DNA of 64,000 bases. Source: Pseudobdellovibrionaceae bacterium (GTDB taxonomy: Bacteria; Bdellovibrionota; Bdellovibrionia; Bdellovibrionales; UBA1609). The stretch covers positions 62,001 to 126,000 of the forward strand of contig JAMLIO010000001.1 of assembly GCA_023954155.1 (NCBI GenBank), given 5' to 3'. The number at the start of each line of letters is the position of its first letter. Within the stretch, counting starts at the first letter, position 1. Of the stretch, positions 1-64,000 are shown piece by piece. Below the pieces are notes generated by a model, which was given only the letters and a program-made list of their open reading frames with translations, was not told the DNA's origin and ran no database searches. The position numbers and the translations under genes were made by a program.

Positions 1-1160
1 ACATAGTCTGATCCATCTCCGAGAAACTGCATCAAGTTGATGTCTTGAGGAAGCTTTTCTCTTTTCTGATCAAAGTACACAATTCGAATATCTTCAGCCC
101 TAAATAGATTTCCTGCTAAAATATGCTGATCTTGAGCGATGGCCTTAAGCAGTGTGGTCTTACCGCTTCCGTTGTCACCCAATAGCCCTAAACACTGTTT
201 AGGTCCTAATATCAAATTGATGTTTTGTACAAGAGGCAAATGCACATCATAACCCACACTCACTGATTTTAATTCTATCAATTTTTTAGTCTTTCTTTCT
301 GTAGCATCAATCTCTAAGCGGGTCTTTGCTTGTGTAGATCTGTTGCGATCCTTGACTGTTTCAAGTTGCTCTAAGAGTTGATGAGCCTCTTGGATACGAC
401 TTTGGCTTTTTGTAGTTCTGGCCTTTACTCCTGCGCGCAGCCATTCCACTTCTCGGCGCGCTTTGTTTGACAGCGACTCTTGTAAAGTCATCTGGGCTTG
501 AATGTACTTGTCTTTCTCTTCTAAAAACTTACTGTAACTGCAATTATAAGACAAATAGCCATTGGCATAAAGTGGGTTGATTTCAATGGTTCGATTAGTG
601 ACTTGATTTAAAAACTCTCTATCATGGCTGACTAAAATAAAACTGCCCTTATAAGACTTTAACCACGACTCTAACCACAGCAACCCATCCCAATCCATGT
701 GGTTCGTGGGTTCATCCAAGATAAGAAGCTCAGGCTCATGAGCTAAAGCTCTGGCAATAGCTAAGCGTTTTTTCCATCCACCAGAAAGTGATGAAACACT
801 CACATTGGGGTCTGAAAAACCAGTCATACTTAAGAAGGTGGTGGCTTGCACTTCTGCATACAAAGAATCTTGTTGTTTTTGCATCAAAGTTTTAATGATG
901 AAATCTTTGGCAGAAATGTCTTCTTGAAAATGTGTGTCCTGTGCGACCAGAGCAATTTCTAAACTTTTTCTTGGACTGACCTCACCCATATCTGGTGTGT
1001 CGTAACCTGCCATGATTTTTAATAGCGTACTCTTGCCCGATCCATTAGGCCCAATAAGACCGATCTTTTCGTGAGCAAAAATCCCTAGGCTCAAATTTTC
1101 AAATAAAAGCTTTGAACCCAGAGTCTTTTGAATTTTGTTGATAGATAACAATAATGACAC
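1..1160 (-). CDS. ABC-F family ATPase (Uup-like), C-terminus beyond window
   Basis: Translating the minus strand from a GTG at 1160 gives an uninterrupted frame to the left edge of the window. Domain 1 has Walker A GPNGSGKST (residues 37-45), signature LSGGWKKRLAIARAL and Walker B LLILDEPTNHMD. A second Walker A (GDNGSGKT) lies near nt 150-175, so this is a two-ATPase soluble protein without membrane segments, as in ABC-F proteins that act on ribosomes or DNA. The signature wording is closest to Uup as I remember it; the subfamily is an inference. The GTG lies 3 nt after the stop of the prolyl oligopeptidase gene, which implies translational coupling in one transcript. It is partial only because the window ends. 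Confidence 0.85.
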   Translation of the reverse strand, partial: MSLLLSINKIQKTLGSKLLFENLSLGIFAHEKIGLIGPNGSGKSTLLKIMAGYDTPDMGEVSPRKSLEIALVAQDTHFQEDISAKDFIIKTLMQKQQDSLYAEVQATTFLSMTGFSDPNVSVSSLSGGWKKRLAIARALAHEPELLILDEPTNHMDWDGLLWLESWLKSYKGSFILVSHDREFLNQVTNRTIEINPLYANGYLSYNCSYSKFLEEKDKYIQAQMTLQESLSNKARREVEWLRAGVKARTTKSQSRIQEAHQLLEQLETVKDRNRSTQAKTRLEIDATERKTKKLIELKSVSVGYDVHLPLVQNINLILGPKQCLGLLGDNGSGKTTLLKAIAQDQHILAGNLFRAEDIRIVYFDQKREKLPQDINLMQFLGDGSDY

Positions 1161-1163
1161 AGC

Positions 1164-3287
1164 CTAGTTTAAACCCTCTTGAAGAAATGCAAAGATCAAC
1201 GCCCATTGGTGAGCGGCCTCTTTTAAATCCGAGCTACCCCCATGACCACCTTCTGTATTTTCATAAAGGTAGACATCCGCAATATCAAGCTCTTTCATTT
1301 TTGCCACCATTTTACGAGCATGAGCAGGGTGGACACGGTCATCTTTAGTTGAGGTATAAAATAAAAAATGCGGATACTTCGTGTCTTTTGAAACATTATG
1401 GTAAGGCGAGTATTTTTTAATAAATTGCCAGTCTTGGGCCTTATCAGGATTGCCATACTCAGACATCCAACTCGCACCCGCTAAAAGCTTGTGGTAACGG
1501 CTCATATCTAACAGGGGAACCAGACTCACTACTGCACCATATAGATCAGGTCTTTGCATAGATACCGCTCCCACAAGAAGCCCGCCATTGCTTCCGCCCA
1601 TAATTGCGATTTTAGATGGAGAGCTTATTTTTTGATGAACAACATCTTCGGTGACCGCCGTGAAGTCTTCATAGGACTTTTGTTTATTTTGTAAAATAGC
1701 GGCCTGATGCCACCCAGGACCATACTCGCCGCCACCTCTGATGTTTGCTAATACGTAAACATTGTTTTTATTCAGCCAATGTTTTCCCAAAATAGGTGAA
1801 TAGGTCAGTTTACGAGGAATATTAAAACCTCCATACCCAGATATAAGCACTTTATTTTGCGAATTGAGTTTTAATTTCCCATCATACACCAGAAAATAGG
1901 GAACCTTCGTTCCATCTTTACTGGTTGCAAATCTCTTTTCAATTTTAATGTTTTTATCTTTATAAAAACGTTTAGAGGCTTGAACTTGAGATTTTTTATG
2001 CACACCAAAATCATACACATATAACCCAGTGGGGAGATTCATATTCTCGGCAGTAAAGTAAAATTTATCCGTGTCTTTTCTCGCATCTATAAGTCTCAAG
2101 GAGACTGCACTTGAAAACCCTTGCAGATTTATATCTGTAATCTTAAAAGTCGACTTCTGTTCTTTTTTAACAAGTTCTACTTCGGATAACTTTTCATCTA
2201 AATCATCCGTATATAGAAAAATAATCTTATCTTTGGCCACCAACATTCTGCCAAAAGATTTTTTAGAGTAACTCTGACCAAACATCTCTGGCGCGAATAT
2301 CTCTTGTACATCCTCCAATTGGCCATTGGGTAAAACCTTTACTGCTACAACTGTACCTTGTACAAACTGTTTCTGCTTTAATTTACTGTCTTTTAAAAGA
2401 TAAGTAAGGAAGTACCCTTCATAATATCCATACACTCTGATAGATTTTGGAAATTGAATCTTTTGGGTCTTAATTTTATTTTCTAGATTCTCAACAAGAT
2501 AGTAGTTAGAGTCATAAAAATTTAAAGCCTCTATGGCAATATCACGAATGTCATTCTTGTGTTGAAGTCTATAGGCTGTGATCAACATGTTTTGAGGCTG
2601 AGTTTCAAGCAGAGTCTTTGCCTGCTGTAAAGTTTCTCCACGCTTAAGAATTTTAAGAATTCGTGGGTATCCTGATTGAGTGTGAGTATTAGGACCCAAG
2701 TCTGTTGCAATATAAAGTGCGTCTTTGTCCCTCCACTCTACTCTAGTTTTGGCTTCGGGAATCACAAAACCCCCTGCTACAAAAGATTTTGTAGCCAAGT
2801 CAAATTCACGAAGCTCAACCGCATCCTTCCCACCATCTGATAATGAAATGAGGCAGTATCTCTCTTGAGGTTTTAAGCAGGTCTCTCCCTTAAACACCCA
2901 GTTTTTATTTTCTGCTTTTGCAAGAGCATCAAAATCAATGACGATCTCCCATTTGCGTTTTCCTTTTTCAAAGCTCTGAATAGGTTGGCGACGCCACACT
3001 CCTTTGACATGTTTTTTATCACGCCAGAAGTTATAGACATGATCCCCTATAATTTGTGGGTAAAGAAGTTTGTCTTCTGACTCCAACATCGTAAGAATAT
3101 CATTATATGTCTTTTGAAACTCTTTGGTCTGAGTGAATTTATTTGTAGTGACTTTGTTGTTTTGAGTCACCCATCCCATAGATTGGTCTGTGCTGATCTC
3201 CTCAAGCCATTGAAAGTGATCATTGGATTTGGCATAAGCAGAAATAAATGACAGTTGAATACAAATTAAGATCAGGCCACGTTTCAC
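1164..3287 (-). CDS. Prolyl oligopeptidase family serine peptidase (S9A), exported
   Basis: The protein has about 708 residues: an N-terminal signal peptide, a beta-propeller-like middle and a C-terminal alpha/beta-hydrolase domain. The catalytic triad is visible: Ser in GGSNGG (about residue 566), Asp in TKDDRVHP (about 649-650) and His in EGGHGGS (about 682). The family cleaves short peptides after proline, and the signal peptide places this one in the periplasm or outside. The frame is open to an ATG at 3350. I prefer the GTG at 3287 because GGAGGGAC lies just upstream and the sequence after it is a clean signal peptide (VKRGLILICIQLS). A good promoter (3318-3347) precedes it. It is probably cotranscribed with the ABC-F gene. 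Confidence 0.9.
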   Translation of the reverse strand: MKRGLILICIQLSFISAYAKSNDHFQWLEEISTDQSMGWVTQNNKVTTNKFTQTKEFQKTYNDILTMLESEDKLLYPQIIGDHVYNFWRDKKHVKGVWRRQPIQSFEKGKRKWEIVIDFDALAKAENKNWVFKGETCLKPQERYCLISLSDGGKDAVELREFDLATKSFVAGGFVIPEAKTRVEWRDKDALYIATDLGPNTHTQSGYPRILKILKRGETLQQAKTLLETQPQNMLITAYRLQHKNDIRDIAIEALNFYDSNYYLVENLENKIKTQKIQFPKSIRVYGYYEGYFLTYLLKDSKLKQKQFVQGTVVAVKVLPNGQLEDVQEIFAPEMFGQSYSKKSFGRMLVAKDKIIFLYTDDLDEKLSEVELVKKEQKSTFKITDINLQGFSSAVSLRLIDARKDTDKFYFTAENMNLPTGLYVYDFGVHKKSQVQASKRFYKDKNIKIEKRFATSKDGTKVPYFLVYDGKLKLNSQNKVLISGYGGFNIPRKLTYSPILGKHWLNKNNVYVLANIRGGGEYGPGWHQAAILQNKQKSYEDFTAVTEDVVHQKISSPSKIAIMGGSNGGLLVGAVSMQRPDLYGAVVSLVPLLDMSRYHKLLAGASWMSEYGNPDKAQDWQFIKKYSPYHNVSKDTKYPHFLFYTSTKDDRVHPAHARKMVAKMKELDIADVYLYENTEGGHGGSSDLKEAAHQWALIFAFLQEGLN

Positions 3288-3317
3288 ATGTCCCTCCATG
3301 AAAAAAGGATTTGTGAA

Positions 3318-3347
3318 ATTATATAGTCTCTTAGACTGCGGTGACAA
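3318..3347 (-). promoter_or_regulatory. Sigma-70-type promoter of the prolyl oligopeptidase gene
   Basis: On the minus strand there is TTGTCA (3347-3342), an 18 bp spacer and a perfect TATAAT (3323-3318). It lies about 30 nt upstream of the GTG start at 3287. This supports the internal GTG start over the ATG at 3350, which would lie upstream of the -10 box. Confidence 0.65.
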
Positions 3348-3360
3348 CACACCTCACACA

Positions 3361-3391
3361 AAAACACCACCCTATTCAGAGTGGTGTTTTT
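3361..3391 (-). terminator. Intrinsic terminator ending the candidate small RNA
   Basis: The stem AAAACACCAC / GTGGTGTTTT has a loop of about 10 nt, and U-rich tracts lie on both sides, so it could work in either direction. On the minus strand it lies at the end of the GGA-rich stretch and just upstream of the peptidase promoter. There it would separate the small RNA from the peptidase transcript. Confidence 0.75.
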
Positions 3392-3555
3392 GGAGATCTT
3401 AAGTCCCTATATTTATTTGTGATCTCTTCCCTCTTTGGAAGCAGCTCCCCAGCTGCTGTCCTACTTTTTTGCCCCTAGCAAATTTTAAAGACTGTGTCCC
3501 TTGGATTTCAGCCTTGTCTCCCTCTTTGGCCCCGTCTCTCTGCTGATCATATATA
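3361..3555 (-). ncRNA. Candidate GGA-rich small RNA (CsrA/RsmA-sponge-like)
   Basis: This stretch has no ORF. Read on the minus strand it contains four AGGGA motifs (near 3404, 3430, 3499 and 3521), one AGGA (near 3460) and one GGGGA in the loop of a perfect hairpin GCAGCT-GGGG-AGCTGC (3441-3456). It ends in a strong intrinsic terminator. ANGGA motifs in or near hairpin loops are the hallmark of CsrB/RsmZ-type RNAs that titrate CsrA. The 11-mer TCCCTCTTTGG (plus strand) occurs twice, near 3428 and 3519. A TATATA box lies near 3550-3556, but I see no convincing -35, so the 5' end is uncertain. No CsrA gene is visible in this window. Function is an inference. Confidence 0.45.
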
Positions 3556-3800
3556 GTCGTTTTTAGCTAAAGAGGTAGCGCAATTTTTACAGGTTTTTTC
3601 CGAGATATAATTTTCTATTATAGAATAAAAAAAGAGTATTTATTTAAAATTTCTTTGCTGAGCCTGGTTTTGACCCAAGATTCGCCCAGCATGGATTTCA
3701 CGTCTTTTCTGTCAGTTTTTGGTTTAGACAAATAGCTTAAATAATGGGCACACGATAAGTTCCGCTTATCTTTAGGTCTGTAAAACTTTCTTTGTATCCA
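3556..3800. other. Unassigned AT-rich intergenic stretch
   Basis: This lies downstream of the DUF4105 gene and upstream of the candidate small RNA. It contains no ORF with coding character. A short perfect hairpin, GATAAG-TTCCG-CTTATC (about 3754-3770), could be the end of the DUF4105 transcript but lacks a U tract. I see nothing else I can name. Confidence 0.4.
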
Positions 3801-5798
3801 CTAATAAAATTTACGCAAACCTACTTCCCAATGAGAGTCTTCAAGTCTTAGACCCTCTGTATGACCATGCAAAAACAGTCCTTGTGCGTACGCAGCGAGC
3901 TTAAATTTTGGCACATAGTATTGAGTCGTTCCCTCAACTTGCCACTGTCTTTGCCACTGCTGACCTAAGTCCCAATACCAACGATGTCGGACTTCTAAAA
4001 GTGTGGCCAGATTAGAAGTCCAGTGCACTTTAAAACCCAAAAGAGGAGCTGAACTTAAACGAATCTTGTGATTAAACCTCGCACTGCTTTCTAGAGCATT
4101 GGAAAACATCAAATACAATAAAATGCTTTGATCTTGAGTAAGCGAAAAAGTAAGACCCGTATCAAATGACGCCACACCCACGATCTCATTTAATGAATAG
4201 GTATAGAGATTCTTACCCAAGCCTAATCTTAATCTCCAGCTGAGCTTTTTATCCATTGTGCTTGTGGGGGACAAAGCCTCTATCCTTAAAACATCTAATC
4301 TATCTAAACTCACCCGCCAGTTAGAGGAATTTTTAAGCTGATACACTTGTAGATTAAGATCAAAATAGTTCATTGCAATGGGAACATCCATCCCATCTTT
4401 TGCATCATACAACTCATGAAAGCCCATCTTATAACCCAGATTCAAAGATTTAAAGTTTTCACCCTGTCTATAGGATGTTCCAACTCTTTGTGGAGGGTGG
4501 ATGGTTTCTGGTGCTGAAGGTATATTGACCGTCAATGCAGGTGTTTTTTGTTTATGGCTTCTTGCAAGCAGAAGCGGTTGTTTTTTTTCTAAAGTTTTAT
4601 CTTCATCTGTAATATAGGACTTAGCATACTGGTAGTCATAATATAACATCGCTGTTTCTAAAATCTGTACGCTATCCCCTTTGAGCGACTCTTTGTCTTG
4701 CAATTTTTCATCAAAAAGATCATTGGCAATTTGTTTTACCCTGAGTTTCTCTTTGCGAACTAAGGGGTTTAAGCTTTGCAAAAGCTGTTTGTTAATGGAG
4801 GGTCTAAATTTTACTCTTTTAACCAATCCTTCATACTTATATAAACTTTTGATAGTCTCTACAGGAATAACAAGCACTTGATTTAAATCTTTATCAAAAT
4901 TGTACTTGGGCGACACAGCGCCTATGCTTTTGAGTGCCCAATAGGAACAGTTTTTGCCTAAGAAGTAGTACCACGTCCAACCCCTGCCTAATTCCCAAAA
5001 GTGCATGGTCAGCAGTTGGACGTCCTCATAATCCAAACCTAATTCGTATTCCCAAAGGTCTCTGGATTCAAAATCATTGTACTCGCGAATCTTGTAATAA
5101 AAAGGGACCGCCGTGAAATCCCCTCTAAAAAAACCAAACAGACCATTGATGGCATAAAAAAATGGATTTGTACCTTCGGTGCTGGCCGCATAGTTAATGC
5201 CATAATTGAGCAAATCCATTCCTTCTTGGCCTTGTTTGTTGATTTTTAGAAATGTGTGTCCAAATGCCGAAGATGGTGAGTTAAGATTATAGGCCGAAAA
5301 CACCATAGAGATAGATTGCCCCGCAGCTCTATTTATAAAAGATAGAAACTTAGGACAATACTTGATCTTATGAAATTCGTTAGCCTTAAGTTCTTTATCT
5401 AAAACATAAAACCTAGCAGGAAATTTACAAATGGCATGGTCATCATCAATGTCACTTGCGTCTTGAAAGAACATCTGTTCATACGTGGCCAATAACTCTT
5501 TGTAAGGGTTTACACTCCCTTCAGGACTGAGAAAAAAATCTGGGCTAGCAATTTCACTTTTCCCTTTAGCATTATAATACAACAACCTACGCCATCTAGG
5601 GCTGGCACTCCATGCTTGGAGTTTGGCTTTATGGACTGCTGCCGCCGCATTCTGCTCACTATGGTTCATTGAATTGACTTGTGTGATATTTCTGCTTTGC
5701 CCAGCATCAGATTGCGCGCGCGGAGGGATCTCTGTCTGTGCGAAGACAAAGCATCCAAGACTCAGGAATATATAAATAATAATAAAACGTATAACCAT
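3801..5798 (-). CDS. DUF4105 (Lnb-like) envelope protein with beta-strand-rich C-terminus
   Basis: The protein has 665 residues with a signal peptide (residues 1-20, ending FVFAQ). Residues about 140-320 match the DUF4105/Lnb N-terminal periplasmic domain: SAYNLNSPSSAFGHTFLK, then NYGINYAAS, a GLFGFFRGDFTAVPFYYK segment and the conserved GKNCSYW motif. In this family the His and Cys of these motifs are thought to form a papain-like active site. Residues about 440-665 are rich in alternating hydrophobic/polar strands and end in FY, which suggests an outer-membrane beta-barrel. The start codon directly follows the U tract of a terminator hairpin, with no separate ribosome binding site. The substrate is unknown. 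Confidence 0.8.
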   Translation of the reverse strand: MVIRFIIIYIFLSLGCFVFAQTEIPPRAQSDAGQSRNITQVNSMNHSEQNAAAAVHKAKLQAWSASPRWRRLLYYNAKGKSEIASPDFFLSPEGSVNPYKELLATYEQMFFQDASDIDDDHAICKFPARFYVLDKELKANEFHKIKYCPKFLSFINRAAGQSISMVFSAYNLNSPSSAFGHTFLKINKQGQEGMDLLNYGINYAASTEGTNPFFYAINGLFGFFRGDFTAVPFYYKIREYNDFESRDLWEYELGLDYEDVQLLTMHFWELGRGWTWYYFLGKNCSYWALKSIGAVSPKYNFDKDLNQVLVIPVETIKSLYKYEGLVKRVKFRPSINKQLLQSLNPLVRKEKLRVKQIANDLFDEKLQDKESLKGDSVQILETAMLYYDYQYAKSYITDEDKTLEKKQPLLLARSHKQKTPALTVNIPSAPETIHPPQRVGTSYRQGENFKSLNLGYKMGFHELYDAKDGMDVPIAMNYFDLNLQVYQLKNSSNWRVSLDRLDVLRIEALSPTSTMDKKLSWRLRLGLGKNLYTYSLNEIVGVASFDTGLTFSLTQDQSILLYLMFSNALESSARFNHKIRLSSAPLLGFKVHWTSNLATLLEVRHRWYWDLGQQWQRQWQVEGTTQYYVPKFKLAAYAQGLFLHGHTEGLRLEDSHWEVGLRKFY

Positions 5799-5828
5799 AA
5801 AAAAAAGCCTGTTTAAGCTAAACAGGCT
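5799..5828 (-). terminator. Intrinsic terminator abutting the DUF4105 start codon
   Basis: On the minus strand there is GCCTGTTTA-GCT-TAAACAGGC followed by eight U residues. It ends the DUF3015 transcript. The U tract runs directly into the ATG of the next gene (5798-5796), so the hairpin is both the terminator of one gene and the entire leader of the next. Confidence 0.85.
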
Positions 5829-5886
5829 TTTTGTACTTATTCAAGTCTCAGCTTTAAAAGCGACACTTTAATATGATGTTCTCGTA

Positions 5887-6354
5887 TTAACCCAAACCAG
5901 GACAAGCATGATTGGATTTGATCACCAAGTCCATGTTCTCAACAATCTCTGCTGCTGACATGTTTGTATCAGTGATGATCAATTCATAGTTTGATTTGAT
6001 AGTGTCTGCAAATACAGCTGGTGTTTGGCAAGAGAACATTTGAGCTAATACTGTCACTGTCTCTCCTTCGCCTTTAGCCAGTTCGTTCATTACAGAAATT
6101 TTATTAGCTGCCACGAACACATTGGCTTTTTCTACTTTGGCGTTGATTGCATTGGCATCACAATTTAATGTACCAAAAGTAATACCAAAAGTTTGGTTAC
6201 CTAAAGTCGCGTTAGTAGTTGCAGCAAGAACTTGCTCATACCATTCGTTTTTACCTTCAAAAATTAAAGAACCCACACCACATCCTGCAGCTCCATATCC
6301 GAAAGCTTTTGCAGAAAAACCAAAAACCAATAGAACCAACATCAATCTTTTCAT
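5887..6354 (-). CDS. DUF3015 family exported protein
   Basis: The protein has 155 residues with a typical signal peptide (MKRLMLVLLVFGFSAKAFG) followed at once by the family-defining GAAGCGVGSLIFEGKNEWYEQVLAATTN region, given here as key residues Gly-Cys-Gly and Phe-Glu-Gly. Further cysteines (NCD, FSCQ, HAC) probably form disulphides in the periplasm. DUF3015 proteins are small envelope proteins of unknown function. A strong Shine-Dalgarno sequence (AAGGAGAT) lies 5 nt before the ATG, and a TATAAA-like -10 box lies about 40 nt further up. It has its own terminator, so it is probably monocistronic and well expressed. Confidence 0.85.
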   Translation of the reverse strand: MKRLMLVLLVFGFSAKAFGYGAAGCGVGSLIFEGKNEWYEQVLAATTNATLGNQTFGITFGTLNCDANAINAKVEKANVFVAANKISVMNELAKGEGETVTVLAQMFSCQTPAVFADTIKSNYELIITDTNMSAAEIVENMDLVIKSNHACPGLG

Positions 6355-6464
6355 TTCATCTCCTTTTGAAATACATGTTGTTTAAAACTCACTTCATATT
6401 TTATACAATGCCGACGTGATTGAACATCAAAATTGTTCTTAGTTTTTTACACAATTATACCAAG

Positions 6465-6812
6465 CTATTCGTATTTTTTAATGCAATCCAACGCAGTGTC
6501 ATCATCGTAAGCCTTGATGACACTCAAATCATCGTCTGCCGTATTGATCTTTGCTTTAGACATTGTGTAACGCTTATGAATGGCCTCGACAGTTTCAAGG
6601 CTAAGATCTTTAGCTTTATGCTCTTCAACTAAACATTTACAAACTTGAGCGACCTTTTTTTTAGGTAACTTCAAAGTGCTGTTCTTATTACATGCACTTT
6701 CAATTTGCTTATATAAAGTGTCACGCGCATCTTTTTTAGCATGTAAGGGAGCTATCAAAAATGACATCAGAAAAAAACTAATCAGGACCTGTCTTGGAAA
6801 TTTAATACTCAT
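6465..6812 (-). CDS. Small exported protein of unknown function
   Basis: The protein has 115 residues. Residues 1-25 form a signal peptide (ending in APLHAKK). The mature part is lysine-rich with four cysteines: one in SACNKN, a pair in QVCKCLVEEH and one near the C-terminus (ALDCIKKYE). This fits a small disulphide-stabilised periplasmic protein. I recognise no family. It stands alone between the DUF3015 gene and the thiolase gene, both also on the minus strand. Confidence 0.6.
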   Translation of the reverse strand: MSIKFPRQVLISFFLMSFLIAPLHAKKDARDTLYKQIESACNKNSTLKLPKKKVAQVCKCLVEEHKAKDLSLETVEAIHKRYTMSKAKINTADDDLSVIKAYDDDTALDCIKKYE

Positions 6813-6887
6813 AATGCAAAAATCCTTTTTCCATAACTTAATCTAACATCTTAAGAGCAATAATGGAGTCCAGTACCCAACTTTAGT

Positions 6888-8171
6888 CTAGCTCTCTGCC
6901 GAACGCATGATCAAGGCCACACCCATACCCCCCGCGGTGCACGCCGTGAGCAAAGCCTTCGCATTGGCGCGTGAACTTAATTGCTTACCCACAGCTCCAA
7001 TCATTCTAGCTCCCGTGGCCGCAAATGGATGTCCCAAAGCTAAGCTACTTCCTTTTAAATTCAACTTACTACGATCAATTTCTCCAAGCACACCCTCTAA
7101 GCCCAACTTGTCTTTGCAATATTGAGGATCAGTCCAGGCTTTGAGTGTGCACAAAACTTGAGCGGCAAAAGCTTCATGAATTTCATAAATGTCAAAATCT
7201 TGCAGGCGCATACGATTTCTTTGTAACAAGATGCTGACGGCTTTTGTGGGAGCCATCAATAAACCTTCACCACCCACAAAATCAACGGCTGCTGATTGAG
7301 CATCCTCAATATAGGCTAAAATAGGAAGGTTATGTTTTTTAGCATAGTCTTCTGAAGCCAGCATGACAGCAGCGGCTCCATCTGTCAGTGGCGTACTATT
7401 GGCTGCCGTCAATGTGCCATTCACTTTATCAAAAGCGGGCTTAAGTGAGGCCATCTTTTCTAAGGTGGAGTCGGGTCTTACAAATTGATCCTGCTTTTGT
7501 CCCTGAAACTCAAATACTAAGTCAGAATAAAATCCTTCTGTATAAGCCGCGCCCGCATTACGATGACTGGTTAATGCAAAGGCATCTTGGTCCTCACGTT
7601 TGATCTTCCATTCTTTAGCCATAAGTTCGCAATGATCGCCCATGCTTAAACCTGTGCGAGGTTCATTCACTGTGGGAAAAGTAGGAACGATAAATTTAGG
7701 TTTAAATGACAATAGGCTTTGCAGCTTCGCCATAGTGGACTTCGCCCCACGCAATTTAAACAACCACTGTCTATAAGCTTCTGATATTTCCAGAGGGGAA
7801 CCACTATTTGTGTCCGTGCCACAAGCAATACCCGCATCCGCTTGTCCCAGCTTAATTTTATTGGCTAGAATAATGGCTGCTTCCAAACTTGTGCCACATG
7901 CTCTCTGCACATCTAAACCTGGCGTAGTGGGATCGAGTTCTGTGGACAGCACACATTCACGCACCAAATTAAAATCTAGTGTGGACTTGATGACAGAACC
8001 ACCGATGACATCGTCTAAAAGCTTTCCTTCTAATTTTAATTTTTTGATTAAATCTACAAGTGTTGCCGTTAATAAATCTTTATTTTTTAGCTTTGCATAC
8101 TTACCAAAAGATCTGACAAAGGGAGTACGGCTTGAACCTACTAACACTACCTTTTGCTGATTTGAACTCAT
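6888..8171 (-). CDS. fadI: Thiolase / acetyl-CoA C-acyltransferase (FadI-like)
   Basis: The protein has 427 residues, the length of FadI-type thiolases. The catalytic residues are in place: nucleophilic Cys in QRACGTS (residue 92), His in ALGHPFAATG (381) and the second Cys in TACTAGGMG (411). The enzyme cleaves 3-ketoacyl-CoA with CoA to release acetyl-CoA, or condenses in reverse. No FadJ-type partner is adjacent, so it may work with enzymes encoded elsewhere. GTGAGG precedes the ATG. The divergent DUF885 gene starts 165 bp away and shares the intergenic promoter region. The FadI rather than PhaA/AtoB assignment rests on the length and QRACGTS wording. Confidence 0.85.
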   Translation of the reverse strand: MSSNQQKVVLVGSSRTPFVRSFGKYAKLKNKDLLTATLVDLIKKLKLEGKLLDDVIGGSVIKSTLDFNLVRECVLSTELDPTTPGLDVQRACGTSLEAAIILANKIKLGQADAGIACGTDTNSGSPLEISEAYRQWLFKLRGAKSTMAKLQSLLSFKPKFIVPTFPTVNEPRTGLSMGDHCELMAKEWKIKREDQDAFALTSHRNAGAAYTEGFYSDLVFEFQGQKQDQFVRPDSTLEKMASLKPAFDKVNGTLTAANSTPLTDGAAAVMLASEDYAKKHNLPILAYIEDAQSAAVDFVGGEGLLMAPTKAVSILLQRNRMRLQDFDIYEIHEAFAAQVLCTLKAWTDPQYCKDKLGLEGVLGEIDRSKLNLKGSSLALGHPFAATGARMIGAVGKQLSSRANAKALLTACTAGGMGVALIMRSAES

Positions 8172-8336
8172 AATACCTCACTTTAGCGTAGAGCATCTTT
8201 AAATATGTTCTATTGTATAATTCTCAAGCACATATTATATTACAACTAACGTAAAATACACTCAACCACAGAAAGTCTTTGCATACAGACAGAAGTCGAA
8301 CCCAGGTCCCCATTAAAATCATGCAAAGGAGGTTTT

Positions 8337-10100
8337 ATGAACACACTTAAACTTCTCCTCACTGGTCTTATTATCTTAAGCATCACCTCTTGCTCAACCG
8401 CTCCAAAAAAACCTGCTTGGCAAGTGCAATCTGATCGAATCGCACAAGAGCATGTTTTAGATTTTGCCGAAATCTTTCCCGAGGACGCTTCTGAACTGGG
8501 GTATCAACAGTTTGATAAGCTAGGTGAACAGCCTTCGCATCAAACCCGATTGCTCTGTTTTGAAAAATTAAAACAGTGGGAACGCAAACTTCAGACTTTG
8601 CTAGAGGACACCCATTCCGCAGACCTGCGCATTGATCTGGAAATTTTACTTGCACAAACACAACTGGATCTGGAGCATTTTGCTTTAGACGAACAAGAAC
8701 GCCTTATTGCCATTGGGCGTCCCTCGCAATCTATTTTTAATAGCCTGTCACAACTAGTAAATGAACAATTTTCGTCAGAACGACAACGCCGTGCCGTGGA
8801 CAGATTCAAACACTACATGAGCACTGAAAATAAAAACACCTACGTGACAGACCTGAAACAACGTCTACTTTACGACAAGAAAAAATATGAAGGTAAGCTA
8901 ACGGCCTTCTCTTATCCCTCAGCAGAATTTATCAATAACTATTTGAAGAACACTGACTCTTTTGTTGCAGGCATTGAAGAGCTTCTTATAAAAACAGGGC
9001 GCACCGATTGGAAGGAAGAGTTTGAAACCTTCAAAACAGAGGTTCACGAATATGACCTTCTGTTAAAACAGGAAATTCTGCCCTTAGTGCCCAAGCGCAC
9101 GCAACTTTCTAGAAAGAGATATGAGTTGCGTCTAAAAAGATTTGGTAACTCGACTTCTCCTGAAAATATGATCAGTGAAGGCAAAAAGGTCTTTCAAAAA
9201 GACTATCTTGAACTGAAAGGTTTAGCTCAAGAGATTGCAAAAAAACACAGCCTTAAAAACAACAGTCCTGCGTACGTCACACAGTTTCTTAAAAACTCCG
9301 CCGTCAAAGACGCCCACGAAGCTAAAGCGCTTTATCAAAAGGCCAATCAACGTCTGGAAAGTTTAATTAAAAAGCACGACCTAGTGACCTTACCACAAAA
9401 ACCTTTACTCATTCGTTTAGGCAGTAAGGCCGAAAGCAAAGCCTCACCTGTGCCTCACTTAAATATCCCACCTCTACTCAACAACAAAGGGGAAACCCCT
9501 GAATTTGTAGTACCCACTGGAGAAAGCCAAAATGAACTTCCTTACGATGACTTCAGTCATTTTGGAATGGCCCTAGCTTTAACCGCACATGAAGGACGCC
9601 CTGGACACGATTTGCAATTCCAACATATTTTAGAAAAACCTATCAGCATTATCCGAGCCGCTTACGCCTTTAATTCCGTCAATGTGGAAGGCTGGGCTCT
9701 TTATGCAGAACAGATCATGGTGCCCCATCTTAACCTTGAAGAGCAGTTTAGCTTCTTGCAAAGTAAAATGTGGCGGGTAGCAAGATACTTCTTAGACCCG
9801 ATGATTCATCTTGGACAAGCCAACGAAAAGTTTGTCATTCAGGTGCTTCATAAGCAGCTGGGCCTTTCTGAAGCCTTATCCCAAACCGAGTACGACCGTT
9901 ATTCTTTCCGAATGCCTGGACAAGCTCCATCTTACTACCAAGGCTACCATAACCTAGTGGCTTTTAAGGAAAGGCTGGAGGCCCAAATCGGCAAAATGGA
10001 AACGAAATGCTTTCACGATACCCTGTTGTCCTTAGGACTAATGCCCCACAACCGCCTAGAAAGCCTTAAAAACAACTTTGTAGACTGTAAGCACATGTAG
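8337..10100 (+). CDS. DUF885 family lipoprotein (putative metallopeptidase)
   Basis: The protein has 587 residues. It begins with a lipoprotein signal peptide whose lipobox is SITSC (Cys at about residue 19), so it is membrane-anchored. The C-terminal half carries the DUF885 signature: a zinc-peptidase-like motif ALTAHEGRPGHDLQ (His418, Glu419, His423) and EGWALYAEQIM about 40 residues later, which supplies the downstream glutamate. Members of this family resemble carboxypeptidase-like metalloenzymes, but few have been characterised. A clear AAAGGAGG ribosome binding site precedes the ATG. A weak hairpin (about 10125-10149) follows the stop. Confidence 0.85.
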   Translation: MNTLKLLLTGLIILSITSCSTAPKKPAWQVQSDRIAQEHVLDFAEIFPEDASELGYQQFDKLGEQPSHQTRLLCFEKLKQWERKLQTLLEDTHSADLRIDLEILLAQTQLDLEHFALDEQERLIAIGRPSQSIFNSLSQLVNEQFSSERQRRAVDRFKHYMSTENKNTYVTDLKQRLLYDKKKYEGKLTAFSYPSAEFINNYLKNTDSFVAGIEELLIKTGRTDWKEEFETFKTEVHEYDLLLKQEILPLVPKRTQLSRKRYELRLKRFGNSTSPENMISEGKKVFQKDYLELKGLAQEIAKKHSLKNNSPAYVTQFLKNSAVKDAHEAKALYQKANQRLESLIKKHDLVTLPQKPLLIRLGSKAESKASPVPHLNIPPLLNNKGETPEFVVPTGESQNELPYDDFSHFGMALALTAHEGRPGHDLQFQHILEKPISIIRAAYAFNSVNVEGWALYAEQIMVPHLNLEEQFSFLQSKMWRVARYFLDPMIHLGQANEKFVIQVLHKQLGLSEALSQTEYDRYSFRMPGQAPSYYQGYHNLVAFKERLEAQIGKMETKCFHDTLLSLGLMPHNRLESLKNNFVDCKHM

Positions 10101-10246
10101 ACCACGTCTTTCCTCGACGTTTTGAAACTCTCCAAACTGAGGGGTTTCATTAGCCCGCAATAAGTTACAGATTATCCTTTTGCCGAGGCAAAGAGGTGTG
10201 CAGCCTAACATACGGCGCGTCAAAGACAAAAACTAGGGATTCGCTT

Positions 10247-11038
10247 ATGTCAATAGACATGAAATTGAGAGAGAATTCCAAAGCCTTAGTATGTGGAGCT
10301 TCGCAAGGAATTGGCCGAGCTGTGGCCATAGAACTTGCGCGCGCAGGTGTGACCGTTCACGCGGTATCCAGGTCAGCAGATAAACTGAAAGACCTTATGG
10401 ATGAGCTTAAAGACATCAACTCTTTAAACCATCAATACCACTGCGTTGATTTTTTAAGCCCTGATCAACTTCAACGTTTCTGTGAAGCCATCCCTCAGCA
10501 GAACTTTCAAATTTTGATCTGTAATGCAGGAGGACCGAAATCGGGACCACTCATAGATGCCAACACAGAAGAGTTCCTGCATGGCTTTCAGGCACACGTG
10601 CTGACCAATCAAAAACTTGTGCAAGCCGTCCTACCTGCGATGAAAAGCGGTGGTTGGGGACGCATTGTAAACATCATCTCGACATCTGTTAAAGTTCCTA
10701 TTCCTAATTTAGGTGTCTCCAATACCATTCGAGGAGCCGTGGCTCAATGGGCGAAAACTTTAAGCCTTGAACTCGGCCCTCACAATATCACCGTCAACAA
10801 TGTCTTACCTGGATACACAGAAACAGAACGACTAGAGAAACTCTCTCAGGCTGCCGCAGAAAAACAAAACTTATCCCAAGAACAGATTTTAAATAACTGG
10901 CGTATGATGACGCCTATGCGTAGATTTGCCACAGCTCAAGAGGTCGCATGGGCGGTGCAATTTTTATGTTCAGACCAAGCGGGTTACATCTCTGGAATCA
11001 ATCTTCCTGTTGATGGTGGCAGAACGGGTTGTTTATAA
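10247..11038 (+). CDS. Short-chain dehydrogenase/reductase lacking the canonical catalytic Tyr
   Basis: The protein has 263 residues from the ATG at 10247; the frame is open further upstream to a GTG at 10196. The nucleotide-binding motif CGASQGIG (residues 16-23) and NAGG are present. Where most SDRs have Tyr-x-x-x-Lys, this protein reads GVSNTIRGAVAQ, followed by the usual TVNNVLPGYTETERL. It therefore belongs to the divergent beta-ketoacyl-reductase-like SDR group. It is the first gene of the ring-cleavage block and its stop lies 14 nt before the next start. In aminomuconate-type clusters such proteins accompany the aldehyde dehydrogenase, but their reaction is not settled. Confidence 0.8.
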   Translation: MSIDMKLRENSKALVCGASQGIGRAVAIELARAGVTVHAVSRSADKLKDLMDELKDINSLNHQYHCVDFLSPDQLQRFCEAIPQQNFQILICNAGGPKSGPLIDANTEEFLHGFQAHVLTNQKLVQAVLPAMKSGGWGRIVNIISTSVKVPIPNLGVSNTIRGAVAQWAKTLSLELGPHNITVNNVLPGYTETERLEKLSQAAAEKQNLSQEQILNNWRMMTPMRRFATAQEVAWAVQFLCSDQAGYISGINLPVDGGRTGCL

Positions 11039-11052
11039 AGGGAGACTTTGCG

Positions 11053-12507
11053 GTGACACAGATTTTAAATTACATTCATGGCGAATTTGTTCCTGCTCAA
11101 AACAACCAAACCCTAGACAACTATAATCCAACAACAGGTGAAGCATATTCTACCTTACCCGATTCGGATGCGGTGGATGTGGTCTTTGCCATTCAGTCTG
11201 CTAAAAAAGCTTTTCCCAAGTGGTCGGCTCTCAGTCCTCAAGATCGCTCAACGTGGCTACATAAAATTGCGGATGGCATTGAGAAGCGATTTGATGAATT
11301 TGCACACGCCGAGTCCGTAGATCAAGGAAAACCCTTGTGGCTTTCTAAAGAGATGGATATCCCCAGAGCCATTTTAAATTTTCGTTTCTTTGCAGAAGAA
11401 ATCTTAAAGTTTGAACACAAACAGATTGTACCTGCACAAGAGGGTTCTACTCTCAGTCACGTTATCGAAAAGCAACCCATAGGTGTGGCAAGCTTGATCT
11501 CGCCTTGGAACTTGCCTTTATATTTACTGACTTGGAAGATCGCTCCTTGTCTGGCCACAGGCAACACTGCCGTCTGTAAACCTTCTGAGGTGACACCCAT
11601 GACGGCCTATCTGCTTGCACAAGTTTTACAAGAAGTGGGACTACCTGCTGGAGTTTGTAATATGGTGTTTGGCACAGGAAACAACGTGGGGTCCACTCTG
11701 ACTTCACATCCTGGTGTATCTTTAATTTCATTTACAGGTGGGACTGAAACTGGGCGAAAAATTGCACAAAGCAGCGCAGATAAGTTTAAAAGACTAAGCC
11801 TTGAAATGGGTGGGAAAAATGCCGCCATCATCTTAGAGGACGCAGACCTTACCAAAGCTGTACCCGCTTTGATCCGTGCCGCTTTTTTAAATCAAGGCGA
11901 AATCTGTTTATGTATCGAACGATTTTTTGTACATGAAAAAATTTATGCAGAATTTCTATCAGAGTTCATTAAGGCTACTGAAAAACTTAAAGTGGGTGAC
12001 CCTTTTGAAGACGACACCTTTATGGGACCTTTGGTGTCCAAAGCTCATCTTGATAAAGTCACATTAGCCATTGAGCGAATGAAACAAGATAAGGCCAAAA
12101 TTCTTTTTGGAGGCACAGCCGAAGTGTCTGTCACTGAGAAAAATAAGAATGGTTACTTTTTTAATCCCACAATTGTAGAAGATCTTTCTGATTGTTCGGA
12201 AATGCAACAAGAAGAGATCTTTGGACCAGTTGCAAGCTTTAGGTCTTATAAAAATTTAAGCGAAGCCGTGAAATGGGCCAACACCACACCTTACGGGCTG
12301 TGCGCTAGCATTTGGACGCAGGACACAGATAAGGCCGCCAAAGTGGCCAGCCACCTTGATGTAGGCACTGTATGGATCAATTGCTGGATGAAGCGAGACT
12401 TAAGAATGCCTTTTGGTGGAATGAAAGACTCGGGTCTTGGTCGCGAAGGTGGTCATTACTCTTTTGATTTTTTTACTGAAATGAAAACTGTGTGCATACA
12501 GATTTAA
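11053..12507 (+). CDS. Aldehyde dehydrogenase, 2-aminomuconate/2-hydroxymuconate semialdehyde type
   Basis: The protein has 484 residues from the GTG at 11053, chosen because GGGAGA lies about 9 nt upstream; the frame continues to an ATG at 11029. The NAD-dependent ALDH hallmarks are present: SPWNLPLYL, the Rossmann FTGGTETG, general base Glu in LEMGGKN, and the catalytic Cys at about residue 285 in NQGEICLC. The EICLC wording and the ending CWMKRDLRMPFGGMKDSG are typical of muconate-semialdehyde dehydrogenases. Expected role: oxidation of the ring-cleavage semialdehyde to 2-aminomuconate (or a hydroxymuconate analogue). It precedes the dioxygenase genes in the same operon. Confidence 0.85.
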   Translation: MTQILNYIHGEFVPAQNNQTLDNYNPTTGEAYSTLPDSDAVDVVFAIQSAKKAFPKWSALSPQDRSTWLHKIADGIEKRFDEFAHAESVDQGKPLWLSKEMDIPRAILNFRFFAEEILKFEHKQIVPAQEGSTLSHVIEKQPIGVASLISPWNLPLYLLTWKIAPCLATGNTAVCKPSEVTPMTAYLLAQVLQEVGLPAGVCNMVFGTGNNVGSTLTSHPGVSLISFTGGTETGRKIAQSSADKFKRLSLEMGGKNAAIILEDADLTKAVPALIRAAFLNQGEICLCIERFFVHEKIYAEFLSEFIKATEKLKVGDPFEDDTFMGPLVSKAHLDKVTLAIERMKQDKAKILFGGTAEVSVTEKNKNGYFFNPTIVEDLSDCSEMQQEEIFGPVASFRSYKNLSEAVKWANTTPYGLCASIWTQDTDKAAKVASHLDVGTVWINCWMKRDLRMPFGGMKDSGLGREGGHYSFDFFTEMKTVCIQI

Positions 12508-12528
12508 TCACTTTGAAAGGATAAAACA

Positions 12529-13404
12529 ATGTCAGGACGAATAGTTGCAGGATTGCTCGCCCCACATCCACCACATTTAGTTTATGCCGAAAACCCTCCG
12601 CAGAATGAACCCAAAGCCGAGTGTGGTTGGGAGAACTTGCGTTGGGCGTATGAACGAATGCGCCACAGCTTATCAAACTTAGAATATGACGTACTGATTG
12701 TGCACTCACCGCATTGGCGCACACAAATTGGCACTCACTTTTTAGGTGTGAAAAACTTTAAGTCAAAATCTGTCGACCCTATCTTTCCCCACCTGTTTCG
12801 TTACAACTATGAATTGGAAGTCGATGTAGACCTTGCAGAAGCGATTGAAGAGCGTGCGCGGAACAAAGGACTACTGACTAAGATGATGAAAAATCCTGAT
12901 TTTCGTGTGGACTATGGAACCATTGTTTCCTGTCACATGACAGACCCCACATGGTCTAAGCCTATAGTGGGAATCTCATCAGTAGGAGCTTCAACTTATT
13001 ACAGTGTAGATGTGATGGATGATCTTATGCGCGCGCTTGGCGAGGCCACACGCGAGGCCGTTGAAGCCTCTGGAAAAAGAGCCGTGCTGATTGCTAGCCA
13101 CTCTTTGTCTCATAGACACTTCGTGGATGAAAGTGACATTCCCGAAGATATGTCTAAAGAACATATACAAAATCACTCCCAGTATTTGTGGGACATGAAG
13201 ATGATTGAATTGATGAAAAAAGGCAATTCCAAAGCCATTTTGGATTTCTTACCTGACTTTACAGAACAGACTATTGGAGAAACCGATGCAGGGGGACTGG
13301 CTTGGATGCTTAATGCTTTGGGTATGCCTCAAACTCCTGCCATCGTACATGGCTATGGCACTGTGATCGGTACAGGAAATGCCGTTGCCGAGTGGAGGGT
13401 GTAA
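12529..13404 (+). CDS. Extradiol ring-cleavage dioxygenase, catalytic (beta) subunit, 2-aminophenol-1,6-dioxygenase-like
   Basis: The protein has 291 residues and belongs to the class III (LigB-type) extradiol dioxygenase family. Counting along the protein, candidate Fe(II) ligands fall at His13 (LLAPHPPH), His62 (VHSPHW) and Glu251 (TIGETDAGG). From memory, these are the same positions as the iron ligands of the characterised 2-aminophenol 1,6-dioxygenase beta subunit. His191 and His195 (ASHSLSHRH) are the likely acid-base residues. The enzyme would open an aromatic ring bearing adjacent OH/NH2 or OH/OH groups. The next gene encodes a paralogous non-catalytic subunit, starting 1 nt after this stop. 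Catechol-type substrates cannot be excluded. Confidence 0.85.
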   Translation: MSGRIVAGLLAPHPPHLVYAENPPQNEPKAECGWENLRWAYERMRHSLSNLEYDVLIVHSPHWRTQIGTHFLGVKNFKSKSVDPIFPHLFRYNYELEVDVDLAEAIEERARNKGLLTKMMKNPDFRVDYGTIVSCHMTDPTWSKPIVGISSVGASTYYSVDVMDDLMRALGEATREAVEASGKRAVLIASHSLSHRHFVDESDIPEDMSKEHIQNHSQYLWDMKMIELMKKGNSKAILDFLPDFTEQTIGETDAGGLAWMLNALGMPQTPAIVHGYGTVIGTGNAVAEWRV

Positions 13405-13405
13405 A

Positions 13406-14395
13406 ATGAGCATTTTAAAAAGTTATCTTTTACCAGGATTGCCGCATATCTTATTACAACCGCAAGTGAAGACACCGTGGACCGCACTCCACCAAGCCTT
13501 TGACAAAGTCCGTACAGAAATTGAAGAGCTGAATCCTGATTTAATTTTGATTTACTCTTCTTATTGGTCCAGCATCATTGGTCATCAGATTTTAGCAAAA
13601 GAAAATATTAAATGGACTCTTGTAGATGATGAATGGCACGAGTTGGGCTCTATCCCCTACACCATGAACTGTGATGTGGAGTTTGCTAGGGAGTTCAAAA
13701 GAACTTCTGAAGCTCGTGGACTTTTAAGCAAACTTACAGATTACGAAGGTTTTCCCGTAGACACGGGAACGGTGACTGTAAATCAACTGGTCAACCCTAA
13801 AAATAAATTTAAAGTATGTGTGACTTCTTCTAACATTTATTCTGACCGATCAGAAACTCAAATTCTTGGTAAAGCCGCTCATGACGCCATTGAAAATTTA
13901 AATCGCAGAACTGTTGTGATTGTGATCTCTTCTTTATCCAATCGCTATAATATCGAACCTGTGAACTATGATTCTCAAGAGGACCGTATTAGCTCTGCTA
14001 AAGACCACGAATGGAATCTTAAGTTTTTAGAATTTCTAAGCCAAGGACGTTTAGAAGATGCCTCTCAACTTTCACGACAATTCCATCGCGAAGCGCGAGT
14101 GACCAAAAAAGTGGTAAACTTTAAACCTTTCTGGTGGTGGTCCGCAGTAGCAGGAATGGATAACAATTATACTGGGGAAGTTTTTGAATACCAACCCGTG
14201 CACGGCACAGGAGCTGCCGTAGTGGGTATGACTCGTGGCACTTCCAGTTTCGGCGATTTAGAATTTGATGAAGACAATACGGATTTTTATATGGGCAATC
14301 GCAATGTCTTAAGCACGGGAGGAATGGATTCAGGAAAATTAAACATCACTGATCCCTTTACTTCCTCCCACGAACCCGACGACGAAGAAAACTAA
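13406..14395 (+). CDS. Non-catalytic (alpha) subunit of the ring-cleavage dioxygenase
   Basis: The protein has 329 residues from the ATG at 13406, one nt after the beta-subunit stop; an upstream in-frame ATG at 13379 lies inside the beta gene. The fold is the same (LPGLPHILL, LILIYSSYW, VVIVISSLSNRYN), but all three iron ligands are lost: His13 aligns with Leu, His62 with Tyr in SSYW, and the Glu251 region reads VNFKPFWWW. This is the pattern of the alpha subunit of 2-aminophenol 1,6-dioxygenase, which is structural. The last 50 residues form an acidic, low-complexity tail (DLEFDEDNTD, HEPDDEEN) that I cannot match to a function. Confidence 0.85.
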   Translation: MSILKSYLLPGLPHILLQPQVKTPWTALHQAFDKVRTEIEELNPDLILIYSSYWSSIIGHQILAKENIKWTLVDDEWHELGSIPYTMNCDVEFAREFKRTSEARGLLSKLTDYEGFPVDTGTVTVNQLVNPKNKFKVCVTSSNIYSDRSETQILGKAAHDAIENLNRRTVVIVISSLSNRYNIEPVNYDSQEDRISSAKDHEWNLKFLEFLSQGRLEDASQLSRQFHREARVTKKVVNFKPFWWWSAVAGMDNNYTGEVFEYQPVHGTGAAVVGMTRGTSSFGDLEFDEDNTDFYMGNRNVLSTGGMDSGKLNITDPFTSSHEPDDEEN

Positions 14396-14407
14396 GGAGA
14401 ACGACGA

Positions 14408-15496
14408 ATGGATTTAAAAAGTTTTCCCAAAAGTCCCTTAGGCAACAAAATCGAAGGTTTACCTACGGGGCGCGATGTGGACTGGGTTCCTTTAGTGGAC
14501 TTCCGTCGCAACGATGTCTCTGAAAACACCATCCACGGCGCCATCTCTTGGTTCTCTGGTGATCAGTGCATTCACTCTTTTGGTGGTAATGTCTTGTGCT
14601 ACGGACGAAGCATGATGAAGCCTTTTTATATTAAAGTCTTTGCTAACGAACTGGATTCTGTTCTGAACATAGAACAAAAGGCCATTGCTTTGGCCAGTCA
14701 TAATGGCAGCGCACAACACGTCAAAGCCGCACAGTCTATTTTGAGCGAAGGCGAATGGGGTCTGATGCAGACACCTTTGGATCTCCCCTTAGTGCAATTT
14801 GGCAGACAAGTCCGACGTCCGCGCCGATGGTTCAACAACTCTTCAGGTCATCATGCGGCTATCTTAAAGGGGGCTCGTCTTAAAGGTTGGAATCGTGCAG
14901 GATACACTTTACCCAGCCACCCCATTTTTCAAGAGTACCTTAAAGTGATCAAACGGTATCTTGGTGAGGACTACAAAATTAAACGTGTCGCTCGAGATGG
15001 GGACGGTCTTCCCACGGTCGCCATGACTGTGAATGACCTGGCTCAGTGTTATGCTGGCCTTGCTAAAAATAAAAACGAAGACTGGATTTGGGGAGCGTTT
15101 ATTGAAGAACCCGATCTTATCGGAGGGTTCAATCGTTTGGATACAACAGTGATTAAATCTTGCAATAGACAGGTCATTGCTAAAGAAGGCGCCGATGGAC
15201 TTCTGGGACTGGCCATAGATCATCCTGACTACAAAGACGGTCTTGGTATTGTGATCAAAATTGCACACGGCTGGAATCCTCAAGCAACTTGGTACGTAGC
15301 GCGTTCTATTTTGGGTGTTTTAGGATTTGAACTCAGAAACCCTTATCCTTTACGACGCCAAAAAGCTTTTGTGGTTGAAAACATTGTTCCGCCTCAATAC
15401 CTAGAAAAGCTCACGCAGATTCCCACTTGGGATGATTGGGACCCCGATCATGACAGGTGGTACTTTGATTACAACGACTACACGGATTTATTCTAG
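14408..15496 (+). CDS. L-asparaginase II family amidohydrolase (PF06089-like)
   Basis: The protein has 362 residues. It carries the motifs of the bacterial asparaginase-II family: YGRSMMKPF, ALASHNGSAQHV, NNSSGHHAAIL (usual form NNCSGKHAGML) and DGDGLPTVAMTVNDLAQCYA. The Cys and Lys of the NCSGKH motif are replaced (Ser, His), so substrate or activity may differ from L-asparagine hydrolysis. It starts 12 nt after the alpha-subunit stop with AAGGAGAACGACG upstream, so it is a full member of the ring-cleavage operon. This is an unusual partner. It may release an amine or carboxylate from an amide substrate or intermediate of the pathway (inference). Confidence 0.75.
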   Translation: MDLKSFPKSPLGNKIEGLPTGRDVDWVPLVDFRRNDVSENTIHGAISWFSGDQCIHSFGGNVLCYGRSMMKPFYIKVFANELDSVLNIEQKAIALASHNGSAQHVKAAQSILSEGEWGLMQTPLDLPLVQFGRQVRRPRRWFNNSSGHHAAILKGARLKGWNRAGYTLPSHPIFQEYLKVIKRYLGEDYKIKRVARDGDGLPTVAMTVNDLAQCYAGLAKNKNEDWIWGAFIEEPDLIGGFNRLDTTVIKSCNRQVIAKEGADGLLGLAIDHPDYKDGLGIVIKIAHGWNPQATWYVARSILGVLGFELRNPYPLRRQKAFVVENIVPPQYLEKLTQIPTWDDWDPDHDRWYFDYNDYTDLF

Positions 15497-15640
15497 CTCC
15501 ACACAGCCACAGACGGGATGAAGCTTGATGAGGTCCCACATTTTATTTTATTCTTTAATCATCTCAAAAAGTTTTGTTGCGTGAACGCAATCGAAGTTTG
15601 ATGATAAACGCTTAATCCATTTTAATTTTTGGAGCTTAAT

Positions 15641-16057
15641 ATGAAAGAGATCATCAGCCAAAAAGCACCTGAGCCAGTGGGAGCCTATCCTCACGCGCGT
15701 AAAGTGGGAGATCTACTTTTCCTTTCAGGAGTAGGCCCCAGACAACGTGGCAGCAAAGATATACCTGGGGTGATCCTAAACGAATTTGGCGAGGTTCAAA
15801 GCTATAATGTCGCAGAGCAGACCCATGCTGTGATTAAAAACATCGAACTGGTATTACAAGATGCGGGAGCCACACTCAAGGACCTCGTCGATGTGCAGGT
15901 GTTTTTGATCAATATGAAACAGGACTTCCCTATTTTTAACCAGGTTTATGCCCAATACTTTGATGTTGAAACAGGCCCCTGCAGAACTACGATTGAAGTG
16001 GGCGCTCTTCCCACACCTATTGCAGTTGAAATCAAAGCTATTGCTCGCCTAGCGTAA
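15641..16057 (+). CDS. RidA/YjgF family protein, 2-aminomuconate deaminase-like
   Basis: The protein has 138 residues from the ATG at 15641 with GGAGC upstream; the frame is open to a TTG at 15629. The core shows the RidA pattern: APEPVGAYPHARKVGDLLFLSG, VAEQTHAVIKNIELVLQDAG, VQVFL and the C-terminal GPCRTTIEVGALPTPIAVEI with the conserved Arg. RidA proteins hydrolyse enamines/imines. The longer form associated with aminophenol and kynurenine-type pathways deaminates 2-aminomuconate to 4-oxalocrotonate. Its place at the end of the ring-cleavage block supports that role. A 145 bp gap separates it from the asparaginase-like gene, so it may have its own promoter. Confidence 0.8.
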   Translation: MKEIISQKAPEPVGAYPHARKVGDLLFLSGVGPRQRGSKDIPGVILNEFGEVQSYNVAEQTHAVIKNIELVLQDAGATLKDLVDVQVFLINMKQDFPIFNQVYAQYFDVETGPCRTTIEVGALPTPIAVEIKAIARLA

Positions 16058-16166
16058 GGTCCTTAAGACCCGTAATTATTTTAAAAAACTTCACATAATC
16101 TACGTTGATGCTTCACGTAAATCCCCCCCAAATGTTCTATTCTCAATGAGCATGGGAGGTGTTCCA

Positions 16167-16676
16167 ATGAACCACGCCAAAGTCTTATCATTAGAAGAAG
16201 CCGTTAATGACAATTTAGACGAGTTCATTAAGGATTATTACGAAGACACATATAATGTGTATGTGCCCAAACGTAAGTTTTTTAAAGAACCCCGTTTTTT
16301 AGTCGTTGAGGATGATTTAACATATAAGCCTCTGTGGGATTTTATTCTCCGTAAAGTCGATAAGGATTTTACCTATGATTGGGTGGCTTCAGTCGATGAA
16401 GCCGAAAAAATGATCTCTAGTGCATTTAAATCTAATAAACCTTATGACCTTATCATTTGTGATATTTTCCTTGAAGGCAGCCAAACGGGGCTGGATTTGT
16501 GGAGAAAGCACGGGCTGGTCTACAACAATATGTTAATGGTTTCTAATATCGACTACGAGCAGCTCATTAAAAATTTAAGAGATGAAGTCTACATCCCTCC
16601 GTACTTAAAAAAACCGCTAAGTGTAGATGAATCGGTAAAAGCTATTAACAAATCACTCTTAATGAGTTATTTTTAG
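16167..16676 (+). CDS. Receiver-domain response regulator without output domain
   Basis: The protein has 169 residues from the ATG at 16167, chosen for the GGGAGGTG 10 nt upstream; an earlier in-frame ATG lies at 16146. After about 45 residues of acidic N-terminal extension comes a receiver domain: VVEDD, phosphoacceptor Asp99 in LIICDIFLEG, a Ser in MVSN, and Lys in YLKKPLSVDE. No DNA-binding or enzymatic domain follows, so it probably acts by phosphotransfer or protein contacts, like CheY or Spo0F. The next gene is a hybrid histidine kinase with an Hpt domain, a natural partner. Confidence 0.8.
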   Translation: MNHAKVLSLEEAVNDNLDEFIKDYYEDTYNVYVPKRKFFKEPRFLVVEDDLTYKPLWDFILRKVDKDFTYDWVASVDEAEKMISSAFKSNKPYDLIICDIFLEGSQTGLDLWRKHGLVYNNMLMVSNIDYEQLIKNLRDEVYIPPYLKKPLSVDESVKAINKSLLMSYF

Positions 16677-16771
16677 GCCCAAGAGTAAAACAGAGAAGGG
16701 AATCTCTACTTTTTAACTTTACTTTGATAAAGCAAGAAAGCTCTGCGACAAGCTTTACATCGGAGCCTACT

Positions 16772-18973
16772 TTGAAATTGCTAACGGCTTTAAAAAATAA
16801 ACTTTCGTTTTTAATTTTAGGCGTAGTGCTGCTTGCCATATCCGCTGCCTTTTCTGTCACTCTGCTGCACCGCCTGAATCACACCATGCAACTTCGACAG
16901 CAGGCCATTCGAGTACAAAGCAAAATCACCGCTCTAGATCAACGGGTCAAAGAGTGGCTGCTTTTAAGTCTTGCTTACAATGATTCTCCCAGCACTGAGC
17001 TTTTCATTAAAAAAGAAATGGTAGAAAGCTCTACTTATGAATTGTTTGATGATTTAAAAGAACGTCTGGCCAATGATCAAAATTCTTATGAACGACTTTT
17101 GAACCTTGAGCTAGAGTGGAAAAAGATCAACACCGTTTTACCTAGTCATAATGTCTTAGATTATTTTTCTTTTGAAACCAAACAATTAGAAAAGGCTCAG
17201 TTGGATGCCATTGGCATTCATGGTCCACTGATTGATAGTAACTTTAAGTTGATCTATGTCATGAGTACGATCTTGCTGATATTATCAACCTTTGTCATTG
17301 GTACAGCTTTGATCTTATTCCGTCGAGAGCAACGACTGAACAACCAACTTATTGACGAGCTTCGGGTCTCCAAAGACGAAGCTCAAGCCTCTTCAAGATT
17401 AAAGTCTCAAATCTTGGCCACTGTCAGCCATGAGATCAGAACTCCTCTTAATGGTATTATTGGGATGTGTGACATTCTTTCCCATCGCAGTGATCTTGAC
17501 CCTAGAGTCAGAAAAAAAATTCAAGTGATCATGGCTTCAGGACAGACCCTTACACACATTATCAATGACATCCTCAATTTTTCTAAAGCCGAAGCAGGTA
17601 AAATCGTCACCAACAAGGCCAACTTTAACCTTTTTAGATTATGCCAAAATATTATTGAATCTTTACACTTTCAAGCAGGACAAAAAGGTGTGGCTTTGCA
17701 ATTAGATTATGAAGACTCACTGACTCATCATTTTGAAGGTGATAAAGAACTGCTCTCTCAAATTCTTTATAATCTTATTGGTAATGCCGTTAAGTTTACA
17801 AGCGAAGGGCATGTGCGCCTCCAGATTTCAAAAGCAGGAAAAAATAAAATTGATATTGTGGTTGAAGATACAGGGATTGGAATTGAAAAAGAAAGTCTCT
17901 CTAAGATCTTTGAACCTTTCTATCAGGCCAGAAATATCAATGCCAAACAAGGTACAGGATTAGGACTTGCCATTTGTAAACGTCTGATTGAAATGCTAAA
18001 TGGCCGAGTCAGTGTCACTAGCACCTTGGGTGTCGGGACCAAATTTCATGTTAAGCTCCCCTTAGTGGAGTCTGAAGTGTCTTTAGTTCAAGGAACTACA
18101 TCACCAAAGTCTGAAGGGAGTAAGAAACCGCCAAAATTTATTGGACTCAGAACACTCATTGCCGAAGACAATGCCACCAACCAATTGATCATCACCAAAA
18201 TGTTAGAACTCCTTAACATCGATTATAAAATTGCTGAGAATGGCCAAGCAGCTCTACGTCTTGTTGAAGCTGAGACCTTTGACTGTGTATTTATGGACTG
18301 TCAAATGCCTGTCATGGATGGTTACGAAGCCACAAAGCAGATTCGAACAAAGGGACTTAAAATCCCTATCTTCGCTATGACAGCAAATGCTGCTGAAGAA
18401 AACGTGGATCAATGTCTCGCAGTAGGAATGGATGGATTTATTTCTAAACCTATTTCGTTGAACGAAGTGATTCAAGTTTTAACAGATAATTTCAAGGATC
18501 ATGTCTTAGAAGAAACCGTTGATCCAGAAAAGGTGACACTGACCACGGACGCCTCCATGGAGGATTCTGTGATTCTCACCGCTCAAACCTCTGGACTCAA
18601 CTTAAATGGTGAGGGCTTAAGCTTTGAAAGCGACCAAAAGCAACACCTCTACTGTCAGGATAGCATCCAAGAGACCCTAGAAAAACTGACCCAAGAAACA
18701 AATGAATCTGTGGTGTTACAAATATTAGACTCCTTTAAGTCCGCATTAGGTAAACTGAGTTATGAGCTTCATAATGAGATTGAGGATTTATCCAATTTGC
18801 GTAAAGTTGCTCATAAATATAAGTCTTCAGCAAGTCTGATTGGGGCCGATACTTTAGCGCAGACTCTTAAAAGTATTGAGACCTCTAGGGATTTACAAGA
18901 GGCCAAGAAGCATGTGGAATTTATTAAAAAAATCTTACCTGAATTGACTCAATATCTGGATAAGAACTATTAA
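16772..18973 (+). CDS. Hybrid sensor histidine kinase (TM-HisKA-HATPase-REC-Hpt)
   Basis: Two membrane segments (about residues 10-32 and 167-188) flank a periplasmic region of about 130 residues. Then come HisKA with His220 in SHEIRTPLNG, the HATPase boxes NLIGNAVKF, DTGIGI and GTGLGLAIC, a receiver domain with Asp509 in DCQMPVMDG, and a C-terminal Hpt-like domain with His681 in VAHKYKSSASLIGA. It is a complete His-Asp-His phosphorelay sensor. I place the start at the TTG at 16772 because CGGAGC lies 5-6 nt upstream; the frame is open to a TTG at 16724 and there is no ATG before the first membrane segment. It is convergent with the L,D-transpeptidase gene, overlapping by 4 nt. Confidence 0.9.
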   Translation: MKLLTALKNKLSFLILGVVLLAISAAFSVTLLHRLNHTMQLRQQAIRVQSKITALDQRVKEWLLLSLAYNDSPSTELFIKKEMVESSTYELFDDLKERLANDQNSYERLLNLELEWKKINTVLPSHNVLDYFSFETKQLEKAQLDAIGIHGPLIDSNFKLIYVMSTILLILSTFVIGTALILFRREQRLNNQLIDELRVSKDEAQASSRLKSQILATVSHEIRTPLNGIIGMCDILSHRSDLDPRVRKKIQVIMASGQTLTHIINDILNFSKAEAGKIVTNKANFNLFRLCQNIIESLHFQAGQKGVALQLDYEDSLTHHFEGDKELLSQILYNLIGNAVKFTSEGHVRLQISKAGKNKIDIVVEDTGIGIEKESLSKIFEPFYQARNINAKQGTGLGLAICKRLIEMLNGRVSVTSTLGVGTKFHVKLPLVESEVSLVQGTTSPKSEGSKKPPKFIGLRTLIAEDNATNQLIITKMLELLNIDYKIAENGQAALRLVEAETFDCVFMDCQMPVMDGYEATKQIRTKGLKIPIFAMTANAAEENVDQCLAVGMDGFISKPISLNEVIQVLTDNFKDHVLEETVDPEKVTLTTDASMEDSVILTAQTSGLNLNGEGLSFESDQKQHLYCQDSIQETLEKLTQETNESVVLQILDSFKSALGKLSYELHNEIEDLSNLRKVAHKYKSSASLIGADTLAQTLKSIETSRDLQEAKKHVEFIKKILPELTQYLDKNY

Positions 18974-20487
18974 CCACCAAATATAAAATCAAATAGTGTC
19001 TTCTTTTTCTTTGGTGCAGGATCAACAGGAATTGGTCGCGGCGGAAAGTACTGCCCGTTCTGATAATTGCCATTTCGTTGATCATAGTAAGGATCAATGA
19101 CCACAGGTGGTTTTTCAACCACTTTAGGTTTTAATGGAATATGAGTTAAATTTGACGCCACATAGGTTTCTGGAAAATCTCTTCCTAGTCCCGCAATATA
19201 ATCAATTACGGGTTGAACGCTTTTGTTACGTCGTTGAATCAAAGTCAAACAATCACCATCAGACACAGTATGGTAAACCCCGTAGCGTCTCACCGCATAG
19301 GAAGTGCCATTTTCACAACGCACATTTCGTGTTTGCGGGTCTGCCTTACTGTAGGCCACGACATTATAGTTTGAGTTGACCTTAGGCATTGGGTTATCAA
19401 TCCACTTATACTGAGGCAAATTATAAACAGCCTTTGTGGATAAGGTGTTATGTGGACCTTCATTCAAAATAGCATCTAGCTGATATAAATCTTTATCTGC
19501 CATACGCATACATCCGTGGGACTCGAATCCACGCACCAATTTGTCTCTGGTGATTTGGTAATGAAATCCTACTTCTCTGTAACCACCTGCATTTTCTCCT
19601 AAATTTTTATCAATCACAGCAATAAAGGGACGACCTCTAAAATAGGCAGGAAAATTTCTGGCTCTCGTGTTATTGATGGCATGCCATTGACTGGCCTTTT
19701 TAATTTCTGCATTCTTAAAATCTTCATATTCCTCATATTTATTTGTGCTGTTGCGCATTCTACTAGGAACTAAAAAAGTCATGGAATGGACTTGCCCGTC
19801 CATTCCTGTCTGAGTGCGAATATCTAAAGCTCCGACCGTTAATGGAAAAACTTTAGTGATCAGATAATATGAGTCTTCTAAAATCATCTTACGATCAAGA
19901 ATAGACACATTCACACTAAATTTAGTTTCATTAAGATGGATGTCTTCATAAAATTTTTGTACTTGCACAACATCAAATATTGAACCCTTACCACCCGCAT
20001 TCTGATGCCAATCTACACGCACTTGCAAACGTCTAAAATAATACCCAATATTTTCATCATGAATAAACAACAATAGGTCAGCATCAAATACCTTATCTTC
20101 CCCTGTGACATCTACAACATTTTCATAATCCACACTTAGGATTGCATTTCTGCGTGTGTGCTCGTTCTTCTTGGTGGCGACAAAAACCTCTTGTCCTGAT
20201 TCATTAGTCTTATAATGCCCATCAGGCCCCACAGCCCCATCTCTATAAAATTTAATTCGGGTATTCATCTCAGGAATAATAAGGTCATCGGCTGTAGGTC
20301 CCACGAATAAACCTGGATGGGCCTCAAACATTTCCAGAATCTTACTAGAAGTCCCTCGAAAATGAACAGCACTCTTATCGTACTTAGCAATATCTCTGAC
20401 ATCGACATGCTTTAAATACTCAAAACGATTCGCATAGGTGACAGAAGCACTAAACAACACACTCAAAAGCACAAGCCATTTGGTCAT
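18970..20487 (-). CDS. Exported L,D-transpeptidase (YkuD family)
   Basis: The protein has about 505 residues with a signal peptide (MTKWLVLLSVLFSASVTYA). I start it at the ATG at 20487, which has AAGGGGA about 7 nt upstream; the frame is open to 20517. The YkuD active site is seen as FESHGCMRM, with His324 and catalytic Cys326, located in the C-terminal third. Such enzymes form 3-3 peptidoglycan cross-links or attach proteins to the wall. The N-terminal 300 residues match no domain I know. The last 50 residues are rich in Pro, Tyr and Lys. In predatory relatives, several such enzymes modify self or prey walls, but nothing here shows which. Confidence 0.85.
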   Translation of the reverse strand: MTKWLVLLSVLFSASVTYANRFEYLKHVDVRDIAKYDKSAVHFRGTSSKILEMFEAHPGLFVGPTADDLIIPEMNTRIKFYRDGAVGPDGHYKTNESGQEVFVATKKNEHTRRNAILSVDYENVVDVTGEDKVFDADLLLFIHDENIGYYFRRLQVRVDWHQNAGGKGSIFDVVQVQKFYEDIHLNETKFSVNVSILDRKMILEDSYYLITKVFPLTVGALDIRTQTGMDGQVHSMTFLVPSRMRNSTNKYEEYEDFKNAEIKKASQWHAINNTRARNFPAYFRGRPFIAVIDKNLGENAGGYREVGFHYQITRDKLVRGFESHGCMRMADKDLYQLDAILNEGPHNTLSTKAVYNLPQYKWIDNPMPKVNSNYNVVAYSKADPQTRNVRCENGTSYAVRRYGVYHTVSDGDCLTLIQRRNKSVQPVIDYIAGLGRDFPETYVASNLTHIPLKPKVVEKPPVVIDPYYDQRNGNYQNGQYFPPRPIPVDPAPKKKKTLFDFIFGG

Positions 20488-20730
20488 TATCATTCCCCTT
20501 ATTTCTGGAATATCCAATCCTAATAAAGCAAAGTTAGGACCAAAAAACTGAGCTAAATTAACGCCTTATCTGAAATATAGAAGACTTAGCAGCGCGCATG
20601 TCTCAACCTAAGGCTGTCGGGCCAACACCTGTACCAAACTTAGACATCCCCAATCTCTCTGAAGCGAGGTGGGTTTTTTACCAATCTTTTGGGGGAAGGG
20701 GTGGTTTTTGCAAATCTTTGGAGGAGGTTT
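20488..20730. other. Upstream region of the L,D-transpeptidase gene
   Basis: This is non-coding. It contains the presumptive promoter of the L,D-transpeptidase gene and a G/T-rich tract on the plus strand (about 20670-20730) that runs into the left arm of palindrome A. The short plus-strand reading frame across this tract lacks coding character. I see no further motif. Confidence 0.4.
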
Positions 20731-20881
20731 GGGCTTGGTTTTGGGCTGGAATATTTCTGTATATATACTCAAAATGCTCAGACAGTGACGTTTGGCACAG
20801 TTTTGCGTTCGCAAAACAGCGCCAAGCCGAACTCGCATTTCGACCATATATACAGAAATATTCCAGCCCAAGACCAAGTCC
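20731..20881. repeat. Palindromic element copy A (shared core, locus-specific arms)
   Basis: The inverted arms 20731-20766 and 20846-20881 pair over 36 bp, with only two mismatches, both G-T. The 79 bp core (20767-20845) begins ACTCAAAATGCTCAG, ends CTCGCATTTCGACC and has an inner hairpin TTTTGC-GTTC-GCAAAA. Outside the variable inner hairpin, the core is identical to copy B. The arms share nothing with those of copies B and C. The right arm ends 27 bp from the stop of the endonuclease-like gene at 20908. Confidence 0.85.
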
Positions 20882-20907
20882 GTTCCAGAGAAAGACGGCT
20901 GTTACTA

Positions 20908-21969
20908 CTATTGGATGATGATATAAATGGGTAGGTGGCCTGAGCCAGCTAGAGGCAAAACTCTTCCATATACGGCGTTCATATTTTGGGCAAAGGCGTG
21001 GTCTATGGCTGAGGATTGGAACATGCTTGAGCTGACGAAGGTGTCTGATGTGTCTGCAATAAGACTTACATAATTAGCATTAAACATCTTATAAACATAG
21101 CCATCTACTTTATAGAAGTTTTTAGGACTGTTGAGATCGCCGATGATAAGTAATGAATCGCTTTCTGCGGTGTAGGTCATGTTTTTTTCTATAACTTGTT
21201 TACCCTGTTGAGCATTAGGGTTTTGAGTGCCGCTATCTATTTCAAAGAAGGTGGAAAACATTCCGTTTTCTGAAAAAAAGTTTCGCCAAGGGTTATAAAG
21301 ATGAAGAGGGTTTAAATAAAACTCACGAAATTTATTTTTTACTTTTAATAACAGATAGCTTCTATTCTTCTTGTCGTTTGTTTTATTTTTTTCATCTGCG
21401 TACAAAACTTCTTGTATGACGGTTGATAAAGAGTAATCGCTTAAAACCACAATCCCATTACGTTCATTGGTTTTACCACTTGAAGTTTTAAACTCTGGAA
21501 TATTTCTTACCAAATGATGGTTGTATTTGTACTTTCCAAAAATAGTTTTAGCAAATTCAGGGCTCAAATAATAAGGACAGTACTCACCTAAAATTAAGAG
21601 GTTAGGACGCATATCAGAATTGATTATATCCAAAATATTTTTCTCTAAATTGGATTTATAAGATTTTTGACCTCTGATCTTTGTAGCACTGGTTGCACAA
21701 TCTATATTCCACCACATCACACGCACGGCCTCTGGATCTACAGTGGCAGGCGGTAAATCCCTTGCGGTTAAGGCATAGGAGAGGTCCAGTCGATCAAATT
21801 GTTCTTTAACTCGAATTTCATCGGCGGACAGAGTCTCCTCTGTTCCAAAGATAAAGGCGCTCTGTACAAGCTCGCCATCTTCAGACTGAGACTGTGCAAA
21901 GGCCTGCCCACTTGGTGACAGACCCAACATAAGAAAAACACTATAAAATAAGATAGCTAAATAATTCAT
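20908..21969 (-). CDS. Exported endonuclease/exonuclease/phosphatase-like protein
   Basis: The protein has 353 residues with a signal peptide (about residues 1-25). The mature part follows the EEP fold order: VMWWNIDCA near the start, ILGEYCPYY (with the metal-binding Glu), LNPLHLYNP, LLIIGDLNSP (Asp-x-Asn) and the C-terminal GSGHLPIYI (His). Relatives hydrolyse DNA, phosphoinositides or other phosphodiesters. Being exported, it would act in the periplasm or outside, for instance on nucleic acid. It is the last gene of the exported-protein operon, starting 2 nt after the coiled-coil gene stop. Palindrome A follows it. Confidence 0.75.
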   Translation of the reverse strand: MNYLAILFYSVFLMLGLSPSGQAFAQSQSEDGELVQSAFIFGTEETLSADEIRVKEQFDRLDLSYALTARDLPPATVDPEAVRVMWWNIDCATSATKIRGQKSYKSNLEKNILDIINSDMRPNLLILGEYCPYYLSPEFAKTIFGKYKYNHHLVRNIPEFKTSSGKTNERNGIVVLSDYSLSTVIQEVLYADEKNKTNDKKNRSYLLLKVKNKFREFYLNPLHLYNPWRNFFSENGMFSTFFEIDSGTQNPNAQQGKQVIEKNMTYTAESDSLLIIGDLNSPKNFYKVDGYVYKMFNANYVSLIADTSDTFVSSSMFQSSAIDHAFAQNMNAVYGRVLPLAGSGHLPIYIIIQ

Positions 21970-21971
21970 AA

Positions 21972-24728
21972 TTATCTTAAAACCATGTTCTTAATCGTTT
22001 GGCAAGGTGACACAAATCCTAGAGTTTCTTTAATCACCCCACCTATATCCACAATGCGCTGATTGATTTGCGACATATTCTCATAGAGATGTCCCTGCTC
22101 TGTACAATAAGTCTCTAGACCCGAGGAGAGACCCGTTAGCTTCGCTTTTAAGGCTTCAGTCTCTGACTGCAACACGCCCAGTTCTCTTGTAAATCTTTCA
22201 ACCTCTAAAATTTTTGCGGCTTTTTCTGATTCAAAATCCTCTTTTTTCTCTTCTAATACCTTCAGATCTTCTAATAGCTTTAAGTACGTAGCATTTAAAT
22301 TTTCTTGTTCTTGTAATAACTCCTCTAATTTAGAATTTTGCAAAAACATGTCTTTTTGATCCCTTAGCGCTGTAAGTTTACTTTCGCTTTCTTGCTTAAC
22401 GCCTGAGACATCTTGAATACCAGAAGACACCACTAACATCAGTCCTTCGATATCAGATTGGTACTCACTAAGTTTTTGATTTTTTTCTTGTTCTTTTTTA
22501 AGCAAATAGCTGCCAAATTGGTTTTGACATCCCGTAATGTCATAAAGATCTCTGAGACAGGAATCTAAATCCGATAGGCCGTCTGATGATCCAAAAATCT
22601 GTAGAAATTTATCAGAAAAACCATCTATAGCAGCGTTATATAAAACTTCATTTTTTAAATACGCATCTTGTTGTTTTTGCAACTGTGCTTCAAGCTTCTT
22701 TAACTCTGTCGCCTGGGTTGCGATATCTCGATCCATAGTACTTAATTCTGCTTGCAGTGTCTTTACAAAGTCTTCATAAGTCTTTGCCGTAATTTGATCT
22801 ACTTTCAAGTTTCTGACCTGATTGTATCTCCACCTGTAAGTCAAAATTTGATCCCAAATCTTGCCTAATTTCTTAAACTCTTCGGCTTTAAGCTCTTGAT
22901 TTAATCTCTCTGTCAGAGTTTGCACCTTATTTTTATCTGCTGCATTTCTCCAAGGATAAGAATAGTCCATTTGTGATCGGACAATAATATTGTCTATCCT
23001 AGATGAACTCATATTTTCAAAGAAGTAAGAGATTTCAGCATCTGAATCTAAATCTTGAGCCGTCAGACAGTAGTCATTCACATCTGCTCTAAAGATATTG
23101 GAACGACACATGATTTGAGGCAAAACTACAAGACCTTGGGATTCTATCTTGTCCAAGAGATTATCAAAATCACCATTTACAACTTTAAGTTGATTGATAA
23201 TAGATGATTTCTCGTCTTCTAAACTTCTTTCTTTTGCAACATTGGACTCAAGCACTTTATTGGTTTCTTTGAGTCTATTGATAGAAATTCCTACCTCATC
23301 TTCTTTTTTTCTTTTAATAACCTGTAACTGTTGTATTTTAAACTTAAGACTTGTGATGTCTTTTTGTGTTACCAACTGTTCTCTATAGGAGGACATGGCG
23401 CTTTGATACTGAGTCAAACTTGATTTTAATACAGGTTCTAGTTCTTTGAGTTTCTCTAAAGACATTTCTAAAAACAAAATATCCATTTCTAAATTAGAAA
23501 CTTTACCCATCTGTTCTTGTATAGCTTCAATACTTAATGGCGGACCTGCGTACTGCATCTCTTGCACACGCTTAAGGTCGCTCTCTTTAATTTTAGCACC
23601 AACATAAGTATAGGCTTCATACAGCCTCTGTAAAGATAAGGCAGATGAGCTGATCTTTTCCTCTAGATCAGTAATATTTTTATCTAAAACTTCAAGCTCT
23701 GAAACCAACACAGCATTGGATTCTCTAAGGTCATTTAATGAACCTTCAGATTGTTTTATCCTGCCATCTTTAAGCTCATGGATTTGACTTTCTAGTTCAT
23801 AAAGAGTCTCTTGTAGTCTGATTGCCTCTTCTTTGGTGGATTGAATTAAGCCTTCTCTGTCTGAAAACTTAAGCTCATTCATTCTGGCTTGTTTACTTTC
23901 TATAGAGGTCACCGTGTCTTTTATGACATTTAATGTGTCTGTCACTGTAGACTGAGCTTCTGCTTCAGTGATCTTTTCTAAAATCTGACTTTTTTCTTGT
24001 AATAAGGGATATAATTTTGCGTAAAAATCATAAGACTTCGCTATGTCAGTTTGATACTCTTCTTTAAGTACATAATTTGTTTCTTGTAAATTTGATGCTA
24101 TTGAATAATCCAGTAGGCCATAAGCTGTAGACCAAGATTCTGAGAGACCTTTTTTTCTTGTTGTATGCTCATTTAAATACTCAGAAGACCTGTCCTTATA
24201 GCATTCTATAGCCATACTTCTAAAGGTTTGATCACTACCTGATAATGGTATGAGAACCTGAACAGGCTTGCCACTTTGATCTGTAAAATTTAATTCCATG
24301 TTATTTTGTGATAAAAACATGGCCATAAAAATTCTCGAATTTAAAAATCCATAGGCAGGACTGTAATACACTTCTTCGCCATTTCTATAAAATGGAAAGT
24401 CCCTTTGCGAAGAGTTTAATTCTTTTGTGAACGTCTGATCGAAAAGTGCCTGATTATTTTTATTGGTCAATTTTGCGGACTTCCAACTTATGCTGACATT
24501 ATTAGGTTTAAAATCACCAGAAAAACTGATGTTCATAATGGGAAGGCTCACAGGAGGGTTACTGTACGCCATCTGAAACAGCCCCATGACTGGTGTGCTT
24601 GGACCTTGAAATTCAAAAGTGGTTGATAGAAAACAATAGTCCTTATCTAAAACAAATTCAGCTTTAGCTTGCACTACGAAACACAAAGAAAACATGAATA
24701 GTAAAAAATGTTTTATTGAGGAACACAT
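21972..24728 (-). CDS. Large exported coiled-coil protein
   Basis: The protein has 918 residues with a signal peptide (ending VVQAKAE). Residues 25-170 form a beta-rich N-terminal domain. The next several hundred residues are dominated by Glu/Lys/Leu/Gln heptad-like coiled coils, interrupted by a cysteine-containing globular segment (MCRSNIFRADVNDYCLTA, about residue 540). More coiled coil follows, and the protein ends in a short Cys-containing tail. I recognise no family. It overlaps the start of the preceding penicillin-binding protein gene's 3' end by 16 nt and abuts the endonuclease gene, so expression is coupled. A structural or scaffold role in the periplasm is plausible but unproven. 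Confidence 0.65.
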   Translation of the reverse strand: MCSSIKHFLLFMFSLCFVVQAKAEFVLDKDYCFLSTTFEFQGPSTPVMGLFQMAYSNPPVSLPIMNISFSGDFKPNNVSISWKSAKLTNKNNQALFDQTFTKELNSSQRDFPFYRNGEEVYYSPAYGFLNSRIFMAMFLSQNNMELNFTDQSGKPVQVLIPLSGSDQTFRSMAIECYKDRSSEYLNEHTTRKKGLSESWSTAYGLLDYSIASNLQETNYVLKEEYQTDIAKSYDFYAKLYPLLQEKSQILEKITEAEAQSTVTDTLNVIKDTVTSIESKQARMNELKFSDREGLIQSTKEEAIRLQETLYELESQIHELKDGRIKQSEGSLNDLRESNAVLVSELEVLDKNITDLEEKISSSALSLQRLYEAYTYVGAKIKESDLKRVQEMQYAGPPLSIEAIQEQMGKVSNLEMDILFLEMSLEKLKELEPVLKSSLTQYQSAMSSYREQLVTQKDITSLKFKIQQLQVIKRKKEDEVGISINRLKETNKVLESNVAKERSLEDEKSSIINQLKVVNGDFDNLLDKIESQGLVVLPQIMCRSNIFRADVNDYCLTAQDLDSDAEISYFFENMSSSRIDNIIVRSQMDYSYPWRNAADKNKVQTLTERLNQELKAEEFKKLGKIWDQILTYRWRYNQVRNLKVDQITAKTYEDFVKTLQAELSTMDRDIATQATELKKLEAQLQKQQDAYLKNEVLYNAAIDGFSDKFLQIFGSSDGLSDLDSCLRDLYDITGCQNQFGSYLLKKEQEKNQKLSEYQSDIEGLMLVVSSGIQDVSGVKQESESKLTALRDQKDMFLQNSKLEELLQEQENLNATYLKLLEDLKVLEEKKEDFESEKAAKILEVERFTRELGVLQSETEALKAKLTGLSSGLETYCTEQGHLYENMSQINQRIVDIGGVIKETLGFVSPCQTIKNMVLR

Positions 24729-27700
24729 ACTAATTGTCCCTCCGAATTTTTTACCGCAAGTAAGGCTTGTTCACAGGCCACCCTGTCATTTTCTGTACCT
24801 TCGGTTTCAAACTTCATAAAGCTTTGATACAGCTCGCCCATATATGTAACGTCCAAATGGTAATCAAAATCATTGCCCGAATACAAAACACGGCGACATT
24901 CACACTGAGCTAAAGTTCTAGGTCGATAAGTAGAACAGCTATTTTGTGACGATGAACGATCAGAAAAAATAACATAGGCATCTTTAGCTTCGCCCGATGG
25001 GCAAGCCGTATTTCCATAAACAGTCCGACGTTCTATACCCGCAGGTACATCGTTTAAACTGACAATAGGTTCAATCGGTGGTAAATAAGTTTCACCCTTT
25101 TCGATAATGCCTCTGAAGATAGGCAGGGCCATACTGCCCCCTGTTGCCGAACCGCCAATAGGTCGAGGGTAATCGTAACCTACCCACACGCCCACTACAA
25201 AGTTTTTGCTAAAACCAATAAACCATGTATCTCTGGAATCATTACTTGTTCCTGTTTTTCCCCCAAAGCATGACTGTTTGCCACTTCCTAATAAGTCATT
25301 AAAACAAGTCGATTGATACTTTTTCTTATTCAAGTTTGAAATAAAACTTCTAAGTGATGAAGCCGTTCCAGAGTTAGCCGTCTCGATCAACATGGTTTGA
25401 ATTTGAAAAATAGAATTTGGCTTAAATGTGGGAACTTCAACGGTTTCAATATCACCACGATAAATCACATTCCCTTTGCTGTCTGATAGGTATTTAAAAT
25501 ACTGAGGTTTTACAATATGTTTACCATTTGAGAAAAACGAAAATGAACTGACCAGTTTAGCCACTGATAGTTCTTGCGCTCCTAAAATGATAGTAGGGCT
25601 ATCAATGGGGCTTTCATATAAGTCTACTAATTTTAAAAAATCACGCAGTTCATTTAAGTTTTGTTTCCAATCTGGTCCCCAAATAGGATGCTGGATCAAA
25701 CTGAGAGCTGCAATATTTTGAGATTGTGTTAAAGCCTTAGCAATAGATAGGTCTGCACCCACACCACCACTGTAGTTTTTAGGACGATAGTATTTATTCT
25801 TATCAATTTGAAATGTCACACTTCTGTTATTTAAAACATTTTGCGGATTAAAACCCTTATTAAGAGCATAAAAATAAACCCATGGTTTTAAAGTTGATCC
25901 TGCTTGTCGACGAGCAAATCTGGACCTATCAAAGCTTGAGGTACTAGGGTCGTATCCTCCAAAGTTGGCTAGCACTTCACCTGTTTGGCTGTTCATAATC
26001 AGCACTGCTGCCTGCAGCTTAGGAGTATCGAGTTCATAAATTATAGACTTTGGGTCTTTAGCCACAACCGTTGGTGCTGGTACCTCTGAATCTTCATCTT
26101 CAATATCTTGATTAGGCTCTTCAACAACAACAGGACCGTCTTTATCTTTCACCCAAAAGATTTGTCCATCTTCAAACTCTTTACTTCTTACTTTGCTATC
26201 AAAATGTTTCTTGTGGGAATCTGTAAGCTGGATTTGGAAGTCATCTTTATGTAACAGCCCACCCTTTTGTTGAATGTAGATGGCAGGTAACATGTCAGCT
26301 CTCGGCTTTGCCCATTCTAATCTATTTAGAGAATTTCTATACATAGATGGCTTTAAAGACTGCAATTCTTGCAAAAGGGATAAGATACTGTCTGCCACAG
26401 ATTCTGGTGTTTCATTAGATAAAAGCTTACTTTGATCGGCGAACTCTGAAATCCCCACGTGATTCACAATATCTAATTTGTCGTTTGTATTTCTGACCAA
26501 CAAAATATCACCAGGAATACTCCCTTGATTTTTAAGTAGAGCATTGATCTGTTTCTCTAATTTTTTTTCTGGATTAAAAAAATCATCAGTATGGTAATAA
26601 AAAAGCGAACTCTTGTCTGCCTTACCCAAATACATTGTGATCATATATTCAGATGAAGAAGATTTTTTCAAAAGCAGGTCCAATCTATTGAGACGTGTCG
26701 TCACAGTGGTGCCAAAATCCTCTTCTCTAAATCTGGCTGTTCGGCCTCGATCATCTCTGGCTGGGCCAATGGCATTGAGTTTATTTCTGACTTCATCCTG
26801 TTTATCCAAATTTTCTTTTACAACAGAATACACAATCTCTTGTAGGTTCTTATCTACTGTGGACTCCACCACAATCTCTTTGGCTTGGACATGCTTTTCA
26901 AAGTCATAACTGCCTAACCATTCTTTAGCATGGTCACGAATATAAATAGATGGATTATCTACAGCAATACTTGTGGGCAAATTCCACACAGGAAGTTCTG
27001 TTTTTACCGCTTGTTGAAATTCCTCTTCTGTAATAGCACCTAATGTTTTCATTCGTGTTAAAACATAATCATTTCTGCGTGGGTAAGTGTATTCCACATA
27101 GTTAGTAGGATTGGAATAACGTGAAGGGGCTTTTAGTAAAGTGGCAATGAACGCGGACTCTGCCACACTCAAGTCTTTGGCATCTTTTTTAAAATACGTG
27201 TATGCCGCCTGTCCTATACCTTGTATTCTTGGTCCAAAATCCATAAGATTAAAATACATTTCAAGAATATACTCTTTAGCCTTAAGGTCGCCATCCACAA
27301 GAGTATGAGCATCCTCATAAGGCCATGCCCAATACCACTCCCTCACCTTTCTAAGAATCGTCGAAGGTTGTCCGCTATTTAACATAGGATAATTCACAGA
27401 CTGGGGGCCATCTTTAAAATATAAATTTTTAAGAAGCTGCATCGTAATTGTCGACCCACCAGTAGCTTGGCTATCGGATAAAATTTGCTTTACGATCCTT
27501 GCAATAGCCTTGGTGTCTACACCTTTATGGGTGAAGAAATCGTCATCTTCCGTCACCAATAAGGCCAGAATCACACTCTTGGGAATTTGATGGTATGGCA
27601 CCCAAACTCTAGGAATGGCATCTATTGTACCAATTTGCATTCCATGACGATCTAATAGATCTACACTTCCAAAATATTTATAAGCACCTAGAGATTGAAT

Positions 27701-28165
27701 TTGACTGTCCGATAAAACATGGATTTCAGACTTAATAAAATCAACCACTTCTTTTCTCTGCGCAGGCGTAAAAGCAAAGGGCTTATACTCTTCTTGGCAT
27801 AAGGTGCTCAAAACTTTTTTAAGTTCATTGGGGTCAATCTCGTATCTTTCCAGTTGGCTTTTATATTTAGGATCATCAAAAAGACCCATAGCCCATTTAA
27901 ATGTCTGATCACCACCTAATAGGTTCGCCAAAGTGTTACTGAGGGCAGAACCTTGATGATCACCGCCGAGCGTGCTGTCCAAACCCGCGGTCACAAAGAC
28001 TGAGATCAAATACCTGCAACTTTGGTGAGCCGCAGGCAGTATGTTCTCTTCATTTATATCTCTTACATCATTAAAATACTTTTCATAAGTAGGACTGTCG
28101 TTAGGGATATACTGATGCACAGATACCAATGCGGAAATAAGAAGTTTGGCGACTGCGTTTAGCAT
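24713..28165 (-). CDS. Unusually long bifunctional penicillin-binding protein (GT51 + transpeptidase)
   Basis: The protein has 1150 residues, against about 750-880 for typical class A enzymes. A novel region of about 170 residues comes first, then a GT51 transglycosylase domain with Glu206 in VTEDDDFF and GGSTITMQLLKN. An insert of about 300 residues with an acidic linker follows. Then comes a transpeptidase domain with Ser757-x-x-Lys in GSTLKPW, the SQN motif in LTQSQNIA, and KTGTS at about 970. The C-terminus is cysteine-rich (CECRR). The N-terminus is only weakly hydrophobic rather than a strong membrane anchor. It is operonic with three other exported proteins. A canonical PBP1A is encoded separately at 55251. 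Confidence 0.88.
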   Translation of the reverse strand: MLNAVAKLLISALVSVHQYIPNDSPTYEKYFNDVRDINEENILPAAHQSCRYLISVFVTAGLDSTLGGDHQGSALSNTLANLLGGDQTFKWAMGLFDDPKYKSQLERYEIDPNELKKVLSTLCQEEYKPFAFTPAQRKEVVDFIKSEIHVLSDSQIQSLGAYKYFGSVDLLDRHGMQIGTIDAIPRVWVPYHQIPKSVILALLVTEDDDFFTHKGVDTKAIARIVKQILSDSQATGGSTITMQLLKNLYFKDGPQSVNYPMLNSGQPSTILRKVREWYWAWPYEDAHTLVDGDLKAKEYILEMYFNLMDFGPRIQGIGQAAYTYFKKDAKDLSVAESAFIATLLKAPSRYSNPTNYVEYTYPRRNDYVLTRMKTLGAITEEEFQQAVKTELPVWNLPTSIAVDNPSIYIRDHAKEWLGSYDFEKHVQAKEIVVESTVDKNLQEIVYSVVKENLDKQDEVRNKLNAIGPARDDRGRTARFREEDFGTTVTTRLNRLDLLLKKSSSSEYMITMYLGKADKSSLFYYHTDDFFNPEKKLEKQINALLKNQGSIPGDILLVRNTNDKLDIVNHVGISEFADQSKLLSNETPESVADSILSLLQELQSLKPSMYRNSLNRLEWAKPRADMLPAIYIQQKGGLLHKDDFQIQLTDSHKKHFDSKVRSKEFEDGQIFWVKDKDGPVVVEEPNQDIEDEDSEVPAPTVVAKDPKSIIYELDTPKLQAAVLIMNSQTGEVLANFGGYDPSTSSFDRSRFARRQAGSTLKPWVYFYALNKGFNPQNVLNNRSVTFQIDKNKYYRPKNYSGGVGADLSIAKALTQSQNIAALSLIQHPIWGPDWKQNLNELRDFLKLVDLYESPIDSPTIILGAQELSVAKLVSSFSFFSNGKHIVKPQYFKYLSDSKGNVIYRGDIETVEVPTFKPNSIFQIQTMLIETANSGTASSLRSFISNLNKKKYQSTCFNDLLGSGKQSCFGGKTGTSNDSRDTWFIGFSKNFVVGVWVGYDYPRPIGGSATGGSMALPIFRGIIEKGETYLPPIEPIVSLNDVPAGIERRTVYGNTACPSGEAKDAYVIFSDRSSSQNSCSTYRPRTLAQCECRRVLYSGNDFDYHLDVTYMGELYQSFMKFETEGTENDRVACEQALLAVKNSEGQLVCVPQ

Positions 28166-28205
28166 AAGTTATTCCTCAAAAGCCTTTCAATCCAATACTC
28201 AGATT

Positions 28206-29339
28206 CTATAAACCCAAATCTTCTTCGTCTTGGGTTTTGCCAGAGTTTTGATCTGGGCTTTGCTCTCCACCTAATCCAATAGCATTAAGTAGACCGCTAA
28301 TAGCACCACTGGCAGCTTCTCCTGCTTTTTCTGTCATCACACGACCTGCGGCCCATGCGGCATCTACTTTATTGGCACCCATCATGATCGAAAATAAACC
28401 GCCAAGATCATTACCTTTTAGAGTTTCTCTTAGGCCTTCACCGATCTTTTTTCCAGCTTCAGCATCTTCGATTGTATTTTGAAATCCTTGGCCAAAATCC
28501 ATCATTTTATTGATTGTGCTTTTGGAATGAAGTTTTGTAAGTGAAATATCATATTCGATGACTCTTTCTGAAACCAGAACCTGCATCTTATTCACTCGGA
28601 TCACATCAAGTTTAAGAGCTTTAACCATCTCTTTATCTTCTTGAGCTAATTTGCTTCCAATCTCAGAGATATTGATATCAATCAATATTTTATCACCTAA
28701 CTTTTGAATCAAAATCTGCTCATTCACATAATTCTTAAGAACGCTTTCTGTGTCCCCTTTTAAGGACTGTGATTTATTTTCTATCAATAAAAGAATTTGT
28801 TTTTTCCACTCTTCCACAAGAAGTTCAAAGTTATCCACAGCACTGCGTGCAAGATCACTGAATCTCTCGCTAAATACGGCGCACATACGCTCAATGTCTT
28901 CTTTGTTGGCTCCTGCCATAGCACTGTTTTCTAAACACTTTGGTTTTAAGGCCAAATTTAGAAAATCAATCACTGTACGTGTCTCACTGACCTGACCAAT
29001 TAGGTCTAAGTTCAGAGCATACTCTTTATCGTTTTCGTTAGTGATTTTTAAAATCAGATCGGTACCGACTACCATAGGAGTCTTTAGATTTTTGATTTCG
29101 GTTTTAGATGTTACTCCATCAAAACGCGCATAGATTTCGCCACGCCCCAGATCGGTACGAGAAAAATCGTATCTAAACCTGCCTTCTTCAAATTCTGGAG
29201 CTAAAGCTCTGATTAAATTTTGAGTGAACACTTCCACCTTTTCATTGATCTGTGGATGGGCTCTAAATATAACCTCACTGGCGTGAGAATAAACGGCTGT
29301 AAATGCGAAAACGCATAAAAAGACAATATGACGTACCAT
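28206..29339 (-). CDS. Exported protein of unknown function, first gene of the PBP operon
   Basis: The protein has 377 residues with a signal peptide (MVRHIVFLCVFAFTAVYSHA). The N-terminal half looks beta-rich, the middle helical (residues 150-230, with two cysteines), and the C-terminal 90 residues are Gly/Ala-rich and end in an acidic tail (SPDQNSGKTQDEEDLGL). I recognise no family. It lies 40 nt upstream of the large penicillin-binding protein gene on the same strand and very probably leads that four-gene operon. A role linked to cell-wall synthesis is suggested only by position. Confidence 0.6.
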   Translation of the reverse strand: MVRHIVFLCVFAFTAVYSHASEVIFRAHPQINEKVEVFTQNLIRALAPEFEEGRFRYDFSRTDLGRGEIYARFDGVTSKTEIKNLKTPMVVGTDLILKITNENDKEYALNLDLIGQVSETRTVIDFLNLALKPKCLENSAMAGANKEDIERMCAVFSERFSDLARSAVDNFELLVEEWKKQILLLIENKSQSLKGDTESVLKNYVNEQILIQKLGDKILIDINISEIGSKLAQEDKEMVKALKLDVIRVNKMQVLVSERVIEYDISLTKLHSKSTINKMMDFGQGFQNTIEDAEAGKKIGEGLRETLKGNDLGGLFSIMMGANKVDAAWAAGRVMTEKAGEAASGAISGLLNAIGLGGEQSPDQNSGKTQDEEDLGL

Positions 29340-29434
29340 TACCTGACTCTCCTTATTCGGGCTAAGTCAGCATAAAATATGCCATTTTTAAATCCTATGG
29401 GGTGAACTAGAAGGGCTTATAGTGACAAAAACTG

Positions 29435-30526
29435 TTACTTTTTGAAGTGGTGGTATGTCTTTTTTATAAGCCACATCAGTACTTCTGTCACAGGCACCAC
29501 AGTGTAACAGGCAATGGCCCCTAGCCATGTATAACTTTTGTCTTTGAATACTGGGTTTAAGGCCACTATTTCTATATAGATAATTTGCACAATATAAAAG
29601 AGTGCAAAGTTCTGTGAAAGTTGCATTTTGGATATGTGTTTAACAAGTGGAATTTGATATAAAATTTTATTTACTCTATCTAGTAAAGATAGTCGTATCA
29701 AAAAATAAATCCATACAAAAGTAGACCAGAAAGATATGGGCCCCGTACGGTTCACAAAACAATAAAAGTTAGCTCCTATATCAGGAAACCTGAAATGCAC
29801 GACGGCGTTCGGTAAAGAGGCCACAAGTGCAGGCACAAAAAGCCAATCGGACTTCTGCCAACGATTCAATTTGGCTTCATTCTTTTTGCACCAAAAGCCC
29901 AAAGCATAAGACATAACGGGCAACCCTAGCCACGGTAAAATAGGCCAGGACCCCATCTTAGTTTGCCCACATATACCTAGTATAATTTCATGTAAAATAG
30001 GATAGCCCTGAAGAACAGATTCCCAGTCCCAAAAAGGAATCCACAGACAGACAAACCCGATTAGGCCCGCAATATATAAAACCTTCTCAGAAAATCTACG
30101 GAGCAGTAAAAGCACAATAAGAGTTAAAAATACAAAATGGTAAATATCCCATTCTGCCCTTAACCCCATACCCCAAAAGAGAGGGAACACAACTAACCCA
30201 CCAAAGAAAAAAAGAAAAAACAAGGCATAGGTTTTTCTGGTGGCTCTTTTTAAACTGTCACTGAAACCCATCACAAATGCAGCCAAGGCCACAATGGTGA
30301 ACCCCGAATACGACATATAACGACTATAGGAGGTCAACCAGTACAACACCAATGAGTCCGCTTTGGTGTAATAAATTTCATCTTGATAAAAGGCCGCTTC
30401 CAAAAAATGGAATGTACCAATGGCAATCATTGCCAAAAGTCGAACGACGTCTATACCAATATATCGACTCTTATTAGATGGATTTGGGTTTGTTAAAGAC
30501 AAGATGGGACTCCCTATGTTTGCCAT
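29435..30526 (-). CDS. Multi-pass membrane acyltransferase-like protein
   Basis: The protein has 363 residues with about ten hydrophobic segments. The N-terminus reads RYIGIDVVRLLAMIAIGTFHF, which resembles the start of acyltransferase-3 / DUF1624 membrane proteins: an Asp-x-x-Arg followed by a His in the first membrane helix. Such proteins transfer acyl groups to sugars or glycans across the membrane. The gene overlaps the preceding membrane-protein gene by 53 nt, so the two are probably translated together. Alternative: an OpgC-like protein. The substrate is not evident. Confidence 0.6.
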   Translation of the reverse strand: MANIGSPILSLTNPNPSNKSRYIGIDVVRLLAMIAIGTFHFLEAAFYQDEIYYTKADSLVLYWLTSYSRYMSYSGFTIVALAAFVMGFSDSLKRATRKTYALFFLFFFGGLVVFPLFWGMGLRAEWDIYHFVFLTLIVLLLLRRFSEKVLYIAGLIGFVCLWIPFWDWESVLQGYPILHEIILGICGQTKMGSWPILPWLGLPVMSYALGFWCKKNEAKLNRWQKSDWLFVPALVASLPNAVVHFRFPDIGANFYCFVNRTGPISFWSTFVWIYFLIRLSLLDRVNKILYQIPLVKHISKMQLSQNFALFYIVQIIYIEIVALNPVFKDKSYTWLGAIACYTVVPVTEVLMWLIKKTYHHFKK

Positions 30527-31493
30527 TCCAAATTAGAGCATCAATATAATAATGCAACAGCAATGGCGTAAGAATCGATGCAATAGCAAAACTACTTAAA
30601 ACCCAAGCCCACCCTGTAACAAAAGGATGCCGACTTACAAAGTTCTCTTCGATGACATCAGATACACTTCCCACTACAACAGCCAAAACCACTGTGATCA
30701 AAAGTGCTTTTAAAAAACTTTTATACATTTCAGGTTTAGTTCGATTTAATGATATCGTCATCAACCCCATATAACCAATACCGTGCCCAACAATAATAGG
30801 AGCCGCGACCTCAAACAGATTTCTACCTAATAAAAATCCCACCCCATAACCTGCAATAGGAACCAGAGCAGAAAGACTTACAGCCGCTTCTCTGGGATTT
30901 TTAATTAAAGTGATCAATTGGAATAACAACCACGATCCTAAAACAGCAAAATAAACCCACAGCCCCCACGATAGAGCAGTTGCGTTTTCCATAATAGGAA
31001 GTTGAGTCTGTATGTAGATGTTCTTGGGAACATCTTTACGGAAATGAAATAAAATCACAGGAATAACGGTTAGAATATAAAGATACCTAGTCTGCCATCT
31101 AGACTTTGAAGCCACGTTTTTTTGATACCACCTCGTAACCCCATAATACTGTCTGATGTTATGATATATAGTTGCGTAAAGGATAAAATCCCAAAGATAG
31201 TATGCCCCCGCCAAAAGCCAAAGCATCATTGTAGCAAAAATCACTAAAGGCGCATAAGTATAGATGTTTTTATTTGAATCTATTTCTTCTCGGTTAAAAT
31301 ACGTTCTTAGAACTGTGGTATAAACATGTCCCGAATCAATCCAAGTGAAAACCACAATTCCTGCAAAAGCCCAATTGTCCCAGTTGATATCCGTAAATAG
31401 AATAAGAGCCATGGTTCCCAAAACAGGAAAAATCAAAAACAACATGTCTAGTATCCACGAACCAAAAATCCACATATTCATGCCCTCACCCAA
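30474..31493 (-). CDS. Multi-pass membrane protein of unknown function
   Basis: The protein has 339 residues with eight or more hydrophobic segments. Conserved-looking polar positions lie near the membrane faces: WIDSGHVYTTVLRTYFNREE, YATIYHNIRQYYGVTRWYQ and VGHGIGYMGL. Several histidines in these places could bind a metal or haem, but no standard His-box pattern is complete. I recognise no family. It lies 20 nt after the acyl-CoA dehydrogenase gene and overlaps the acyltransferase-like gene, which hints at a lipid-related pathway. Confidence 0.6.
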   Translation of the reverse strand: MGEGMNMWIFGSWILDMLFLIFPVLGTMALILFTDINWDNWAFAGIVVFTWIDSGHVYTTVLRTYFNREEIDSNKNIYTYAPLVIFATMMLWLLAGAYYLWDFILYATIYHNIRQYYGVTRWYQKNVASKSRWQTRYLYILTVIPVILFHFRKDVPKNIYIQTQLPIMENATALSWGLWVYFAVLGSWLLFQLITLIKNPREAAVSLSALVPIAGYGVGFLLGRNLFEVAAPIIVGHGIGYMGLMTISLNRTKPEMYKSFLKALLITVVLAVVVGSVSDVIEENFVSRHPFVTGWAWVLSSFAIASILTPLLLHYYIDALIWNGKHRESHLVFNKPKSI

Positions 31494-31513
31494 AGACCTT
31501 ATATTCTTTGCCC

Positions 31514-33202
31514 TTACATTATAGATGTTAAAACGACCTCTTCATCTTGTTGTTGTGACATTATAGACGTCCCCAAAGGGTCACTCAAATAAGTCCGTCC
31601 CAAAGATATCCTTAAGGCCGATAACAATGTTGTTTTTAATTCTGGTAAAGCCGAAGCCTCATACATCAAAGCTTGCCCTGCAATGCGGCCCAATTTTTCT
31701 AAAGCCCATCTTGAAGCTCTTTGTTGCTCCTCTATAGCAGACTGAGAGGTTTTTTGTATTTCTACAAGAATTTCTTTCAGTCTTTGTTCTAAAATATTTT
31801 TGATCGCTTTATCTGTGGGGCTTTTAATCGCTTCTGTAATTCTTGTTACGAAACTTTCAATTCCCTCTTTCCCAAGTACCCTTAATAAATCCAAACTTTG
31901 AATTTGCGTGGTCCCTTCCCAAATAGGCAGCACTTGAGCATCTCGATAAAGACGTGGCAGAATATGTTCTTCGATATAAGCATTACCGCCTACCAGTTCC
32001 ATAGCCTCTGCCGCAGCAAATACACTGAACTTTCCAGATGTGGCTTTACAAAGAGGTGTTAGAGTTCTTAATGTTTTTCCCGCAACTTGTGAACCCTGAT
32101 CAAACATGTCCATTTGTTTGATACACTCAAAAATTAGGAAATGAAGACCCAAAAACTCACTCTGCAATTCTGCCAGTGATCTTTTGTATAGAGGCAACCG
32201 ATCAAGAGTTTGGCCAAAAGCTTTACGTTCCTGTGCAAATAAATAGGCCTCCAGAATGGAACGTCTTGCAATAGCAAGTGCAGCCACAGAGTTATAGACG
32301 CGTGACATATTCACCATATCCGTCATCATTTTAAACCCCTGCCCTACACCGCCGATCAAAGTGCCTACAGAATCTTTAAGCTCAATTTCTGCTGAAGCCA
32401 TACTTCTAACACCTAGTTTGTCTTTAAGGCGCAGTATCTCCCAACTTTTACTATTGTCTTTAGGATTTTGACGTGTCAGTAAAAATAAACCTAATCCTTT
32501 TGTTCCAGATTCTATTTGTCCAGTTTGTGGATCTTTGATTCGTGCTAAAGCTAAGATGGCATCTGCATCAGCATTTGAACAAAACCATTTTAAACCTGAA
32601 AGCTTCCACTTTCCATCTTCGTAACGAGCTTGCACCTCATTAGCCCCAACATCAGAGCCTCCTTGGCGTTCCGTTAAAAACATGGCCCCTTCCCATAACT
32701 CGCTCACATCTTGGCTCTTAAAACGCTTTAAAACTTCTGCCGCTTCTGGAATATCTTGAGCGTGCATTTCAAGCACACGCCCTAAGGCATCAGTCATACA
32801 GATGGGGCAATATAAACCTGTCTCTGTTTGCGCAAAATAGTAGCCTGTTGAGAATCCTACAAAATGTCTGATCGCTTTGTCTGTGGTAAATAAGGGGCCT
32901 GTGTATTTTTGAGCAATGATGCCCACTCCATAACTTAACTCTTTAAGCTTATGGTAGCTGGGATGATATGAAATACTATCTATTCTTTCACCACTACGAT
33001 CAAAGGGGATATGCTTGGGTCCATTTACATCTGCCGTCTGTGATAATTCAGTAGCTATAGCGCCATTTACACCCATCTTCTGATACTGCTCTTTGTATGT
33101 CTGGAATTTTTCCGAGCCTAAATGATATATCCATAGTGTCTGACCAAAACGATCTAATTCAAATAGATTTTTTATATTTATTTTTGGAAGCTCATTAGAC
33201 AT
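31514..33202 (-). CDS. AidB-like acyl-CoA dehydrogenase
   Basis: The protein has 562 residues, longer than ordinary acyl-CoA dehydrogenases and close to the AidB/ACAD11 group. Visible motifs are MFLTERQGGSDVGANE (FAD-binding loop), WKLSGLKWFCSNADADA, RVYNSVAALAIARR and YRDAQVLPIWEGTTQIQ, which holds the WEGT flavin-contact motif. The expected chemistry is FAD-dependent oxidation of an acyl-CoA or related thioester. The AidB group is linked to alkylation damage in E. coli, but the physiological substrate is unclear. It may form an operon with the two membrane-protein genes downstream. Confidence 0.85.
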   Translation of the reverse strand: MSNELPKINIKNLFELDRFGQTLWIYHLGSEKFQTYKEQYQKMGVNGAIATELSQTADVNGPKHIPFDRSGERIDSISYHPSYHKLKELSYGVGIIAQKYTGPLFTTDKAIRHFVGFSTGYYFAQTETGLYCPICMTDALGRVLEMHAQDIPEAAEVLKRFKSQDVSELWEGAMFLTERQGGSDVGANEVQARYEDGKWKLSGLKWFCSNADADAILALARIKDPQTGQIESGTKGLGLFLLTRQNPKDNSKSWEILRLKDKLGVRSMASAEIELKDSVGTLIGGVGQGFKMMTDMVNMSRVYNSVAALAIARRSILEAYLFAQERKAFGQTLDRLPLYKRSLAELQSEFLGLHFLIFECIKQMDMFDQGSQVAGKTLRTLTPLCKATSGKFSVFAAAEAMELVGGNAYIEEHILPRLYRDAQVLPIWEGTTQIQSLDLLRVLGKEGIESFVTRITEAIKSPTDKAIKNILEQRLKEILVEIQKTSQSAIEEQQRASRWALEKLGRIAGQALMYEASALPELKTTLLSALRISLGRTYLSDPLGTSIMSQQQDEEVVLTSIM

Positions 33203-33272
33203 GAAACACCTCTTAAGACATATAAGTTTATATCTAGGGATTCTTCATATTCTAAATTACACTTGTTATTAT

Positions 33273-34631
33273 TCAACCTTTATCAAAGTCTAGAACTTCA
33301 AATTCCTCACCATTGTATCTGACGATCTTGGCTTCTTTATCCAATACCGTAGCGATATTGATGGGACTGCGCCAAATCTCATACACCTTACTCATGGTTT
33401 CTCGCATATAGTCAGGTTGAAGTTCCACACCTTCAAAAAGATGAGACAACAACAATTCGCCCTTTTGACCAAAATTTTTATCCACAACACTTATAATGGG
33501 TTGTCCAAAATTTGCGATTTGAAACAGAAGCTTGGATTTAATCGCCTTAAAATCCCGTGTATCCACTTCAAATTGGTTGCTCTTTTTATTGAACTTATAG
33601 ACAAACATTTTATGCTCTACACAAAACTCTTCTGTTAAAAACTCGTCTATAAATCCAACATCGTTATAATCTCTTCGTACTTGGAAAATTTTATCTCGAC
33701 CTTGGCCTAGGTTCAAATCCCAATTGGCCTTTTCCTGTAAGTTTTCACACTGCGACCATTCACGCCCAAATCTTCCTTTATTCCAGCGGTTTTCAATATC
33801 TCTAAATAATTCGATCCCAATCTTATACGGGTTAAACCCGTGAGGGTTCATCGCCATGGTCCCACTGTGAACATCGGCAAACTGTACGATTTCACTGTCA
33901 TTACAAATGTCTTGAGTCATCATCTTGGAGTGCCAATAAGAAGCCCAGCCCTCATTCATGATCTTGGTCATCCCTTGTGGGGCAAAGTAATAAGATTCTG
34001 TGCGAATGATATGCAGGATATCTTTTTTCCAATCTTCTATTGGAGCGTGATCAATTAAAAATCTTAAAATGTCTTTTTCTGCCGAAGGCTCATCTCCTTC
34101 ATTCTTATAGCTTTTAAGATTGAAATGATCCAAAGCATGTCGATCAATAAGGTTTTCTATACTTAAACATGTATCAATAAAGTTTTCGACTTCCTCGATT
34201 CCATATCTGTCTATAAATCGACGTACACGCACAGCATGGTTAGCCATTGTGTCCATCATCTTTCTGTCTGTGTTTGCAAACCATTTATTATTTTTAAAAA
34301 AATCACAGTGACCATAAACGTGAGCCATCACTAATTTCTGATCCACTAGAGAGTTCCCCTCTAGCAGATAAGCATAACAAGGGTCATTGTTGATCACTAA
34401 TTCATAAATCTTGGAAAGTCCGTATTCATAGCCCTTTGAGAGGCTCTCATATTCCATCCCAAATCTCCAATGAGGATATCTGATAGGGAATCCACCATAA
34501 GCCGCAATTTGATTCATCTGTTTGTATGTGACCATTTCAAAAACAGTTTCAAAAAAATCTAAGCCATAATCCGCTGCTATTTTTTCAATGTTTTTTTGAA
34601 TATCAAATAACTCTTTTGAGATATTAGCCAC
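33273..34631 (-). CDS. spoVR: SpoVR family protein
   Basis: The protein has 452 residues, a soluble protein of the SpoVR/YcgB family. Characteristic stretches are YGGFPIRYPHWRFGMEYE, VYGHCDFFKNN, HIIRTESYYFAPQG, NEGWASYWHS and FADVHSGTM. The name comes from a Bacillus cortex mutant; its biochemical role is unknown. In many proteobacteria it is encoded next to prkA and yeaH, exactly as here. Its start follows the yeaH stop without a gap, so it is the third gene of that operon. The conserved His residues (HWRFG, HCDFF, EGWASYWH) would suit a metal site, which is an inference. Confidence 0.9.
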   Translation of the reverse strand: MANISKELFDIQKNIEKIAADYGLDFFETVFEMVTYKQMNQIAAYGGFPIRYPHWRFGMEYESLSKGYEYGLSKIYELVINNDPCYAYLLEGNSLVDQKLVMAHVYGHCDFFKNNKWFANTDRKMMDTMANHAVRVRRFIDRYGIEEVENFIDTCLSIENLIDRHALDHFNLKSYKNEGDEPSAEKDILRFLIDHAPIEDWKKDILHIIRTESYYFAPQGMTKIMNEGWASYWHSKMMTQDICNDSEIVQFADVHSGTMAMNPHGFNPYKIGIELFRDIENRWNKGRFGREWSQCENLQEKANWDLNLGQGRDKIFQVRRDYNDVGFIDEFLTEEFCVEHKMFVYKFNKKSNQFEVDTRDFKAIKSKLLFQIANFGQPIISVVDKNFGQKGELLLSHLFEGVELQPDYMRETMSKVYEIWRSPINIATVLDKEAKIVRYNGEEFEVLDFDKG

Positions 34632-35738
34632 TTAATGTCCTTTTCCTAAAAACTCTTTGATGGATTTAATAATTTTACTTCTGTCTTTAATATGGCTTCG
34701 AATCACATTATCTATGTTTTCAAAGTTTTGATTCAAGTCTTTGATAAATTGTCCACTGCCATATTTAGATTCAACCTGCCCATAACCAAACATGTTCACT
34801 ACGGGTAAAAATTTATTTCTTATAAGATCAATACAAAGTTTGGTGTCCTCTCCACTCCAGTTGTCACCATCACTAAAATGAAAGGTGTAGATGTTCCAAT
34901 CACTCACAGGGTAATCCTGCTCGATGATCTCTAGACATTTTTTGTAGGCAGAACTGATCAGAGTCCCACCCGACTCACTGGTTCTGAAAAAAGTCTCTTC
35001 ATCCACTTCTTTAGCGGCGGCATCGTGAATGATAAAACGCGTTTCAAGTCCTTTATAATTTTTCTTTAACCAAGTGTTGATCCAAAAGCTTTCTAGTCTC
35101 ACTATACGCTTTTGTTCTTCACCCATTGATCCCGAAACATCCATCATATAAATCACCACGGCATTCGACTGTGGAGACACGGTAGGTTTAGCAGATTTAA
35201 ACCTCATGTCCTCTTTGATCGGAACAATGACCGCTTTTTTGGGATCATAATCCCCAGAGGCGATATATCTTTTTAAAGATTCTTTATACGTTCTTTTAAA
35301 ATGTCTCAGCCCTTGCGGACCCACATTGGATACGCTGGAGTACTTTTGACTTTGGGTTTGAACAATTTTTTTACCTTTAGGCTGAATGGCAGGAAGCTCT
35401 AATTCTTCCCCTAGGATTTCTGCAAGCTCTTCAAAGCTCATTTCCACTTCGAGGTGATGTTCCCCTTCGTTATTTCCTGCTTCACCCTCTGAGCCCGAAC
35501 CTTGTTGATCAGAAGGATCAAGACTCTCTCCTGCCTGACCCTGTCCTTGGCCCACCCCACCACTTTGTTTGGGGCCATAAATAAATTTAGGAACCTTAAT
35601 TTTTGGGATAGGAATTTTAACGAACTCATCCTCTTGACGCCCAATCATCTCTTCGTGGGTGATGTACTTCTTAAAGTCCTCCTTAATCTTCCCACGAATG
35701 ATTTTTTTAAATCTTGAATGGTCGCCATCAATGCTCAA
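34632..35738 (-). CDS. yeaH: DUF444 family VWA-like protein (YeaH/YhbH)
   Basis: The protein has 368 residues. The central domain has a von Willebrand factor A metal-site motif, Asp-x-Ser-Gly-Ser in YMMDVSGSMGEEQ, followed by the family pattern WLKKNYKGLETRFIIHDA, FFRTSESGGTLISSAY and FSDGDNW. The N-terminal part has a Gly/Gln/Glu-rich low-complexity linker (about residues 60-95). YeaH-type proteins are cotranscribed with the PrkA kinase and take part in stationary-phase or nitrogen-stress responses in E. coli. Here it lies between prkA (36 nt gap) and spoVR (no gap). Confidence 0.92.
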   Translation of the reverse strand: MSIDGDHSRFKKIIRGKIKEDFKKYITHEEMIGRQEDEFVKIPIPKIKVPKFIYGPKQSGGVGQGQGQAGESLDPSDQQGSGSEGEAGNNEGEHHLEVEMSFEELAEILGEELELPAIQPKGKKIVQTQSQKYSSVSNVGPQGLRHFKRTYKESLKRYIASGDYDPKKAVIVPIKEDMRFKSAKPTVSPQSNAVVIYMMDVSGSMGEEQKRIVRLESFWINTWLKKNYKGLETRFIIHDAAAKEVDEETFFRTSESGGTLISSAYKKCLEIIEQDYPVSDWNIYTFHFSDGDNWSGEDTKLCIDLIRNKFLPVVNMFGYGQVESKYGSGQFIKDLNQNFENIDNVIRSHIKDRSKIIKSIKEFLGKGH

Positions 35739-35773
35739 GGTCCTCCCTCCTCATAGAAACTTTTTGGCAGTGT

Positions 35774-37852
35774 TTAGGACTTGTCCTTGATGTCTCCTCG
35801 AGCATAAATGTTGGCTACGTGCTGTAAAACATCTATTGCCGAAATTTCATCATATCCAAAGTCTTTGATCAGTCTGGTTTTAACCAGATCAATTTTTTCT
35901 TGCGTTTCACGGTCTGTCACAGGACTCACCAAAGATGTGAGTTTAATGCTGTCTTTTTGGTCTTCGAACAGTTTAAGTTCTAGAGCCGTATGTAAACGCT
36001 CATTAGTTTTATAGTCAAATTTTCTTCCGTCTAAAGAAGCCGCACCAATATAGTGCATGATCTCTCTTCTAAAATCATCTTTACGAGATTCTGGAATTTC
36101 AATCTTTTCTTCAATGGAACGCATCAGTCTTTCATCTGGCCCTTCTTCTTGGCCTGTCACAGGGTTTTTCACCTTTTCTTTTTGTGTGTAAGCCTTAATA
36201 TTATCAATGTAGTTGGCGCACAGTCTAGACAAAGAGCCTTCGTCAGCGCTCAGTGCTTTTTGCACTTCCGTTTTAATTACTTCTTCATATTCTTGTCTGA
36301 CCACAGACAGAAGTTCTCTGTACTCTTGCTTGAGCTCTTCGTTAGAAATCAAAGAGTGACTCTTAAGCCCTGACTCTAGCTCGTTCATCACCATAAATGG
36401 ATTCACTGAACCTTTGTTAAACTGCTGTGCTAGCACAATAGAGTTCGAGATTTTATCTTGGATATAACGAGGCGAAATGCCACTTAAGCCTTCTCGCTTG
36501 GCTTCTTTTCTTAACTCTTTAATATTGTCTTCGGTATAATTAGGTAGATTCCTTCCGTTATAAAGCTTAAGTTTCTGCATACGAGTCAGATTGGCTTTTT
36601 TGGGTTTTTCCAATCTTGTCAAAATAGCCCACATAGCTGCCATTTCTATCGTATGAGGCGCAATAGATACGCCTTTAAGTTTACGAGAGTTAAAGTCTCT
36701 TTTATACACCTCAACTTCATAATCGAGTTTTGTAATATAAGGGATATCCACCTTCACTGTTCTGTCTCTTAAGGCTTCCATGAATTCATTATCTTGTAAC
36801 TTTCGATACTCGGGCTCATTGGTGTGACCAATGATGACTTCATCAATATGGGTTTGAGCAAACTTCTTAGGTTTAACTCTGTGTTCTTGTGAGGCTCCTA
36901 AGAGGTCGTACAAGAAGGCCACATCTAACTTTAACACCTCGACAAATTCAATCATACCTCTGTTGGCAATATTGAACTCCCCATCAAAGTTAAAGGCTCT
37001 TGGATCTGAATCCGAACCGTACTGAGCAATCTTGCGGTAATTGATATCACCCGTAAGCTCCGTACTGTCTTGGTTCTTTTCGTCTTTAGGTTGGAAGGTT
37101 CCAATACCTATACGATCTGCTTCACTTAAAACCATTCTTCGTACTTTAACGTGTTTAAAGACTTTAAGAACATCACCATCGTATTTATCTAATAATTTTT
37201 TAAAGATAAATCGGCTTGGCGGACACAGTTCGCCCTTAATGCTCACCTTAAAATCACTCGTTAAATCTCTGTTTAATTCTGCTAAGAAACTCATTCGCAT
37301 TTCTGGTGGGATCAAAAGCAAAGGCTCTTCGTGCATAGGGCTTTCAAATACTCTCACCCCTTCGCCAAAAATTTCTTCGTGTTGACCATCTGGATCAATC
37401 CACTCGAAAGTATAAAGAGCACCCTGAGGAGTTCTTGAATAATCCTCGACACCTTTTTTTAACATTCTACAAATCGTGGACTTAGCACTTCCCACTGGTC
37501 CATGCAGTAAGATCACGCGTTTTTCTGTCCCATACCCCAATGCTGCGGCTTTAATAATATTGACTAGCTTCATCAGAGGAATATCCAAACCAAATACAGC
37601 ATCGGCACCGTTATTGTCTGGATCATCAAAGAACTTGTAATGAATCATTTCTTTTTTGGCATCAATGTAATGCTCTTGGCCTTTTTCAATCACCAGATCA
37701 TACATTCTTTGAAAAGCATTTCGAGTGACTTTGGGGTTTCCCTTTACAAGTTCTATGTATTCGTCAAAAGTGCCTGACCAATTTAAGTCTTTAAACTGCT
37801 GACCGACTTCTGTTGACTCAATGATATTTTTTAGGAAACTTTGGGAACCCAT
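35774..37852 (-). CDS. prkA: PrkA family serine protein kinase (YeaG)
   Basis: The protein has about 692 residues from the ATG at 37852, chosen for AAAGGAGA 5 nt upstream; the frame is open to 37903. It has an AAA+-type nucleotide-binding domain with Walker A in [12 protein letters not shown] (about residue 120), [29 protein letters not shown] and the PrkA C-terminal domain. PrkA/YeaG is a Ser/Thr kinase or AAA+ protease of stress responses. A good sigma-70 promoter lies about 65 nt upstream, with a strong hairpin at the very 5' end of the predicted transcript. It is the first gene of the prkA-yeaH-spoVR operon. Confidence 0.92.
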
Positions 37853-37881
37853 GATTCTCCTTTCTTTAGAATAAAAGGATC

Positions 37882-37902
37882 TGCCAGAAGGCCCTTCTGG
37901 CA
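37882..37902 (-). promoter_or_regulatory. Hairpin at the 5' end of the prkA mRNA
   Basis: A perfect 9 bp stem TGCCAGAAG / CTTCTGGCA with a 3 nt loop starts within about 10 nt of the predicted transcription start. Placed there it could shield the mRNA 5' end. It could also terminate read-through from the LolB-like gene upstream, but the run after it (GATCCTTTTATTC) is a poor U tract. Confidence 0.55.
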
Positions 37903-37914
37903 AGCCTTCTATAT

Positions 37915-37943
37915 ATTATCACGGTAATAAAATTAAATAACAA
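37915..37943 (-). promoter_or_regulatory. Sigma-70-type promoter of the prkA operon
   Basis: On the minus strand there is TTGTTA (37943-37938), a 17 bp spacer and GATAAT (37920-37915). This is 4/6 and 5/6 agreement with consensus at ideal spacing. It is the only good match in the 135 bp between the LolB-like stop and the prkA start. Confidence 0.6.
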
Positions 37944-37986
37944 ATGATTGTCTCGTTTTTGGACTCAAAACTTTTGTATAACAGTA

Positions 37987-38670
37987 CTAAAGTTTACTTA
38001 TACCAGCACTGTCCACTTTAAATCGCTTATATCCGTTTGGAACATTCAATTTAAACTTTTCATTCGGTACTTGGTCTAGTTCTCGGTACTTATTAAAGGT
38101 GAACCGCGCAGTCCCCTTAGCATGCTTCACTTCAAATTCCCCACCATTTCTTGACATTGGAGAGTTCCAAGACACATTTAGACCTGCTCTTCTGTTTTCG
38201 CACTCACGCACTCTATTGGATTCATCTAAAGTACAACTCCAGTCTTTATTCTCAAAACCTGTTTGATAAATTAGGTTGTAAAAAATCGCAGGATCAAGAG
38301 GAACCTTTAACACCATTTCCATGGTCTGCTCGCTGGCCTCGCCAAATACAAAACGCTTTTCTAAAGGCAATAGAGCTTCAAAGTTTTGATTTTCATACAC
38401 CACACTTGCAGCATGAATAAGACCCAGAGGCCCAAAAACATCAATCCTGATTTTTTCTTGGTTCACATAGGTGATATGAGAATACCCAGATATGGTCTTC
38501 CCATTTTGTGTCACTTTAGTTTTAAAAACCCAATATGAAGGTTGATCCATAGCTTTCCCCTTCTGAGTGGTTTGACAAGAACTGATATATAAAAGCGTGA
38601 TACTACTTAGTATCAGAAGCAGCGCCTGGCGGAACCCCAATGGAATTGATTTGACGTAAGATTTTTTCAC
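37987..38670 (-). CDS. LolB-like outer-membrane lipoprotein
   Basis: The protein has 227 residues with a lipobox ISSC (Cys at about residue 32) after a hydrophobic signal. The mature part is a run of amphipathic beta strands (GYSHITYVNQEKIRIDVFGP, then PLGLIHAASVVY, PLEKRFVFGEAS, RFTFNKYREL) of the LolA/LolB or DUF4292 type. LolB receives lipoproteins from LolA at the outer membrane. Assignment is by fold pattern, length and lipobox, not by a diagnostic motif. The start lies 68 nt inside the preceding TPR lipoprotein gene, so the two are translationally coupled. Confidence 0.65.
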   Translation of the reverse strand: MKKSYVKSIPLGFRQALLLILSSITLLYISSCQTTQKGKAMDQPSYWVFKTKVTQNGKTISGYSHITYVNQEKIRIDVFGPLGLIHAASVVYENQNFEALLPLEKRFVFGEASEQTMEMVLKVPLDPAIFYNLIYQTGFENKDWSCTLDESNRVRECENRRAGLNVSWNSPMSRNGGEFEVKHAKGTARFTFNKYRELDQVPNEKFKLNVPNGYKRFKVDSAGISKL

Positions 38671-40330
38671 GATTCACTACACCTTGTTGCAAAAGTTTGT
38701 TGTACACTTGTAAGGCTTTATCAGAAAAACCTTTACTAGAGTACACTTGCGCAAGGTGTTCGGCAATCGTACTTTCTTCAGGATTAAGCACATAGGCTTT
38801 TTCTAAATAAGAAACCGCCTGATTGAATTCACCTTTGTGAAAATAAATCCATCCCATCGTATCTAATATATGCCCATCGTTGGGACGCAGCTCGTTGGCT
38901 TTTGTGGCCATTCTAAGAGCCTCATCCAAGTTGATTTTATTTTCAGCAAAGTAATAAGCAATATAGTTCAAGGCATCCACATGATTTGGGTCGATCAAAA
39001 GAGCCCTGCGCATTTGCACAATCGCTTTATCAAATTGACCATTTTCACCTTGTAAATGCCCCAAATAATAGAGAGCTTGTGTGTTCTGAGGGTCATTCTT
39101 GACCACCTTTTCAAGGATCTTTATGCTTTCTTGCGGTTTGTCTAACTTCCCATTTAAAAGAGCCGCATAGATATTTAAACGCGAATCTTGGAGCTTTTTG
39201 TTTTTGGTTTGGATCAGTTGCAAAGCTTTTACTGGCCCCTGCAACTCCTCTGTCAAACGTCCCACCATCAAACTGGCTTCAATAAAGTACGGACTTTCGA
39301 TATTCATCATGGAATAGTATCTAGTGACCTTTTCTAAGTCTTTTTCGCGAGTGAAGATGGATGTTAAAAGAAAATGTGCACGATCAAATTTAGGACTGAT
39401 ATCAAGTATCTCCTGTAATTTGACCTCTGCCTCTGCTAACTCTTGTCGCATCAAAAAGTACATGGCCATTTGCAATTTAATATAGGTATTTTGGGGTTCA
39501 AACCTTTCTAGTGCGGCCAACTGTTCAAAGGCTTTCTCTGTATCTTGAGCCTCAGTATAGAGATCATAAAGTTTTGAGTAGGTTCTTTCATTGTCTGGAT
39601 TTTGCTCTTTATGTGCCTCTAAAAGTTTGATAGCTTGGGCCTTGTCGGCGTTTAAAATATAACTGTCTGCCAACGAGTAGAGGCAGTCCAAAAAGTCTTC
39701 TCTGATTTCAGAGCATTTCTTAAATTCAAGGATCGATTTTGCATAATTTTTAATCTGCTGTTGCAGACGACCTGTATAATAAAAACCCAAATGACGATAC
39801 TCAGGCAAACGCTTCAAGCGCCCAAAATAGTAGTTTGAGGTTTGGATATTATCCAACTGAGAATAAATGGCTCCCAAAAAGATCAAGGCCTTATAATTAT
39901 TCGGATCAATAGAAAGTGCCTGTTTATATGTAGCAATGGATTCTGCGGCTTTATTTTGAAGAGCTTGGATTTCACCCAGCGCCAAGTAAGCTTCCACATC
40001 ATTACTCTTAGAAGCATAGGTGAGCTTTTTAAGTTCCTCTTCCGCCAAGGCGTATTGACCACGCTGAGCAATCACAAGAGCTCGTCTTAATTTCAAACTG
40101 TCATCGGCTTGCAGCTCTAAAGCCCTCTCAAGCTCAACTTGAGATAACAGCCAATTAGAATTTAAAGCATGAAGATCCGCCTTAATCACATGCATATCCA
40201 CTTCTTCTTGAGTGGTAAGATGCAAACGATTTAGACCGTCATTTTGAGAAGTGCTGAGAGTCGTACACCCTGCCGTTACTATCCCTAGACTGATAAGAAA
40301 GAGGGCCGCTCGGCCCAGACCACCGTACAT
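38603..40330 (-). CDS. TPR-repeat lipoprotein
   Basis: The protein has 575 residues with a signal peptide and lipobox VTAGC (Cys at about 22). The rest is tandem tetratricopeptide repeats; clear units include ALSIDPNNYKALIFLGAIY, KNDPQNTQALYYLGHLQ, LLIDPNHVDALNYIAYYF and YVLNPEESTIAEHLAQVY. Such proteins are scaffolds for envelope complexes or cell-wall enzymes. It is cotranscribed with the LolB-like gene downstream. Pairs of TPR protein and LolB-like lipoprotein are common in the deltaproteobacteria and their relatives. Confidence 0.85.
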   Translation of the reverse strand: MYGGLGRAALFLISLGIVTAGCTTLSTSQNDGLNRLHLTTQEEVDMHVIKADLHALNSNWLLSQVELERALELQADDSLKLRRALVIAQRGQYALAEEELKKLTYASKSNDVEAYLALGEIQALQNKAAESIATYKQALSIDPNNYKALIFLGAIYSQLDNIQTSNYYFGRLKRLPEYRHLGFYYTGRLQQQIKNYAKSILEFKKCSEIREDFLDCLYSLADSYILNADKAQAIKLLEAHKEQNPDNERTYSKLYDLYTEAQDTEKAFEQLAALERFEPQNTYIKLQMAMYFLMRQELAEAEVKLQEILDISPKFDRAHFLLTSIFTREKDLEKVTRYYSMMNIESPYFIEASLMVGRLTEELQGPVKALQLIQTKNKKLQDSRLNIYAALLNGKLDKPQESIKILEKVVKNDPQNTQALYYLGHLQGENGQFDKAIVQMRRALLIDPNHVDALNYIAYYFAENKINLDEALRMATKANELRPNDGHILDTMGWIYFHKGEFNQAVSYLEKAYVLNPEESTIAEHLAQVYSSKGFSDKALQVYNKLLQQGVVNREKILRQINSIGVPPGAASDTK

Positions 40331-40681
40331 GAAAGGATATCGGTTTTTTATGTGGAAATATGAACACGAAGTCTAAAATTCTTTTTGATAGGGGCAAACT
40401 GGCTGATATTCTTGAAACAGGCCCTAGGTCTAGGTTTTAGCCCCTAGCCCGTGTTGCAGAAAGAGAATCAAATCCATTTGAAAATCCATATAAAGTGATT
40501 CAGAAAATAAGGCCCAATATGCCTTTATTTTAAGCAAAACCTGCTGTTTTTCTCTGTTTTTGGGGGTGGGTAGTGCTTGACACCCTTTGACACTCAAAGC
40601 TATTGTGCAGCCCATAATATATGCAGCTAAGGGATTTGCCGCTGATTTTGCAAGGGGTTGCGTATTAAAAAGGGAGGAAAT
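40331..40681. other. Divergent intergenic region upstream of the TPR lipoprotein and phaR genes
   Basis: About 350 bp without a gene. The left part holds the leader of the minus-strand TPR gene and a short CCTAGGTCTAGG repeat (about 40423-40434). The right part holds the phaR promoter candidate. A tandem TTGACAC motif lies 10 bp apart (40577 and 40587). I see no RNA gene here. Confidence 0.4.
40577..40606 (+). promoter_or_regulatory. Candidate promoter of phaR
   Basis: TTGACA at 40577-40582 and TATTGT at 40601-40606 are separated by 18 bp, about 75 nt upstream of the GTG start. A second TTGACA lies at 40587-40592 without a well-spaced -10 box (best CATAAT, 20 bp away). The doubled TTGACAC could be an operator instead. 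Confidence 0.4.
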
Positions 40682-41218
40682 GTGAACCAAGGTCAAGAGA
40701 GCTCAAAAATGAGAGCAAAAATCGTTAAAAGATATCAGAACCGTAAGTTATATGACACACAACAAAGCTGTTATGTAACTCTTGATGACATTGCCAAAAT
40801 GATTCGTGCTAGCGAAGATGTGATTGTTATCGATAACAAAACTAAAAATGACATCACCGCAGCCACACTCACTCAAATCATTTTCGAAGCTGAGAAAAAA
40901 TCTGCTCATTACGCACCACTTTCAACACTTCGCGACGTTATCCAACATGAAAATGGCAGCATCTCTGCTTATCTTGCAAAACTTGGCGCATTCCCTAAAG
41001 AGCAGTATTTAAACCAAAAACCACAAACTATCGCGATTCCTCAAACACAAACATCTCGCGATACTAAACCTAGCTTTGATGACCTAAAGCAAACTCTTGA
41101 AAAAAGAGTGGCTACTGCCGCAAGCGCTTTTCAAGATAGCGATTATGAAAGTGACGAATTTGTGGATAAGCTTCCTGATCTTCCCAACTCTAATAAGAGC
41201 TTAGGACCCACAAACTAA
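40682..41218 (+). CDS. phaR: PHB/PHA accumulation regulator-like DNA-binding protein (PhaR type)
   Basis: The protein has 178 residues from the GTG at 40682, chosen for GGGAGG 5 nt upstream; an ATG at 40709 would begin at MRAKIVKRY. The N-terminal 60 residues match the PhaR DNA-binding domain: VKRYQNRKLYDTQQSCYVTLDDIAKMI (key residues NRKLYDT and YVTLDDI) followed by a second conserved stretch, TAATLTQIIFEAEK. The C-terminal part is Gln/Thr/Asp-rich and divergent. In other bacteria PhaR senses polyhydroxyalkanoate and represses phasin genes. No PHA synthase is nearby, so here it could be a more general regulator. Confidence 0.85.
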   Translation: MNQGQESSKMRAKIVKRYQNRKLYDTQQSCYVTLDDIAKMIRASEDVIVIDNKTKNDITAATLTQIIFEAEKKSAHYAPLSTLRDVIQHENGSISAYLAKLGAFPKEQYLNQKPQTIAIPQTQTSRDTKPSFDDLKQTLEKRVATAASAFQDSDYESDEFVDKLPDLPNSNKSLGPTN

Positions 41219-41286
41219 ATCTATAAAATCGGACTTTTAAGCCTCGTCTTGGAACTTAGCTTAAAACAATTTGGTTAGACTTTTGA

Positions 41287-41314
41287 AACCTCTTCTTTAA
41301 GAAGGGGTTTTTTT
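41287..41314 (+). terminator. Terminator-like hairpin whose 3' arm serves as ribosome binding site of the RadC-like gene
   Basis: The stem AACCTCTTC / GAAGGGGTT (one G-U pair) is followed by seven T residues that run into the ATG at 41315. It would terminate the phaR transcript. The 3' arm GAAGGGG is also the only Shine-Dalgarno-like sequence for the next gene, 7 nt from its ATG. Confidence 0.75.
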
Positions 41315-41680
41315 ATGAACAGTTCTATTATCTTTAAACATCTTTTACCTCAATTGGACTTTGACCGCGAAGTCTTTTGGGTTGTGGGTCTTAACGCCAG
41401 CAAAGAGATATTCTGTTCACGCCAACTCTTTAGCGGCACAGTGAATAAATGCGTTGTATATCCACGAGAGATTTTTAGATACGCCCTCCTTCAAAACGCC
41501 GACGAGATCGCCATCGCCCACACCCACACAACTACAGACATTTCCCCTTCAAAAAAAGATTTAGAACTTACGGCACGTTTACGCATGCAAAGCGAATGGC
41601 TAGACATCAAAATCGTAGATCATCTGATCATCTCAAAAAACCACGACTACTTTTCCTTCTTCGACAAAGGCCTCCTCTAG
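41315..41680 (+). CDS. RadC-type JAB-domain protein
   Basis: The protein has 121 residues, corresponding to the JAB/MPN-like domain of RadC without the N-terminal helix-hairpin-helix. The metal-binding pattern is visible: His69-x-His71 in AHTHTTTDISPSKKD with the downstream Ser and Asp, then LELTARL and VDHLIIS. The usual RadC motif is HNHPSGD; here the Asn/Pro positions differ. RadC JAB proteins are probably metal-dependent nucleases or peptidases, often linked to mobile DNA, but their role is unsettled. Palindrome B begins 12 bp after the stop. Confidence 0.8.
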   Translation: MNSSIIFKHLLPQLDFDREVFWVVGLNASKEIFCSRQLFSGTVNKCVVYPREIFRYALLQNADEIAIAHTHTTTDISPSKKDLELTARLRMQSEWLDIKIVDHLIISKNHDYFSFFDKGLL

Positions 41681-41692
41681 CTGGCCTCACTA

Positions 41693-41855
41693 CCTCTGTC
41701 CGAGAAATATAAGATTTAAAATTTAAATAGAGTTACTCAAAATGCTCAGACAGTGACGTTTGGCATGCCTTTGCATTCGCAAAAGCACGCCAAGCCGAAC
41801 TCGCATTTCGACCAACTCTATTTAAATTTTAAATCTTATATTTCTCGGACAGAGG
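41693..41855. repeat. Palindromic element copy B (shared core, locus-specific arms)
   Basis: Perfect 42 bp inverted arms (41693-41734 and 41814-41855) surround a 79 bp core (41735-41813). The core begins ACTCAAAATGCTCAGACAG and ends AACTCGCATTTCGACC; its inner hairpin is CTTTGC-ATTC-GCAAAAG. It lies in the convergent gap between the RadC-like gene and the minus-strand gene ending at 41870. Copies B and C have the same orientation and bracket that gene. Confidence 0.92.
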
Positions 41856-41869
41856 CAGAGAGGCGGCGC

Positions 41870-42418
41870 TTAATTTTCTTGGGCGCGTTTGGCGGAGATG
41901 ATTTCTAGATTGTCGTTGATTTCTACTATCCAGCCATCTTTAAGTGCATTCTTTTTATAAGCTTCTATGTATTCTCTTTTTGAGCGGGCGGCGTCTTCGG
42001 CGGCGCGTTTGCGGTCTGCCATTTCGACTCTGAGTTTTTCTTCAATAGACAGTGAAGAGAAATCTTGAGTTCCTGTTTCGCCTAGGTCTTCATCATAGAT
42101 GCCCACGCTTCCACTTCCCGTGTAAGGCTTTTCGGGTTCCCAATTTTTGGCTTTATTTTTAAAGCTTTCTGTCATCTTCACATTGCGTTCACTGATCATC
42201 AGGTCACGCATACGCTTTTCCATATCTACGGAACGCATGTGCTGATTGACGGCATCATCAATCTTCTTTTCTATTCTACGTATATCTACATAATTTTCAG
42301 GATCCGCAGGCTTTTCTTTTCCCAGCTCGCTAAAAACAAAAAGGAATCCAAAAAATATCATCACAAATAGGGTCGACCCTAAAAATATCTGTGTCATTTT
42401 GTCTTTATCTAAGCCCAT
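41870..42418 (-). CDS. Single-pass membrane protein of unknown function
   Basis: The protein has 182 residues. One membrane helix (about residues 9-29, IFLGSTLFVMIFFGFLFVF) is followed by a charged, helical cytoplasmic or periplasmic tail rich in Arg, Lys, Glu and Met (DMEKRMRDLMISERN, RKRAAEDAARSKREY). The C-terminal 25 residues (KDGWIVEINDNLEIISAK) look like a small beta unit. I recognise no family. It is the last gene of the glpD-mreB-sigma-like run, but 300 bp containing palindrome C separate it from the gene before. It lies exactly between palindromes B and C. Confidence 0.6.
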   Translation of the reverse strand: MGLDKDKMTQIFLGSTLFVMIFFGFLFVFSELGKEKPADPENYVDIRRIEKKIDDAVNQHMRSVDMEKRMRDLMISERNVKMTESFKNKAKNWEPEKPYTGSGSVGIYDEDLGETGTQDFSSLSIEEKLRVEMADRKRAAEDAARSKREYIEAYKKNALKDGWIVEINDNLEIISAKRAQEN

Positions 42419-42515
42419 GATTTTTTATCGGCACAGAAACCTCTAAGCTATAAACATAAAGGGCTTTTTTATAATTTTTTAGTCGACGATTCTCAGAATG
42501 AAACACCTTGGGGGG

Positions 42516-42685
42516 CCCACTTTAGATTGGGTTTATGCTTTAATTTTTTTTGGATAGAGTTACTCAAAATGCTCAGACATGACGTTTGGCATGACTTTGC
42601 GTTCGCAAAGACATGCCAAGCCGAACTCGCATTTCGACCAACTCTATCCAAAAAAAATTAAAGCATAAACCCAATCTAAAGTGGG
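42516..42685. repeat. Palindromic element copy C (shared core, locus-specific arms)
   Basis: Perfect 46 bp inverted arms (42516-42561 and 42640-42685) surround a 78 bp core (42562-42639). The core differs from A and B by loss of one G (GACA-TGACG) and by its inner hairpin, TTGGCATG-A-CTTTGC-GTTC with an exact partner except for one A-A mismatch. The right constant part is identical in all three copies. It lies between the 133-residue and 182-residue protein genes. Confidence 0.92.
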
Positions 42686-42718
42686 GCGCGGAGTATCATC
42701 ATGAGAGTGTTTGAGGGG

Positions 42719-43120
42719 TTAAAAAAATTCTGAGAGCCAAGATTTGAGTTCTTGGAGTCTTGGGGTGAAGTACTCCGTGAGATCTTCGTAACAAAGATAA
42801 AGGACGAAGAATAATGCCATAAAAAAAATGGTCCCGACTATAGTCTTGAACTTGGATTTGAGTTTGTACCATCTTTGTTTGTTTTTTTTCGTGAAGATGG
42901 AGTCATCGTATTCGATTTGGATTTCGGAGATGGCGTTGAAGTATTCAAAGGCTAGTAGCACCGCTCCCACTTTTTCGCGGGCATCAATGTTGTTGTCCAT
43001 GTGATGTTTCATGTCGCGATAGGTGAAAGAAGACATATCTTTGTTGGCAAAGTCAAAGAGCCTTTGCTCAAACATAAAGTCAGAAATCTCTTTGGGAGGG
43101 GGGGTAAGTCTTTCTTTCAA
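42719..43120 (-). CDS. Small membrane protein, possible anti-sigma factor
   Basis: The protein has 133 residues. The N-terminal 85 residues are soluble, helical and charged. One membrane helix follows (FKTIVGTIFFMALFFVLYLC) and then a short tail. The gene overlaps the stop of the sigma-like gene by 4 nt (ATGA), which indicates translational coupling. A small soluble-domain-plus-TM protein coupled to a sigma-like gene is the usual arrangement of an anti-sigma factor, but no zinc-binding anti-sigma motif (HxxxCxxC) is present. The function is therefore an inference from context. Confidence 0.6.
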   Translation of the reverse strand: MKERLTPPPKEISDFMFEQRLFDFANKDMSSFTYRDMKHHMDNNIDAREKVGAVLLAFEYFNAISEIQIEYDDSIFTKKNKQRWYKLKSKFKTIVGTIFFMALFFVLYLCYEDLTEYFTPRLQELKSWLSEFF

Positions 43121-43584
43121 TTTAAATATTCCTTTAATAAAATCGAACCCAACTTTTTGGCCCCATGACTTAAACGAAATTTCACTGTACCTTCAGTCAC
43201 ACCCTGGATTTCGGCAATCGTTTGTAAATCAAATCCACCTACATAAAATAAACATGTTGTATAAAATTCATTACCATGAGCTGAACGTTTGAACTCTCTC
43301 CATGCGCCTAAATCCAAACTTTTAGGGATTTCAAAGTGTCCCAACATCGGTGCTGTCACCGACTGAGAGGATTTCTTTTCATTAGAAATGTATGTTTTGT
43401 GCATGACTTTGAGCAAGCGACCTTCCATCTCTTTGCCCCAATCCTGTCCATCTACTGGAGTTCGAAAAACATCTTCCACCACTGACTTGGCCAATTTCAA
43501 TGCTTTAGATTCGCTCATAAAGCAAAAGAAATAGAACTTGGCCGATCTTTGGAAAATCGATTTTTTAATTTCAAACTCAGACAT
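43117..43584 (-). CDS. ECF sigma-like protein with region 4 helix-turn-helix
   Basis: The protein has 155 residues. The C-terminal 40 residues read GGFDLQTIAEIQGVTEGTVK...LSHGAKKLGSILL, which is the sigma-70 region 4 helix-turn-helix pattern of ECF factors. The N-terminal part is about the right length for region 2 but I cannot see its usual promoter-melting motif, so it may be diverged. It lies 8 nt downstream of mreB and overlaps the possible anti-sigma gene by 4 nt. It could regulate cell-shape or envelope genes in response to a membrane signal (inference). Alternative: a LuxR-type or other HTH regulator. Confidence 0.65.
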   Translation of the reverse strand: MSEFEIKKSIFQRSAKFYFFCFMSESKALKLAKSVVEDVFRTPVDGQDWGKEMEGRLLKVMHKTYISNEKKSSQSVTAPMLGHFEIPKSLDLGAWREFKRSAHGNEFYTTCLFYVGGFDLQTIAEIQGVTEGTVKFRLSHGAKKLGSILLKEYLN

Positions 43585-43592
43585 TGTCTCTC

Positions 43593-46311
<2,719 letters not shown>

Positions 46312-46477
46312 GAGTGCTCCTTTAATTACGGACTTGGGTTAGCAGATGCCAAAACTTGCCCTTATCATAACAGCTTTTTACAAGCGTTCAATTCACACCA
46401 GACTTTTCAACTTTCTCTTTAGCACAGCGCAAACCACTTTTTAGTTGTCACTCCAGTGCTTTCATAGTCATTGTTAA

Positions 46478-47236
46478 ATGATGAATACGACACACTTTTG
46501 GCAAAACCAGACCTCCCAGTTGATCCAAGACATTGAGACCTTTTTAAATAAAAATCCTCGCGGGAAAAAAGTAGCCGCCTTTGATGCCGACGGCACCTGT
46601 TGGTTTAACGATGTGGGTAGAGATTTCTATCTGTATCAGTGTGAAAATATTTTTAAAAATGTCTGGCAATGGAGCGACTATACAGATCGCGAAAAAAAAG
46701 ATGTAGGCGAATCTCTGTGGTGGTTAGCCGAGATCAACCACGGCGCCACAGTCCAAAATTTAATCCGACAAGCCCAAGAAGCTCTTATCCAGAAAGGTCC
46801 TTTACAGATTGTTCCCTCTGTTCAACAGCTGATCAGATTCTTGCTGGCTAAAGGGGTAGAAGTGTTTATTGTGACGGCTTCGGTAAAATGGTCCGTAGTT
46901 CCCGCCGCTCGTGAACTGGGGATTAACGAAGATCATGTCCTAGGCGTAACCACCTTGCTTGATCTTGAACAGCGACTGACCCTAGAGAGATATTTGCCCA
47001 TCACTTGGCGAGAAGGCAAACCCGAAGCTCTTCTCAATGCCACAGACGGAGTTGCGCCTTTTCTCTGCGGAGGAAACACAATCAGCGATCTGCCCCTCTT
47101 AGAATCTGCTACAGATTTTCGAGTGTCAGTAAACTCTGTGGATCAAAAAGATTCCATATTTGAAAGCGAACAGCAACTTAAACGCATCTCCCTTGAACGC
47201 CAGTGGTTTCACTTTGATTATTTAGAAAGTGTTTAG
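46478..47236 (+). CDS. HAD-superfamily phosphatase (phosphoserine-phosphatase-like)
   Basis: The protein has 252 residues. HAD motif I is AFDADGTCWFND (nucleophile Asp followed by Asp two residues on), motif II is VFIVTASVKW, and motif III/IV is FLCGGNTISDLPLL, where the usual Gly-Asp is Gly-Asn. The cap lies between motifs I and II, as in SerB-like phosphatases. The specific substrate cannot be told from the sequence. It is divergent from glpD, sharing a 165 bp intergenic region. No strong Shine-Dalgarno sequence is seen; two adjacent ATG codons (46478 and 46481) are possible starts. Confidence 0.75.
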   Translation: MMNTTHFWQNQTSQLIQDIETFLNKNPRGKKVAAFDADGTCWFNDVGRDFYLYQCENIFKNVWQWSDYTDREKKDVGESLWWLAEINHGATVQNLIRQAQEALIQKGPLQIVPSVQQLIRFLLAKGVEVFIVTASVKWSVVPAARELGINEDHVLGVTTLLDLEQRLTLERYLPITWREGKPEALLNATDGVAPFLCGGNTISDLPLLESATDFRVSVNSVDQKDSIFESEQQLKRISLERQWFHFDYLESV

Positions 47237-47251
47237 CACCAGTGAGGCGCG

Positions 47252-48589
47252 CTAAGCTTTACCTATAAGGTCTTCCAGTTCGGCAACCTCTTTGGGGCAA
47301 TCGTGAGTTAAAACCTCAAAACCTTCTGTAGTGACCAACACATCGTCCTCGATACGAATGCCAATCCCGCGCATTTCTGGTGGAGCGGATTCATCGTCTT
47401 TGGGGATATAAATTCCTGGCTCAATGGTGAGCACATAACCTGGTTGAAATTTTACCGACTCAGTCATAGATGAATTATAGTAAGCACCCACATCATGCAC
47501 ATCCATTCCCAGATAATGTCCCAAACCATGAGGGTAGTATTTTACAAAAAGTCGCTTTTCAATGATTTCATCTTTAGATTTTTTAAGCAGTCCTAATTTG
47601 ATCAGGCTTTCAGAAGTCAGATTGATGCACTTTTCATTCAGTTCTTTGAAACCAATACCTGGCTTTACGGCAGCCACCATTTGCTTTTGAATATTTAGTA
47701 CTTCTTCATACACAGCTTTTTGCACAGATGAAAATGTACCATTCACAGGGAAAGTTCTGGTGATGTCCGCAGAAAGATAATTGTACTCAGACCCCGCATC
47801 GACTAGTAGCAGTTCGCCATCATGACAAATGTCATCATTAGATTTGTAGTGAAGAGCCGTGGCGTGATGGCCAGAAGCCACAATGGCTGCATAGCCTTCT
47901 CGCTGCGCCCCTCTACGCATGGTCTCATACAAGAACAGACCATAAAGCTCGCGCTCAGAAACTCCTGGCCGAGTGGCACGCATGAGCTGCACATGGGCTT
48001 CAGAAGAAATTTGACAGGATTTTCTGAGCATCTGAATCTCTTCTTCTGTTTTTCTAGCTCGAAGCTCGCCCAAGAGAGACAGAGGATCAGCAAGCGTTGT
48101 AAGTCCCAAACCGCTTCTTCCCTTATTGCGCTTCATTTTATTTAAAATTTGCGAAATTTTTTCGTCATTCTCAACGTTTAAAAAAGTTCTATAAAAGATT
48201 TGATCCGCATGATTCAGTATTGCTGGGGTCTTTTCAAGAAAATCCTTGATGTCAAAAACTTGATCCATTTGGAAAGCTTCACGAGCACCTTCTGTGCCAT
48301 ACATAAAGCCATCCCAAGTTTCTTTGATAGGATCCTTTTCTAAAACAAACAATGTAGACTCTATCTCTTGACCAGGAGTAAAAATAAAAACCGAATCGGC
48401 CTCTTCATAACCTGTAAGATAAAACAAATCACTGTCTTGTCTGTAGTAATGATGAACGTCGTTGTTCCTGATCAACTCTGGCGCAGAAAAGAGAATCAAG
48501 GCACTGTTCTTGGGCATCACTTGTGCAAGACGGCGACGACGCTCTTTAAAAAACTCAACGTTGTATAATGGACCTGGAATCTTTTTCAT
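47252..48589 (-). CDS. pepP: Xaa-Pro aminopeptidase (PepP type, M24B)
   Basis: The protein has 445 residues with the N-terminal creatinase-like domain followed by the pita-bread metallopeptidase domain. All five dinuclear-metal ligands are recognisable: Asp in LLVDAGSEYN, Asp in LSADITRTF, His in HGLGHYLGMDVHDVG, Glu in LTIEPGIYIP and Glu in IGIRIEDDVLV. The enzyme removes an N-terminal residue before proline, usually in the cytoplasm. It is the last gene of the run that begins with xseA and lies 11 nt after the patatin-like gene. It converges with the HAD gene. Confidence 0.95.
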   Translation of the reverse strand: MKKIPGPLYNVEFFKERRRRLAQVMPKNSALILFSAPELIRNNDVHHYYRQDSDLFYLTGYEEADSVFIFTPGQEIESTLFVLEKDPIKETWDGFMYGTEGAREAFQMDQVFDIKDFLEKTPAILNHADQIFYRTFLNVENDEKISQILNKMKRNKGRSGLGLTTLADPLSLLGELRARKTEEEIQMLRKSCQISSEAHVQLMRATRPGVSERELYGLFLYETMRRGAQREGYAAIVASGHHATALHYKSNDDICHDGELLLVDAGSEYNYLSADITRTFPVNGTFSSVQKAVYEEVLNIQKQMVAAVKPGIGFKELNEKCINLTSESLIKLGLLKKSKDEIIEKRLFVKYYPHGLGHYLGMDVHDVGAYYNSSMTESVKFQPGYVLTIEPGIYIPKDDESAPPEMRGIGIRIEDDVLVTTEGFEVLTHDCPKEVAELEDLIGKA

Positions 48590-48600
48590 AACACCTTCTT

Positions 48601-49614
48601 TTAAAAGCTATACTTTCTTGCTAAATCTCTAAAAAACTGATCTGCCCTTGTGGACGACTGTTGAATTAAATTTCGTTTCTCTTTGAAATCTAAGACACTT
48701 TGCCCACCCGTGTTTAGAGTCAAAATATGATCTACACTATTGGGCTTTTGCACCATAGATCTTTGCACTTGGGCCCAAAAGTATTTGTCTCTGGGAGACA
48801 CAGCCGAACTGCGTTCACCCCAATTAAGACCACCACCTAAAGGCAAGGCGTTCACCAGAATGACCTTTTCAGCCCCCATGCGACGCATCTCTTTGGCCAA
48901 AGATTCTATGTCCGTTAAGTTGGCCCAAACGCGAGGCTCAGACTGGGTTAATGGCGGAGCCTTCATGCAACTTTGTAGCGCGCGTCCATAGGAACCACTT
49001 TTAAAATACAAAGCTTTAGCATTGGAGACATCCAAAGCAGGACAAATAAATTTAATTTTTCCATTAGAGATCGCACGGCCTCGGGTGTAAGTCTGAATCA
49101 GCTTGGCCACTTCGTCTTCTGATGTTTCTTTGATTTCACCTCTAAGAAAACCTTTTTCAACACCCACATTTAATTGTCCTTGTGAAGCCTTCCACGCCAT
49201 ATCATTGGCCGCACCGTTAAGAGCATAGTTAGCCGCAATCAAACTCGACCACTCCACCCCCGCAATCACTTCGATGGGCAACTTCTGATCGTTAAGAGCT
49301 TTAAGCACCCCTAAATGTCCTAGGCTTAACGCCATCCCAGGTCCTAAAATTAAACCTAGTTTTGGGCGCACATTCTCATCTTGAATATTAAAAAGCTTTT
49401 TATCTACGTCCTGAGAGACTTCACCGACCACTTCCGAAGGCTTTGACTCCCCTTCTTCAGGTTGTGTGACTCGTTTTTCTTTTTCAACCTGTTCACGGGT
49501 TTTAAGACCAATATCATCAAAAGTCTGACAGCCCACCATCCCGAAAGCGACGGCCAACATCATACAAATTTTAATCTGTCTTTTCCAAAAAGATAAAGAA
49601 TTCGACATTTCCAT
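48601..49614 (-). CDS. Patatin-like lipoprotein lacking the catalytic dyad
   Basis: The protein has 337 residues from the ATG at 49614 (AAGGGGAA just upstream); the frame is open to 49677. A signal peptide ends in lipobox MVGC. The fold signature is LGLILGPGMALSLGHLGVLKAL, followed by the position of the nucleophile elbow: patatins have G-x-S-x-G, but here AGVEWSSLIAA puts Glu where Ser should be. The Asp-Gly-Gly/Ala of the dyad is also absent; the equivalent region reads NLTDIESLAKEM before GAEKVILVN. It is therefore probably a non-catalytic patatin relative on a membrane, or works by altered chemistry. It overlaps the tlyA gene by 44 nt. Confidence 0.75.
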   Translation of the reverse strand: MEMSNSLSFWKRQIKICMMLAVAFGMVGCQTFDDIGLKTREQVEKEKRVTQPEEGESKPSEVVGEVSQDVDKKLFNIQDENVRPKLGLILGPGMALSLGHLGVLKALNDQKLPIEVIAGVEWSSLIAANYALNGAANDMAWKASQGQLNVGVEKGFLRGEIKETSEDEVAKLIQTYTRGRAISNGKIKFICPALDVSNAKALYFKSGSYGRALQSCMKAPPLTQSEPRVWANLTDIESLAKEMRRMGAEKVILVNALPLGGGLNWGERSSAVSPRDKYFWAQVQRSMVQKPNSVDHILTLNTGGQSVLDFKEKRNLIQQSSTRADQFFRDLARKYSF

Positions 49615-50338
49615 CTTTCCCCTTTTCTTCGCTTTGAAAGTAATCTCGTATTTGCAGCTGAGGCAAGGCTCTAACATAATCTGTTATTAAACTTTGCACA
49701 AGTTGGTGCTTGGCAGAGGAACGCACAATGCCCTTTTTATCCAAATCCTGTGCTGAGAGTTCAAACTGCGGTTTGACCAAAGCTAAAACCCGACCTCCCT
49801 CAGCCAGTAAGCTATAAACAGCAGGCAGGATATGTCGAAGCGAGATGAACGAAGCATCAATCACCACAAAAGGGAAGGGCGTTAAGACCATAAAATCCGA
49901 ACACCCCTCTGCTTCGCGTATATCCAATCCTTCAAAGGTGAGGTTACGAGAATCTGCTTTTAACTTAGGGTCTAACTGCCCATGACCCACCTCAACACCG
50001 ACAACTACAGATGCTCCTTTTTGCAACAGGCAGTCCGTAAAACCACCTGTAGACTGACCCACATCAAGAACCCTAAGGTTTTGGACACTATAAGCCAGAT
50101 GCCCAAGAGCCTTTTCCAGCTTAAGTCCCCCTCGTGACACATACTTGGTCAACTCTGACTCAATCCGCACACGCTCTGGTAATAGGTTTTCATCTACCTT
50201 ATAAGACGGCTTGCTGATCTTACGCCACTCTTGTGAGGCTGGAATAAATATTTGCACATCACCTCTAGAAATCATGTCTTCCGCATGAGTTCTTGAACGC
50301 GCCATTTTATTTACATAAAGCCACTGGTCTAATCTCAT
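49571..50338 (-). CDS. tlyA: TlyA family rRNA methyltransferase (S4 + FtsJ)
   Basis: The protein has 255 residues. The N-terminal S4 RNA-binding domain (RLDQWLYVNKMARSRTHAEDMISRGDV) is given here by its key residues Arg2, Asp4 and the SRTHAE turn. The methyltransferase domain follows with the SAM motif LDVGQSTGGFTDCLL (usual form LDVGASTGGFTD), VVIDASFISL and LVKPQFE. TlyA 2'-O-methylates 16S and 23S rRNA and has long been annotated as haemolysin A. It lies 7 nt after ispA. The xseA-xseB-ispA-tlyA order is common in bacteria. Confidence 0.93.
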   Translation of the reverse strand: MRLDQWLYVNKMARSRTHAEDMISRGDVQIFIPASQEWRKISKPSYKVDENLLPERVRIESELTKYVSRGGLKLEKALGHLAYSVQNLRVLDVGQSTGGFTDCLLQKGASVVVGVEVGHGQLDPKLKADSRNLTFEGLDIREAEGCSDFMVLTPFPFVVIDASFISLRHILPAVYSLLAEGGRVLALVKPQFELSAQDLDKKGIVRSSAKHQLVQSLITDYVRALPQLQIRDYFQSEEKGKDGNVEFFIFLEKTD

Positions 50339-50345
50339 CTTGCAC

Positions 50346-51185
50346 TTAATGGGAACGGGTGGCGTTGTAGTGGAGTAATTCGCGAAACGCCCCCACTGAA
50401 ATAGAATGTTCTAAGGAGCTTAGGGTCGCATCTGCTTGCTTCTGATAAACTTCAAATAGGTCTTGGATTTCTTTAAGGCTTGCGATCTGTGAAAGACCAT
50501 CCTCTTCTTGCTCAAAATCTAAAATGTCATCTTTGATTTGAAATAAAATCCCCATAGTCTCGGCAAAGTCTGACATCTTATTGTACACAGCATCAGGAGT
50601 TTCAAAAATAATATATGGGCCCATCACCGCGGCCTGAATCAAAGCGGCGGTTTTCTGCTTATGCGTCTTTAAAAAACTTTCTTGCCCCATGCTGGTCATC
50701 AAGCAATCATTAGCTTGTCCTCCCACCATACCCTTATACCCTGCGCGGCTGCCCAACATCGCGATCAATCTAGGTAAAGCTTTGGTGTACTCTGCATTTG
50801 AGGCCAAATGCGTGAACGCTTCGGTCAACAGAGCGTCTCCTGCTAAAAGCGCACAGGTTTCTCCAAATTTTTTATGCACAGTGGGCAGTCCTCGTCGATA
50901 ATCATCATTATCCATACAAGGCAGATCATCGTGGATTAAAGAATAAGTATGAATCATCTCCACAGAAAGCGCCCAGTCTAAGACCGCCTCAAAAGGCTTA
51001 TCCAGAGACAGACCTGCTGCGAGAGTCAGCATAGGGCGGAATCTTTTTCCCCCAGTAAATAAAGCATAGTTAATCGCTTCCACCAAAAGACGCTCGCCCT
51101 CTAAACCTTCCAAAACAAAGAGGTGCTTCAAACGACTTTCAAAAATAGGTTTACACTCATCCCACTTGCTGAATAGATCTGACAT
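50346..51185 (-). CDS. ispA: Polyprenyl (farnesyl/geranyl) diphosphate synthase
   Basis: The protein has 279 residues. Both Asp-rich Mg2+-binding motifs are present: IHDDLPCMDNDDYRRG (first) and QIKDDILDFEQEED (second), together with GGKRFRPML and GGQANDC. The enzyme condenses isopentenyl diphosphate with allylic diphosphates to make C15 or similar chains for quinones and undecaprenyl carriers. The DDLPCMD spacing is that of IspA-type synthases. The gene lies between xseB (9 nt) and tlyA. dxs, often found next in such operons, is replaced here by tlyA. Confidence 0.93.
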   Translation of the reverse strand: MSDLFSKWDECKPIFESRLKHLFVLEGLEGERLLVEAINYALFTGGKRFRPMLTLAAGLSLDKPFEAVLDWALSVEMIHTYSLIHDDLPCMDNDDYRRGLPTVHKKFGETCALLAGDALLTEAFTHLASNAEYTKALPRLIAMLGSRAGYKGMVGGQANDCLMTSMGQESFLKTHKQKTAALIQAAVMGPYIIFETPDAVYNKMSDFAETMGILFQIKDDILDFEQEEDGLSQIASLKEIQDLFEVYQKQADATLSSLEHSISVGAFRELLHYNATRSH

Positions 51186-51194
51186 AGGGGGACT

Positions 51195-51443
51195 CTAGTC
51201 TTTGCTCTCAAATTTTTGAGTCTGCATGGTCTCTGCATTGAGCAGCACTTCGACTTTTTGTTCCGCTGCCTCAAGTTCTCCTTGGCACTCTCGAGATAAT
51301 TTTACGCCTTCTTCAAAAAGCTTTAAAGACTCCTCAAGAGGAAGTTCTCCTGTTTCCATAGACTTCACAATTTCGTCTAACCTTTGAATCTTAGATTCAA
51401 AAGAGTTTACTGTTTGTTCGGTCTTTTTATTTGAGCTTGCCAT
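51195..51443 (-). CDS. xseB: Exodeoxyribonuclease VII small subunit
   Basis: The protein has 82 residues, the usual size of XseB. It carries the family pattern SFESKIQRLDEIVKSMETGELPLEESLKLFEEG, seen here by the key residues MEtGELPLEESLxLFEEG, then KLSRECQGELEAAEQKV. The small subunit binds XseA to form the nuclease that trims single-stranded DNA ends. Its start lies 37 nt inside the xseA reading frame. Confidence 0.95.
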   Translation of the reverse strand: MASSNKKTEQTVNSFESKIQRLDEIVKSMETGELPLEESLKLFEEGVKLSRECQGELEAAEQKVEVLLNAETMQTQKFESKD

Positions 51444-52831
51444 TGTTTATTCTCCTCAATTTCTAATACTTTTGTTTTCATTGACCCATTTGCAAGGCCC
51501 ACCCACAGAGCTTCACCCACTTGCACGTCCTTTGCTTCTGTTAAAACTTGCCCCAGCTGGGTTTCCTTTCTGACTACAGAGAAACCTCTATGCAGTACGC
51601 TTAATGGGTTTAAAGAGTCCAGCAGTTGAACGCTTCTTATAAATTGCTGTTTTTTGATCTTCATGGGGTTTGTAAGTCCAGGCAGAAGTCTACTTGAAAG
51701 ACTGAATAGATGTTCTTTTTTGACTTGGCTAAAACCACTTCGGATCTGCAACCGATCTTGCAAATTTTTAGCACTCATCTTTTGCATTCTGATTTGATTT
51801 TGCACCACGCTCACTAAACGCTGACGACGCTCTTCACATCGCATGAACATGTCTTGCAGTTTGCGTTTGGGGTCCACCAGTTTTTGACTTAATAAACGAG
51901 TATCTGCCTTTTTACGCGCCATATGTCCTTTAAAGTGGAGTAATAGATTTTTAGCTTTGTTTTTAATGTCTTCTCTCACTATTTCTACGTTTTGCGAAAC
52001 CAGTTCGGCAGCAGCCGAAGGAGTAGGAGCCCTCAAATCACAAACAAAGTCACAGATCGTAAAATCAATTTCATGTCCCACAGCAGACACGATCGGAGTG
52101 TCACACTCGTAGAGGGCTCTTGCCAGATTCTCATCGTTAAAACACCAAAGATCTTCGATAGAACCGCCACCTCGTCCAATGATCGCCACATCCACTTTGA
52201 TTTTTTTTAAGAGGTGCACAGACTCGATAAGGCTCTGTGCCGCACCCTCACCTTGGGTTAATGAAGGAAGAATCAAAATTTCTGCCGATCTGTATCTACG
52301 ACCTAAAACCTGAACCATATCTTTGACCGCCGCACCCGTGGGGCTTGTGATCAAAGCAATTTTTTTAGGAAGCTTAGGTAAAGTTTTTTTATGCTCTTGC
52401 GCAAAGAGCCCTTCGTTTTGCAGTTTGGCCTTTAAATCCTCAAAGGCCTTTTGCAACGAACCCGCTCCCACAGCGTCCATCTTTTCAACCAAAATTTGAT
52501 AATTTCCCCTAGGTTCATAGACACTGATTCGGCCCCTGACGATCACTTCCATTCCGTCCTTGGGTTTGAATTGCAGGCGCATATTAGAACCACGAAACAT
52601 CACCGCTGAAATTTGACTGCGAGAATCTTTAAGGCTGAAATAAAAATGCCCTGAGGTGTGGGCCTTGAAGTTCGAGATTTCTGCACGCAACCAAATCAAG
52701 GAAAATTGATTTTCCATAGATTGTTTAATCAGGCCATTAAGATCAGAGACACTTAATACCTTAATTTCTTCATCTTGGATTTCACCCGTCTCTTTTGAAA
52801 ACAGGTCAGTTTGCGAGCTTATATTAGACAT
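51407..52831 (-). CDS. xseA: Exodeoxyribonuclease VII large subunit
   Basis: The protein has 474 residues. The N-terminal OB fold (SLIWLRAEISNFKAHTSGH, FSLKDSRSQISAVMF) is followed by the catalytic domain with LITSPTGAAVKDM, AIIGRGGGSIEDLWCFNDE and VSAVGHEIDFTICDFV. A long coiled-coil region and a C-terminal segment (NPLSVLHRGFSVVR) complete the family architecture. It degrades single-stranded DNA from both ends. It is the first gene of the xseA-xseB-ispA-tlyA operon and is divergent from the 6S RNA gene, 131 bp away. Confidence 0.95.
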   Translation of the reverse strand: MSNISSQTDLFSKETGEIQDEEIKVLSVSDLNGLIKQSMENQFSLIWLRAEISNFKAHTSGHFYFSLKDSRSQISAVMFRGSNMRLQFKPKDGMEVIVRGRISVYEPRGNYQILVEKMDAVGAGSLQKAFEDLKAKLQNEGLFAQEHKKTLPKLPKKIALITSPTGAAVKDMVQVLGRRYRSAEILILPSLTQGEGAAQSLIESVHLLKKIKVDVAIIGRGGGSIEDLWCFNDENLARALYECDTPIVSAVGHEIDFTICDFVCDLRAPTPSAAAELVSQNVEIVREDIKNKAKNLLLHFKGHMARKKADTRLLSQKLVDPKRKLQDMFMRCEERRQRLVSVVQNQIRMQKMSAKNLQDRLQIRSGFSQVKKEHLFSLSSRLLPGLTNPMKIKKQQFIRSVQLLDSLNPLSVLHRGFSVVRKETQLGQVLTEAKDVQVGEALWVGLANGSMKTKVLEIEENKQWQAQIKRPNKQ

Positions 52832-52962
52832 AATCCTTTGTACTAAACCGCTCGCGTAAGCGCTCTGTCAATGGTAATTTTAGCTTGCCCTACGTCCCAA
52901 TTAAACACATTTTGAACTCTAGACCTAGTCGATTTTCGTAGAATTTGGTATAGTGATTATAT

Positions 52963-53138
52963 TCTGTAGGACTCAAAGAATAAGTAAACCCTACAAGAAA
53001 TAGATTCGGGAACTGTCCCTGATTGCGGTGTGCAAGCTTGTGGAGGCCCCAAAGCCAGATAACGAGAAGCCTAAAGCAATTATCATGGTGCCCACTTTAA
53101 ATTCTGGGTTTACTTTCTTGTTAGAGTCCCACAGATTT
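52963..53138 (+). ncRNA. ssrS: 6S RNA
   Basis: About 176 nt folding into one long rod. The 5' part TCTGTAGGACTCAAAG..TAAACCC pairs with the 3' part GGGTTTA..TTAGAGTCCCACAGA. The central region shows the conserved 6S features: CGGGAACTGTCCCTGA on the 5' side (E. coli: GGGCCAGTCCCCTGA) and CGAGAAGCCTAAAGC on the 3' side (E. coli: CGAGAAGCCTTAAAA). A run of seven T residues follows at once as terminator, and a TATAGT -10 box lies at 52949-52954. 6S RNA mimics an open promoter and sequesters the housekeeping RNA polymerase in stationary phase. Ends are accurate to within a few nucleotides. Confidence 0.88.
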
Positions 53139-53532
53139 TTTTATTTAAAGCCTACTCACTCTTTATAGTTCCATTAGAAATATTCGAAACCTATTACAAT
53201 GCTAGCCTTAGCTTTGTGTTCACATTGAGTTCCACATATCTATGCTTGGGCATAGATGCCACTCTCTCGTCCTAGTCTTGTGTTCACATTGGCCACCCGC
53301 CATACCTGCGCCCCGCGTTCTTAAAAGAATTTGCGTCTACAATAAGAGTCGCAAAAATAATCTGTCTCATTTTGAGATGGTATTAAACTTGTTTACACTT
53401 GCTATTAGATTTGTGGATTTATTTCTACTGGCTTGCTTCTATCGGCGTTTATTTTTTTCTCAAGGTGACACATTTTGGCACTGTCCTTGCTTCATTGGGG
53501 TATGAATGTGCAATTTCAGGGGGAAAAAGCAT
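53139..53532. other. Intergenic region with a 14 bp direct repeat flanking a hairpin
   Basis: TTGTGTTCACATTG occurs at 53214-53227 and again at 53278-53291. Between them lies a perfect hairpin ATCTATGC-TTGG-GCATAGAT (53238-53257). The short frame across this region has no coding character. The right end must contain the promoter of the exported coiled-coil gene, but I see no strong consensus match. Confidence 0.5.
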
Positions 53533-55038
53533 ATGAGACAGTTTAAAGTGTATACAAACTTAACAGTAGGCTACAATTTCGCAATAATTTTAGCCTGCGT
53601 ATTCGGGCTTACACTCAATTTTAGTGCACCCAACACAGCTTGGGCCACTGGTGGAACCGTAATCACAGGAGCAGAGGAAGCGACTCCTCCTGCCGCCGAG
53701 GCCGCAGCGCAACCACAAGCAGCCGCTACAGATACTGCCGCTCAAGGCGCCGCTCCAACAGGACAACAAGTTATCAACGTTAACACCACACCACAACTTA
53801 CGCCTGAAGAAAAGTTGCAAAAAGCGTGCGATGATAACAATAAAGATATCAATGACAGGATCTCTAAAATGACTTCAGCCTGTTCTGCTACCAAACTAGG
53901 TACAGACTGTGTAAGTAAGCTTTTTAAATGTCATAGCGGCCAAGGCGATAGCGACGAATGTAAGAAGATTAGAGAACAAGAATCTGCTGACACACGCTCA
54001 GAGCTTGATAATAAAATTGAAGGCTTTAAAAAAGAGAAAGAGAAGCTAGAAAAAGCTGAAGAAAAACTGAAAGAAGACTTAGATAAGGCTCAAAGTGAAA
54101 TCGAAGACCTAAAAGGACAACAAGAAGATGTGATCAGCGAGAAGCGTCTTGCCGAAGAAGCTTTAAAAGAAAAACTTGCTGAAAACAAATCTGAGGCCGC
54201 TACACATGCCGAAAAACTTCAAGCAGGCATTGAAGCCTTACAACAAAAGATTCGTGAACTGCATGTTGCCACAATGGAAGACAGCAATGCCATGACTAAC
54301 CTTATCGCTACATCTCGCATTGAATGTATCGCTGAAGGTCGAGAAAAGGCCTCCACCTTTGTCACTAAAATGCGTACTTGTACTCAAAGAGGCGGTAATT
54401 GTGGAGTGAGACAGTCCACCATTTATGCTATGGGAAAAAGAAGCCTAGAAGACCTTGGAAATGAATTGCAAAAACGTCATGTCAGAAAATGTATGTCTGT
54501 CAGCGGTAACAATGCTTTTGGCGTGAAATATATGGCTTTACAGTCACAAATCGCCAGAAAAACAGAGTTCTTGAATGCCCAACGTGCTGAGCTTTTAAAT
54601 AAACAGACTCAGCTGCAAGCTCAGATCCAAACCATTCCTACTCAGAACTCCATCAAAGACACACAAAGCATGATAGAAAAAGCACAGGCTGATCAAGGCT
54701 TAACCCAAAAAGAGCAACAGCTTATGATGAAACAACTGCAAGCTGCTGCTAAGGTTAAAGCCATCCAAGAGAAAATTGAAAAAGAAAAGCAAAAGGTGGA
54801 TGAAGTGAACACTAAGATCGCAAAGGCCGAAAAAGCCAAAGCCTCTGCACTGAACGACGACGACCTTAAGCGTTTTAAAGAAGCTATGGCAGGCATTAAC
54901 GACATCAAAAGTCTGGCTTCTGACAACTTAAGAGGTTGTGGTTGCGAAAGCGCTATCAAAACCGTCAATAGCTATGTGGGCGGAATCTGTGACGGAACCT
55001 CTGCTGACGCAACATCAGGTGTTACTACGACAGAATAA
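53533..55038 (+). CDS. Exported coiled-coil protein of unknown function
   Basis: The protein has 501 residues from the ATG at 53533 (AGGGGGAA upstream, start of a normal signal peptide); an in-frame ATG lies at 53506. After the signal peptide (to about residue 40) comes an Ala/Pro/Gln-rich low-complexity linker, then a region with cysteine pairs (KACDDN, SACSATKLGTDC, LFKCHS). Two long Lys/Glu/Gln coiled-coil segments follow, separated by a Cys-containing globular part (MRTCTQRGGNCGV). The end has Cys-Gly-Cys. I recognise no family. It is followed by a strong terminator, so it is probably monocistronic. Confidence 0.65.
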   Translation: MRQFKVYTNLTVGYNFAIILACVFGLTLNFSAPNTAWATGGTVITGAEEATPPAAEAAAQPQAAATDTAAQGAAPTGQQVINVNTTPQLTPEEKLQKACDDNNKDINDRISKMTSACSATKLGTDCVSKLFKCHSGQGDSDECKKIREQESADTRSELDNKIEGFKKEKEKLEKAEEKLKEDLDKAQSEIEDLKGQQEDVISEKRLAEEALKEKLAENKSEAATHAEKLQAGIEALQQKIRELHVATMEDSNAMTNLIATSRIECIAEGREKASTFVTKMRTCTQRGGNCGVRQSTIYAMGKRSLEDLGNELQKRHVRKCMSVSGNNAFGVKYMALQSQIARKTEFLNAQRAELLNKQTQLQAQIQTIPTQNSIKDTQSMIEKAQADQGLTQKEQQLMMKQLQAAAKVKAIQEKIEKEKQKVDEVNTKIAKAEKAKASALNDDDLKRFKEAMAGINDIKSLASDNLRGCGCESAIKTVNSYVGGICDGTSADATSGVTTTE

Positions 55039-55075
55039 AACTTTAGCCTAATTAAAACCTATAAAACCTTTTTTA

Positions 55076-55112
55076 AAGACCTCACTTCGAATAAAAGTGA
55101 GGTCTTGTTTTT
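55076..55112 (+). terminator. Intrinsic terminator after the exported coiled-coil gene
   Basis: An 11 bp perfect stem AAGACCTCACT / AGTGAGGTCTT with a 9 nt loop is followed by GTTTTT. It lies 38 nt after the stop codon at 55038. Confidence 0.9.
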
Positions 55113-55250
55113 AGCCCCACCTCTCTCGCAATATAAGCACAGTTTTCACAAGACAGTGATTGATCCCACCCTATTAGAATGGTAAATTTTTGAGATAACT
55201 TTGCTTTTGGCAAAATCCACATAAACTCGACAACTTGAGGCTAAAATTTT

Positions 55251-57896
55251 ATGTTAAAATATTGGAAATACATCCTTGGTGCTTTTGTGTTTTTAGGACT
55301 CGTGGGAGTTCTCACTCTCACCATCATCATCTCTCGTTTTTCTTCTAAACTCCCTAAAATCATTAAAGCCGAAGACTATACCCCCTTAAAAGTCACCGAA
55401 GTTTTTGACCGAAACGGCGAGAAGATTGGCGAGTTCTTACGCGAAAGACGTATTGTCATCGACATCAAAACACTTCCCCCTTATGTGGTGCAAGCTTTTG
55501 TCGCCGCCGAAGACTCGGACTTCTATCGCCATAACGGCATTAATTTTCAAGCCATCTTTAGGGCTATGATTGCCAACTTGCGCGCAGGGCGTACAGTACA
55601 AGGTGGATCTACCATCACCCAACAGGTTGCCAAACAGATCCTATTAACCTCTGAACGCAGCATTGATAGAAAGATCAAAGAGGCCATCTTAGCCCGACGA
55701 ATGGAAAAGGACCTTAGCAAAGAAGAGATTCTGTATCTGTATCTGAATCAAATTTATTTTGGACAAGGGGCTTACGGAATCGAAATGGCCTCTCAGGTTT
55801 ACTTTAAAAAACCCGCTACGGAGCTACAGATTCACGAAGCTGCTATTTTAGCAGGGCTACCTAAGGCTCCCTCTAGCTTCTCCCCAGTACGTAACCCTCA
55901 GAGAGCTAAGATTCGCCAACTGTATGTGCTTTCAAGAATGCGCGACGAAAAATTCATCACCGAAGAACAACGTGAAGAAAGCGCAAAGATGTCGCTTAAA
56001 GTGAACTACATGTCAGACTATAAAGAAGTGGCTCCATATTTTCTTGAAACCGTCCGTTTACTTTTAGTCGCAGAACTTGGTGAAGAGACTGTGCTTGATA
56101 AAGGACTTAAAGTCTTTACCAGCTTGGATATAGAAAAACACAAGCAAGCTCAAGAGGCTTTAAAACAAGGACTTAAAGAATTAGATAAGCGACAAGGCTA
56201 TCGTGGACCTATTAAAAATATTTCTGATCCAACTGAAGCTCTTAATTTTTTAGCCGAAAAAAAGAAAGAGCTTCTTAACAAACAACAACCCTTTATCACT
56301 ATTGACGCCGAAGGAAAGGTGGTGGAGGTCAGTGAAGACAACAACCTTGTTATGGCCAACGCTGGTAGCAGCAATACACTCCCCAGCTTTATTGCCACTG
56401 GTGATGTGGTTGAAGGGATTGTCACTAAGGTCTTAGATAAGTATGGGTTTGTCGAAGTGCAACTTCCAGACACCGTAGGATTGATCGACTTTGAAAGTAT
56501 GAAGTGGGCACGTAAACCCGATCCTTCTATAGCGGCGAAGTTTGCAGAGATCAAATTTCCTTCGCAAGCCTTAAAAGTGGGAGACATCATTCAAGTTCGA
56601 GTTGTCGGCTCTCGCATTAAAACTGAAGCCTTTAGCAAACTGAAGCCACAAGAAAAAAGTCAGATCTTTCAATACGACACTTACGTGCACCTAGAACTGG
56701 AGCAAGAACCTGAAGCCGATGCCGCTCTGCTGTCCTTAGACCAAGAGACCCAAGAGATCATTGCTATGGTCGGCGGGTACAGCTTTGAAAGAACCGAGTA
56801 CAACAAAGCCATTCAAGCGGCTCGCCAAACAGGTTCATCTTTTAAACCTATCGTATATGCTGCCGCTTTAGATAAAGGCTTTCAACCCAACACAGAAATT
56901 TTTGATATCCCTATCGTTTTTAAAGAAGAAGACAAAGAAAAATCCACTAAAGACGAAACCATTTACAACAAGTATAAGCCCTCCAACCATAGCAAAGATT
57001 TTCATGGCGATATTTTATTTCGTGATGCTTTGGTAAGATCTCTTAACGTCCCCACCATTCGTATTACTGATAAGGTTGGCGTGAACTGGGTGATGTCTTA
57101 TGCGCAACGCTTAGGGATTTTTTCTCCCCTAAACAACGACATCACTCTGTCTTTGGGTTCAAGTGGCGTAACTTTGTATGAAATGACTAAAGCATATTCG
57201 CAGTTTGGTCGCTTAGGAAAGCGCATTCGTCCTCTAATCATAAAAAAAGTTTATGATGAGGCAGGCGAAGTCCTTTTAGAAAATCTTTCTCTCGATAAAC
57301 GCTTTCAGGAAGAGATTGTAAATCGAGAGCAGCAATGGAAAGAGCGGGTCCTTGATAGACAGGCCTTTGGTGATGTCTCGGATAAATTTGTTTTTGAAAG
57401 AGACGAGGATCAATTGATCAAACCACAAACCGCTTATGTCATGACCGACATCTTACGTGGTGTGATCTTTGACGAGAGTGGTACTGCGCGTGCCGCATCT
57501 TCCATCAATAGACCCGTAGCAGGTAAAACGGGAACCACCGATAATTATTATGATGCTTGGTTTATTGGATACTCTCCTCAAATTGCTACAGGAGTATGGG
57601 TAGGATACGAACAGGAGCGCACTCTGGGCCGTGGCGAAGTAGGTGGCCGTGCTGCTCTGCCCATTTGGATTCAATACATGAGAGAGGCTCACAAGGACCT
57701 TCCTATTGTAGACTTTCCTGTCCCACGTGGTATTGTGACCGTCGAGATCGATGCCAAAACAGGAAAGCTTGCCACTGACTATTCTGACAAGAAGTATCCC
57801 CAAGCTTTTGAAGAGGGCATGGAACCTCAAGAGAATTCATCTTCTGATGAACAGATAGATGAAAAAGAATTTTTGAAGGAAGATTTGTCTGGATGA
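55251..57896 (+). CDS. mrcA: Class A penicillin-binding protein 1A
   Basis: The protein has 881 residues. An N-terminal membrane anchor (about residues 8-30) is followed by the GT51 domain with Glu87 in VAAEDSDFYRH and GGSTITQQVAKQ. An OB-like insert follows (GIVTKVLDKYGFVEVQLPD), then the transpeptidase with Ser529-x-x-Lys in GSSFKP, the SLN motif in VRSLNVPT, and KTG at 759-761 (GKTGTTDNY). It polymerises and cross-links peptidoglycan. The Glu/Asp-rich C-terminal tail overlaps the start of uvrA by 4 nt, an unusual coupling. This is the housekeeping-type enzyme, in contrast to the 1150-residue protein at 24713. Confidence 0.95.
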   Translation: MLKYWKYILGAFVFLGLVGVLTLTIIISRFSSKLPKIIKAEDYTPLKVTEVFDRNGEKIGEFLRERRIVIDIKTLPPYVVQAFVAAEDSDFYRHNGINFQAIFRAMIANLRAGRTVQGGSTITQQVAKQILLTSERSIDRKIKEAILARRMEKDLSKEEILYLYLNQIYFGQGAYGIEMASQVYFKKPATELQIHEAAILAGLPKAPSSFSPVRNPQRAKIRQLYVLSRMRDEKFITEEQREESAKMSLKVNYMSDYKEVAPYFLETVRLLLVAELGEETVLDKGLKVFTSLDIEKHKQAQEALKQGLKELDKRQGYRGPIKNISDPTEALNFLAEKKKELLNKQQPFITIDAEGKVVEVSEDNNLVMANAGSSNTLPSFIATGDVVEGIVTKVLDKYGFVEVQLPDTVGLIDFESMKWARKPDPSIAAKFAEIKFPSQALKVGDIIQVRVVGSRIKTEAFSKLKPQEKSQIFQYDTYVHLELEQEPEADAALLSLDQETQEIIAMVGGYSFERTEYNKAIQAARQTGSSFKPIVYAAALDKGFQPNTEIFDIPIVFKEEDKEKSTKDETIYNKYKPSNHSKDFHGDILFRDALVRSLNVPTIRITDKVGVNWVMSYAQRLGIFSPLNNDITLSLGSSGVTLYEMTKAYSQFGRLGKRIRPLIIKKVYDEAGEVLLENLSLDKRFQEEIVNREQQWKERVLDRQAFGDVSDKFVFERDEDQLIKPQTAYVMTDILRGVIFDESGTARAASSINRPVAGKTGTTDNYYDAWFIGYSPQIATGVWVGYEQERTLGRGEVGGRAALPIWIQYMREAHKDLPIVDFPVPRGIVTVEIDAKTGKLATDYSDKKYPQAFEEGMEPQENSSSDEQIDEKEFLKEDLSG

Positions 57897-60766
57897 AAAA
57901 CATTGAGCTAAAGGGAGTCAAACAAAACAATCTTAAGAATATTGATGTCTCTATTCCCATTGGCTCTTTTACTGTTATCTGTGGCCCTAGTGGTTCTGGT
58001 AAAAGTTCTTTGGCCTTTCAAACTTTATTTGCCGAAGGACAACGTCGCTACATTGAATCTCTGTCAAACTACTCCAAACAATTTATCAACAAAGCCCCCA
58101 AGCCCGACCTGCTCTCTGTAGAAAACATCCCACCTGCTATCGCGCTTCAACAAAAAAATGGAGTCCGTAATTCACGCTCTACTGTAGGTACAAGTACGGA
58201 AATCACAGATTATTTACGACTGCTTTTCTCAAAAGTAGGACAAACGTTTTGTCCTGACCACAATATCAGACTTAAAACAGTAAGCCCCATTGATGCTGCC
58301 GAGGACGTCATTAAGGCTTTTCCTCAGTCTCGCGCTTACATTCTTTTCCCTATTTATCAAAAATTGGTCGCCTATAAAGACAAAGAACTTTTAAAACATT
58401 TGATACAGTTAGGGTTTTTACGAGGAGCTGCTTTTGATCAAGAAACCTGGCAAAAAGGCACTTCCTTTTATAAAACTTCAGAAATTGATGTCTTTGATCT
58501 AAATACAAGTGAAGCTTTAGACTACATCAAGGAAGATTTCTTTATTGTCGTAGACCGACTGGTGATCGAAGAGGATGATCTTGGGCGTATTTTTGATTCC
58601 TTTCAACAAGCTTATGACGCCTATTTAAGTTGCCACAGCACAGAACTCCATGGTGAGGCTTTTGTTTGGACTACAGACAATATTTTGCAGCGCTATACAG
58701 AACAGAACGCCTGCCCGATCTGTGATTTTAAATTTCCACCTCTGTCTCCTCAGCTCTTTAGTTTTAATAGTGCTCTAGGTGCATGTGAAAGCTGTAGTGG
58801 GTTTGGCAATCGACTTGAAGTTGATGAACACAAAGTGATTCCTTTTCCACAGAAAACTCTTATGGAAGGAGCTATTGCCCCTTTTGCCATGCCCTCTGGA
58901 AGAGCCGACTTTAGAAAGCTTATTAAATTTTGCGAAGCCGAAGGGATTGATGTTCATACCCCATGGGTAAAAATGAAACCCTTAGATAAACAAAAAGTCT
59001 GGGAAGGACACAAAAAGTGGTTTGGGGTTTTAGGTTTATTCGAGTACCTGGAAACCAAAAAGTATAAAATGCACGTGCGGGTTTTTCTGGCTCGTTATAA
59101 AAGCTCTTTCACCTGTAAGACCTGTCATGGTTCTCGCCTCAAAACTGAGGTGGATGACATCACCGTTCAAGGTAAAAACATCACCCAGTATTGCAATATG
59201 CCCCTGAGCGAGTTACTGGACGCTTTTTATAATTTCAAATGGAGTGAGCACGATCAAATTCTTTGCAAAGAAGTTTTAGGGCAACTTAAATTACGTTTAG
59301 AATATTTAAACAAAGTCGGCCTTGGGTACCTTACGTTAGATCGCTTAACTCGCACTCTTTCTGGAGGGGAATACCAAAGAATGAACTTGGCTCATCAATT
59401 GGGCATGGGTTTGTCACAAACTTTATTTATCTTAGACGAACCTACTATTGGTTTGCACTCTCGTGATAACGATCGGCTGATTGAAATCCTTAAAGGTCTA
59501 CACGAGCTGGGCAATACCGTTGTCGTTGTGGAACACGATCACGATGTCATTCAAAACAGCGAACGCGTGATCGAATTAGGGCCTGGTTCTGGGCACAAAG
59601 GCGGAGAGATCATTTATTCTGGTGAAACCAAAAACTTCTTAGCTTCTAATAGTCTTACCGCTCATTATCTTAAAACTTTGCAAAGCTGGACGCCACCTCG
59701 TGAAGTTCGACCCGTCAGCCGAAAAGATTCTTTCATCACCCTTGAAGGTGCAGTTGGAAATAATTTAAAAAATGTCACTTTACAAATTCCTCTAAAAAAA
59801 CTCATTACAGTGACAGGCGTGAGTGGCTCTGGAAAATCGAGCCTTATCACAGGAACCCTATATCCAGCATTGGCACAGAAGCTCAATATCAGTGCCGAGC
59901 CACCACTTCCCTTTAAAAAATTAGTGGGTGAACATCTTTTGCGTAACGTTTTTTTAATGGACCAAAATGCTGTTGGAAAAACTCAACGTTCCAATCCCGC
60001 TACATATCTTAAAATTTATGATGTTATTCGCAGTCTTTACGCCGACACCAAAGAAAGCAAATTCCAAGGTTTTACCGCTGGCACCTTCAGCTTGAATGTT
60101 GATGGGGGACGTTGCCCCACCTGTAAAGGCTTAGGTCACGAGCTGGTGGATATGATTTTTATGGATGACATTTTAATTCCCTGCGAAGACTGTAAGGGTA
60201 AACGCTTTCGTCAAGAAGTGTTGAAAGTGAAGTTTAACAACAAAAATATTCATGAAGTTTTGGAAATGACAGCAGAAGAGGCTCTTAAGTTTTTTGTGGC
60301 CTATCAAGGTATACGAAAACCATTGAGTATTCTTAAAGAGGTGGGCTTAGAACACCTTAAATTGGGTCAAGCCCTTTCCACACTCAGTGGTGGTGAGATT
60401 CAAAGACTCAAATTAGCCAAACAATTTTTAACTTCTGAAGCCCACAACGCCTTATATATTCTGGATGAACCCACAACTGGTTTACATTTCAGAGAGATCG
60501 AACTTTTGCTTAAACTTTTACAAAAGCTTGTAGAAGGCGGTGCCACAGTGCTTCTTATTGAACATAATCTTGAGATTATAAAAAATTCAGACTGGGTCAT
60601 TGATATTGGCCCTGAGGCAGGATCAGGCGGCGGGAAGATCATTGCCGAAGGGACTCCTGTTGATATTGCCAAGAAAAAGACTTACACTGCCCGCTACTTA
60701 AAACAATATTTAAGCGGTGAACCCCTCTATGGATCAAAAGAAAATCAAGCTCCTTCACTTACTTAA
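57893..60766 (+). CDS. uvrA: Excinuclease ABC subunit A (UvrA)
   Basis: The protein has 957 residues with two ABC ATPase modules. Walker A motifs are GPSGSGKSS and GVSGSGKSS; signatures are LSGGEYQRM and LSGGEIQRL; Walker B/D-loop motifs are LDEPTIGLHSRDND and LDEPTTGLHFREIE. Two CxxC zinc modules are seen, one in CPICDFKF...CESC and one in CPTCKGLG...CEDC. Some first-module motifs differ from typical UvrA (IALQQKNGVRNSRSTVGT rather than the usual IEQKTTSRNPRSTVGT), so it could be a UvrA paralogue. UvrA recognises bulky DNA lesions with UvrB. It overlaps mrcA by 4 nt and the msbA-like gene by 38 nt. Confidence 0.9.
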   Translation: MKNIELKGVKQNNLKNIDVSIPIGSFTVICGPSGSGKSSLAFQTLFAEGQRRYIESLSNYSKQFINKAPKPDLLSVENIPPAIALQQKNGVRNSRSTVGTSTEITDYLRLLFSKVGQTFCPDHNIRLKTVSPIDAAEDVIKAFPQSRAYILFPIYQKLVAYKDKELLKHLIQLGFLRGAAFDQETWQKGTSFYKTSEIDVFDLNTSEALDYIKEDFFIVVDRLVIEEDDLGRIFDSFQQAYDAYLSCHSTELHGEAFVWTTDNILQRYTEQNACPICDFKFPPLSPQLFSFNSALGACESCSGFGNRLEVDEHKVIPFPQKTLMEGAIAPFAMPSGRADFRKLIKFCEAEGIDVHTPWVKMKPLDKQKVWEGHKKWFGVLGLFEYLETKKYKMHVRVFLARYKSSFTCKTCHGSRLKTEVDDITVQGKNITQYCNMPLSELLDAFYNFKWSEHDQILCKEVLGQLKLRLEYLNKVGLGYLTLDRLTRTLSGGEYQRMNLAHQLGMGLSQTLFILDEPTIGLHSRDNDRLIEILKGLHELGNTVVVVEHDHDVIQNSERVIELGPGSGHKGGEIIYSGETKNFLASNSLTAHYLKTLQSWTPPREVRPVSRKDSFITLEGAVGNNLKNVTLQIPLKKLITVTGVSGSGKSSLITGTLYPALAQKLNISAEPPLPFKKLVGEHLLRNVFLMDQNAVGKTQRSNPATYLKIYDVIRSLYADTKESKFQGFTAGTFSLNVDGGRCPTCKGLGHELVDMIFMDDILIPCEDCKGKRFRQEVLKVKFNNKNIHEVLEMTAEEALKFFVAYQGIRKPLSILKEVGLEHLKLGQALSTLSGGEIQRLKLAKQFLTSEAHNALYILDEPTTGLHFREIELLLKLLQKLVEGGATVLLIEHNLEIIKNSDWVIDIGPEAGSGGGKIIAEGTPVDIAKKKTYTARYLKQYLSGEPLYGSKENQAPSLT

Positions 60767-62555
60767 AAAAGATATTGCCCCTTATCTGGGAGGCTTTATC
60801 GCTTTGATTGTTGTGGGGCTGATCGCGGGGATCACAAAGTCCACTTTACCTTGGCTCACATCACGCTTGCTCACTTTATGGGAACGTCCCGAGGAACTTT
60901 CTACTTCTTTTCTTGAAGAAGCCTCACACCCTATTATCGTGGCCATTAGAGAGTTTGTGGCTCCACTTTATAACTACCTCTTTACAGGTGATGACCAGAT
61001 CATTCGGTTACCTCTGGTGATTCTTGCCTGTTATATTTTTTCAAACATTGCACGCTTCATTGTGTGCTCTCAAACCCGTCTTATCGCAGAAAAAATTTGC
61101 ATTGATCATCGCAAAAAACTTTTAAATCAATACTTACAGTCCCCGCTTTCTTATTTAGAACAGTTTAAATCTGGTTCAGGCGGGCTGATCAGCCGTATGC
61201 TCAATGACATCAACCAAATTTATAATGGTTTTACCAAAACCGCAGACCTTCTTAAAGAGCCCGTGGTGTGCCTGGGCTCCTTACTTTTTCTTTTATACGT
61301 GACAAGCCTTAAACAGATGGCCTTCCTTTTTGTTTTGTTAATCTTTGTCGCTGTATTTGTGGTCGCTCTTACTAAGTCCATCCGCAGAAACAGTCGTAGA
61401 AACCAAGAAAATTTAGAAGAAATCACAAGTACCTTAAAAGAAACTTTAGATGGCTCACGCATCATTCGTTCATTTAACCTTGAGGAAAAAATCAGAATAC
61501 GCTTCAAAAAGCAGGTCGATCAATTCTACAAATTCAGAAAAAAAATCACCCTCTTAGAAGAATCCAGTGGTCCAATCACGGAATCCTTCACCACTGTGAT
61601 TGTGGCTGCTGTTTTGATCACTGTGGGTCTACTCATTAAAAAAGGCGAAATGACTGTTGCCGAATTTATGGGCTCAGGCGTGGCTCTTGGACTTTTATTT
61701 GATTCGGCAAAGAAGACTCAAGACGCTATCATTCGTGTTCAACAAGGCTTAGTCGCTCGCGTACGATTGCAAGAGATTTTACTTGTTGGGGAAGAACACA
61801 TCTCTGATCCTCAAAATGTCATTGCCATGCCTACAGATTGGGACAGCATCAAGTTTAACAATATCAACTATAGCATTGGCGATCGTCATATTTTAAAAAA
61901 TATCAATCTGACTATTAAACGTGGTGAAACCGTAGCCTTAGTCGGTCCCAGTGGATCTGGAAAAACGTCTTTACTTAATCTTTTAGAACGATTTATCAGT
62001 CCTGATTCAGGCAGCATCCATATTGGAAACGCAGACATCACGGCAATTCCTTTACATGAACTACGAAGACATATCTCTTTAGTTTCCCAAGATGTCTTTT
62101 TATTTAGAGACACCTTAGAAGAAAACATCCGAGCCTCTATAGTCAACGCCACTCACGCTGATATCGAGGCCGCTGCCAAAGCCGCTAATGTTCATAGCTT
62201 TATTCAATCTTTACCCGATGGATACCAGACCTTAGCGGGAGACCGAGGACAAAGGCTCAGCGGTGGCGAAAAACAGCGCATCTCCATCGCTCGCGCTTTT
62301 TTAAAGAACGCCCCCATCCTTCTATTAGACGAAGCCACAAGCGCCTTAGACACCGACAATGAAGTCGAGGTCCAGAAGGGTCTACAGACCCTTATGCAAG
62401 ATAAAACGTGCTTTGTCGTCGCTCATAGGCTGTCCACCATCAGAAACGCTGATCGCATCATCGTCCTTAAAAACGGCGAAGTGGTTCAAACTGGAACACA
62501 CCAAGAACTCGCCGACCAACAAGGCGAATACCACCGCCTCCTTAATCTTCATTAA
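60729..62555 (+). CDS. msbA: MsbA-like lipid/multidrug ABC exporter (fused TM-ATPase)
   Basis: The protein has 608 residues from the ATG at 60729; an in-frame GTG at 60717 is possible. An N-terminal six-helix exporter domain is followed by an ATPase with Walker A GPSGSGKTS (about residue 410), Q-loop VSQDVFLF, signature LSGGEKQRISIARAF, Walker B ILLLDEATSALD and H-loop VAHRLSTIR. Half-transporters of this kind dimerise to flip lipid A-core or drugs; MsbA is the likeliest by length and context-free similarity. The start lies inside the 3' end of uvrA. The last 26 nt, including the stop, are duplicated in inverted orientation at 62742-62767 by palindrome D. Confidence 0.85.
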   Translation: MDQKKIKLLHLLKKDIAPYLGGFIALIVVGLIAGITKSTLPWLTSRLLTLWERPEELSTSFLEEASHPIIVAIREFVAPLYNYLFTGDDQIIRLPLVILACYIFSNIARFIVCSQTRLIAEKICIDHRKKLLNQYLQSPLSYLEQFKSGSGGLISRMLNDINQIYNGFTKTADLLKEPVVCLGSLLFLLYVTSLKQMAFLFVLLIFVAVFVVALTKSIRRNSRRNQENLEEITSTLKETLDGSRIIRSFNLEEKIRIRFKKQVDQFYKFRKKITLLEESSGPITESFTTVIVAAVLITVGLLIKKGEMTVAEFMGSGVALGLLFDSAKKTQDAIIRVQQGLVARVRLQEILLVGEEHISDPQNVIAMPTDWDSIKFNNINYSIGDRHILKNINLTIKRGETVALVGPSGSGKTSLLNLLERFISPDSGSIHIGNADITAIPLHELRRHISLVSQDVFLFRDTLEENIRASIVNATHADIEAAAKAANVHSFIQSLPDGYQTLAGDRGQRLSGGEKQRISIARAFLKNAPILLLDEATSALDTDNEVEVQKGLQTLMQDKTCFVVAHRLSTIRNADRIIVLKNGEVVQTGTHQELADQQGEYHRLLNLH

Positions 62556-62767
62556 CTTCTATCTAGGTTTTGAATGTAAATACCTCATCAAAACAGCCCT
62601 CCGAGGCGAGCAATGCGTATCCGACATGCGTTGGCCTGTGGGACTTTAGTCCCAGAGGTTAATGCATGCCGAAGACGCTTTGCACCCGAAGTCGGCTGGG
62701 CTGTTTTGATGAGGTATTTACATTCAAAACCTAGATAGAAGTTAACGAAAATTAAGGAGGCGGTGGT
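62530..62767. repeat. Palindromic element D (same architecture, different core)
   Basis: Inverted arms 62530-62599 and 62698-62767 match in 68 of 70 positions (mismatches at 62547/62750 and 62551/62746). The 98 bp core (62600-62697) is itself an imperfect inverted repeat that closes on GGGACT-TT-AGTCCC. The core is not that of copies A-C. The left arm begins inside the msbA-like coding sequence, so the right arm is an inverted copy of that gene's last codons and stop. Confidence 0.9.
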
Positions 62768-62844
62768 CGAGTAAAACTAAACTTTGGTCGATTAAAGATG
62801 TCTACAAATTAGTCGATAAGTTGTTATGTCAAAAAGTTTGTCGA
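62766..62844. promoter_or_regulatory. Four GTCGA repeats upstream of the sigma-54 activator gene
   Basis: GTCGA occurs at 62766, 62787, 62812 and 62840, at intervals of 21, 25 and 28 bp, in the 95 bp before the start codon. They could be operator half-sites. The first also marks the edge of palindrome D, so part of the pattern may be incidental. Confidence 0.3.
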
Positions 62845-62860
62845 CAAAGGAGACAAGATT

Positions 62861-64000
62861 ATGATCAATTGGGATGAATTCGAGCATATACATGTGATTC
62901 GTAAACTTAAACACATCGTAGGCTCTTGGTGGAATGCCGACATTTTGTTCACTGATGACCGAGGAAAGCTGAAACTTTCTGGCATTGACAAACAAAAATA
63001 CTTTAACCCATCTACCGTTCATTTGTTGTCTAAAGATTCTGCAGCAGATAGCTTGTCAGAAACTGTTGTCAAAGCCATAGACGATTTAAAACTAACAGAT
63101 AATAGATTTGCTCTTCGTAAATGGGATGCCATCGGATATGACGTTGCCGTCTTCCCTATCATTATTGAAAATGATTTTATGGGTACTGTCGTCGCATTAG
63201 GTTTCATTAAAGACAGCTCTGACAGTGCACGTTTATCAGACATTAAAGAGCGACTGGCTGTATTTGGTTTAAGCCCAAGTGAAATCGAAGAGGCTGTTTC
63301 AAAAATTCAAGTGATTGATGAAGGTGACCGCGAACACTTTGTGGACTTAATTGAGCTTGTGAGCCAAGAGGTCATCACTCTTCACCTTGAAATCACTAAT
63401 AGAGAAAATCGAATTAAAGAACTGAACAAAGAACTTGGAAGCCGATACAAATATGACAACATGATTGGTAAGTCTAAGGCCATGCAAAATCTGTACAGTT
63501 TATTAGATAAAATCAAAAACTCTGAAACTACAGTTCTTGTTCAAGGTGAAAACGGGACAGGTAAAGAACTGATCGCCAAATCCATTCACTACAACTCACC
63601 CAGAAAAGATAAAGCTTTTATCATTCAAAACTGTTCGGCCTTCAACGATAACTTGCTTGAAAGTGAACTCTTTGGACACGTCAAAGGGTCATTTACTGGT
63701 GCTATCAAAGATAAAAAAGGTCTTTTTGAAATGGCCCACAAAGGGACATTCTTTTTGGATGAGATTGGGGACACTTCTCCACAAATGCAAGTGAAGCTTC
63801 TTCGTGTTTTACAAGAAGGTACATTTATCCCTGTGGGATCTACTGAGCCTAGACGCGTAGATGTGAGAATTATTGCTGCGACCAACAGAAATCTTAAAGA
63901 GATGGTTGAAAAAGGCGAATTCCGAGAAGACTTGTATTACCGCTTAAACGTGATCAACTTGCGTGTACCTTCTTTAAGAGATCGCAAAGAGGACATTCCT
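62861..64000 (+). CDS. Sigma-54-dependent transcriptional activator, C-terminus beyond window
   Basis: The frame is open for 380 codons from the ATG at 62861 (AAGGAGAC 7 nt upstream) to the window end. Residues 1-130 form a GAF/PocR-like sensory region that I cannot name with certainty. A coiled linker follows (about 160-190), then the AAA+ domain: YDNMIGKSKAMQNLY, Walker A GENGTGKE (usual GExGTGKE), the sigma-54-contact loop ESELFGHVKGSFTGA, Walker B GTFFLDEIGD and RVDVRIIAATNRNL. It would activate sigma-54 promoters. No phosphoacceptor receiver domain is present, so a ligand or partner protein probably controls it. The DNA-binding domain lies beyond the window. Confidence 0.9.
   Translation, partial: MINWDEFEHIHVIRKLKHIVGSWWNADILFTDDRGKLKLSGIDKQKYFNPSTVHLLSKDSAADSLSETVVKAIDDLKLTDNRFALRKWDAIGYDVAVFPIIIENDFMGTVVALGFIKDSSDSARLSDIKERLAVFGLSPSEIEEAVSKIQVIDEGDREHFVDLIELVSQEVITLHLEITNRENRIKELNKELGSRYKYDNMIGKSKAMQNLYSLLDKIKNSETTVLVQGENGTGKELIAKSIHYNSPRKDKAFIIQNCSAFNDNLLESELFGHVKGSFTGAIKDKKGLFEMAHKGTFFLDEIGDTSPQMQVKLLRVLQEGTFIPVGSTEPRRVDVRIIAATNRNLKEMVEKGEFREDLYYRLNVINLRVPSLRDRKEDIP

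Follow-up and report, generated by a model that had tools for sequence, protein, structure and literature searches.

Dispersed hairpin cores with private inverted arms form two families of small elements in Bdellovibrionales and may trigger template-switch copying of neighbouring DNA

Results

Hairpin elements of the window

The window, a stretch of 64,000 nucleotides from a genome of the Bdellovibrionales, contains three copies (A, B and C) of one hairpin core, termed F1, and one copy of a second core, termed F2. Each core is enclosed by two arms that are inverted copies of one another, and the elements lie beside the following genes, whose positions here and below are simple ORF calls.

20734..20765, + strand: left arm of copy A
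20766..20843, + strand: F1 core of copy A
20844..20878, - strand: right arm of copy A; the 3' end of gene 20908-21969 (- strand) lies 29 nt away
41684..41733, + strand: left arm of copy B, locus-specific, beginning 3 nt past the stop codon of gene 41315-41680
41734..41811, + strand: F1 core of copy B, an imperfect hairpin with an asymmetric internal loop
41812..41864, - strand: right arm of copy B, an inverted copy of the left arm, ending 5 nt short of the stop of gene 41870-42418 (- strand)
42516..42561, + strand: left arm of copy C
42562..42637, + strand: F1 core of copy C
42638..42685, - strand: right arm of copy C, which pairs with its left counterpart at 46 of 46 positions; the 3' end of gene 42719-43120 (- strand) lies 33 nt away
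62530..62599, + strand: left arm of the F2 element, holding the stop codon and the preceding 7 codons of the ABC exporter gene 60717-62555
62610..62691, + strand: F2 core, GAGCAATGCGTATCCGAC ... CCGAAGACGCTTTGCACCC
62698..62767, - strand: right arm of the F2 element, an inverted copy in non-coding DNA with the exporter coding end included

An earlier note on this DNA had described copy B as a near-palindrome of 163 bp whose core recurs at 20767-20845 and 42562-42639 with other arms. The recurrence is confirmed on the sequence and the near-palindrome is real, although its paired region is slightly longer (41684-41864). Its arms pair at 48 of 50 positions, with 42 consecutive pairs in the fold, and enclose a core of 78-80 bp. 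Folded as RNA (181 nt), copy B reaches a predicted -100 kcal/mol (z = -17.6 against shuffles), and no shuffle folds as well. The F2 element (62530-62767) has a different core and the same architecture. The sole match of the window to Rfam at the gathering score is a 6S RNA gene at 52958-53141.

Two families of dispersed hairpin elements

The genome of the window (G000) comprises 2.44 Mb in 15 contigs and is 99% complete. A search of all of it, as the earlier note had proposed, returned 41 matches to the F1 core, representing about 38 distinct copies, and the F2 core has about 21 copies, each again with private arms. What recurs is an imperfectly paired hairpin core of which the asymmetric internal loop is conserved; some F2 copies have an additional inner stem that is long, variable and almost perfectly paired. 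Near-perfect inverted arms of 28-106 bp surround nearly every intact copy in G000. A 280 kb sample of this genome, made up of the window and fetched loci, holds 59 long inverted repeats with an F1 or F2 core, and the sole other long inverted repeat is the inner stem of one F2 copy. Within that sample only the 64 kb window is free of selection, and each of the four long inverted repeats found there is an F1 or F2 element.

With covariance models, F1 was detected in 21 of 141 genomes of Bdellovibrionales and F2 in 10. Across 84,980 GTDB species, true elements with the exact F2 pattern are confined to this order; matches in other taxa sit in sequence without arms and are attributed to chance. Viral contigs gave no match to the two patterns. 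Rfam assigned the elements to no known RNA family, returning sub-threshold matches only, nearly all to microRNA models, and no description of such elements was found in the open-access literature, which was the part of the literature covered. F1 and F2 are two order-wide families of small dispersed hairpin elements of Bdellovibrionales.

Arms are private to each locus

When 32 arms were searched across the whole of G000, each gave two matches, in inverted orientation, at its own element, accounting for 64 of the 66 matches; the other two belong to copies near contig ends. The arms are therefore specific to their copy, as the earlier note had held. Copy A and two further copies (L027 and L028) have identical cores of 78 bp and unrelated arms and, across G000, arm similarity between copies does not rise with core similarity. 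What copies do share outside the core is the inner 6-8 bp of the F1 arms, and likewise the inner part of the F2 arms. In three copies on contigs C2, C9 and C5 (L010, L014 and L036, respectively) the two arms are mismatched and one arm of each matches an arm of another element, reflecting either recombination between cores or misassembly.

Pairing within an element is close to complete. Arms are perfect in 17 of 33 F1 copies in G000, and left and right arms mismatch at 2.4% of positions, while 11.7% of pairs in the inner stem of the core are non-Watson-Crick. The mismatches are scattered along the arms and divide about equally between G.T (17) and A.C (15), which gives no indication of selection for RNA wobble pairing. 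Many arm pairs have changed on both sides. Read inward, the arms are T-rich; a C-poor composition is strong in the F1 arms of G000 and was rejected as a general signature. No target-site duplication was detected, direct matches at the outer boundaries being like those of shuffles (1.51 against 1.45), with no copy at 5 nt or more.

Arms contain the ends of neighbouring genes

At about 15 loci an arm enters the 3' end of the neighbouring gene by up to 41 nt, and the inverted copy of that gene end lies on the opposite side of the core. The longest overlap places 41 nt of a SerA-like gene inside an arm. The exporter gene of the window ends in YHRLLNL, which aligns to the ends of solved P-glycoprotein-type exporters, and at another locus the arm holds the terminal four codons of CutA; the end of this protein can be aligned to solved CutA chains. 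Because the arms hold gene 3' ends, conserved C-termini among them, host DNA has been copied in inverted form. These loci demonstrate local inverted copying of neighbouring DNA, and at the exporter and CutA loci the gene was likely the template and the other arm the copy.

Copies in G000 mostly lie where the 3' end of a gene faces the element, often between convergent genes, with a median of 7 nt from the arm end to the stop codon of the facing gene (the nearer gene being taken in convergent pairs). The earlier claim that all copies lie just beyond the 3' end of a gene holds for the three F1 copies of the window and for most others, not for all. Among relatives, 39 of 73 elements have a gene 3' end within 60 nt, and two copies in G091 lie at the 3' ends of tRNAs. 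Between convergent genes the length of the arms tracks how far away the stop codon is (P from 0.03 to 0.002 in permutations that re-choose the nearer gene), suggesting that coding sequence sets a limit. At co-directional loci arm length is independent of that distance (r = 0.17), and ribosome-limited copying, in which copying would proceed until a stop codon, was rejected on this independence.

The position and stability of the elements make it likely that they form bidirectional 3' RNA hairpins. Their placement at gene 3' ends fits termination, and a pattern scan saw no terminator-like site inside the element. The commonest mismatch in the inner stem of the core is A.C on the + strand, which would read as G.U on the other strand; this is a weak hint as to which strand might act as RNA.

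Elements and element-free sites in relatives

In the relatives that were read, the internal loop is the conserved part and the arms are specific to a locus or to a lineage. The arms of G029 can be aligned between copies and vary in concert within imperfect outer repeats, and G091 has four copies with similar arms. Since arms are common to copies in these two genomes, it is also possible for arms to move together with the core or to become homogenised at a later stage. The earlier note had named genome-wide sharing of arms as a finding that would speak against its reading, and such sharing is absent from G000 and present in G029 and G091. The other refuting result it named, an element-free orthologous site that already holds both arms, did not come up either, the element-free sites that were read being those of relatives outside the genus of the window.

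Several other arrangements were observed. The F1 cores of G029 (L171-L189) lie inside repeats of about 200-220 bp with outer TATACCGATCCGGTTTGAATTTT ends, and the related G042 has more than 40 core matches in 1.4 Mb. Rods at L194, L195, L197 (G140) and L203 (G131) contain the F1 internal-loop motif twice, nested and in opposite orientation. Elements also occur as inverted pairs 130-340 bp apart in G007 (C101, C35, C83), G118 (L198, L110) and G130 (L200). An autonomous version with a gene between paired copies was considered and rejected, as the translations of genes between pairs do not read as mobile-element-like. G053 also has a different palindrome, GTGCCAGGCCGTGTTTACGGAC, which is perfect, has a loop of 7 nt and lies at about 1388-1440 of L215, behind a gene orthologous to the L200 locus, and its GTGCCAGGCC is also found at the 3' end of rpoD in G131.

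Orthologues in the genus g15 are too diverged for a comparison of sites. In another genus, g33, which is not that of the window, the 3' end of rpoD (named from its translated end) carries an F1 element in G053 and none in G133, G086, G131, G130 and G078. Neither arm is present at the element-free site, so the question raised by the earlier note of which arm is ancestral receives the answer that neither appears to be at this locus. The spacer between the rpoD stop codon and the terminator is about 27-31 nt in three relatives and about 55 nt in G131, and is lost in G078. G053 keeps a spacer of about 28 nt and the terminator beyond its element. Given relatives with neither arm and a native-length spacer and terminator in G053, both arms look like added DNA from the sequence comparison, although non-coding divergence and spacer variation leave doubt. 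At a second locus (G118 L110) more than 500 nt with two palindromes separate genes that in relatives overlap or have a spacer of 5-8 nt, and the arms are unlike the gene ends. The rpoD and L110 loci do not support copying of the flank at the moment of insertion.

Discussion

Our analysis describes a conserved hairpin core that is dispersed through genomes of Bdellovibrionales and framed at each locus by its own inverted arms. We put at about even the chance that the core triggers hairpin-primed template-switch (snap-back) synthesis, with copies probably surviving as 3' RNA hairpins. DNA synthesis passing the core would allow the new strand to fold back on the core hairpin and to copy its own flank, which would thereby appear a second time, inverted, across the core. 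Such copying may occur at or soon after the arrival of the core and may recur, and recurrent copying would keep the arms perfect and could lengthen them into the end of the neighbouring gene. Because copies lie at gene 3' ends, often between convergent genes, the elements probably persist as 3' RNA hairpins of great stability that can serve transcripts from either direction. Mobility of the core, the timing of arm copying and polymerase fold-back as its cause are what we infer from these patterns. That template switching can create and repair perfect hairpin stems is documented (PMC8794818). Its involvement here is favoured by private arms, identical cores with unrelated arms and coding ends within arms; by arms that are better paired than the core stem, show no wobble preference and lack target-site duplication; and by the presence of the core in nearly all long inverted repeats and the closeness of arms to stop codons. 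Against it count the rpoD and L110 sites, the arms common to copies in G029 and G091, and the fact that no trans-acting enzyme was identified. The snap-back reading of the earlier note accordingly stands as to the common core, the private arms and the inverted host coding DNA, but its proposal that insertion itself makes the arms gains no support from the rpoD relatives, which have neither arm, or from the shared arms of G029 and G091.

Alternatively, the whole palindrome of arms and core may insert behind genes, the arms then diverging rapidly in concert while the core is conserved or homogenised, a reading we regard as the main rival and as less likely. Here template switching or selection would keep the arms paired and gene conversion would homogenise the cores. 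Whole-palindrome insertion performs better than core-triggered copying at the rpoD site of G053, where both arms look new, and in G029, where arms are alignable, vary in concert and have outer ends conserved between copies; the common arms of G091 and the shared inner parts of the F1 (6-8 bp) and F2 arms also fit. It performs worse on the identical 78-bp cores with unrelated arms, which would require near-total turnover of the arms with the core unchanged. It is also opposed by local gene ends inside arms and by the finding that no searched arm has a relative elsewhere in G000, bar the two copies at contig ends.

It appears improbable that the arms are simply those of ordinary 3' RNA hairpins or of bidirectional terminators in which compensatory substitutions, under selection, preserve the pairing. 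The location at gene 3' ends, the many two-sided changes and the terminator-like T-richness of arms read inward would all be expected, but stems reach lengths of up to 106 bp and intermediates are almost absent, G.U is not preferred, arms are better paired than the conserved core stem and contain copied coding sequence, and no terminator-like site emerged from the pattern scan. Insertion driven by a reverse transcriptase (RT), in which a nick would prime cDNA synthesis on a core RNA and the cDNA would then fold back and prime its own second strand over the flank, would account for a core with an inverted flank, and G000 does have one RT gene, of the type VI retron class. We consider this very improbable: nothing visible connects the retron with the elements, and an RT is not required, since none was detected in the element-bearing genomes G007 and G042. 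The retron RT of G000 is encoded beside its own HTH gene (L082, G000:C2:213961-214521). Snap-back chimeras arising in assembly or amplification could explain why several contigs end in or near a core, a few copies there having mismatched arms. Such an artefact is scarcely credible for elements with intact flanking genes that recur across the assemblies of many studies, the single-contig genome G053 among them, while chance pattern matches in other taxa lack arms.

Among known systems, the REP/REPIN sequences associated with RAYT (TnpA-REP, a Y1 transposase) are similarly short, dispersed and mostly extragenic hairpins in many copies, sometimes in inverted pairs, with a DNA hairpin as the likely active form (PMC3116915). 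The inverted element pairs of G007, G118 and G130 are REPIN-like. In REP/REPIN the palindromes are common to copies, whereas the F1 and F2 arms of 28-106 bp are unique to each locus and only the core is common. No match to the Y1 (RAYT) transposase family PF01797 was found in G000, by a search that was positive in five known control genomes. MITE, Correia/NEMIS and ERIC sequences resemble F1 and F2 in being small, dispersed, palindromic and devoid of coding capacity. The version in G029 has terminal-repeat-like outer ends as well, but copies in G000 have neither common terminal inverted repeats nor target-site duplications.

Hairpins made by template switching share with our elements a reverse-complement copy of adjacent DNA, a perfect stem formed in one event and an unchanged loop (PMC8794818), and reverse-complement copying of adjacent DNA is likewise described for quasipalindrome correction in E. 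coli (PMC7202029). Such cases are scattered single mutations, whereas here one conserved core accompanies the inverted copy at dozens of places per genome and order-wide. Copying of pre-existing neighbouring DNA into an arm, by which template switching is recognised, is seen at the conserved coding ends and not at the rpoD site. Long perfect inverted repeats that reach coding sequence also occur in mitochondrial genes of Nematomorpha (PMC6649704); these lie inside organelle genes, and the abstract of that report describes no common core family.

Small bacterial repeats usually carry their own ends, and a conserved core with private mirror-image arms is unlike known bacterial repeat families. 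The elements may even represent mobile elements of a new class, in which the core alone moves and every insertion copies the flank of its target afresh, in inverted form, by hairpin-primed synthesis, although we hold this stronger proposition to be rather doubtful. If the arms do arise at insertion, the elements would join their target in a manner new for mobile sequences. These proposals are testable, given how many copies several lineages carry. The combination of a core with private perfect arms ties dispersed repeats to template-switch synthesis, and the elements offer a natural repeated experiment in how long perfect hairpins arise and stay perfect, a question in the evolution of RNA genes.
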